Below, in pieces: positions 1-37,642 of a stretch of 37,642 nt of DNA; position 1 is the first letter of the stretch; each line of letters opens with the position of its first letter. This stretch comes from Luminiphilus sp. Lineage in GTDB: Bacteria; Pseudomonadota; Gammaproteobacteria; Pseudomonadales; Halieaceae. The notes beneath the pieces were generated by a model. It made no database searches. It saw only the letters and a list, made by a program, of their open reading frames with translations, and was not told the DNA's origin. A program made the translations under genes and the position numbers. Where the stretch lies: positions 1-37,642 of the forward strand of contig JAAXJC010000080.1 in assembly GCA_012270045.1 (NCBI GenBank), given 5' to 3'.

Positions 1-1269
1 CCACAGTATGATGGCCGCACCAATATCCAGGTCCGGACCGTTTTCCTCGGGGCAGTTGCCACCACCACCAATAAAACAGGCCATGTTCCAGGCATCCCCG
101 GACAGCAACTGCCGTGTCCAGACAACCGCTCCATCCGTAAGGCGCATGGCTACCACCGCGTCACTGCTGTTGGATGCAGGGGACGTGTAAGCCTCTCCGG
201 TACCGACGTACAGCAGCCCGCGACGATGGTCGATAGTGGGCGTGTTCCAAATCGGCGCACCAGCCGGCGCGATGCGCTGGGCCCCCATCGGATTCATGTC
301 ACCGGTTGGCCGCGGCTCATCCCGGATGACAAAGGAATTCCACAGCAGGTCGCCGCTGGCGGCATCGAGGGCTGCGACGCTACCGCGAAACGTGCAACAG
401 GCATAGCCGGGGTCCGCCGCGGTCGCCCACTCGGAAGAGGACAAGGGCACGTAAAGTCGACCCTCGTGGTATTGCACCGAGCCGGTTATCGTGGCATCGG
501 GATGGGTGGCCACATCCTGGCGCCAGACCAACTGACCCGTTGTTGCGGATACCCCGTGCACCCGGGCGTCAAAGTCACCAAAGAAGACCAGCGGATCCTC
601 CCGGCCGGGCACAGTGGCAATGGCGGGGCCATTGCGTACCTCAGCCCCGGCCTCGTACTGCCAGCGGACGCAGCCTGAGGACAGGTCAAGGGCATAGACA
701 GTCCCCTGCTGGGACCCGACCACCACCATGTCACCATAAACGAGCGGCTGGGAGCGGGCCCGGGCTGCGCCAGGATAGGCGAACGCCCATTTCAGCTCGA
801 GCCCAGCCAGATCCCCGGAACTGACACCTGCAGCGTCCGGGGATTGGTGGCGGCTGTTCGTGATACTCCCTCCCCAGCCGTTCCATTCGGGCATCCCGGG
901 AACGGTTGGCCGGTCGACTGAAGTTGCACACAAAGGCGGGGCATGGCCGGCCTGAGCCTGAAAGCCACTGAGATGCCGTGCGATATCCAGGCGCTGGTCA
1001 GCAGTCAGCCCGGCAGCCTGCTGGCGCATAACGCCATCGTTCATGGCATCCAGAACACTGTTCGTTGACATCATGCTAAAGCTCATCACGTGGGGAGCCT
1101 TGGGCACAGAACCGTCATGACAGTGCAGGCAATGCCGCTCAAACAGCTCAGCGCCGGCGAGGTCGGGACTGGGGTCAGCGTCGCCCCCAGCCGCTACCGA
1201 ATGAGCGAGGCCAAAGACCGCCAGGCCCAAAACACAACGCTTAATACAGCGGGGAATGAGTGGTGCCAA
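1..1269 (-). CDS. Secreted cytochrome c / PQQ-like beta-propeller dehydrogenase, 3' end outside the window
   Basis: The frame is open from 1269 to the left edge: 423 codons with no stop. The start is a TTG. It is preceded by AGGAGA at good spacing, and no ATG or GTG lies between it and the upstream in-frame TGA. Residues 1 to about 27 form a signal peptide. A c-type heme site CLHCH sits at 47-51, with a likely Met ligand in the GVM segment near residue 80. Blade-like repeats follow (GTVYALDL, GSVAALDA). Adjacent cysteines C291-C292 in ACCTFRG recall the vicinal disulfide of PQQ alcohol dehydrogenases. The protein closely parallels the complete one at 34088-36043, sharing LELKW, GTVYALDL and CCTFRG. 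The family includes polyvinyl-alcohol-dehydrogenase-like periplasmic alcohol oxidases that pass electrons to the fused cytochrome. Substrate unknown. The C-terminal blades are not visible. Confidence 0.88.
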   Translation of the reverse strand, partial: MAPLIPRCIKRCVLGLAVFGLAHSVAAGGDADPSPDLAGAELFERHCLHCHDGSVPKAPHVMSFSMMSTNSVLDAMNDGVMRQQAAGLTADQRLDIARHLSGFQAQAGHAPPLCATSVDRPTVPGMPEWNGWGGSITNSRHQSPDAAGVSSGDLAGLELKWAFAYPGAARARSQPLVYGDMVVVGSQQGTVYALDLSSGCVRWQYEAGAEVRNGPAIATVPGREDPLVFFGDFDARVHGVSATTGQLVWRQDVATHPDATITGSVQYHEGRLYVPLSSSEWATAADPGYACCTFRGSVAALDAASGDLLWNSFVIRDEPRPTGDMNPMGAQRIAPAGAPIWNTPTIDHRRGLLYVGTGEAYTSPASNSSDAVVAMRLTDGAVVWTRQLLSGDAWNMACFIGGGGNCPEENGPDLDIGAAIILW

Positions 1270-1307
1270 TCGATTTCTCCTATGCCAAAGCAGCCCGACG
1301 TCGGGAC

Positions 1308-1335
1308 AATGTAACCGCTTTTTTCACCCGAACAA
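1308..1335 (-). promoter_or_regulatory. Possible promoter of the TTG-started PQQ-like gene
   Basis: On the minus strand, TTGTTC (1330-1335) and TACATT (1308-1313) are separated by 16 bases and lie about 40 bases upstream of the TTG start. The 188-base gap from the VOC gene suggests that the PQQ-like gene may have its own promoter. This rests on hexamer similarity only. A short C5/G5 stem (1359-1371) also lies in this gap, with no clear role. Confidence 0.3.
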
Positions 1336-1457
1336 GCACCGCGCGGCGAGGGAATAACCCCCCGCAGGGGGCGAACTGCCAGAGGTGCCAGCAGAGGCTG
1401 TCTGTAAGCTCCGCAAGCATCGCGATGACTCCGGGGCAGTAACGGGCCGTGGAGTTC

Positions 1458-1922
1458 TCAGGCGTCTGCCGTGAGCCACTCGGAAATTACGGGCTTCAGA
1501 TCAGTGCTTACCAGTTCGATAACCAGCCCCCCCGAGGGCGGCGTCAGGTAGCAGATCAGTCCATAGCCCGCCTCGGGTGAGGCACCTGCAGCCAGGACCC
1601 GCCAACCCTTATCCATCAGGCTGCTTGCCTGACCCGGCAGGTCATCGGTCCAAAAGCCCGCGTGGCGACTATCGGGCATGGCGGCGGGATCGTAAAAGGG
1701 CGATGTGCCCTGGCACAGCTCCAAATGAACCGGCCCTTCCCGGCTGTAACAGGCATGCAGGGTGATTTCATGATCCACGGCTTCGGGGGTCCAGAACGGC
1801 AGCGGATCAAAGGCACGCACAGGACTCCACTCGACCCCCAGACTCTCGCCCAGGGAGGCCCTCGCCTCGTGAATGTCACTGACGGCAATCCCGTTGTGGA
1901 AACAGTCGCTCATCTTCAACAT
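1458..1922 (-). CDS. VOC (glyoxalase/dioxygenase superfamily) protein
   Basis: This 154-residue protein has the size of a single-chain, two-module VOC domain. Candidate metal ligands lie at the expected places: H9, E68 (VHLELCQG), H87 (RHAGFW) and E136 (LVIELV). Such proteins are lyases, isomerases, epimerases or ring-cleaving dioxygenases acting on small or aromatic substrates. The sequence does not say which, and methylmalonyl-CoA-epimerase-like roles are also possible. The ATG follows AAGGAGG by eight bases. It lies 42 bases downstream of the P450 on the same strand, so it is probably co-transcribed with the MDR reductase and P450. Confidence 0.85.
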   Translation of the reverse strand: MLKMSDCFHNGIAVSDIHEARASLGESLGVEWSPVRAFDPLPFWTPEAVDHEITLHACYSREGPVHLELCQGTSPFYDPAAMPDSRHAGFWTDDLPGQASSLMDKGWRVLAAGASPEAGYGLICYLTPPSGGLVIELVSTDLKPVISEWLTADA

Positions 1923-1964
1923 TGCATAACCCTCCTTACCCTTCCGTTGCTGCCATGGCCCGAT

Positions 1965-3179
1965 CTATTGGGCGAGTTCTATTTCCAGCGGTAGCCTGTC
2001 CAGGCCCAGTGTCGTGCCGCCGTGGCCCGCTATATCTTTGCCGGGGCTGAGTGACACCCGGCGGACCCGCCGACAGAACTCCTCCAGCACAACCCGCACC
2101 TCGAGTTTCGCAAGGTGCAGTCCAATGCACTTGTGAGCTCCCGCACCAAAAGCGTGGTGCTGGTTGAGTTCACTGCGGCTGCGGCCAATATCAAACCGGT
2201 CCGGGGCAGAAAATGTTGCCGGGTCCCTGGATGTGATGGCACTGGGAATAACAACGTTGTCCCCCGCGCTGAAGTGAACACCGTCGAGTTCAATATCACG
2301 CTCGCAAATTCGATTGAGACTGATAAAGGCATTCAGCCGCAGCAATTCGTCTATCGATTCGGCTATTGATTCAGGGTTCCCGTGGAACCCCGCATACTGC
2401 TGGGGCTGTCGCGCAAACTGCAGCATGGTCAGTGACAGCATGGACGCAACCGTATCAATGCCTGCCAGAAATAGCAGGTAGGCAATGGCATGAACCTCAT
2501 CGGCGGTGAGTTGCTCCCCTTCCACTTCGGCAGCCAACAACAGGTGCACGATGTCATCACCCGCCCCCTCCTCTCGGTGCCTCGCCACCACCTCGGCCAG
2601 GTGCTCCGAAATCCTCTGGCCATATTCAAGGCGCTGTTCCAGGGTAGGCGCACGATAGAAGCCGTTTTCCCAGGCATAGAACTGGGGCAGCATGGCCACT
2701 TCCAAACCCATCTGCTCAGCAAAAACACGGGTCGGTATGGGCTTGGCTACCTCGGCAAGAAAATCGAGAGATGGCTGGGCAAGGGCCTGATCCAGCACCT
2801 CACAGGCCTGCTGCCGGACCGACGCTTCCATTTTCTGAACCACTGCTGGCTGAAAAACAGGTAACAACAAGCGGCGGTAGCGTCGATGCTCATCGGGACC
2901 GCTTTCCAGGGGGATTAAGCGGGGTCGCTGCTGGTAGTTGGCCGGGACGCCAATGGGAAAAGAGCCGAAATTCCTGGCGTCGCACAGTACCTTGTGAGCC
3001 AGAGCGTGGGAAAAAATGATCCAGTGACCGCCGTTATGGGGCGTGTAGGCGATGGGCCGGGTCTCGGCGGCCAGCCAGGCCAGCATACAGCCCTGGGGGT
3101 CCCTGGCCAGCTCAGGATCCGCCACAATATCGATGTCACACCGCAGTGCCTCGGGAACGTCCTGCCACTGGGTGGCCAT
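1965..3179 (-). CDS. Cytochrome P450, bacterial class I (CYP101-like motifs)
   Basis: A 404-residue soluble P450. The oxygen-binding helix reads AGIDTV (239-244), like the GLDTV of P450cam rather than the commoner AGxDTT. The K-helix ExxR is E278-R281. The heme loop FGAGAHKCIG has its cysteine ligand at C351. The C-helix GPDEHRRYRR is at 94-103. I chose the ATG at 3179 over one at 3206 because GGAG lies eight bases upstream and the longer form would overlap the preceding gene. It would hydroxylate a hydrophobic substrate using electrons from a [2Fe-2S] ferredoxin. The only adrenodoxin-type ferredoxin here is 22 kb away at 25236, and no ferredoxin reductase is visible. It is five bases downstream of the MDR gene, so the two are translationally close. 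Confidence 0.95.
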   Translation of the reverse strand: MATQWQDVPEALRCDIDIVADPELARDPQGCMLAWLAAETRPIAYTPHNGGHWIIFSHALAHKVLCDARNFGSFPIGVPANYQQRPRLIPLESGPDEHRRYRRLLLPVFQPAVVQKMEASVRQQACEVLDQALAQPSLDFLAEVAKPIPTRVFAEQMGLEVAMLPQFYAWENGFYRAPTLEQRLEYGQRISEHLAEVVARHREEGAGDDIVHLLLAAEVEGEQLTADEVHAIAYLLFLAGIDTVASMLSLTMLQFARQPQQYAGFHGNPESIAESIDELLRLNAFISLNRICERDIELDGVHFSAGDNVVIPSAITSRDPATFSAPDRFDIGRSRSELNQHHAFGAGAHKCIGLHLAKLEVRVVLEEFCRRVRRVSLSPGKDIAGHGGTTLGLDRLPLEIELAQ

Positions 3180-3184
3180 GGCAA

Positions 3185-4189
3185 TTACTCCAGCACCACC
3201 AGGCATTTACCCCGGGAAGCCCCATGCATCATGTCGCAGAAGGCCTGGGGCGTTTGTTCTATACCCCGATACTGCTGATCAAAGGTGGTCAGGCTACCGT
3301 CGCGCAATGCCGACTCCAGGGTCGCCATGACCTTCGGGAATTCATCCACGTAATCGGAAAACATGAAGCCTTCCATACGGGCTCGCTTGGTGACCAGTTC
3401 CCAGGTGTGGGAGATGGGTTCTACGTCACTCTCGTACTGGGATATCGCACCACACAATACCAGCCGGGCACCCTCGGCCAGCTGCTGCATGACGGTGTTG
3501 AGCACTCCGCCACCGACATTGTCAAAAAACAGGTCCACGCCAGCCGGCGCCACCTCCGCCAATGCCGACGCCAGATCCGGCTGTGACTCACGGGAAATGG
3601 CAACGTCGTAGCCGACCTCATCGGTCAGCCATTGTGCCTTGGCCGCTGAACTGACCAGGCCTATGGTTTTGCAACCGGCGGCCTTCGCCAACTGGCCAAC
3701 AATGGTACCTACCGCGCCTCCGGCGGCACTGACCACCAGCACGTCACCGGCCTTGGGCTGCCCAATCCGAAACAAGCCCAGCCAGGCGGTCATGCCCGTG
3801 GGACCCAGGGTCGACATGTAATCCTGCAGTGGAATGTCATCCGCACACTGAAGCGGGGCGCAGAGATCGGAACCATCCAGGAGGCTCATTTCCTCCCATG
3901 CGGTTCGGGCGTTCACCAGGGTGCCAACGGGGTAATCCGGGTGCCGGGACTCGACCACCTCGCCAAGGACAATACTCTGTACCGGCTCGTTCAGGGCCAT
4001 TCCGGTCAGGTAATTGTCGCCAGCGCCCGCCGACATCCACTGCCGAAATCCGGCATCCAGGGAAAACACCCGGTTGCGGATCAAAAACCAGCCTTCGGGG
4101 ACCTCCGGACGCGGCACTTCGACAATCTCAAAATCATCGGGGGTGATGGCGCCCTCGGGGTGTCTCGCCAAATTTACCGCTAACGGCAT
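3185..4189 (-). CDS. Zinc-independent MDR oxidoreductase (CurA / prostaglandin-reductase type)
   Basis: This 334-residue protein has an N-terminal GroES-like half and a Rossmann half with the NADP-binding loop SAAGGAVGTIVGQ and the family signature DLFFDNVGG. No catalytic or structural zinc ligands are visible. Relatives reduce the C=C bond of alpha,beta-unsaturated ketones with NADPH. The start at 4189 has GGGAG six bases upstream; a longer reading from 4261 lacks this support. It is the first gene of the run MDR - P450 - VOC. It is one of three members of the family in the window, with 6272-7282 and 32934-33956. Substrate not determined. Confidence 0.9.
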   Translation of the reverse strand: MPLAVNLARHPEGAITPDDFEIVEVPRPEVPEGWFLIRNRVFSLDAGFRQWMSAGAGDNYLTGMALNEPVQSIVLGEVVESRHPDYPVGTLVNARTAWEEMSLLDGSDLCAPLQCADDIPLQDYMSTLGPTGMTAWLGLFRIGQPKAGDVLVVSAAGGAVGTIVGQLAKAAGCKTIGLVSSAAKAQWLTDEVGYDVAISRESQPDLASALAEVAPAGVDLFFDNVGGGVLNTVMQQLAEGARLVLCGAISQYESDVEPISHTWELVTKRARMEGFMFSDYVDEFPKVMATLESALRDGSLTTFDQQYRGIEQTPQAFCDMMHGASRGKCLVVLE

Positions 4190-4257
4190 GCTGGACTCCC
4201 GGTGTTTTACACCCTTCTTATACTGGTTCGAGAATATGGCATAGGGCCATTTCAATA

Positions 4258-4279
4258 ACAAACCGATTTGAATGTTTGT
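4258..4279. promoter_or_regulatory. Inverted repeat ACAAAC-N10-GTTTGT, possible operator
   Basis: Perfect six-base arms at 4258-4263 and 4274-4279 lie in the 192-base gap between the divergent MDR (minus) and GFA (plus) genes. The left part, AACAAACC, resembles the left arm of the four repeated operator-like sites elsewhere in the window, but the right arm is differently spaced. It may bind the same or another regulator. Seen in sequence; function inferred. Confidence 0.35.
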
Positions 4280-4381
4280 ATTGAATCCTGAGTGGCCGGG
4301 GATTACCGTCGAACGACGAGGGCCGGCGAGTTAACCGGTGACGGCGTGCGAATACAGGTTTGAAGTTTTAGGAGGACCACC

Positions 4382-4792
4382 ATGGGCAAGGGCAGCTGCT
4401 TGTGCGGCGACATCAGCTATCGATACGAGGCCAGCCAGTCGGCGACCGCCCTGCACTGCCATTGTCGGGACTGTCAAAAAGTCACCGGCTCCGGCAAAGC
4501 CACCATTGTCATGTTCCCGGAGGACGCGGTGGCCATTGAGGGCACGTTCAAGCAATACAGCTGCCTTGGCAGCGACGGCTCCCATGTCAATCGGGGCTTT
4601 TGCCCACGATGTGGCAGCCAGATGTTTACCCACGTCGATGAGATCCCCGGCATGCTGTTTATCAAGGCGGGCACCATGGAGGACTCCAGCTGGGTACAGG
4701 TAGCCTTGAACTGCTGGGAATCCACGGCATCCGTATGGTCGCCTGCTGACGACAGCGTGCCGGGGGTGGCAAAGAATCCGGCGCCCATGTGA
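4382..4792 (+). CDS. GFA-family (Mss4-like fold) zinc protein
   Basis: A 136-residue protein with the family's cysteine pattern: C6xC8 (CLCG), C26xC28xxC31 (CHCRDC) and C74xxC77 (CPRCG), which bind zinc. The family is named for the glutathione-dependent formaldehyde-activating enzyme, but most small members have no proven reaction. A role in handling formaldehyde or other reactive aldehydes released by demethylation is only a possibility. A near-perfect AGGAGG lies six bases before the ATG. It stands alone on the plus strand, divergent from the MDR-P450 run; the next gene follows after 236 bases in which I see nothing. Confidence 0.9.
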   Translation: MGKGSCLCGDISYRYEASQSATALHCHCRDCQKVTGSGKATIVMFPEDAVAIEGTFKQYSCLGSDGSHVNRGFCPRCGSQMFTHVDEIPGMLFIKAGTMEDSSWVQVALNCWESTASVWSPADDSVPGVAKNPAPM

Positions 4793-5028
4793 GCGTAAGA
4801 AGATAAAACTGCCTTGGGCAAGCAACAACCACCAACGACCATCCACGGCATTTGTGGGTCCGGGATGCTGGCCTGATGACCGAGCCGCCGGCTCATCATG
4901 CCTACGGCGCCATATGTTCCTGTCGCCATTGCCCCATAAGCGTCGGCGGCCCAGAGATGGTGCGTTCAAATTATTGTGCTGTTGGCGGCACGGTTGCATG
5001 ATCAAAAATAGAAAATTCAGGGGAGACC

Positions 5029-5790
5029 ATGGCTATGGCATCAGGACTTGAAGGACAGGTAGCGATCGTTACCGGCGCAGGCGCTGGCATAGGACTGGCC
5101 TGCGCTGATCGACTGGCGCGATCCGGAACCGCAGTTTGCATTGCTGATATTGACGCCGAGGCAGCGACTGCGGCGGCCGGCATGCTGGAAAACGCCGGAC
5201 ACCGTTGTATCAGCATCACAGCCGATATCAGTGACAGCGACCAGGTGGCGGCGCTGTTCCAGCAAACCGCCGAGCGCCTGGGACCGGTCACGATCGCCGT
5301 TAACAATGCCGGCGTGGGTGCACCACTGACCCCCCTGGCCGAATCCGAGGAATCGGACTTCGATCGCGTTATGGCCATTAATCTCAAGGGCGTGTGGCTC
5401 TGTATGCGGGAGGCACTAAGGCACATGCAGCCTCAGGGCAAGGGCTGCATCATCAACATGGCCTCGGCGCTGAGCCTGACCACCTACCCCCATACCGGCC
5501 TCTACACGGCCAGCAAGCACGCCGTCGCGGGCCTGACCAAAAGCACCGCCGTCGAATACGGGGAGATGGGTATTCGAATCAATGCGATTTGCCCCGGGTT
5601 CATCTCGACCCCGCTGTTGCACAGTACCGTCAGCGATGACGTGGCAGAGCTTATGGCCGGCAAACATCCAATGAACCGTCTTGGGCGGCCCGAGGAAGTA
5701 GCGGATGCAGTGGCCTATCTGGCGTCAGATGCCGCCTCTTTTGTTACCGGCACGCTGCTCTCTGTTGACGGCGGGTGGACCGCAAGCTGA
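5029..5790 (+). CDS. Short-chain dehydrogenase/reductase (classical SDR)
   Basis: A 253-residue classical SDR with every hallmark: TGAGAGIG (15-22) for the dinucleotide, NNAG (92-95), and catalytic S146, Y159 and K163 (YTASK). D40 at the end of the second strand favours NAD(H) over NADP(H). The C-terminal VDGGW is typical. It would interconvert an alcohol and a ketone; the substrate is unknown, and hydroxysteroid or 3-hydroxyacyl substrates are both possible for this family. GGGGAG lies just upstream of the ATG. It converges with the Rieske ferredoxin gene. One of five SDRs in the window. Confidence 0.93.
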   Translation: MAMASGLEGQVAIVTGAGAGIGLACADRLARSGTAVCIADIDAEAATAAAGMLENAGHRCISITADISDSDQVAALFQQTAERLGPVTIAVNNAGVGAPLTPLAESEESDFDRVMAINLKGVWLCMREALRHMQPQGKGCIINMASALSLTTYPHTGLYTASKHAVAGLTKSTAVEYGEMGIRINAICPGFISTPLLHSTVSDDVAELMAGKHPMNRLGRPEEVADAVAYLASDAASFVTGTLLSVDGGWTAS

Positions 5791-5824
5791 GCGGCCGGAT
5801 ACCGGTAGCCAAGCCGCTGCCGTT

Positions 5825-6136
5825 TCAATCCACGCTGACGGAAATCATGCCTTCCACCACCTGCACGTCATAGGTGGCCAACGGGACCCGGGTTAACTGA
5901 CCCATAGGTTCTCCAGTGCGCAGATTAAAACGAACCCCGTGCAGGGGGCATGAAATGTGGCCGCGTCGGATGCGTCCTCCGTCCAGTAACTGCTGCTGGT
6001 GCGTACAGCGGTTGGCCACAGCGAAGACGTCTCCACCCGAGTGACACAGCAACACCTCACAGCCTTTGACCTCGACCATTTGACTGCTTTCCGGCGCCAG
6101 GGCCTGCAGTTCAAGTACAGGGATAAATTCGCTCAT
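5825..6136 (-). CDS. Rieske-type [2Fe-2S] ferredoxin
   Basis: A 103-residue stand-alone Rieske domain with cluster ligands C44-x-H46 (CTH) and C63-x2-H66 (CPLHG), the size of the ferredoxin components that feed Rieske non-heme oxygenases. Electrons would go to one or more of the three oxygenase alpha subunits here (7336-8565, 14292, 30634). No oxygenase reductase is visible. The ATG at 6136 has only a weak ribosome site. It is divergent from the MDR at 6272 across a gap that carries one of the shared operator-like repeats. Confidence 0.92.
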   Translation of the reverse strand: MSEFIPVLELQALAPESSQMVEVKGCEVLLCHSGGDVFAVANRCTHQQQLLDGGRIRRGHISCPLHGVRFNLRTGEPMGQLTRVPLATYDVQVVEGMISVSVD

Positions 6137-6197
6137 TCATTCGTGTCGGTTCTGGGTATGGCCACAAACCATAAGCACGGCGGACGCCAAACGCAAC

Positions 6198-6238
6198 AAA
6201 CAAACCAGCTTGCTTCTTTTTACCCGGGAGGCTAGCGT
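6198..6238 (+). promoter_or_regulatory. Shared 18-bp operator-like repeat (site 1) with overlapping promoter
   Basis: AAACAAAC-CA-GCTTGCTT occupies 6198-6215, an imperfect inverted repeat with six of eight arm positions matching. TTGCTT (6210-6215) within it could be the -35 element, followed after 17 bases by a poor -10, TAGCGT (6233-6238). It lies between the divergent Rieske ferredoxin and MDR genes. It is nearly identical to the site at 12533, in front of the TetR gene: CAAACAAACC is shared, then A or T, then GCTTGCTT. Confidence 0.6.
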
Positions 6239-6271
6239 ACCGGCAACATCACTGCCCAAGGGGAAGACATC

Positions 6272-7282
6272 GTGCAAGCCGTCACAAAACAACAATGGAC
6301 CTTGAAGAGCCGGCCCGAGGGCATCCCTGACCGCAGCGAAATCGATATCGAGACCCGCACCATAGAAGACGTGCCACCAGAGCATCTGCTCATTGAGTGC
6401 CTTTATTTCTCACTGGACCCCGCCATTCGCGGCTGGATGTCCGAGACCCCGAGCTACCTCCCGCCCATCCCGATCGGCGATCCGGTGCGCTCGACAGTAG
6501 TGGGACGGGTCCAGCACAGCGAGGCCGACGGCTTCAACGTCGGTGATCTTGTGGTGGGTATGGGTGCCTGGGAAACCCATGGCGTGGTACCGGCCGCTTT
6601 TTTCACCGTCATCCCCCCCGATAGCCCGTTCCCGGCCCACTACTACCTGAGTGTGCTCGGTGCAGTTGGCCTTACCCCCTACTTCGGACTGCTGCGGGCG
6701 GGTAAGGCCACGGCGGGACAAACCCTTTTGATGAGTGCCGCCGCCGGTGCAGTGGGTTCACTGGGCGGACAGATTGGCAAGATCCTGGGTCAACGGGTGG
6801 TTGGCCTAGCGGGTACCGATGAGAAATGTCGCTGGGTGACCGAGGAGTTGGGCTTTGATGACTGCATCAACTACAAGACCTGCGGTGACATGGAAAACGC
6901 CATCCGAACTGCCTGTCCAGAGGGTGTAGACCTGTTTTTCGATAACGTTGGCGGTGAAACACTGGACGCGGCGCTGATGAACCTCAACAAGGACGCCACC
7001 ATTGTGTTTTGCGGCAGCATCAGCAATTACAACGCCACGGAACCGACGCCAGGGCCCTACAACTGGTGGCAGGTACTGGCTCGCAGCGTCACGGTGCAGG
7101 GCTACCTTATCAGCGATTATGTCGCTGAATTCCCCGAAGGCCAGGCACAGATGGCCGAGTGGCTACAGGCCGGGCAACTGAAGTTCAAAGAACACATTGT
7201 CGAGGGTTTCGAGAACTGTCTTGACGCCTACAACCTGCTGTTCGAAGGCAAAAACGAGGGCAAATTGATGGTTAAGGTCTGA
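6272..7282 (+). CDS. Zinc-independent MDR oxidoreductase (CurA / prostaglandin-reductase type)
   Basis: A 336-residue paralogue of the MDR at 3185-4189. It has the glycine-rich loop SAAAGAVGSLGGQ and the family signature DLFFDNVGG, and lacks zinc ligands. It is expected to be an NADPH-dependent enone reductase or a related quinone/ketone reductase. The start is GTG, with AGGGGAAG upstream at suitable spacing; no better ATG exists nearby. The upstream gap carries operator-like site 1, so this gene is a likely member of the TetR regulon. It converges with the interrupted Rieske oxygenase, from which a stem-loop separates it. Confidence 0.9.
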   Translation: MQAVTKQQWTLKSRPEGIPDRSEIDIETRTIEDVPPEHLLIECLYFSLDPAIRGWMSETPSYLPPIPIGDPVRSTVVGRVQHSEADGFNVGDLVVGMGAWETHGVVPAAFFTVIPPDSPFPAHYYLSVLGAVGLTPYFGLLRAGKATAGQTLLMSAAAGAVGSLGGQIGKILGQRVVGLAGTDEKCRWVTEELGFDDCINYKTCGDMENAIRTACPEGVDLFFDNVGGETLDAALMNLNKDATIVFCGSISNYNATEPTPGPYNWWQVLARSVTVQGYLISDYVAEFPEGQAQMAEWLQAGQLKFKEHIVEGFENCLDAYNLLFEGKNEGKLMVKV

Positions 7283-7293
7283 CGCCCTGGCAT

Positions 7294-7313
7294 GGGGGAG
7301 CTTTTGCGCCCCC
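7294..7313. terminator. Stem-loop between convergent genes
   Basis: GGGGGAGC-TTTT-GCGCCCCC: eight stem positions with one A/G mismatch and a four-base loop, located between the stops of the MDR (plus) and the Rieske oxygenase (minus). There is no trailing T-run, so intrinsic termination is uncertain. A bidirectional terminator or mRNA-end stabiliser is likely from the position. Confidence 0.4.
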
Positions 7314-7335
7314 GGCACCGGCATCGGTCGATGGC

Positions 7336-8565
7336 CTAAAGACTGGGCATCTCCCCCTCGGCCCCTTCGGCGTAATACTGTATGCAGCGGTGGGCATACT
7401 GGTTGCCGCTCTCGTTCCTGCCAAAGATAACGTCCGCCAGATGACCTGATTGCAGACCACGCTGGACCTGCAACCCAACCTGGTAATCCTCTTCATCAAC
7501 CACCTGCATCAACCAGTCAGCCAGCTGCTCCAGTGCCAGCACCCCTTCTTAATCTACCGGCTTGGTGTGGTGGACAAACTGCAGCACGGTGGAGTTCTCA
7601 TGGGGCCCGGGACCGGGGATCAACTGGGCGATTTGGGTGATTTCAGGGGCAACAAAAATCGACACATTGGGGAAAAACAGCCTGATGAAGTCGTAGCCGT
7701 TATTCTCGTGCTGCCAGAGCTCGTCGGCTGCCACCTCGCGCAGTTGACCTATGTCCTTGGAAGCGTAGCCAACCAGCATATGCGGGCCGTAAGCCTCATA
7801 CGCCATGACATTGGTATAAGTGCGTGGAGCAATTGTTTCCGGGTGGGCCGCCTGGAAATGGTAGCCCTCAAGGTAACCGTCCAGCGCCACTTTCCAATTG
7901 GCGCCGTGGATGACCCGCTGTCCCACGTAGTGCCAGTCCTCAAAGTGCTTCTCCGCAACGTCGCTCATCATCTCACCCAGAAAGGCCCGGATATCACAAT
8001 CCGACTGGGCGTCCAGGACCGCGAATATCAAGCCGCCCTCCTCGTGGCAGGGAAAGGACACGAGGTCCCGATCACCCCGGCAGTCCTCGCCAAATTTCAC
8101 CACATCGGATACACCCCGAAGCTTGCCATCGGCACCATAGGTCCAGGCATGGTAAGGGCAGCTAAAGGTTTTTTTATTGCCGCAGGGGCGAGACTCCAGG
8201 GTCATACCCCGGTGGGTACAGACATTCATCAGCACCTTGGCCGAACCGTCCGCCTGCCGGCAGATCAGCAGGGGCGTTCCCAGCATATCCAGGGTCTTGA
8301 AATCACCTGACTCGGGTATTTCATGGGACAGGGCCACCAGTATAGGCAGGCTCTTGAAGATGCCATCCATCTCGCGCTGCCACACCTGGGGATCGGTATA
8401 ACTGGCAGCCGGCACCCGCAGGGTATCCGCTGCATAATCGGTGGTGCCGCCCTCGACGTGATCAAGTAACCGGCCCACCATCTGGTTATAAAGCGCGTGC
8501 CTGTCCATTATCGACTCCAGCTGTTGTGCATCCATTGGCTTCGTTTCAGGGCACTCCGTATGCAC
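7336..8565 (-). pseudogene. Rieske non-heme iron oxygenase alpha subunit, interrupted by an in-frame TAA
   Basis: Read through, the frame gives about 408 residues from a GTG at 8565 (an ATG at 8535 is equally possible). The Rieske motif reads CTHRG...CPYHAW, and the mononuclear iron histidines lie in EGYHFQAAH. After residue 338 (TKPVD) there is a TAA at 7549-7551. The same frame then continues for 68 or more codons as a normal oxygenase C-terminus (EEDYQVGLQVQRGL, FGRNESGNQYAHR). In this family the acidic third iron ligand lies in that last segment, so the 338-residue product should be inactive. A GTG seven bases past the stop, preceded by GAAGGG, could restart translation, but I consider a recent nonsense mutation or sequencing error likelier. 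The gene faces operator-like site 2. Confidence 0.85.
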
Positions 8566-8610
8566 TCAACCGGCGCGCCGCAACGTCTTCGAGGCTAGGA
8601 TTCGCCTCAG

Positions 8611-8655
8611 AAAAAGTCAAGCTTGCTTGCTTTTTTACAGGTGCTTCCATAACCT
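8611..8655 (+). promoter_or_regulatory. Shared operator-like repeat (site 2) with overlapping promoter
   Basis: AAAAAGTC-AA-GCTTGCTT occupies 8611-8628. The right arm is identical to sites 1 and 3; the left arm is degenerate (five of eight). The core CAAGCTTG is a perfect palindrome. TTGCTT (8627-8632), 17 bases, then TAACCT (8650-8655) form a plausible promoter reading towards the SDR at 8739. It lies between the divergent Rieske oxygenase and SDR genes. Confidence 0.5.
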
Positions 8656-8738
8656 GCTAGCACGCTGCTGAGGGCATGCTGAGGCAGCGATAATGACGGG
8701 CATTAGCCCGCGGCTGGAGCAGTGCGAGAGGGGGAATT

Positions 8739-9524
8739 ATGGGCGACAGGCTCAATGGAAAAGTAGCGCTGATCACCGGCGGTACCAATGGCATTGGCAA
8801 GGCTACGGTCGAGGGCTTCATGGCTGAGGGCGCGGCGGGTGTCGTCTTTACGGGCAACAACGTCGAGGCGGGCCAGGCGATCGCCGAGGCCACCGGCGCC
8901 GACTTCATCCAGCATGCGGTTCAGGATATTCCCGGCTGGGCGGGCATAGAATCCCACCTCCGCGACAAATACGGTCGACTCGACATCGCATTTGCCAATG
9001 CCGGCACCAATACCGGTGACGGCAATGTTGAAGAGGTGTCCACCGAAGCCTGGCAGAACTTGCTCGATATCAACCTGACCGGGCCCATGCTGACCATTAA
9101 AACGGCCATCAAAATCATGCGGGACAATCCGGGGGACGTTGGCGGTTCCATCGTACTCAACAGCTCGATCAACGGCATCTTGGCCCTGGCTGGGGACGTC
9201 ACCTACTCCACTACCAAGGGAGCCATGCGACTGCTGGCCAAATCAAGCGCCGTACACCTTGCCAAAGAGGGCACGGGCATCCGGGTCAACACCATTCACC
9301 CGGGTGTGATTGAGACACCGCTGATCGAGGGCGCCATCAACGGCGCGCCGGATCCCGACGCCGCGCGATCCATGCTTGAGGGTATTGCGCCCATGGGACG
9401 CCTGGGCCAGATGGAAGAAATAGTATCCCTGCTGGTCTATCTGGGCAGTGACGAATCCCGCTTCATGACCGGCTCTGAACTGGTCATCGATGGCGGCTCA
9501 ACCGCCGGCCTGCCCGGGGTCTAA
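8739..9524 (+). CDS. Short-chain dehydrogenase/reductase (classical SDR)
   Basis: A 261-residue SDR with TGGTNGIG (13-20), an ANAG version of the NNAG motif, a serine in LNSSING and the active-site YSTTK. It ends with a DGGS dimerisation segment typical of the family. Alcohol/ketone oxidoreductase; substrate unknown. GAGAGGGGG precedes the ATG by four bases. It is the only plus-strand gene between operator-like site 2 and the convergent NTF2-like gene, and so a probable single-gene transcript within the same regulon. Confidence 0.92.
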   Translation: MGDRLNGKVALITGGTNGIGKATVEGFMAEGAAGVVFTGNNVEAGQAIAEATGADFIQHAVQDIPGWAGIESHLRDKYGRLDIAFANAGTNTGDGNVEEVSTEAWQNLLDINLTGPMLTIKTAIKIMRDNPGDVGGSIVLNSSINGILALAGDVTYSTTKGAMRLLAKSSAVHLAKEGTGIRVNTIHPGVIETPLIEGAINGAPDPDAARSMLEGIAPMGRLGQMEEIVSLLVYLGSDESRFMTGSELVIDGGSTAGLPGV

Positions 9525-9554
9525 ATCCGGCGCTGGCTGTCGACTGCGCGGTGA

Positions 9555-9956
9555 CTACTCCCCGTGCAGAACCCGAAAACGGCGCAGGGAAAATCGCCAC
9601 TCCCCGTCCACACGCACACACTCGTCTTCATACTCACCCCGGGGCTCGATCTGGGTTCCGTCCTGCATCACGGCAACTTCGCTGGTATAGCTGCGCATGG
9701 TGGCCCTGTCCCCAGTAACGGATATGTAGCCCGGGTGGGCCATCATGTTTACAAAAGGAAACAGTTCCATGGCCTGTAACCAGGCGGCAATGATGTTGTC
9801 CCTGCCGGTGATGCCCTCCATGTCCAAATGGGGCAGTTCCCAAACCGCGTCCTCCGCCCAGGTACTACCCCAAATGTCGGCATCACGCTGATTTACACCA
9901 TCGCAATAGCGCTCGAGCAGGGCACGAATGGCCAGTTGATCCTCAAATGCTGTCAC
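9555..9956 (-). CDS. SnoaL-like / NTF2-fold protein
   Basis: A 133-residue protein with the cone-shaped NTF2-like pattern: an N-terminal helix (LAIRALLERYCDGVNQRD), a WAEDAVWELP segment, a GRDNI helix and a C-terminal strand ending in WRFSLRRFRVLHG. This matches the SnoaL_4 group, often found as hydratase, isomerase or dehydratase components in aromatic and steroid catabolism. No catalytic residue can be assigned with confidence. The start is GTG, four bases after GGAGG. It is the last gene of the run TetR - SDR - SDR - NTF2 on the minus strand. Confidence 0.85.
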   Translation of the reverse strand: MTAFEDQLAIRALLERYCDGVNQRDADIWGSTWAEDAVWELPHLDMEGITGRDNIIAAWLQAMELFPFVNMMAHPGYISVTGDRATMRSYTSEVAVMQDGTQIEPRGEYEDECVRVDGEWRFSLRRFRVLHGE

Positions 9957-9999
9957 CTCACCTCCCCCGGGGCATCGCCCCCTGGCTAAACCGCCGGAT

Positions 10000-10764
10000 T
10001 TACTGGTTGATCATGCCGCCGTCGACCACCAACTGGGTGCCGGTGATGTAGGAAGACAGATCACTGGCCAGGAACAATGCCGCATCCCCGATGGTCTTGG
10101 GAGGGCCCATGTAACCCATGGGAATTGCCGATGTCAGCGCCTCGTATTCATCGGTGTTTTCCGTTGCCGCCTGCTTGTTCATGTTGGTGGCAATCATCCC
10201 GGGGTGAATGGTATTGCAGCGGATGCCCTCGGGGGCAGTCTCTGCCGCCACGGCTTTGGTGAAGCCCAGCACGCCACCCTTACTGGCCGCATAGGCAGTT
10301 ACGCCAATCACACCGACCAACGCCGCTACCGACGACATGTTTATGATCGACCCCTTGGTGCCGGTTTCACGCATCATGGCCACCGCCGACTGGGTACCCA
10401 GGAACACGCTGGTCATGTTAACCACCATTTGGCGGTTGTAATCCTCCAGGGTAATTTCCTCGAGCCGTTTCAAAACAGCGATACCGGCGTTGTTAACCAG
10501 GACATCAATGCGTCCATGGTCATCCCGGATTCTGCCCATGGTCGCCTGCCAGCCCTCGGGGTCGGTGACATCCTGTCGCCAACTGGTGGCGCGCCCTCCG
10601 GCACTGTTGATACTGTCCGCAGTAGCCATGGCACCGTCGGCATCCACATCCGTGGCAATCACTGTGGCACCCTCGGCGCCAAAACAATGGGCGATGGCAT
10701 GACCGAGACCGGGATTGGAAGCGGCCCCCGTTACCAGACAAACTTTATCGTTCAACAATCCCAT
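10000..10764 (-). CDS. Short-chain dehydrogenase/reductase (classical SDR)
   Basis: A 254-residue SDR with TGAASNPGLG, in which the glycine-rich loop is two residues longer than usual. It also has NNAG, a serine in NMSSVAA, and YAASK. Aspartates after the second strand (TDVDADG) favour NAD(H). AGGAGAGG lies six bases upstream of the ATG. It sits between another SDR and the NTF2-like gene in the minus-strand run behind TetR. It could be a 3-hydroxyacyl-CoA or cyclic-alcohol dehydrogenase; this cannot be resolved from sequence. Confidence 0.92.
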   Translation of the reverse strand: MGLLNDKVCLVTGAASNPGLGHAIAHCFGAEGATVIATDVDADGAMATADSINSAGGRATSWRQDVTDPEGWQATMGRIRDDHGRIDVLVNNAGIAVLKRLEEITLEDYNRQMVVNMTSVFLGTQSAVAMMRETGTKGSIINMSSVAALVGVIGVTAYAASKGGVLGFTKAVAAETAPEGIRCNTIHPGMIATNMNKQAATENTDEYEALTSAIPMGYMGPPKTIGDAALFLASDLSSYITGTQLVVDGGMINQ

Positions 10765-10808
10765 ATTTTTCCTCTCCTCATCACAATCACCGCATAAGTC
10801 AGTTCAGA

Positions 10809-11627
10809 TCAGCTGTCGGGACCCGGTATCTCCCCTGCCCTGATCATGGCCTCTTCCAATTCATGGGCCCTGGGGTTCCTGCGCAGGCAGAGACCGCCGT
10901 TTACCTGCAGGTTTTCGCCGGTCATGAAGCAATCATCACTCGCCAGAAACAGGGCGGCGGCGGCAATGTCATCGGAGGTGCCGTAGCGCCCCAATGGGTA
11001 ACACTGACGAAAGGACTCGGCCAGGGCCGCACTCTGCAAGGCCTCCGCGGTCATGGGCGTATCGGTCAGGCCCGGGGATATGGTGTTGGCCCGAATGCCG
11101 CGACAACCGAATTCATTGGCAACCGTTCTGATAACGTGGTCTATCCCAGCCTTGGTACCCATATAGGCGGCATGGTTGTCCAACATGATCTTCGCGGTTG
11201 CCGAGGAAATCTGGATGATGGAACCCCGTTCCTGTCGGGACATTACCTCAACCAATCGCTGCAACCAGATAAAAGGGCCCTTGAACTGAAGGTCAACCAT
11301 TCGATCCAGTTCTTCTGGGCTGGTGTCACAGAAGCTGGTCAGCAATCCCCAGCCCGTGGCGTTAATGGCAACGTCAATCGCACCGTGGCGCTCACAGATC
11401 TCGTCGATCATCTTGGTGATGGAAGATCGATCGCAGAAGTCGCAGGCCACCCAATCACCATCGATGGCCTCGGCGAGATCTGCAAGAACGTCGGTACGCC
11501 GACCAGAGACCACCACCTTGGCGCCCGCATCGGCAAAGCGCCGGGCCATAACCTGGCCCATATTGCCAGGCGAGCCAGCACCCACAATGGACACAACCTT
11601 ACCGGCGCCCGCAAACCCTCCGAACAT
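10809..11627 (-). CDS. SDR-family oxidoreductase with altered motifs
   Basis: A 272-residue SDR. The nucleotide loop reads GAGSPGNMG, and an arginine pair in SGRR suggests NADP(H). The structural NNAG motif is replaced by INATG. The catalytic serine (QISSATAK) and YMGTK are present, so it is probably an active enzyme of a divergent subgroup. A roughly 25-residue tail after VNGGL is longer than usual. GGAG lies five bases before the ATG. A 99-base gap separates it from the upstream TetR gene and 44 bases from the next SDR, suggesting co-transcription. Confidence 0.88.
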   Translation of the reverse strand: MFGGFAGAGKVVSIVGAGSPGNMGQVMARRFADAGAKVVVSGRRTDVLADLAEAIDGDWVACDFCDRSSITKMIDEICERHGAIDVAINATGWGLLTSFCDTSPEELDRMVDLQFKGPFIWLQRLVEVMSRQERGSIIQISSATAKIMLDNHAAYMGTKAGIDHVIRTVANEFGCRGIRANTISPGLTDTPMTAEALQSAALAESFRQCYPLGRYGTSDDIAAAALFLASDDCFMTGENLQVNGGLCLRRNPRAHELEEAMIRAGEIPGPDS

Positions 11628-11726
11628 AGCTACTCCAACCCACTGTTATTTTTTTCCGAGGCCGCTAAAAACATTACAGCATGTTTTTTTAGCCAACAAG
11701 CTTTGCCTGGCCGTGCAGTCCGGGGG

Positions 11727-12443
11727 CTAGGACTCCAACTCGTAGATTTCCACCAACTGGTCTGTCACCAGGTCAATGATTCGTTCTGCTCGCTTCTTGC
11801 TGTTACTCGACCGGTAGGTGGTCGCCATACCGCGCATCACAAAATGGACCAGGTCATGGGCCGCCTGAAAAGACTTGATGGAACGCCATTGGGGGAACAC
11901 GGTTTTGGCGGTGCTCAGGAACTGCCTCTCAAATTCCTTTTCGAATTCGCCGATAACCTCACCCAGTTCTTCATCCGTTCGCGCTGCGGACTGCAGTTCC
12001 TGATAGGCAACGAAGGTGGGCAGGTTGTGATACGCCCAGGCCGCTTTCACAGACCGGCGTATGTCCTCCCGGGTAATGTTCTCGGATATGTCGTTCGCCG
12101 TCATAAGCTCGCGATATTCGTCCAGCCGCCGCTCGTGCAGGTAGGCCACCACCGCCTTCATGACCTCGGCCCGGGCCGAGAAGTGGTGCATCATGGCACC
12201 ACGGGACACACCAGCTTCCGCTGCAATCATGGCGGTGGTTGTTTTGGTGTAGCCCTCCCTGACAAAACAGCGCACCGCACCCTCCAGGATGGCTTTGCGT
12301 GTCAGGGCGCTCTTCTCTGCCTGCCAGCCATCCCCGGTTCTAACACCATTGCCAACGGCCTTTGCTTTGATGGTCTTTGCTTTCGCTTTTTTATCTACGC
12401 GCCGAGCAGTTGTGCCGCGCTGACTTTGCGAGGTTTCGGACAT
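11727..12443 (-). CDS. TetR-family transcriptional regulator
   Basis: A 238-residue TetR protein. The DNA-binding helices lie at about 48-90: TRKAILEGAVRCFVREGYTK, then AMIAAEAGVSRGAMMHHF as helix-turn-helix. The rest is an all-helical ligand-binding and dimerisation domain. Unusually, a basic tail of about 45 residues (DKKAKAKTIKAKAVGNG) precedes the domain. The ribosome site of the ATG at 12443 is weak, so a later start is possible, but no strong alternative is visible. It is divergent from the OB-fold/thiolase gene pair; the shared operator-like repeat lies about 90 bases upstream of it. It most likely represses this cluster and itself, and is released by a pathway intermediate such as a CoA ester (inference). 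Confidence 0.93.
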   Translation of the reverse strand: MSETSQSQRGTTARRVDKKAKAKTIKAKAVGNGVRTGDGWQAEKSALTRKAILEGAVRCFVREGYTKTTTAMIAAEAGVSRGAMMHHFSARAEVMKAVVAYLHERRLDEYRELMTANDISENITREDIRRSVKAAWAYHNLPTFVAYQELQSAARTDEELGEVIGEFEKEFERQFLSTAKTVFPQWRSIKSFQAAHDLVHFVMRGMATTYRSSNSKKRAERIIDLVTDQLVEIYELES

Positions 12444-12532
12444 CGATCAGGGGGTCTCAGCTTGTATAGGGTGTCTTGTAGCACCAGAATCCTACAAACA
12501 ACATTCAAACGCAATCGAAGTCTACGGGTTTC

Positions 12533-12573
12533 AAACAAACCTGCTTGCTTTTTTTTGGGGGCATTCCTAGTAT
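12533..12573 (+). promoter_or_regulatory. Shared operator-like repeat (site 3) with overlapping promoter
   Basis: AAACAAAC-CT-GCTTGCTT occupies 12533-12550, matching site 1 except for one spacer base. TTGCTT (12545-12550), 17 bases and TAGTAT (12568-12573) form a good promoter reading towards the OB-fold gene at 12680. The position between the TetR gene and its divergent neighbour is the classic one for a TetR operator and supports autoregulation. Confidence 0.65.
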
Positions 12574-12679
12574 CATTTTGAGCGGTGGGGCTGTGGGCAG
12601 ATCTACCCTGCGCGGCAGTCAGCCCCGGCAAAGCACAAAGCGCCAAACAAGACGGGGACCACCACGCGGAGAACAATAA

Positions 12680-13111
12680 ATGGCGGACCAGTTACCCCTT
12701 CATCCCGGCCTGTTCAGTTGGCCGAGCAAGCGTCCGGAGCTGCTGGGCAGCCGCTGCCTGGAATGTGGCGAGCATGCTTTTCCCAGCCAGGACAGCTGCC
12801 GTGCCTGCGGCAGCGAGCAGACAGAAATAGTGGGACTGGGGCACTCTGGAACCCTGTGGACGTGGACTGTCCAGAGTTTTATGCCCAAATCCCCCTACCT
12901 GACCGACGAAACCCCGGAAACCTTCCGTCCCTACGGTGTCGGCTACGTGGAACTACCCTGCGGCTTGAAGGTTGAGAGTCGACTGCGGGAAAACAGCCCT
13001 GATAGTCTGGCCATTGGACTGGACATGGAACTGGAAATTATTCCAGTGCGCTGCAATGACGAGGGGACCCAATTGATGACATTTCAATTCTGCGCTGCGG
13101 AGGTCTCATGA
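12680..13111 (+). CDS. Zn-ribbon/OB-fold protein (DUF35), partner of the thiolase-like protein
   Basis: A 143-residue protein. An N-terminal rubredoxin-like zinc ribbon has cysteine pairs in CLECG and CRACG, about 14 residues apart, and is followed by an OB-fold beta domain (WTWTVQSF, YGVGYVEL, LEIIPV). DUF35 proteins pair with thiolase-superfamily proteins; ChsH2-DUF35 with the steroid side-chain aldolase Ltp2 is the best-known case. The stop and the next gene's start overlap as ATGA (13108-13111), as expected for a stoichiometric complex. It is the first gene downstream of operator-like site 3. Confidence 0.9.
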   Translation: MADQLPLHPGLFSWPSKRPELLGSRCLECGEHAFPSQDSCRACGSEQTEIVGLGHSGTLWTWTVQSFMPKSPYLTDETPETFRPYGVGYVELPCGLKVESRLRENSPDSLAIGLDMELEIIPVRCNDEGTQLMTFQFCAAEVS

Positions 13112-14253
13112 CGGAAGTTGCCATTGTTGGATTGGGCATTCACCCCTTCGGCCGCAGCCCGGAGCTGACCGGACTGGAACAGGGAGCTGTCGCCGCAAGA
13201 GCTGCATTGGCGGATGCCGGCACGGATTTTAAAGCCATGCAGTTTGCCTTTGGCGGCAGCCAGGACGGTGGCAATGCCGACTCCCTGGTGAACCTGTTGG
13301 GATTGACCGGCCTACAGTTCACCAATATCTGGAACGGTTGTGCCACCGGAGGTAGCTCCCTTAATGCCGCCTACTCCGCAATCCGGTCCGGCCAATACGA
13401 CATGGGTCTTGTGGTGGGTTTTGATAAGCACGCCCGGGGCGCATTCAACCCCCAACCCCGGGACTGGGGCCTGGACGACTGGTATGGCGAGACCGGCCTG
13501 ATGCTGACGACCCAGTATTTCGCCATGAAAATACAGCGCTACATGCACGATCATGGCATCTCCCGTGACACCCTGGTCCGGGTAGCGGAGAAAGCCTTCC
13601 GAAATGGCTCGATCACTCCCACTGCCTGGCGCCAGACCGCACTCTCCTGGGAAGAGATAGAACATGCCCCGATGGTTAGTGAGCCCTTAAACAAGTACAT
13701 GTTTTGCTCCCCTGCCGAGGGCGGCTGCGCCCTGGTGTTATGCCGGGCAGATATGGCTCAGCAATTCACCAGCAGGCCAGTGCTACTGAAAAGTGCGGTC
13801 GTCCGCTCCCGGCACTACGGCAGCTTTGAAGTCTTCAGCCCATCCCAGGCGCCCACGGTAGCGCCCTCCCCCACCGTCACCGCATCCCAGGCCGCGTTCG
13901 AATTTGCTGGCATTGGCCCGGAGGATGTCGATGTCGCCCAGTTGCAGGACACGGAGGTTGGCGCTGAAATAATGCACATGGCCGAAAACGGTTTCTGTGC
14001 CCACGGTGACCAGGAACACTGGCTGCGTGAGGGCGTCACGGAAATCAATGGTAGGTTGCCGGTGAATACCGATGGCGGCTGTCTTGCCAATGGTGAGCCC
14101 GTCGGAGCCTCAGGACTCCGTCAGGTTTATGAAATATGCCACCAACTACGGGGCTCAGCGGGCGCCCGTCAGGTACCCAATAATCCGAAGGTGGGTTATA
14201 CCCACGTCTACGGCGCTCCAGGCATCAGTGGCGTCAACATTCTGGCAGTGTAA
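13108..14253 (+). CDS. Thiolase-superfamily protein, Ltp2/SCP2-like (possible acyl-CoA retro-aldolase)
   Basis: A 381-residue thiolase fold protein. The nucleophile-loop cysteine is kept (NGCATGG, C78). The usual GHP histidine is replaced by glutamate in NGEPVGASG (E330), and the second catalytic cysteine of CxGxG by tyrosine in VYGAPG (Y368). A complete Claisen thiolase triad is therefore absent. Ltp2-type aldolases, which cut two- or three-carbon side-chain pieces from steroid CoA thioesters, also repurpose the thiolase site with tyrosines and need a DUF35 partner, here encoded immediately upstream. Retro-aldol cleavage of a hydroxyacyl-CoA is my preferred reading (inference). A conventional thiolase role is less likely. 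Confidence 0.88.
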   Translation: MTEVAIVGLGIHPFGRSPELTGLEQGAVAARAALADAGTDFKAMQFAFGGSQDGGNADSLVNLLGLTGLQFTNIWNGCATGGSSLNAAYSAIRSGQYDMGLVVGFDKHARGAFNPQPRDWGLDDWYGETGLMLTTQYFAMKIQRYMHDHGISRDTLVRVAEKAFRNGSITPTAWRQTALSWEEIEHAPMVSEPLNKYMFCSPAEGGCALVLCRADMAQQFTSRPVLLKSAVVRSRHYGSFEVFSPSQAPTVAPSPTVTASQAAFEFAGIGPEDVDVAQLQDTEVGAEIMHMAENGFCAHGDQEHWLREGVTEINGRLPVNTDGGCLANGEPVGASGLRQVYEICHQLRGSAGARQVPNNPKVGYTHVYGAPGISGVNILAV

Positions 14254-14291
14254 AGACAAACCCAGCAGCGTTAGCGCAGGCGGAGATAGCG

Positions 14292-15674
14292 ATGAACAAG
14301 GCGGAAAAAAAACAGGGTGACGGTGGCCGCTTCGAGGGCACCACGTTTCAGGACCTCCTGGACCTGGAAAACGTCGAAGTACCCGAGTACCTGAGAATAA
14401 AGAGCAATCCGCACCTCGGGGATGAGGACCTGTCTGTCGACCGCTACATCAGCCAGGAATTCTTTGACCGGGAGCGAGACCATATGTGGTCCCGGGTGTG
14501 GCAAATGGTATGCCGGGAGGAAGATATTGCCGAGCCGGGGGACCACCACGTCTACAACATCATCGACAGCAGTGTCATTGTGACCCGCACCCCCTCGGGC
14601 AGCATCAAAGGCTATATCAACAGCTGCCTGCACCGCGGACGATGCCTGCGGGACGAGTCAGGCACCGTGAATGAATTCCGCTGCCCCTTCCACGGCGCCA
14701 CCTGGAATCTGGACGGCGAATTCCAGGGCATCCCCTGCCAGTGGGATTTTGAGCATCTGGCGGATCGGGACATGTCCCTGCCGGAAGTGAAGACCGGCAC
14801 CTGGGGCGGTTTTGTCTTCATCAATTTCGATCACGACTGCGAGCCCCTGGAAAGCTACATGGACGTTATGCCCGATCACTTCTCGCGCTTTCCGCTGCAG
14901 GATTATTTCAAAGGTGTGCACGTACAGCGGGTCATGAACTGCAACTGGAAGGTGGGTGCCGAGGCCTTTATGGAATCCTGGCACACGGTTGAGACCCACA
15001 AACAGATTCTCACTTTTACCGGGGATGAAAATTCCCAGTACGACACCTTTGGCGACAACGTCAGCCGCTCGGTGACCCCCATGGCAGTGCACAGCCCGCA
15101 TCTGGAGAATATTTCCGACGAGGCCATCATCAGGGACATCCTGAAGTTGTCAGGGCGCATGGCCCTGGACAGTGATGAAGGTGTGGAAATGCCCGATGGC
15201 ATCTCAGCACGGCGCTACGTGGCGGACATGAACCGGGAACTGTTTGAGGAAGCCTCGGGACAGGACCTCTCTGACGCCACCATGGCTGAACTGGAGGATG
15301 CGATCCTGTACAGCCTGTTCCCCAATTTCCAGGTCTGGATAGGCTATAACGGCAACATCGTCTATCGCTTCCTGCCCAACGGTAACGACCCCCACAGCTG
15401 TATCTTCGACGTCATGATCCTGCTCCGGTACCCCGAGGGTTCCCAGCGCCCCGATCCTGCCGCCTGTATCACACTGCCTGTAGAGGAACCCTTTTCCTCG
15501 GTTCCGGAACTGGGGGCCCTGGGCCCGGTCTTTGACCAGGACGATGCCAATTTGCCGGCGGTGCAACGCGGCATGCGCACCTCGCGCAAGGGCGCCGTTA
15601 GTCTGGCCAGCTATCAGGAAAGCCGTATACGGCATTTACACGCCACCCTGGATAAATACGTCGACAGCCCCTGA
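14292..15674 (+). CDS. Rieske non-heme iron oxygenase, alpha subunit
   Basis: A complete 460-residue oxygenase. Rieske ligands are C112, H114 (CLHRG), C131 and H134 (CPFHG). The mononuclear iron histidines are H231 and H236 (ESWHTVETH), and an acidic ligand probably lies in FDQDDANL near residue 418. It would hydroxylate, dihydroxylate or demethylate an aromatic or alicyclic substrate using electrons from the Rieske ferredoxin at 5825. No beta subunit is adjacent, suggesting an alpha-only enzyme. GGAG lies six bases before the ATG. It follows the thiolase gene by 38 bases and precedes the ThuA-like gene by 11, in one transcription unit. Confidence 0.94.
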   Translation: MNKAEKKQGDGGRFEGTTFQDLLDLENVEVPEYLRIKSNPHLGDEDLSVDRYISQEFFDRERDHMWSRVWQMVCREEDIAEPGDHHVYNIIDSSVIVTRTPSGSIKGYINSCLHRGRCLRDESGTVNEFRCPFHGATWNLDGEFQGIPCQWDFEHLADRDMSLPEVKTGTWGGFVFINFDHDCEPLESYMDVMPDHFSRFPLQDYFKGVHVQRVMNCNWKVGAEAFMESWHTVETHKQILTFTGDENSQYDTFGDNVSRSVTPMAVHSPHLENISDEAIIRDILKLSGRMALDSDEGVEMPDGISARRYVADMNRELFEEASGQDLSDATMAELEDAILYSLFPNFQVWIGYNGNIVYRFLPNGNDPHSCIFDVMILLRYPEGSQRPDPAACITLPVEEPFSSVPELGALGPVFDQDDANLPAVQRGMRTSRKGAVSLASYQESRIRHLHATLDKYVDSP

Positions 15675-15685
15675 GGATCTTACCG

Positions 15686-16495
15686 ATGAAGGAAGCGCGG
15701 ACTGCGGGACGCATCAATGGCATTCTGGTGGCCAGCGGTGCCTGGCACGACATCGATTTTGCCCGTCTGGAAATCCTCAAACTACTGGCGGAATTTGATC
15801 GAGTTCGGATTCGGGTTTTTGAAGATTATGAAAACCTGGAGGCCCTCGCCGAGGCCGACTTCCTGGTCAGCTACACCTGCAATGTGGTGCCGTCTTTGGC
15901 GGCGCAGGAGGGTCTGCGTGACTGGGTCGAGAACGGTGGGCGCTGGTATGCACTGCACGGGACCAATGCCATCATCCGCTTGATGTCCGACGGTATTTTT
16001 GAGACCCCGGACTGGGCACCGCTGTTCGTTGATACCCTGGGCTCCATGTTCCGGTCCCATCCGCCTATAGAACCCTACACGGTATCGGTGGCTGACCCGC
16101 AGCACCCCCTGGTAGCAGGTCTTGACGATTTCCAGGCCACCGATGAACAGTACCTCATGCATACCTACGGCGACCTGAAGGTACTGCTGGAGACGGAATT
16201 CGGCGGCGAGGCGCCAGGGTTCCGGGACGACAACTGGCCCCAGGGCAAGCACCCCGTGTTTTATATCAAGGAGCAGGGGCAAGGCGCCGTCTTGTACCTG
16301 ACCCTGGGCCACTGCCGCCATCACTATGATATGCAACCGCTGATGGACTACTGGCCTACCATTGAACGTTGTGCCTGGGACACGCCGGAGTTCTACGAAC
16401 TGCTGCGACGGGGTCTGGCCTGGGCCATGGAGCCCGTGGAGCAGGCCAGCCTGGCTGCGGCTGCGGAGGCCCGGGAAAATGCCCCTGAAATTTAA
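15686..16495 (+). CDS. ThuA-like protein
   Basis: A 269-residue protein with the ThuA-like, class-I-amidotransferase-related alpha/beta fold: a first strand and turn in GILVASGAWHD, then DFLVSYTC, RWYALHGTNA, a VADPQHPLVAGLDDF segment and GAVLYLTLGHC. ThuA was named from trehalose utilisation, but members are diverse and their reactions mostly unknown. The catalytic cysteine of true amidotransferases is not evident. It sits 11 bases after a Rieske oxygenase, and its 3' end overlaps the start of the DUF3604 gene by 17 bases. A second ThuA-like protein (32105) also neighbours a Rieske oxygenase, hinting at a functional link. Confidence 0.85.
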   Translation: MKEARTAGRINGILVASGAWHDIDFARLEILKLLAEFDRVRIRVFEDYENLEALAEADFLVSYTCNVVPSLAAQEGLRDWVENGGRWYALHGTNAIIRLMSDGIFETPDWAPLFVDTLGSMFRSHPPIEPYTVSVADPQHPLVAGLDDFQATDEQYLMHTYGDLKVLLETEFGGEAPGFRDDNWPQGKHPVFYIKEQGQGAVLYLTLGHCRHHYDMQPLMDYWPTIERCAWDTPEFYELLRRGLAWAMEPVEQASLAAAAEARENAPEI

Positions 16496-18431
16496 TCACC
16501 CTGCCCCGGTCCACGGTGCCAACCATCTGCCCGGCGTGGTAACCAAGTTCCCTGCATTGGTGGGCCTGGCTGTCCTCCTGTGCTTCTGCCTGTGGGGCGC
16601 CGCCGGCACCAGGGCCAGTGAACAAACCGGGGAAGCTGCGGCCGCCACGGAATACAGCCCGGTGGTGGCCCAGGGTCAACGACAGTTGCTGTGGGGCGAC
16701 ACCCACCTGCACTCGAACGTCTCCGCAGATGCCTTTACCCTCGGCTCTCGTATGGATCCGGCAACGGCTTACCGATTCGCCATGGGCCTGCCAGTGACCA
16801 ATGAAGCCGGTCAGACCGTCCGGCTCCGTGCCCCCCTTGATTTTCTTGCGGTCACCGACCACGCCGAGTACCACGGCGTGTTCCCACTGGTGGAGCAAAG
16901 GGATCCTCGGCTGGCGGACTGGCCGCTGGGCCAACAGATGGGTGATTTAATGCACTCGGACCAGCCCGTGGAACTGGCCATGCTGTTTGCTGACGCCATC
17001 CAAAGCTCTGATCCCGCGCTGAGAACCCCGGGGCCGCTGGTCGAAAGCGCCTGGCGCGCCAGCATCGAAGCTGCAGATGCCGCCTATACGCCGGGAGTGT
17101 TCACCACCCTGATCGGTTACGAATGGACGTCCATGGTGACCGGGGACAACCTGCACCGAGTGGTGTTGTTCCGGGACGGCGCCCAGCGCGCCGGCCAGAT
17201 CGTACCCTTCTCAGCCCAGGACAGCACCGATCCCGAGGCACTGTGGTCCGCGCTGGCCGACTACGAGTCCCTGACCGGCGGGCGCGCCATGGCGATACCC
17301 CACAACGGCAACCTCAGCAACGGTCGGATGTTCAGCCCCACCCGCAATGGCGGCCAGGCCTTCGATCTCCGGTATGCCCAGCAACGCCGGTACTGGGAGC
17401 CCCTGTATGAAATGACGCAGGTAAAGGGCGACGCTGAAACCCACCCGCTGCTGTCACCCGAGGACCCCTTTGCCGACTTTGAAACATGGGATGACGGCAA
17501 TATCACGCTGACGGCGGAAAAAGCCCCTGAGATGCTGCCCTTCGAGTATGCACGCTCCGCACTGGCCCTGGGTCTGGCCCACCGCCAACAACTGGGCGTG
17601 AACCCCTTTGACTTCGGCGTGATCGGCTCCAGCGACATCCACACCGCAATGTCGACGGTGGAAGAGGACAATTATTTCGGGAAATTCCTGCACGACGGCC
17701 CGGCGCCGGGGCGGATTGAACTGAAAATGGCCGGGCAACTGCAACAAATATGGCGCATGGTGTCTGCCGGACTGGCCGCCGTGTGGGCGGAACAAAATAC
17801 CCGTGAAGCTATCTTCGATGCCATGGCGCGTCGGGAAGTCTATGCCACCACCGGTAGCCGTATCCGGGTGCGAGTCTTCGGTGGCTGGGACTTTAATGAG
17901 AATGCCCTACAACAATCGGACTGGGCCGAACAGGGCTACCAGCAAGGCGTCCCCATGGGCGGCGTGCTGCCGCCAACTTCGGGGCCGAACGCCACACCCA
18001 CCCTGATGGTGAAAACCCAGAAAGATCCCAATGCCGCCCACCTGGACCGGGTGCAGGTCATCAAAGGCTGGTTGGACAGCGACGGCAATCTACACGAAAA
18101 AATTTATGACCTGGCCGCCTCGGGAAAACGCAGCCGGCAGGGGCAAGCCGGCCTGTTCGAGCCGGTGCCGGATACCACCGATCTGACTCGCGGAACCTAC
18201 AGCAACGCCTTTGGGGCAGCGCAACTGGAGGGCCTGTGGCGGGATCCGGATTTTGATGCTTCCCAACCCGCCTTCTACTATGTGCGGGTCTTGGAAATTC
18301 CCACCCCCCGTTGGACCACCTATGACGCTGTACGTTTCGGTGAACACCGGGCCGCCGAGGATGAGGGCAAGCTGCAGGAGCGAGCCTACACATCCGCCAT
18401 CTGGTATTACCCGCCCGATGCAGGGGAATGA
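16479..18431 (+). CDS. Secreted DUF3604 protein (PHP-like metal-binding)
   Basis: A 650-residue protein. I start it at the ATG at 16479, nine bases after GGAGG, rather than at 16362. The N-terminus then carries a signal peptide (FPALVGLAVLLCFCLWGAAG). PHP-like metal motifs follow in order: WGDTHLHSN, VTDHAEYHG, IPHNGN and GSSDIH. This suggests a periplasmic or outer-membrane metal-dependent hydrolase. DUF3604 proteins have no generally established substrate. It overlaps the ThuA-like gene by 17 bases and is the last of the five-gene run from 12680. It may act on an exported or incoming ester or phosphoester of the pathway (speculative). Confidence 0.88.
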   Translation: MPLKFNHPAPVHGANHLPGVVTKFPALVGLAVLLCFCLWGAAGTRASEQTGEAAAATEYSPVVAQGQRQLLWGDTHLHSNVSADAFTLGSRMDPATAYRFAMGLPVTNEAGQTVRLRAPLDFLAVTDHAEYHGVFPLVEQRDPRLADWPLGQQMGDLMHSDQPVELAMLFADAIQSSDPALRTPGPLVESAWRASIEAADAAYTPGVFTTLIGYEWTSMVTGDNLHRVVLFRDGAQRAGQIVPFSAQDSTDPEALWSALADYESLTGGRAMAIPHNGNLSNGRMFSPTRNGGQAFDLRYAQQRRYWEPLYEMTQVKGDAETHPLLSPEDPFADFETWDDGNITLTAEKAPEMLPFEYARSALALGLAHRQQLGVNPFDFGVIGSSDIHTAMSTVEEDNYFGKFLHDGPAPGRIELKMAGQLQQIWRMVSAGLAAVWAEQNTREAIFDAMARREVYATTGSRIRVRVFGGWDFNENALQQSDWAEQGYQQGVPMGGVLPPTSGPNATPTLMVKTQKDPNAAHLDRVQVIKGWLDSDGNLHEKIYDLAASGKRSRQGQAGLFEPVPDTTDLTRGTYSNAFGAAQLEGLWRDPDFDASQPAFYYVRVLEIPTPRWTTYDAVRFGEHRAAEDEGKLQERAYTSAIWYYPPDAGE

Positions 18432-18616
18432 GCAGACCTGTCAGCAAGCCGGTAGTGCCAGGGCACAACAGAAATACACGTTTTAAAAACCGTCGCTGGC
18501 AAGCCGGCAACCGCTTACCAGGGGACTAAGGTTTCAAGCCTGCTGTTGAGGCTGTCACCCTCCCGGAGGTTTACTGGCCTGACCGCAGGTCGCCCGAGAA
18601 CTACCCGCCGGGGGCC

Positions 18617-21022
18617 CTAGCTTGTGGCCAGTTCGGCCAGCAACGCCCCCTCGTCGACCTCATCGAGTTGCTCTGGCGCAAGAAACCTGTCGGCGTAAGA
18701 TCGATATACCCCGGAGGTTATCAGCAATCCCACCAGGTCGGGGTCGAGGTGTTGCTCGCCCGCCATTTTGACCATGATGGCCAGGGCCACCGACAGGGGC
18801 TTGGCTTTTTTGTAAGGTCGGTCTGATGCGGTCAAGGCCTCCATAACGTCAGCCACCGCGAGCACACGGGCTGGTACCGAAAGCTGCTCGCCATCGAGGG
18901 ACCGGGGATAACCCGTGCCGTCCAATTTTTCATGATGGCCACCGGCGTACTCGGGAATTCGGCTCAGGTCATCGGGCCAGGGCAGGGATTCAAGCATTTT
19001 GATGGTGGCAATAATATGTTCGTTGATAATGTAGCGGTCCTCTGACGTCAGGGTTCCGCGCTGCACCGAGAGATTGTAAATCTCCCCCAAATTCTGCTTG
19101 TACTCGCCGGGCCTCAGGGTGAAGCCCAATCCCTCGTAGCGAGATTCGGCCTGGGGATCATGGAACAAATGCTCGGGCCGGTCCGCCAACAAAGGTTCTT
19201 CGGCTGGGGTCTGACTCGGAAAGTTTGCCGCATGGAGTTCCTCGGCGGGGGACAGCCCCAGCCGGTTATCGAGGTAGCGCTGCCACGTCCTGCTCCCAAT
19301 CTCGCGCAGGCGTGCCAGCCGCTGCTCATCCATGAATTCGCCGCCCACGTTACACTCGGCGACAAAGGCAAAGTCGGCCATCAGGTCGCTGCGCTGGGCC
19401 GAGAGCTCCTGCTCGAGGACAGCGGCAGTTTCGGGACGCCGCTGCAGCTTTTCCAGATAGTGAATATGGGCGTCCCTGAGCAGCACCTCGAAGCGCATGC
19501 GGATCTCGTGAATCCGGTTGTACTGGGCTTCCAGCTTGCTCCCTTTATCAACGATGTGCTCCGGCGTGGTGATCTTGCCGCAGTCATGCAGCCAGGCCGC
19601 CAACCGAAATTCCCGCCAGCTGTCCTCAGTGCGAAATTCAAAGTCTTCAAAAGCCGGGGCGACACTATCCGAAGCAGCCGATGCGAGGGCAATACCCAAC
19701 TCGGGGACCCGCTCACAGTGTCCCGCCGTGTAGGGTGATTTCTGGTCAATCGCGTCGGCGATCAGTCGCACAATGCTGTCGTGGAGTTCCTGCTGCTGGC
19801 GCTGATAGCGCTGTATGTTTTCGGCCATGTTGACCAGGGACAGCGACAGCTTGCCCAACTCACTGATTCGGGTACTGACCGGCCTGACGGCGCCAAACAT
19901 ACGCTGTCTGATCTTATCCGTTTCTTCGGCAAGCGCCCGTATGGGTCTGACAAGCGTGCCCGCAGCCCAGAGGGCCACCACAGCACCCAGCATTAACACC
20001 AGTGCCGAGGCCATTACAATTCGCCGCAACTCAACAAATACGGGGGCGAGCACCTCGGCCTCACTTGCGCTGAGGACAATGGACCCCAGCGGTACTTCCT
20101 CATCGAAACTGGCCACGCGATCAATGAAGATGTAATAGCGCTCATCGCCGACCTGCTGGGTCGTCAGTTGCCCACTCTGGTTTGGATCGGCACTCATAGC
20201 CTTGAGCAGCTCAACCCTCGGGTCATCGTCACCCCCGGGTACATCGGCTGATCCCACCCCACCCTGCCAGCCGGCGAGGATTCCCCCTGCATCACTGACG
20301 AACAAAGCCAGGTAGGAATCGGGATAGATGCTTTGATCCAGACTCTTATCAAGGCTTGATAACAGGGTAATGGCGCCCGCGACGTAGCCATTCTCATTGG
20401 CACTGGTGAAGCTCACCGCCATCCTATCCACCATGGCCAGTCGGTAGGGCTCCGTGCGATGAACCTCCAGATGCGCTGCCCCCTGGAACCAGGGTCGCTC
20501 ATTGGCCCGATACTCGGTTGGGGTTCGGGTGGATCGGGTAACCTCGAGATCGCGGTCGAGAAAGGCCTTTGAATCAACCCGACCCGATGGGCTATCAAAT
20601 ATCTTGTTGATTACGCAGCGCTCACCAGGCCTAGCCTGCCACTATTGGGCAATTCGAGGATCGGCCTCATTTTTTGAAACTTCGATGTAGTCGCCGTTGG
20701 GGTGGCCGATGAAGGCGCTGAAAATATGGTCGCCCTTGTGCAGCAATGCGGACATGCCGTCCACCAGTGGGTGCTCCACAGAATCACTCAGGGGGTGGCT
20801 GATGTCAGGATTGGCGGCAAGGGCCACCGCTATCTGCTCCCCCTCCCGCTCCAGCCGCATGGCACCCCGGGATACCCTGCGGCTAATTTCCTCGAACCGT
20901 TCTTCGGCCTCGGCCCTTCTGGCCCTCAACCCCACAGGCACAAGAACCGCTGCAACGACACCGGAGGTCAACACCACCACCAGCAGCACCATGCCAATTA
21001 AAATCAGCCGGATACCCAACAT
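18617..21022 (-). pseudogene. Membrane sensor HD-GYP phosphodiesterase, interrupted by an in-frame TAG
   Basis: Read through, the frame codes for 800 residues. It has a transmembrane helix at 4-31, an extracytoplasmic cache-like sensor, a second helix near 335-358, a HAMP-like linker, a coiled stretch, and a complete HD-GYP domain (HDCGKI, NEHII, HHEKLDGTGYP, VADVMEAL). Codon 127 is TAG (20642-20644, in CAA TAG TGG). Downstream the same frame continues as convincing protein (RPGERCVINKIFDS). Without readthrough the cell would make a 126-residue N-terminal piece and perhaps a restart from 20434, lacking the first membrane helix. The expected activity is c-di-GMP hydrolysis. The HD and HHExxDGxGYP motifs are about 217 residues apart, far more than usual. 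Convergent with the DUF3604 gene. Confidence 0.85.
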
Positions 21023-21225
21023 CAGTCGGGCTCGATCAAGGTCATGGCTGGGATTTTTGCAGTAGCAGTAACAACAGTGCCAGGGTAGCGGGATACGCCT
21101 CTCTCCAGACTGGCGCAGTCACTACGCCCTGACACCCTTACAACAAGCCTATCGCCGCGGGCCGTCAGGCCATGCATGGGCCGCTGCCAGCGCTGCAGGT
21201 CTGGGTCCCCAAGCCAGACCGACAC
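21022..21225 (-). CDS. Small ORF upstream of the HD-GYP gene, doubtful
   Basis: A 67-codon frame from a GTG at 21225 ends with TGA overlapping the HD-GYP ATG as TGATG. The peptide (for example DRLVVRVSGRSDCASLERG, then PAMTLIEPD) has a balanced, protein-like composition and fills the gap to the NTF2-like gene. No family is recognised and no clear ribosome site is seen. It could be the remnant 3' end of a lost gene or simply non-coding. Confidence 0.2.
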   Translation of the reverse strand: MSVWLGDPDLQRWQRPMHGLTARGDRLVVRVSGRSDCASLERGVSRYPGTVVTATAKIPAMTLIEPD

Positions 21226-21238
21226 ACCGTGGCGCGGT

Positions 21239-21649
21239 CTAGCCTGCCTGCTTGGCCTTAAAAGCTTCATGGGCTGCACGCATGGGGGCCGCATCAAAAT
21301 AGTAGGGTTTAATTTCACAGACCTTGCCATCACGGAACCGAAACATCTCACACAGGTGAGCAGGTTCCAGGCCGTCGGCAAACTCGAAATAAATGATGGT
21401 GACCACATGGTCGCCGCCGGCGGTGATGCCCAACCTCTGGACTCCCGTGACTTCCACCATTCCGAATACCTGGGCATAGAGATCACGCAGTGCGGTGATA
21501 CCCGTATAGGTACCCGCCATCGGCGTGTCCTCCGCCTCGGTAATAAAGAAATCTTCGGTCAGCATGGTTTCGCAGGTATCAAAATCCCCCGCTGCAGAAT
21601 GCTCGTAGAGCTTGTTAACGATGGCAATTTTTTCGTCGTCAGTCAGCAT
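21239..21649 (-). CDS. SnoaL-like / NTF2-fold protein
   Basis: A 136-residue NTF2-like protein: helices (EKIAIVNKLYEHSAAGD), MLTEDFFITE, GITALRDLYAQVF, and strands ending AHLCEMFRFRDGKVCEIKPY. The FRFRDGKV-EIKPY ending is typical of polyketide-cyclase/ketosteroid-isomerase-like members. Isomerase or dehydratase activity is possible but not shown. The start at 21649 has AGGAGAG eight bases upstream; the longer reading from 21727 overlaps the upstream gene. It is the last gene of the minus-strand run that begins with the ferredoxin at 25565, 13 bases after the acyl-CoA dehydrogenase. Confidence 0.85.
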   Translation of the reverse strand: MLTDDEKIAIVNKLYEHSAAGDFDTCETMLTEDFFITEAEDTPMAGTYTGITALRDLYAQVFGMVEVTGVQRLGITAGGDHVVTIIYFEFADGLEPAHLCEMFRFRDGKVCEIKPYYFDAAPMRAAHEAFKAKQAG

Positions 21650-21662
21650 CTTGTTGCCTCTC

Positions 21663-22883
21663 CTAGTTCGAGAACCGGTCAATGATTTGCTTGCCCAGGG
21701 CCATCTGGTGGACCTCATCGGGACCATCAGCCTGGCGGCACCAGCGCGCGTAATTAAAGTTTTCCGCCATGGACCAGTCCTCGGTCAGCCCACCCGCGCC
21801 GTGCATCTGCATACAGCGATCGATGACTGTCTGAATCATCAGGGGTACCGACGTCTTGGTTGCCGCGATCATTGGGATGGCCGCCTTAACGCCCTCATTG
21901 TCGATGGTCCAGCAGGTTTTCTGCACCAGCAAACGGGCCATTTCTATTTCCGAGAAAGATTTTGAAATATTCTCCCGGACAGACTGGTGTTTGCTTAACG
22001 GTCGGCCGAAGGTCTGGCGCTGGGTGACCCGCTGGCAGGCGTGCTCAAGTGCGCGTTGGCCAGCACCAATAAGCCGCATGCAGTGATGCATCCGCCCCGG
22101 GGCGAGCCGGGTCTGAGCAATTTCAAAACCCCTGCCCTCACCAGCCAGAATATTCTCCAGCGGCACCCTGACGTCGTTGAAGATCACCTCGGCATGACCC
22201 AGGGGGGCATCGTCATAACCGAGCGTGGTCAGGGGCCTGACAATCTCGACGCCCGGCGTATCTTTGGGCACCAGTATCTGGCTTTGCTGTAAATGTCGGT
22301 TGCCGTTATCCGGGTCACTCTTACCCATCACGATAAGAATCTTGCAGCGATGGTAGGGCGCACCCGTGATAAACCATTTGCGGCCATTCAGTAGCCAACT
22401 GTCACCGTCTTTGCGAATGCTGAGTTGAACATTGGTGGCATCGCTGGATGCCACCTGGGGCTCGGTCATGGCGTAGGATGAACGTATCTCGCCTGCCAGC
22501 AACGGCGTCAACCATTGGGCTTTTTGGGCCTCGGTGCCGAAGTTCATGAACACCTCCATGTTACCGGTGTCCGGGGCGTTGCAATTGAACACTTCGGGAG
22601 ACCAGATCACCCGACCCATAGCTTCCGCAAGGGGCGCATATTCGAGAAAGGTCAGGCCGCCGTGGTCACTGTACTCACTGTGATCCGGGGGCACGAACAG
22701 GTTCCACAGGCCCTCGGACGCCGCCTTGGCCTTCAACTCATCCATCAGGGGCAGTGGCGCAAAGCGATCCTCGGCGCTGGCCAGCGCCTGCTTGTACTCC
22801 TCTTCCCTGGGGTAGATATGTCGCTCCATGAAGGCCTGTAAGGCAGTCAGAAGCGTTTGTGATTTTGGTGTCACGGTATGCAT
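21663..22883 (-). CDS. Acyl-CoA dehydrogenase family protein
   Basis: A 406-residue flavoprotein of the acyl-CoA dehydrogenase superfamily. The FAD/substrate strand reads SYAMTEPQVASSDAT, the mid-domain ends in DVRVPLENILAGEGRGFEIAQ, and the C-terminal helices include QRQTFGRPLSKHQSVRENI and QMHGAGGLTEDW. The ending ADGPDEVHQMALGKQI is typical of the ACAD10/11-like group, whose members handle unusual or hydroxylated acyl chains. It would introduce a 2,3-double bond in a CoA thioester. GAGG lies five bases before the ATG. It follows the MFS gene by 10 bases and precedes the NTF2-like gene. Confidence 0.92.
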   Translation of the reverse strand: MHTVTPKSQTLLTALQAFMERHIYPREEEYKQALASAEDRFAPLPLMDELKAKAASEGLWNLFVPPDHSEYSDHGGLTFLEYAPLAEAMGRVIWSPEVFNCNAPDTGNMEVFMNFGTEAQKAQWLTPLLAGEIRSSYAMTEPQVASSDATNVQLSIRKDGDSWLLNGRKWFITGAPYHRCKILIVMGKSDPDNGNRHLQQSQILVPKDTPGVEIVRPLTTLGYDDAPLGHAEVIFNDVRVPLENILAGEGRGFEIAQTRLAPGRMHHCMRLIGAGQRALEHACQRVTQRQTFGRPLSKHQSVRENISKSFSEIEMARLLVQKTCWTIDNEGVKAAIPMIAATKTSVPLMIQTVIDRCMQMHGAGGLTEDWSMAENFNYARWCRQADGPDEVHQMALGKQIIDRFSN

Positions 22884-22893
22884 ATTGCCCTCG

Positions 22894-24153
22894 TCAATTA
22901 CTCCCGGCAGGCGGCGAGCTATCGCCCTTTGGGTAAGGACCCAAAAACAACACCATCACCGCGGAAAGCAAAAATAGCCCCAAAGCGATCAGATAGCCTA
23001 TGTCATAGCTCCCGGTCAGATCATAGGCCGACGCGAAGATCATGGGTGCGGTGCCCGAGCACACGGCCAGGGTGGCATAGAGAACCGAATAAATTTTGGC
23101 GTAATGGGCCAGCCCGAAGTAGCGAGCCGCCAGGAAGGCCATTAGATCGAGTTCGGCACCCGCCGCGAAGCCAATCATGAAGCTGGCCAGTAGCGCCACC
23201 TCCAAACTTTGCTCCCCGTGCAGTAGGAATACACCGATGGCCGGGACGGCAAGACAGATACCCGCGACGCCGGGAGCCCAAAAACGGTCCACCAGATAAC
23301 CCACCACCACCCGTCCAATGATAATGGACAGCCCAAACACGCTTTGCACAGAGGCTGCCTGCTCGCGACTGAAACCATCGTCAGTCATCGAAGGCAGCAG
23401 ATTGGGCCCTATGCCAGAGAAACCCTGATAGGCAAAGAGAATTGACAACAAGAGAATCCAGAAGCGATAGCCGCGCAGTGCCTCACCCAGGGTCACGCCA
23501 TGATTTTGATGACTTGCGTTCTCCGCCAACAACGCTTCCTGGGATGCTTCGCTCAGTGGTCGAAAGAAGAAAAACAGCACGGGAAAGGCTAACACCAGGG
23601 GCACCAGCGCCAGACCCAGGTAGGCGCCGCGCCAACCAAACTCCCCTGTGAGCCAGACTGTGTAGTGCGGTGCAACGGATGCACACAGGCCGGTACCGGT
23701 GAGCGCCAGTCCCAGGGCCAGGCCCCGCCGCTTGAAAAAGCTGGTGGCAATGGCCCGGGTCCAGGTGACCGGAATCGTGCCTGCTCCCAGCAGCGCCATG
23801 AACCCGTAGGCCGCGAAGAGCATCCACAACTCACCTGCCATTTGTGAGGCGATGAGAAAGCCTAGGGACAAACCCACCATGGACGGCAGTGCCACACGTC
23901 GCGGACCGTAACGATCGTTGAACCAGCCAATGATGGGCGCCGTCAGTGCGCCCAGGCCGGAGCTGAATAATATGGCCGCCTGGAACTGAGCCCGGGACCA
24001 GCCGAACTCCTCCGTTACCGGAGTCAAAAGCGCCCCGATGGTGTAGTAAGGCAGCACGAAAGAACTGCTGACAATTCCGACACAGGTAGCGAGTATCAGA
24101 GGCCAGCGCTCGCCTATCTCCCCTCTGTTGCCCGCTGTTGCTCCCGTATTCAT
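22894..24153 (-). CDS. MFS transporter, monocarboxylate-type
   Basis: A 419-residue membrane protein with about twelve hydrophobic segments and the MFS loop motif GWFNDRYGPRRVAL after helix 2, plus its second-half counterpart GYLVDRFWAPGV. It resembles bacterial monocarboxylate/oxalate-formate-type carriers and would import or export an organic acid. The ATG at 24153 overlaps the amidohydrolase stop as ATGA. A longer reading from 24240 would run back into that gene. The position between the amidohydrolase and an acyl-CoA dehydrogenase suggests uptake of a carboxylate substrate or efflux of a pathway acid (inference). Confidence 0.92.
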   Translation of the reverse strand: MNTGATAGNRGEIGERWPLILATCVGIVSSSFVLPYYTIGALLTPVTEEFGWSRAQFQAAILFSSGLGALTAPIIGWFNDRYGPRRVALPSMVGLSLGFLIASQMAGELWMLFAAYGFMALLGAGTIPVTWTRAIATSFFKRRGLALGLALTGTGLCASVAPHYTVWLTGEFGWRGAYLGLALVPLVLAFPVLFFFFRPLSEASQEALLAENASHQNHGVTLGEALRGYRFWILLLSILFAYQGFSGIGPNLLPSMTDDGFSREQAASVQSVFGLSIIIGRVVVGYLVDRFWAPGVAGICLAVPAIGVFLLHGEQSLEVALLASFMIGFAAGAELDLMAFLAARYFGLAHYAKIYSVLYATLAVCSGTAPMIFASAYDLTGSYDIGYLIALGLFLLSAVMVLFLGPYPKGDSSPPAGSN

Positions 24154-25226
24154 GACGCGCGCAGCAGGCGCTTGGCGTTGTCTGCCAGCTTTGGCCTGAG
24201 ATCCGCGGCAAACCCGGAAGACAGGTCGTGTTGATCCCAACCGGCGAAGTTGGTGCCCAGCACCAACTGCTGGTCACCTACAAGACCCCTGAAGAAATCG
24301 AGCACCCGGTCGTCATGGACATGAATGTCAAACCACAGGGAAGCAAGGGCCTCTTCAAAGGCACCCTCATGGCGTAGATGATCGGGCACCCAGCTACGTT
24401 TTGTGCAGGCCCTGTTCAAGCGGCCAACGAGGGATGACACAGCGCCTCCCGCATGACTGATGCAGATATCCAGTGCAGGGTGACGGTGGGTAACACCGCC
24501 GTAGATCAGGCTGGCGACCGCGATGGTCTCCTGGGCCGCAAAGCCGGTGAGCAGATCAAGATCAAACTGGTTCAGGTTGGCATCCCCCGGGGGGCCATCA
24601 ATGCCCGCGGGTGCCGGGTGCAGGAACAGGGGTATGTTCATATCCGTCAACAGACTGTAAAACCGGTCCAGGGAGGGATCATTCAGGGGCACACCCAAAT
24701 CGGTACCCATGTAGGGCGCCATGAGTCCCAGATCCGCCACCGCACGGGTCAATTCCTCGCAGGCAGCACCCACATCCTGTATGGGTACGGCCGCGAACCC
24801 CGCCACCCTGTCCGGGTATTGGGCCACAAGGTCTGCGAGAGCATCGTTGTGGGCGCGACAGAACTCAACGGCCAGATCTGATCCAACGAAGTGAAGATAG
24901 GTCAGTGGATTGGGGGACAAAACCTGAAAATCGATTCCCGCCTGTTCCATGCGCGCAAGCCGCAGGGATAAGTCCATAAAGGGGCTGCCTTCATAGCGGA
25001 CACCGTCGAGTCGGTAGCCGCCCACCCGGAACCAGGGTAAGTCGGGCTTATCGTAGCCAATTTCGGGGCCATGCTCTCCGGCTTTGCCCATCGATTGGGC
25101 CAGCACAACGTGGGCGTGAATATCGATGCAGCCCGCGGCAGCAGCTCCCCTGCGGGCAATCTGCAAGGGCGACAGTGACCCGTTCTCTTGGTGATCACCC
25201 GCAACCCGCGATCTGACCTCAGCCAT
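24150..25226 (-). CDS. Amidohydrolase-2 family protein (ACMSD-like)
   Basis: A 358-residue TIM-barrel metal enzyme. Motifs: DIHAH (35-39), FLHPAP, CISHAGG and GTNFAGWD (324-331). In related decarboxylases and hydrolases the last motif is GSDxP with a metal-binding aspartate; here asparagine N326 stands at that place, with D331 five residues on. Relatives decarboxylate or hydrolyse aromatic acids or ring-cleavage products without oxygen. The ATG follows the ferredoxin stop by nine bases, and the gene overlaps the MFS gene by four. It is likely to act on a ring-cleavage or lactone intermediate; substrate unknown. Confidence 0.9.
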   Translation of the reverse strand: MAEVRSRVAGDHQENGSLSPLQIARRGAAAAGCIDIHAHVVLAQSMGKAGEHGPEIGYDKPDLPWFRVGGYRLDGVRYEGSPFMDLSLRLARMEQAGIDFQVLSPNPLTYLHFVGSDLAVEFCRAHNDALADLVAQYPDRVAGFAAVPIQDVGAACEELTRAVADLGLMAPYMGTDLGVPLNDPSLDRFYSLLTDMNIPLFLHPAPAGIDGPPGDANLNQFDLDLLTGFAAQETIAVASLIYGGVTHRHPALDICISHAGGAVSSLVGRLNRACTKRSWVPDHLRHEGAFEEALASLWFDIHVHDDRVLDFFRGLVGDQQLVLGTNFAGWDQHDLSSGFAADLRPKLADNAKRLLRAS

Positions 25227-25235
25227 GGAGCCGGC

Positions 25236-25565
25236 CTATTCCTCGGGCGCTATTTCGAGGGTCAAGCCGTTCATGGCATCGGTCAACTGAATCTGGCAAC
25301 TCAGTCTGGACCGAACGTCATCGAAATGCTCAGAGTAGGTCAGCAGCAGGTCTTCAACCTGTTCCCGGGGGGGGATTCGATCCACCCATTCTTGACTGAT
25401 GTAGACATGGCAGGTGGCACAGGAGGCACAACCACCGCAGGCCGCCTCTACTCCCTGGTCATTTTCGAACAACATCTGCATCAGGGTGTCATGGCCGGTG
25501 CCCCGCATCACGGTATTGGTTTCACCCTCCCGTGTTATCACTGTAATTTGCAATCCTTCAGACAT
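25236..25565 (-). CDS. [2Fe-2S] ferredoxin, adrenodoxin/putidaredoxin type
   Basis: A 109-residue ferredoxin with cluster ligands C43, C49, C52 and C90, giving the C-x5-C-x2-C-x37-C spacing of putidaredoxin; an extra cysteine, C46, lies inside the loop. Such ferredoxins carry electrons to class I P450s, and the only P450 here is at 1965-3179. A role with a Rieske oxygenase is also possible. GGAGGTGA lies about eight bases before the ATG. It heads the minus-strand run ferredoxin - amidohydrolase - MFS - acyl-CoA dehydrogenase - NTF2, and is divergent from the acyl-CoA synthetase across operator-like site 4. Confidence 0.93.
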   Translation of the reverse strand: MSEGLQITVITREGETNTVMRGTGHDTLMQMLFENDQGVEAACGGCASCATCHVYISQEWVDRIPPREQVEDLLLTYSEHFDDVRSRLSCQIQLTDAMNGLTLEIAPEE

Positions 25566-25714
25566 CGGTCAATCACCTCCCCGGCTCACCGGGCGCATAT
25601 AAAATTTGAACCACGGGTTATGGTGCGGCTGTGGCCAGCATAATTCAATCCAGAGGTGGTCGGGAAACCACTCCGTTCTGAGTCCACTTGGCAACACTCT
25701 GCCAGCTTAGCAAC

Positions 25715-25758
25715 AGACAAACAATCTTGTTTGTTTGCAAGGGAACGCTTGCTATATT
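25715..25758 (+). promoter_or_regulatory. Shared operator-like repeat (site 4) with overlapping promoter
   Basis: AGACAAAC-AA-TCTTGTTT occupies 25715-25732. It contains the perfect palindrome CAAACAA-TC-TTGTTTG (25718-25733). It aligns with sites 1-3 on the left arm and the CTTG core. TTGTTT (25731-25736), 16 bases and TATATT (25753-25758) form a good promoter reading towards the acyl-CoA synthetase. It lies in the 268-base gap between divergent genes; nothing else is recognised in that gap. Confidence 0.6.
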
Positions 25759-25833
25759 CTGCGACTTCCGCGCAGCTGGCGGCACTATCGACCAGCGTGC
25801 TGGGAATTAAAGCCATAGGCAGTCGGGTGCACA

Positions 25834-27423
25834 ATGGCAGGAACCGGACATCGTAATACCACCCTTGCGGAACAGGCCCAACGCCTGGCCGCTGAGCGGC
25901 CTGATGACATCGCGATTCGCTTCTGCGATGGCGGGACACTGACCTACGCCCGAGCCTGGGAACGGGGTTGTGCCCTGGCCCAGGGGCTAAAGCAGCGGGG
26001 GCTCGAACAGGGGGACACCCTGAGCTTCCAACTCCCCAACGGACCCGAGGCGGTTATCGTAATGATGGCGGCGGCTATCGCGGGCCTGGTGGTGAATCCC
26101 ATCGTGCCCATCTATCGGGAAAAAGAGACCCGCTACATCCTCCGGCATGCTGCGACCCGAGTTCTGTTCATACCCCTCTCCCTACGCGGCTTTGACTACC
26201 CCGCCATGGTGACAAACCTGCGCGCTGACTGCCCTGACCTGCAGCACGTTATCTGCACGGGCGGCACACCCCCTCCGGATGCGGGGTTTGAGGCCTTTGA
26301 GGATGTCATCGACTTGGGGTCAGCGACCAACATTACACCGGCCGCTGTTGATCCGGACGACACCAAAATCCTGCTTTACACCTCAGGCACCACCGGCGAC
26401 CCGAAACAGGTTCGCCACAGCCATAACACCCTCGCCGCCGCCCTGGACAACGGAGTGCTGGGCTGGGCTCTGGACGAGCATGACCTGATGCTGATGCCCT
26501 CCCCGGTCACCCATATCACTGGCTACGTCAATGGCATGGAAATGCCTTTTTTCACCGCAACCAAATCTTTGCTCATGACCCAGTGGGATGTGGATCTGGC
26601 CATTGACCTGATTGAGACTTTTGGCGCCACCGCCTGTGTCAGCGCAACCCCCTTTCTGAAGGAACTGGTCGACAGTTGTCGAGCCAAAGGCAAGCATCTC
26701 CCCGGGTTCCGGCTGTTTGCATGTGGCGGAGCATCGGTGCCGCCCAGCCTGATTCAAGCCGCCTGGGACACTCTTGCGGACTGCCGGGCCGTCAGGGTCT
26801 ACGGTTCCACCGAAGTACCCCTGGTGACCGTCGGTTATACCGCACCGGAGGAACGGCAGTTGGCCGCTGAGACCGACGGCAGGATATTCAACTACGACGT
26901 ACGTATCGTTGACGACACGGACGTCGACGTGGAACCCGGGAAAGAGGGTGAAATCCTGGCTCGTGGCCCCGCCATGATGCTGGGCTATGGTGACGCAGAG
27001 CAGAACAGTCAGGCTTTCACCGCGGATGGTTATTTCAGGACGGGAGACATCGGCCGCATACACGGTGCCGATGGCATTGTCATTACCGATCGCAAGAAGG
27101 ACATCATTATCCGTGGCGGCGAAAACATAGCGGCGCGAGAGGTTGAGGAAACCCTGCTGGCAAGCGAGTCCGTGGCCGAGGTGGCCGTAGTGGCGGTACC
27201 CCACCGGCGCCTGGGTGAAGGGGTGGCGGCCTGTATCGTGCCCAGTGCAGGTTGTGAGGTGACCATGGAAATGATGAACGAAACCCTGAAGTCCAGTGGC
27301 CTCGCCAAGCAGAAATGGCCGCAGCATATTTCGCGTTACGATACGCTGCCAAAGACGGCCTCGGGCAAAGTGCAGAAAGAAATATTGCGCCAGCAACTTC
27401 GCGACCAGGGAGTACAACTGTAA
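25834..27423 (+). CDS. Acyl-CoA synthetase (AMP-forming, ANL superfamily)
   Basis: A 529-residue adenylate-forming ligase. It has the phosphate loop YTSGTTGDPK (182-191), the YGSTE motif, YFRTGDIG, the hinge DRKKDIIIRGGENI, and the catalytic lysine region PKTASGK near the C-terminus. It would activate a carboxylic acid with ATP and CoA; the moderate length and lack of a linker insert fit medium-chain or cyclic acids better than very long chains. The ribosome site is weak. The stop overlaps the next gene's ATG as TAATG. It is the first gene of synthetase - dehydrogenase - dehydrogenase - SDR, behind operator-like site 4, so it probably feeds the CoA part of the pathway. Confidence 0.94.
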   Translation: MAGTGHRNTTLAEQAQRLAAERPDDIAIRFCDGGTLTYARAWERGCALAQGLKQRGLEQGDTLSFQLPNGPEAVIVMMAAAIAGLVVNPIVPIYREKETRYILRHAATRVLFIPLSLRGFDYPAMVTNLRADCPDLQHVICTGGTPPPDAGFEAFEDVIDLGSATNITPAAVDPDDTKILLYTSGTTGDPKQVRHSHNTLAAALDNGVLGWALDEHDLMLMPSPVTHITGYVNGMEMPFFTATKSLLMTQWDVDLAIDLIETFGATACVSATPFLKELVDSCRAKGKHLPGFRLFACGGASVPPSLIQAAWDTLADCRAVRVYGSTEVPLVTVGYTAPEERQLAAETDGRIFNYDVRIVDDTDVDVEPGKEGEILARGPAMMLGYGDAEQNSQAFTADGYFRTGDIGRIHGADGIVITDRKKDIIIRGGENIAAREVEETLLASESVAEVAVVAVPHRRLGEGVAACIVPSAGCEVTMEMMNETLKSSGLAKQKWPQHISRYDTLPKTASGKVQKEILRQQLRDQGVQL

Positions 27424-28664
27424 TGTGGGCCAGCGAACAAAAACCCATCGAAGACGGCACCCCAGCAGAGGTAACCGTGGATAGCCACGAGGCTTTTCGG
27501 GACAGCGTAAGGACTTTTCTCGGCCAGGCGCTAACCCCTGAGCTCAAGCGAGCGGGAGAACTGACTACCTCGGTGTTTTCCGATTTCGAGGCCGCGCTCA
27601 AATGGCACAAAATACTGCACGCCCAGGGGTGGGTGGCGGCGGACTGGCCCGAGGAGTATGGCGGCCCGGGTTGGGATATTCACCAGCGCTATATTTTTCA
27701 GGAGGAGTGCAAGCTCGCCAACGCGCCCAGTCTGGTGATGATGGGTATACAGATGCTGGGCCCCATGCTCATGCACTACGGCACCGAGGAACAGAAAAAC
27801 CACTACCTGCCCAGAATGTTGTCCGGTGAGGATATCTGGTGCCAGGGTTACTCGGAGCCGGGGGCAGGTTCAGATCTGGCCTCACTCAAAACCACTGCTG
27901 TTCGGGATGGCGACGACTACGTCGTATCTGGCACAAAAATCTGGACCAGCATGGCCCATCATGCCAACCAGATTTTCTGTTTGGTGCGCACCGATAAAAC
28001 GGTTAAGCCCCAGGCCGGCATCAGCTTTTTGCTGGTGGACCTGCAAAGCCCGGGCATCACCATCACGCCCATCGTCAGTCTGGACGGCCAGGTTGAGCAG
28101 TGCCAGGTATTCTTTGATGACGTGAGGGTCCCGGTGGCGAACCTCGTGGGCGAGGAAAACGACGGCTGGTCGGTCGCCAAATTCCTGCTCGAGTTCGAAC
28201 GCGGTGGCCACAACTTCACCATCGACGTGAAAAAGCAGCTGCGCAAAATCCATCACCAGGCCCAGCAGACCCCCTGGCAGGACGGCAGTCGCGCAGAGGA
28301 TCCTGTATTTCAGCACCGGCTGGCAGAGGCGGAAATCGATGCCATGGCGCTGGAGCAGACCGAATTGAGAATCAAGGGGGCAGTGGCCACGGGAGGCAAC
28401 CCCGGAGCGCTCTCGTCCCTGGTGAAAGTGGTGGGAACCGAGTTGGGGCAGCGACTCAACGAACTCGCCATGGACCTGGCAGGCCCCGCGGCAGGCCCCA
28501 TGAATCTGGAGGCGCTGAACCCTGGCTTCGACGGCGATACCTGCGTGCCTGAGCACGCGCTGACCACCATGGCTGAATACATCAACAATCGCGCCTCCAC
28601 CATCTATGGCGGCACCGCTGAAATCCAGCGCTCCATCATTGCCAAAAAGGTCCTGGGCCTGTGA
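27423..28664 (+). CDS. Acyl-CoA dehydrogenase, probable first subunit of a heteromeric pair
   Basis: A 413-residue acyl-CoA dehydrogenase. The FAD loop reads YSEPGAGSDLASL, with WTSMAHHA, the mid-domain exit FDDVRVPVANLVGEENDGW, and the ending YGGTAEIQRSIIAKKVLGL typical of FadE-like steroid and acid dehydrogenases. I start it at 27423 (TAATG overlap with the synthetase), not at 27315. A second, more divergent dehydrogenase follows 28 bases later. Such tandem pairs form alpha2beta2 enzymes in cholesterol side-chain degradation (ChsE1-ChsE2 type). By analogy these two genes may form one oxidase-like complex that desaturates a bulky acyl-CoA. Confidence 0.92.
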   Translation: MWASEQKPIEDGTPAEVTVDSHEAFRDSVRTFLGQALTPELKRAGELTTSVFSDFEAALKWHKILHAQGWVAADWPEEYGGPGWDIHQRYIFQEECKLANAPSLVMMGIQMLGPMLMHYGTEEQKNHYLPRMLSGEDIWCQGYSEPGAGSDLASLKTTAVRDGDDYVVSGTKIWTSMAHHANQIFCLVRTDKTVKPQAGISFLLVDLQSPGITITPIVSLDGQVEQCQVFFDDVRVPVANLVGEENDGWSVAKFLLEFERGGHNFTIDVKKQLRKIHHQAQQTPWQDGSRAEDPVFQHRLAEAEIDAMALEQTELRIKGAVATGGNPGALSSLVKVVGTELGQRLNELAMDLAGPAAGPMNLEALNPGFDGDTCVPEHALTTMAEYINNRASTIYGGTAEIQRSIIAKKVLGL

Positions 28665-28692
28665 GCAGAGTTAAGGCAATGGAGGCACCCCG

Positions 28693-29775
28693 GTGAACGA
28701 CGAACAGCAGATGCTGCGGGATAGCGCCGAGCGCTATCTTCGGGACAACTACGATTTCGCTGCACGCCAGGCGATGGCCGATCAGGGTATCGGCATCGAC
28801 GAACAGCATTGGCAGAATTTCGTGGCCATGGGATGGACGGCGATGTCGTTCACTGAGCAAGATGGCGGATTCGGTTTTGGACTGGCTGCGATTGGCCAAT
28901 TAGCTGAACTGTTTGGCTACCACCTTGTTCGGGAACCGATGCTGGAATCGGCGCTGCTGGCCGGCGAGGTCATCGCTGCCGGTACTGAACAGGCCAAACA
29001 GTCTTTGCTGCCGGCCATCATGGATGGCAGCGCCCTGGCAACAATCCCCTACCCAACTGACACCGGCCCCGAATTATCGGAGCGGAACGGTCGCAGGACC
29101 GTTCGAGGGCGCCTGGAATACGTGCCATCCGGAGGTACCGCAACGCACCTGGTGACCCCTGCCAGCCACGGCAGCGCCCCGGCCTGGGTGATCGTCGACC
29201 TGCAAGCTCCGGGGGTCCAGCGACAAACATTTTTGACTCACGATGGCCGTCTCGGCGCCCACGTCACCCTGGATACGGATTTGGAGGACAGCGACCTGCT
29301 GCTCTCCGGCGATGACGCCCAGCAGATGCAAACCACGGTCTACCAACGCGCGATGTTGCTGGCTGCGGCGGAAGGTGTAGGAGCCATGCAGGGCGCGCTG
29401 GATCTAACCGTCGACTACACCCGGCAGCGACAACAGTTTGGCCAGCCCCTATCCGCCTTCCAGGCATTGCAGCATCGGATGGCTGATATGCTCATCCAGG
29501 TGGAACTGGCTCGCTCACTGGTGACTGCTGCCTGTGATGCCGTCGACGGCAACAGCGATCAGGCGCTGACACTGTCGCTGGCCGCCAAGGCGAAGGTGGA
29601 CTCGGCCGCCCGCCGGGTGACCCAGGAAGCCATACAAATGCACGGAGGCATCGCGACCACCAATGAGTACCGTGTGGGCCATTATTTCAAACGCATGGCG
29701 CTACTGGAAAGTTGGCCCCAACACCGGGACCAAGTGATTGAAGCGTTCATCCAGGGCCGTCAGCCGGTAAACTGA
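28693..29775 (+). CDS. Acyl-CoA dehydrogenase, probable second subunit of the pair
   Basis: A 360-residue divergent member. The N-terminal helical domain starts with NDEQQMLRDSAERYL, and the mid-domain is shorter and less conserved than in its neighbour. The C-terminal helices carry YTRQRQQFGQPLSAFQALQH and QMHGGIATTNEY. The GTG start lies seven bases after GGAGG. Reduced flavin-site conservation beside a full-size partner is what is seen in alpha2beta2 acyl-CoA dehydrogenases, where the two subunits share one FAD and active site. The pairing is inferred from tandem order, close spacing and sequence type. Confidence 0.9.
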   Translation: MNDEQQMLRDSAERYLRDNYDFAARQAMADQGIGIDEQHWQNFVAMGWTAMSFTEQDGGFGFGLAAIGQLAELFGYHLVREPMLESALLAGEVIAAGTEQAKQSLLPAIMDGSALATIPYPTDTGPELSERNGRRTVRGRLEYVPSGGTATHLVTPASHGSAPAWVIVDLQAPGVQRQTFLTHDGRLGAHVTLDTDLEDSDLLLSGDDAQQMQTTVYQRAMLLAAAEGVGAMQGALDLTVDYTRQRQQFGQPLSAFQALQHRMADMLIQVELARSLVTAACDAVDGNSDQALTLSLAAKAKVDSAARRVTQEAIQMHGGIATTNEYRVGHYFKRMALLESWPQHRDQVIEAFIQGRQPVN

Positions 29776-29820
29776 CCCAGCCCCCACAACACAGCAACGA
29801 TAACAAACAGGAGCAAGGCT

Positions 29821-30582
29821 ATGGATCTGGAACTCGCGGGAAAGGTGGCTCTGGTCACCGGCTCAACCAAAGGCATTGGACGCGGTATTGCCGAGCGACT
29901 GGCAGCAGAAGGCTGTCATGTCGGAATCTGTGCCCGCAACGAAGCTGAAGTCAATCAGGCCGTTGATGAACTGGGCGCCCATGGCGTGAAGGTGGCGGGA
30001 GCGGCGGTGGATGTTGCCAGTGCCGAATCAATGCAATCCTGGGTTGACCACTGTGCAGCCACCCTGGGCGGCATCGACATTTTCATCTCCAACGTGTCAG
30101 CCGGAGGCGCTGACGCCTCGGAGGACGGTTGGCGGGCCAATTTCGAGGTCGATATGCTGGCTACCTGGCGGGGAGTACAGCTCGCCGTGCCCCATCTGGA
30201 AAAGTCCTCGTCCGGCAGCATCGTGGTGATTTCCTCAACCGCGGCTTTGGAAGCATTCGCCGGCGCTGTGCCTTACGGGGCAGTCAAGGCAGCACTGCTC
30301 AACTATTCGGGCAACCTGGCCCAGGACCTGGCGCCCAAGGGCATTCGTGTTAATGCCGTCAGCCCAGGGCCCATATTTATTGACGGTGGCGCCTGGGACA
30401 ACATCAAACAGGCGATGCCAGAAATCTATGAGGGCACGGTTGCCGCCATCCCCATGGGCCGCATGGGTAGCGCGGCAGAGGTTGCAGACGCTGTCGCTTT
30501 TCTTGCCAGCCCGCGCTCCAGCTTCACCACCGGCACCAACATGGTGCTGGACGGCGGCTTCACCAAGCGCCTGCAATTCTGA
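29821..30582 (+). CDS. SDR-family oxidoreductase with altered NNAG motif
   Basis: A 253-residue SDR: TGSTKGIG at 14-21, an arginine in CARN favouring NADP(H), ISSTAAL with the catalytic serine, and YGAVK. The NNAG motif is replaced by SNVSAGG, as in some 3-oxoacyl-reductase-like subgroups. AGGAG lies seven bases before the ATG. It is the last gene of the synthetase/dehydrogenase run and would fit oxidation of a 3-hydroxyacyl-CoA after hydration. No enoyl-CoA hydratase is visible in the window to complete that step. Confidence 0.9.
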   Translation: MDLELAGKVALVTGSTKGIGRGIAERLAAEGCHVGICARNEAEVNQAVDELGAHGVKVAGAAVDVASAESMQSWVDHCAATLGGIDIFISNVSAGGADASEDGWRANFEVDMLATWRGVQLAVPHLEKSSSGSIVVISSTAALEAFAGAVPYGAVKAALLNYSGNLAQDLAPKGIRVNAVSPGPIFIDGGAWDNIKQAMPEIYEGTVAAIPMGRMGSAAEVADAVAFLASPRSSFTTGTNMVLDGGFTKRLQF

Positions 30583-30598
30583 GGCGTCAACCCACGAT

Positions 30599-30632
30599 CC
30601 CGGACAGCCACCCCGACATGGGATGGCCCGGG
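30599..30632. terminator. Stem-loop between convergent genes
   Basis: CCCGG (30599-30603) pairs with CCGGG (30628-30632). Inside, GCCACCCC (30607-30614) faces GGGATGGC (30620-30627) with one mismatch, and ACA is bulged. The hairpin fills the gap between the SDR stop and the Rieske oxygenase stop. There is no T-run, so its termination strength is unknown. Confidence 0.45.
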
Positions 30633-30633
30633 G

Positions 30634-31992
30634 TCAGAGTGCGGCCATCAGGTCATTGAGGTGCTCATGGAAGGCCTGCACCCGCCGCTCCTGGTCAGGC
30701 ATCCAGAACCCCTGAAAACCCTCTGAAGCCAGTCCGGCCTGCTGCGATCTGGCAATGCTGAGGTCCTGGTCCGCCGTTGTCCCCAGGGTCTTCTCACCAT
30801 AGGCAATGTGCTCGTGCTCCGCGTCCTGGACCGGCAGATCTGGCCCGCCGGCGGGGGAAGGCGTCATCTCCTGGCCCGCCACCCTGTTCACCAGCCACCA
30901 GTGATCAAAGTAGCAGCGGGCCGGGTCACTGGGATGGGGTCTGGGGCGCAATAGCTGCACACCGTCAGGTCCGACGGTGATCACGTTGTTGGGGAACAGG
31001 TTATAGATAACGTAGTCGGTCAGTTGGTAGTCGGAGCGATAGGCGTAGTGGGCAAAGCCCCGCTCAGCCCCGAGGTCGCGCTTTGAGCGCTGTATGGCAA
31101 GGCGCAGTTCTGACCAGGTGGCCCTGCCTTCGTAGTCATCACTGTTGACGTCCCAGGCCGCCGCCATACTTTTCAGTGGCTCACCAATCACCTCCGAACC
31201 GTACTGCTGGCTGGGCATGAAGGCCGGGAACCAGCCGCGGTTATGCCCCCCGGGAAACAGGTCAAATTGGCAATCCTGATAATCGGCGGCAATGTAGGGA
31301 ATCAACTCTGGATGCAGCACCTTGACGTGATAGGCCTCATTGAAATTGTCGGTGATGATCTTCCAGTTGGCCTCGGCATCCGCCGTAATGTTCAGAACCC
31401 GCACCATGTCCCCGATGCGATGTGAGTCCAGCTCCCGGGTGATTTGCGCACCCAGGAACCCTTCCAGACTGGGGGCGTCGCAATTGAGGTTGTACCAGAC
31501 CAGGCCGAAACGCTCCTCACAACGCACCTCCTTGAGTCGCGCTTTGCCACAGGGACTGTCGCGATAGTCTTCCTCATCGGGCACGGCAACCACAGTGCCC
31601 GCGCGATCGAATTGCCAGCCATGGTAAGGGCAGTGGAAACGCTCCACCGTCCCCTCCTCTGCCTCGGTAATGCGCGTGCCGCGATGGGGACAGACATTCA
31701 GAAAGCCGCGGACAGCGCCATCATCCTGGCGCACCAGCAGGACGGACTCATGCCCTATTTCGGCAGTCAGATAATCGCCGGGGTCGGGCATCTGGTAGGA
31801 CACGCCACCGATGTTCCACACCTGTCGCCAGACCTGCCGCAGCTCCCGTTGCAGGTAGTGGGCACACGTGTAACGATCCGCGGTGACCGAGTCCCCACGC
31901 AGCTCGGGCTCCGGTTGTTTCGGTGGTTGGTTCAGGTCCCTGGGCAGGGTTACGGGCTCATGGGCTGTCATGGCTTGACCTCGGTCATTCAT
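30634..31992 (-). CDS. Rieske non-heme iron oxygenase, alpha subunit
   Basis: A complete oxygenase of 452 residues. Rieske motif CPHRG...CPYHGW; iron histidines in NEAYHVKVLHPE; a likely acidic ligand in DQDLSIARSQQAG near the C-terminus. It resembles the alpha-only group that includes carnitine-, choline- and aromatic-acid monooxygenases. I start it at 31992 (GGAG eight bases upstream); the ATG at 31971, with GAGG upstream, is nearly as good, and longer readings from 32118 give unlikely protein. It is divergent from the second ThuA-like gene. Unlike the interrupted copy at 7336-8565, its C-terminal ligand region is intact. Confidence 0.93.
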   Translation of the reverse strand: MNDRGQAMTAHEPVTLPRDLNQPPKQPEPELRGDSVTADRYTCAHYLQRELRQVWRQVWNIGGVSYQMPDPGDYLTAEIGHESVLLVRQDDGAVRGFLNVCPHRGTRITEAEEGTVERFHCPYHGWQFDRAGTVVAVPDEEDYRDSPCGKARLKEVRCEERFGLVWYNLNCDAPSLEGFLGAQITRELDSHRIGDMVRVLNITADAEANWKIITDNFNEAYHVKVLHPELIPYIAADYQDCQFDLFPGGHNRGWFPAFMPSQQYGSEVIGEPLKSMAAAWDVNSDDYEGRATWSELRLAIQRSKRDLGAERGFAHYAYRSDYQLTDYVIYNLFPNNVITVGPDGVQLLRPRPHPSDPARCYFDHWWLVNRVAGQEMTPSPAGGPDLPVQDAEHEHIAYGEKTLGTTADQDLSIARSQQAGLASEGFQGFWMPDQERRVQAFHEHLNDLMAAL

Positions 31993-32104
31993 CGCGGCTG
32001 CTCCAGCGACAATGTAACGATGATAGTGAAAAAGACAACAACAGCCTCGCCCCCATCCCCGATCAGAAGCTCTTGCCTGCTTGCGGGCTGGACCGGGGTC
32101 TGAC

Positions 32105-32902
32105 ATGGGCATCATCAATTACGGCGCCGGACTGAAAGTACTGGTTGCCAGCAAGGGACATCCCTATGCCAGGGATGGTTTCAGCGACATGCTGGACAGC
32201 CTGCCGGGCATGGCCTGCACCGTCGTCGAACAACCCGCCAGCCAGGCCTTCATCGATCCGGAACTCGCCGCCGACTATGACGCGCTGCTGTTCTACGATA
32301 TGCCCGGCGTCGACTTCAGCAGCCAGCCGCCGGAACTGGTCCCGCCACCGCCTGACCTGGTACGAAATTTCAATGCGCTGGTTGAGCGGGAAGTGGGGCT
32401 GGTATTTCTGCACCACGCCCTCGCCAGTTGGCCACTCTGGCCCGAGCTGGGGGAACTGATTGGCGGCCGTTTTTTTTACAATCCACAGATGTGCCGGGGA
32501 GAACAGGTCCTGGACTCGGGCTATCGACACGACATCGAGCAAACCTTCACCGTCGTCGCTCCCGAGCATCCGGTCATGGAGGGTCTGCCCGCCCGGTTCA
32601 CGCTGACCGACGAGCCCTACCTCTGCCAGGTATTCGAAGATGACGTGCAACCGCTAATGACCAGTGACTATCGCTTTGACCGCAGCCACTTTTTTTCAGC
32701 CCAGCACGCGGTCACCGGCAAAATGTTCTGTAATGATGACTGGCACCACCCCGACGGCTCCTGCCTGGCGGGCTGGACCCGGGAAGCGGGCCGTTTAAGG
32801 GTCGTCTACCTGCAACCCGGGGACACCCCGGGAACCTTTGCCGACCATCACTACCGACAGCTGTTGGCCAATGCCATCCGCTGGGCGGCAAGGCGGTCCT
32901 GA
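32105..32902 (+). CDS. ThuA-like protein
   Basis: A 265-residue ThuA-like protein: KVLVASKGHPYARDGF, YDALLFYDMPG, GLVFLHHALASWP, VVAPEHPVMEGL and RVVYLQPGDTPGTF, in the order seen in the family. I start it at the ATG at 32105 rather than the TTG at 32081. It differs clearly from the other ThuA-like protein (15686) but shares the fold segments. It is divergent from a Rieske oxygenase with a 112-base gap between them. The reaction is unknown; a hydrolase or isomerase role on a sugar- or ring-derived intermediate is conceivable. Confidence 0.85.
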   Translation: MGIINYGAGLKVLVASKGHPYARDGFSDMLDSLPGMACTVVEQPASQAFIDPELAADYDALLFYDMPGVDFSSQPPELVPPPPDLVRNFNALVEREVGLVFLHHALASWPLWPELGELIGGRFFYNPQMCRGEQVLDSGYRHDIEQTFTVVAPEHPVMEGLPARFTLTDEPYLCQVFEDDVQPLMTSDYRFDRSHFFSAQHAVTGKMFCNDDWHHPDGSCLAGWTREAGRLRVVYLQPGDTPGTFADHHYRQLLANAIRWAARRS

Positions 32903-32933
32903 CCGCACTCCCAACACCAGAACTTGAGCAGCC

Positions 32934-33956
32934 TCAGGTGTCGTCGGGCTCCCCTACCCGCACCAGATTTTTGCCCATGGTGTGACCGCCCATCATGTTG
33001 CTGTAGGCGGCACCCGCACCGGGCAGCCCCTCAGTGATATTTTCGATGGCCTGGATACGACCTTCCCTGGCCCAATCCTCCAGCTGTGCAGAAGCAGCGG
33101 GTATGTCCTCCAGATAGCTGTACAACAGAAAGCCCTTGATCGTCAGTTGCCGTTCGATAACCTGCCATAGGTTGTAGAGGGGCGTTGGGTTGGCGCTGTT
33201 GTTGTAGTCGCTGATCATGCCGCAGCCGACGATGCGGCCACCCTCGGCCATGGCGGTCAATGCCGCATCGAGAAGTTGGCCGCCGACGTTATCAAAATAA
33301 ACGTTCACGCCCTCGGGGCATGCCCTTGCCAGCGCCGCCGCCAGATCATCCTCCTGTCGGTAGTTGACCACGGCATCCACGTTCAGCTGCTGCAGCAGCC
33401 GACTTTTCTCGTCATTGCCAACGACTCCGACCACCCGGCAGCCATGCAGCTTAGCTATCTGGCAGGCCATACTGCCCGTCGCACCCGCAGCCGCACTGAC
33501 CAGCACCGTGTCACCGGCCTGAATCTGACCGATACGATGCAGGCCCACAAATGCCGTGTGCCCCGACCCCCCCAAGGCTCCCCCATACCAGCTCAAAGGC
33601 AGCTTGGGATCAGGGATCAGTTTGCGCAGCAGCACCGTGTCAGCGTCACACAGGGAGTAGTCCTCCCAGTGCTGCAGGCCAAATACCAGGTCCCCGGGCT
33701 CGAACCCCGGCAGGCGGGAACTCTCAACCCTTGCAATACTGGGCCCGCGGATCACACCACCAATGGCTATCGGCTCGAAATAATTGGCGGTTCCGTCCAG
33801 CCAACTGCGTATCGCCGCCTCCAGTGACAGGTACAGATTGCGCACCCGCATCTGACCGGGGCCTGGCTCAGGTACTGTCCCCTCGACAAGGCGGAAATCT
33901 TCCGGCACCGGTACGCCCCGGGGATGTGCCGCCAGCACAATCTGTCGATTCAACAT
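32934..33956 (-). CDS. Zinc-independent MDR oxidoreductase (CurA / prostaglandin-reductase type)
   Basis: A 340-residue member, third in the window: glycine-rich loop SAAAGATGSMACQ, family signature VYFDNVGG, CGMISDYN near the active site, and no zinc ligands. It is expected to be an NADPH-dependent enone reductase. I start it at 33956, where GGAG lies seven bases upstream, rather than at 33989, which falls within a palindrome. It is convergent with the ThuA-like gene and divergent from the cytochrome c/PQQ-like gene. Confidence 0.9.
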   Translation of the reverse strand: MLNRQIVLAAHPRGVPVPEDFRLVEGTVPEPGPGQMRVRNLYLSLEAAIRSWLDGTANYFEPIAIGGVIRGPSIARVESSRLPGFEPGDLVFGLQHWEDYSLCDADTVLLRKLIPDPKLPLSWYGGALGGSGHTAFVGLHRIGQIQAGDTVLVSAAAGATGSMACQIAKLHGCRVVGVVGNDEKSRLLQQLNVDAVVNYRQEDDLAAALARACPEGVNVYFDNVGGQLLDAALTAMAEGGRIVGCGMISDYNNSANPTPLYNLWQVIERQLTIKGFLLYSYLEDIPAASAQLEDWAREGRIQAIENITEGLPGAGAAYSNMMGGHTMGKNLVRVGEPDDT

Positions 33957-33983
33957 GTGGAGTCTCCGACGTTTCTTGGAAGA

Positions 33984-34016
33984 CTGCATTGTTGTGCAGC
34001 CTGAATACTTTATAGT
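33984..34016 (+). promoter_or_regulatory. Promoter with palindrome before the PQQ-like gene
   Basis: CTGCA-TTGTTG-TGCAG is a perfect five-base inverted repeat (33984-33999). Its TTGTTG spacer can serve as a -35 element, followed after 16 bases by TATAGT (34011-34016), about 70 bases before the ATG of the PQQ-like gene. It lies in a divergent gap. It is unlike the four shared operator-like sites, so another regulator may act here. Confidence 0.4.
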
Positions 34017-34087
34017 TAGCCGATGTAAGCCCTACCCTAACAATAAAAGCTGCGACAGAGCAGCGGGCGACGATCGGGGAGTTCCAT

Positions 34088-36043
34088 ATGATTCGGCGAC
34101 GAACCACGCCATTGGCGTACACCAACGCGCTGTACAGCGCACTACTAATACTGGTGCTGGGTTCTGCGCATCCGGTCCTGGCTGCGGAGCAAGCGGCGAC
34201 CCTGTCCTCCACCGATGAATTCCAGTCCGGCTCAGATTTCACCGATCGCAGCAAGCTTCCCGGAGCAGGCCTCTATCAAAAACACTGTGCCAGCTGTCAC
34301 CTGGGTCAGGTGTACAAGGCGCCCCATCAGTCCTGGCTGGAGATGATGCCCCAGGGGGCGCTTTACCGGACCATGAGCGAGGGCATCATGGCACCCCAGG
34401 CAGCCAAACTCTCAAACAAGCAGCGCATCGCCATTATTGAGTACCTGACGTCCCGCCACTTCAAATCTTCAGCCACTGACCCCGAACTGACCTACTGCGA
34501 CGCCGGGGGCGCGGGATTTGCTCCCTGGAACGAGGACGAAATCACGGGCTGGGGCCGGGACACCAGTCGGTTTGTGCCCGGGGATATCGCTGGAATGGAC
34601 AGTGATGACCTGCCGAATCTCGAATTGAAGTGGAGCTTTGGCTACCCCGGCGCCATGCGTGCGAGATCGCAGCCCGTAGTGGCCATGGGCGCGGTTTATA
34701 CTGGCAGTCAGGACGGCACCGTCTATGCCCTGGACCTGGAAACCGGCTGCGTGCGATGGGCCTTTGCGGCCAGCGCCGAGGTCCGCACCGGCATCGTGCT
34801 CGGTCAGCACGGCAGTGACCGCCCGCTGGCTTTTTTCGGGGACATCATTGCCAATCTCTACGCTGTCGATGCTCGCTCCGGGGAGTTGGTCTGGAAAATT
34901 AAGGCGGACGATCATCCCAGCGCCACCCTGACCGGAACGCCGGCCTTCCACGACGGCGTTCTTTACACGCCGGTATCGTCCCTGGAAGTGATTGCAGCGG
35001 CCGATCCGTCCTACCCCTGCTGCACCTTCAGAGGCAAAGTCATCGCCGTTGACGGTAGCAGCGGTACCCTGCGATGGGTGGCGCCCACCCTACCCCAGGT
35101 ACCCCGTAAACACGGCGTGACCAGTGCGGGTACCGCCATTCTCTCCCCTTCTGGGGCGCCGGTCTGGTCCAGCCCGACGCTGGACCCCGAGAATAATCGA
35201 ATGTTTTTCGGCAGCGGCGAAAATTATTCAACGCCGGCCGATGGCAACAGCGATGCCATTTTTGCGGTCCGGATGGATACCGGGGAGCGTTTGTGGGTAC
35301 GCCAGGTGTTCGCCGGTGACGCCTGGAATGTCGCCTGCATGATGTCGGTCACACACCCGAACTGTCCTCCCGAGCAGGGACCTGATTACGACCAGGGATC
35401 CAGCCCGCTGCTGATCAAAGGGATGGACGGCGGCGATTTAATCATTGCTGGCCACAAGGACGGCAACATCGTCGCCTACGATGCGGAGACGGGCGCTGAC
35501 CGGAAGTGGGTAACCAAGGTCGGCCGGGGTAGCATTCAGGGTGGCGTGCATTTCGGCATGGCCGCCGAGGGCGGCCGGATTTATGCTCCCATCAATGATA
35601 TGAACGACACCCGCAACGGCGATTATCTGGACCCCGAGCTGGCGCGACCCGGGGTTCATGCCCTCAATGCGGATGACGGCTCGGTGCTCTGGAGTCACCT
35701 TCAGGAAAACCTCTGCGGGGACGAGCGTCCCCTGTGTGACCCGGGGGTTTCGGCGCCACTCACCGCCCTGCCGGATGCAGTCATCGCAGGCCATCTCGAT
35801 GGCCACATCCGCGCTTACCACGGAGCCACGGGTGCGGTGCTGTGGGACTACGACACCGCCCGGCAATTTTCAACGATCAACGGCGTGCCCGCGTCGGGCG
35901 GCGGCATCAGTGGTGCCGGCGCGACAGTATCCGACGGCCACCTGGTGATCAACTCTGGCTACGGACTCTACTTTCACGAACCCGGTAACGCCCTGCTGGT
36001 CTTCGCTGTCCGCAGAGACGAGAGTATCGCCGCCACCCCCTGA
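34088..36043 (+). CDS. Secreted cytochrome c / PQQ-like beta-propeller dehydrogenase
   Basis: A complete 651-residue protein. It has a signal peptide (1 to about 33), a c-type heme site CASCH at 67-71 with a probable Met ligand in GIMAPQ, then a beta-propeller with repeated blade motifs (GTVYALDLETGCVRW, GKVIAVDGSSGTLRW, NIVAYDAETG). Vicinal cysteines C311-C312 (PCCTFRGK) match the other copy and the disulfide ring of quinoprotein alcohol dehydrogenases. The nearest named type is polyvinyl-alcohol dehydrogenase, where PQQ oxidises an alcohol and the fused heme takes the electrons in the periplasm. PQQ-ligand residues cannot be assigned without alignment. GGGGAG lies six bases before the ATG. 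No PQQ synthesis genes are in the window. Confidence 0.92.
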   Translation: MIRRRTTPLAYTNALYSALLILVLGSAHPVLAAEQAATLSSTDEFQSGSDFTDRSKLPGAGLYQKHCASCHLGQVYKAPHQSWLEMMPQGALYRTMSEGIMAPQAAKLSNKQRIAIIEYLTSRHFKSSATDPELTYCDAGGAGFAPWNEDEITGWGRDTSRFVPGDIAGMDSDDLPNLELKWSFGYPGAMRARSQPVVAMGAVYTGSQDGTVYALDLETGCVRWAFAASAEVRTGIVLGQHGSDRPLAFFGDIIANLYAVDARSGELVWKIKADDHPSATLTGTPAFHDGVLYTPVSSLEVIAAADPSYPCCTFRGKVIAVDGSSGTLRWVAPTLPQVPRKHGVTSAGTAILSPSGAPVWSSPTLDPENNRMFFGSGENYSTPADGNSDAIFAVRMDTGERLWVRQVFAGDAWNVACMMSVTHPNCPPEQGPDYDQGSSPLLIKGMDGGDLIIAGHKDGNIVAYDAETGADRKWVTKVGRGSIQGGVHFGMAAEGGRIYAPINDMNDTRNGDYLDPELARPGVHALNADDGSVLWSHLQENLCGDERPLCDPGVSAPLTALPDAVIAGHLDGHIRAYHGATGAVLWDYDTARQFSTINGVPASGGGISGAGATVSDGHLVINSGYGLYFHEPGNALLVFAVRRDESIAATP

Positions 36044-36060
36044 CGCCACCGTGGGCGTCA
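36041..36060. terminator. Stem-loop between convergent genes
   Basis: TGACGCC-ACCGTG-GGCGTCA: a perfect seven-base stem with a six-base loop that begins at the TGA of the PQQ-like gene. It is followed by a small second palindrome, CTATC-G-GATAG (36061-36071). It lies between convergent stops. No T-run follows. Confidence 0.45.
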
Positions 36061-36088
36061 CTATCGGATAGCGGTTCAGGGGCAGTTA

Positions 36089-37642
36089 TCAGACCAGGGT
36101 CAGCCCGTGCTTGGCCAGTGGGAAGGAGCGTATCCTGCGCCCGCAGGCGGCGAAAATTGCGTTGGCAACCGCGGGGGCGATGGGTGCCGTAGCTTGCTCA
36201 CCCACCCCGGTAGGCGGCTGCTCACTGGGCACGATATGTACTTCTATTTTTGGCATCTGGGAGATGCGCAGCGGCGTGTAGTCATGGAAGTTGCTCTGTT
36301 TCACACGCCCTGCCTCGTAATCAATGTTGCCCGTGGCCACGGCGCCAAGCCCAAGGGCAATTCCGCCCTGGATCTGGGCCTCGATATTCAACGGATTGAC
36401 GGCAAAACCACAGTCCACAACGCAGACCACCCGATCCACTGAAAACTCACCGTTGTCATGAACGGTGACCTCAGCCGCCTGGGCCGTGGGGGTGACGGAA
36501 TATACTCTGGCTGCCATACCCCAGCCCCGTCCCGCGCCCAGCGGTTGCTGCCACTGGGTTTTTTCCTTCAGCAGTTTCAGCACGGCCTGCATACGCGGAT
36601 GGTTGCGGGTCAGGTGCAGCCTCAGGTCCAGAGGATCATGCCCCCCCATATGCGCCAATTCGTCGAGAAAACATTCGTAGGCGACGCCGGTGTGGGTTTG
36701 CCCCACGCAGCGCCACTCGTGGGGGCGGATGCCTACCTTTGGTGGATTGTGGGACTCTATCCGATGGTTGGGAATCGTGTAGGAGGTGCCGTAGGGAAAC
36801 ACGCCAAAGGGTTCCTGCAGGCAGCCATCCAAAGAGTAGATATCCATGCCATCGACCATGTAAGCGGGATCGTGCTTGGTGTCCTGCATGATCGACTGTC
36901 CGACCACGGTCTGGTGCCAGGCCAGGGGGTAGCCCTGGTCATCCACGGCACCCCGCATACGGTGTACAAACAGGGGCCGGTAGTGGCCGCCCCGCATGTC
37001 TTCCTCCCGGGACCACAGCACCTGTACGGGCACGGATTCGCCCTGAGCCGCCTGCACCGCATCCATGGTGTAGTCCGCTGTTTTGCTGGCTCGCCGACCA
37101 AAGGTACCCCCCATCAACGGCCGATGGATGACCACCTTGTCCTGGGGCACATCGAGGTATCTGGCGACAATCTCCTGATCGTTACTCTGGTACTGGGTTC
37201 CCGACCAGATCTCACAGCCACCCTCATAAACCCTGGCCGTCGCATTCATAGGCTCCATGGTGGCATGGGCCAAATAGGGCATCTCGTATGTCACTTCAAG
37301 CTTGTTGTCGGCCTGAGCCAATACATCGAGGCTGTCGCCAATATCCTCGGCCAACATGCCTGGGGTTTCCGCCAGCTGACGATATTCCCGATAAAACTGG
37401 GCGGCAGACAGGGCCGCGTTGGGCCCCTCATCCCAGTTGATTGCCAGGGCATCGCGACCCTTTTTTGCCGTCCAGTAGTCCCTGGCAAGAACCACTACCC
37501 CGGCATCAATCACTTTGGCCTTGATCACCCCCGGAATGGCCAGGGCCGCCGTGTCGTCATAGCTTTTGACTGTGCCGCCGTACACCGGACAACGGGCTAC
37601 GGAACCGTAAAGCATACCGGGCAGCTTGATATCGATGCCAAA
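36089..37642 (-). CDS. Molybdopterin hydroxylase large subunit (isoquinoline 1-oxidoreductase beta-like), 5' end outside the window
   Basis: The frame is open to the right edge: 517 residues, roughly the C-terminal 70 percent of a 730-750-residue protein. Visible motifs: DIKLPGMLYGSVARCP at the edge, the molybdopterin loop GGTFGRRASKTADY, ECFLDELAHMGGHDPLDLR, QIQGGIALGLGAV, and GVGEQATAPIAPAVANAIF, which carries the active-site glutamate of this family. Such enzymes hydroxylate N-heterocycles or oxidise aldehydes using water. They need a small [2Fe-2S] subunit, which may lie beyond the right edge, upstream of this gene. Periplasmic forms pass electrons to cytochromes c. It is convergent with the cytochrome c/PQQ-like gene. 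Confidence 0.9.
   Translation of the reverse strand, partial: FGIDIKLPGMLYGSVARCPVYGGTVKSYDDTAALAIPGVIKAKVIDAGVVVLARDYWTAKKGRDALAINWDEGPNAALSAAQFYREYRQLAETPGMLAEDIGDSLDVLAQADNKLEVTYEMPYLAHATMEPMNATARVYEGGCEIWSGTQYQSNDQEIVARYLDVPQDKVVIHRPLMGGTFGRRASKTADYTMDAVQAAQGESVPVQVLWSREEDMRGGHYRPLFVHRMRGAVDDQGYPLAWHQTVVGQSIMQDTKHDPAYMVDGMDIYSLDGCLQEPFGVFPYGTSYTIPNHRIESHNPPKVGIRPHEWRCVGQTHTGVAYECFLDELAHMGGHDPLDLRLHLTRNHPRMQAVLKLLKEKTQWQQPLGAGRGWGMAARVYSVTPTAQAAEVTVHDNGEFSVDRVVCVVDCGFAVNPLNIEAQIQGGIALGLGAVATGNIDYEAGRVKQSNFHDYTPLRISQMPKIEVHIVPSEQPPTGVGEQATAPIAPAVANAIFAACGRRIRSFPLAKHGLTLV

Follow-up and report, generated by a model that had tools for sequence, protein, structure and literature searches.

A single in-frame TAA in a Luminiphilus Rieske oxygenase gene: candidate consensus error or very recent mutation

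INTRODUCTION

The solved structure that best matches the oxygenase described here by profile is the carnitine monooxygenase CntA (6y8j and 6y9d; PMC7948474). Its mononuclear iron ligands include His208 and His213 in the published numbering, and a numbering offset makes chain residue 343 of the structure equal to Asp323 (PMC7948474). CntA also carries a pair of cysteines, Cys206 and Cys209, beside the iron. In-frame stop codons, for their part, are widespread and short-lived in bacteria, as described by Belinky et al. (2021; PMC7918605), who guarded against artefacts by accepting a stop only if at least two genomes had it. A literature search on Luminiphilus together with Rieske proteins returned nothing.

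Here, we examine a Rieske oxygenase alpha-subunit gene of Luminiphilus sp. that is interrupted by one TAA. Like CntA, the encoded protein has the CxH and CxxH Rieske motifs, a His-His ligand pair, and an aligned aspartate ligand in its tail; unlike in CntA, an in-frame TAA precedes that aspartate. The interruption also resembles the stops of Belinky et al. (2021; PMC7918605) in being single, in frame, and flanked on both sides by sequence under constraint. In contrast to their cases, it is found in a single draft assembly and fails the sharing test. As a stop codon it is ordinary, with nothing unusual about it.

RESULTS

The window, by which we mean the whole stretch of DNA analyzed (37,642 nucleotides), contains the oxygenase frame and its parts at the following positions.

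7336-8565, minus strand: Rieske oxygenase alpha-subunit frame, 409 codons with one internal stop
8101-8340, minus strand: Rieske [2Fe-2S] domain, with CxH (C116, H118) and CxxH (C136, H139) intact
7843-7860, minus strand: predicted mononuclear-iron histidine ligands H236 (7858-7860) and H241 (7843-7845), motif DGYLEGYHFQAAH
7549-7551, minus strand: in-frame TAA, codon 339; Glu, Asp or Ala in 29 of the 29 orthologues covering the site
7540-7542, minus strand: GTG, proposed restart, without conservation in orthologues
7339-7548, minus strand: conserved 70-codon tail past the TAA, with a PF00848 match
7486-7488, minus strand: D360, the expected acidic iron ligand, 3' of the TAA and aligned with CntA Asp323
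7336-7338, minus strand: natural stop TAG of the frame, from the translation

As expected of an alpha subunit, the frame matched the Rieske family PF00355 in Pfam with 66 bits (cut-off 20). Ahead of the TAA, PF00355 and PF00848 (Ring_hydroxyl_A, profile positions 1-141) account for the Rieske domain and for the N-terminal two thirds of the catalytic domain, and the 70-residue tail on its own matches PF00848 at profile positions 151-205, above the Pfam cut-off. The reading frame and the C-terminus agree with those of the orthologues, and the TAA is the only lesion. A sequence-only reading had proposed that the frame, the family motifs and the C-terminus continue past the stop; the Pfam matches on both sides and the agreement with orthologues bear this out. 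A frameshift was rejected because the frame runs on intact, and a contig-edge effect because the contig is 48 kb long and its nearer end is 7.5 kb away from the site. Translation probably starts at codon 20, the ATG at 8506-8508, which is also where the alignments of most orthologues begin.

To map the iron ligands, we aligned a profile of the intact orthologues with the solved structures. H236 and H241 correspond to CntA His208 and His213. D360 falls on CntA chain residue 343 in a tail match that is weak (6.6 bits), with the motif EDxxxxxxVQRGL common to both proteins. Because the tail alignment places D360 on Asp323, the TAA does part the two histidines from the expected acidic ligand, the division that had been anticipated from the letters of the gene. 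As written, the frame does not place a 2-His-1-carboxylate iron site on one chain, with both histidines before the TAA and D360 after it; the predicted site would be whole only if the TAA is unreal or read through. The segment aligned with the CntA cysteine pair reads DGYLEGYHF and lacks the pair, and the substrate is therefore probably not carnitine.

The part of the window from 1965 to 15674 is a dense, catabolic-looking cluster whose order is kept in relatives. Its members include a P450, two medium-chain reductases, four SDR genes, and ChsH2-like and thiolase-like genes, together with the two Rieske entries listed here alongside an open frame from the same region.

5825-6136: Rieske ferredoxin-like gene, in the cluster
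10863-12581, plus strand: 572-codon open frame with no family match, opposite SDR genes (10809-11627, minus strand)
14292-15674: second Rieske alpha subunit, in the cluster

The 572-codon frame has probably stayed open by chance, the DNA here being GC-rich. Across the genome, we found 20 Rieske-domain matches. A close intact paralogue that could serve as a backup was sought in the same genome and rejected, the next best alpha subunit being only 31% identical to the oxygenase.

The 29 distinct orthologues that cover the stop site are 51-87% identical to the oxygenase and belong, apart from one Sphingobium, to the genus and family of this genome (named records Luminiphilus and Halieaceae). None of the 29 has a TAA at codon 339, so the stop is not conserved as recoding would predict, and none ends at this site. 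The same C-terminus was found in 15 of the 17 orthologues that could be read to their end; the remaining two are cut by their own contigs. Intact orthologues in Luminiphilus and other Halieaceae (for example, in genomes G009, G016, G032, and G007) share up to 87% identity, the same synteny and the same C-terminus, and differ from the oxygenase in having a sense codon at the site. Two genomes, G009 and G029, were considered as further carriers of the stop and set aside: the internal TAA is elsewhere, and both have GAG at this codon. The site itself falls in a linker of variable sequence that precedes the last helix region. The forecast that orthologues would have a sense codon was correct, and the refuting case of orthologues that naturally end here was not seen; of the codons forecast (CAA, GAA, or AAA), GAA alone fits the residues seen.

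We then compared constraint on the two sides of the TAA. Against five relatives, pN/pS was 0.09-0.11 in the 70 codons after the TAA versus 0.10-0.12 before it. Differences from the closest relative in those 70 codons numbered 3, 4, and 28 at codon positions 1, 2, and 3, respectively. Private replacements numbered 17 in this lineage versus 18 in the closest relative. The relaxed constraint or further lesions of an established pseudogene were thus not seen in the frame (pN/pS about 0.1 on either side, one lesion). Comparison with four relatives showed the conserved neighboring genes (about 1.4 to 16 kb) to be intact; other stops that appeared in this comparison were antisense frames or alignment ends. 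Because the TAA is private to this genome, the tail is still constrained and the neighbors are intact, the stop appears to be either very young or not real. Replacements around the TAA are mildly in excess (7/24 vs 45/369, P = 0.03) in a post hoc comparison over a linker that is variable in the family.

About 1.0 Mb of the same assembly was sampled for similar interruptions. This yielded at least five further single in-frame stops in conserved genes and a likely sixth near a contig end.

L187:13058, minus strand: glutamine synthetase family gene, TAA; Pfam domain spans the stop
L185:633, plus strand: MFS transporter gene, TGA; Pfam domain spans the stop
L194:9091, minus strand: histidine kinase gene, TGA; Pfam domain spans the stop
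L257:3782, plus strand: amidohydrolase gene, TGA; Pfam domain spans the stop
L279:14177, minus strand: NUDIX-like gene (named by our reading, no Pfam match), TGA after a T13 run
L273:63, plus strand: enoyl-CoA hydratase-like gene, likely sixth stop, 63 bases from the contig end

Aligned relatives have sense codons at these other stop sites. The MFS stop belongs to a tight group of radical changes, five within 16 codons counting the stop, flanked by long stretches identical to a relative. In the histidine kinase, a Gly-Gly pair kept in five of five relatives reads WV. The same scans found no such stops in 0.74 Mb of two relatives, G016 and G009. The excess of stops over control genomes is borderline (P about 0.06) for a list curated by eye, and the homology comparison of the assembly gave only one frameshift-like break. 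The other isolated stops, the odd local changes and the lack of such stops in the relatives' 0.74 Mb suggest uneven sequence quality in this draft. A miscall bias of the G-T or A-C type was considered as the cause; some lesions fit it (kinase and MFS), the oxygenase spectrum is mixed, and we do not claim it.

Decoding of TAA was examined in the same genome. TAA terminates 31 of the 168 coding-like segments sampled, and reassignment of the stop was rejected because TAA is an ordinary terminator here. No tRNA with a UUA anticodon was present among those found in the draft, whose tRNA set is incomplete. Selenocysteine tRNA reads UGA. A gene for this tRNA lies at L183:1684-1777 on the minus strand (G000:C102; Rfam RF01852, 69 bits; ARAGORN anticodon TCA), and because it is present, the genome probably makes selenoproteins.

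DISCUSSION

We rank a consensus error first, with a recent private nonsense allele close behind and functional readthrough unlikely. The error, to which we give about an even chance, would be a base-level error in the consensus of this 225-contig draft assembly, such that the TAA would not exist in the living genome. A sense codon, the nearest being the Glu codon GAA, would have been written as TAA, and the real gene would, as in all relatives, be intact and encode an ordinary Rieske oxygenase alpha subunit of about 390 residues. The TAA is private and bears no trace of decay; that it is an error we infer from its absence in 29 orthologues, the unrelaxed selection on either side, the intact neighbors, and the presence of at least five other single stops in this assembly compared with none in the scans of G016 and G009. 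Weighing against an error, the single frameshift-like break indicates that the assembly is not grossly bad, the excess of stops is borderline in an eye-curated list, and the excess of replacements is post hoc in a variable linker.

The alternative, whose chance we put somewhat below even, is that the gene has been inactivated in this population, by a real nonsense mutation of recent date (from GAA, a single G to T change) or by a segregating allele, making it a newborn pseudogene. Ending after codon 338, the product would then have neither the last helix nor the acidic iron ligand and would be dead. Glu stands at this site in many orthologues, and its codon GAA is a single step from TAA; with so many Rieske-domain matches in the genome, the loss of one could also be tolerated. 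However, the gene shows no trace of decay, has no close backup, and lies in an assembly with error-like anomalies elsewhere.

An improbable third explanation is that the TAA is real and partly read through, so that some full-length enzyme is made, at a lower dose. The conserved tail would fit, a general suppressor could explain why several genes here have isolated stops, and Belinky et al. (PMC7918605) argued that tolerated in-frame stops are common. Against this, the tRNAs found, an incomplete set, include none to read UAA, the stops at the other sites include both TAA and TGA, TAA routinely ends genes in this genome, and the oxygenase TAA is shared with no relative. A broader version, in which a tolerated TAA is read through, perhaps together with similar leakage at the stops of the other interrupted genes, to give reduced full-length enzymes, seems slightly more improbable still. 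Of the three origins offered by the sequence-only reading, a recent lesion and an error gain support from the private stop, the constrained tail and the other stops in the draft, and readthrough gains none. Least probable is its suggestion of a restart at the GTG, with two fragments assembling into a split enzyme: the GTG does lie six bases past the TAA, but close relatives have ATT, ATC, GTT, TCT, or GCG at that position, no relative is split at this point, and no Shine-Dalgarno sequence at proper spacing was seen by eye.

Given the isolated stops and local base anomalies in conserved genes of this draft, the reads should be consulted before any of its gene breaks is taken for biology. If the TAA is real, this population would simply have lost one of its Rieske oxygenases.
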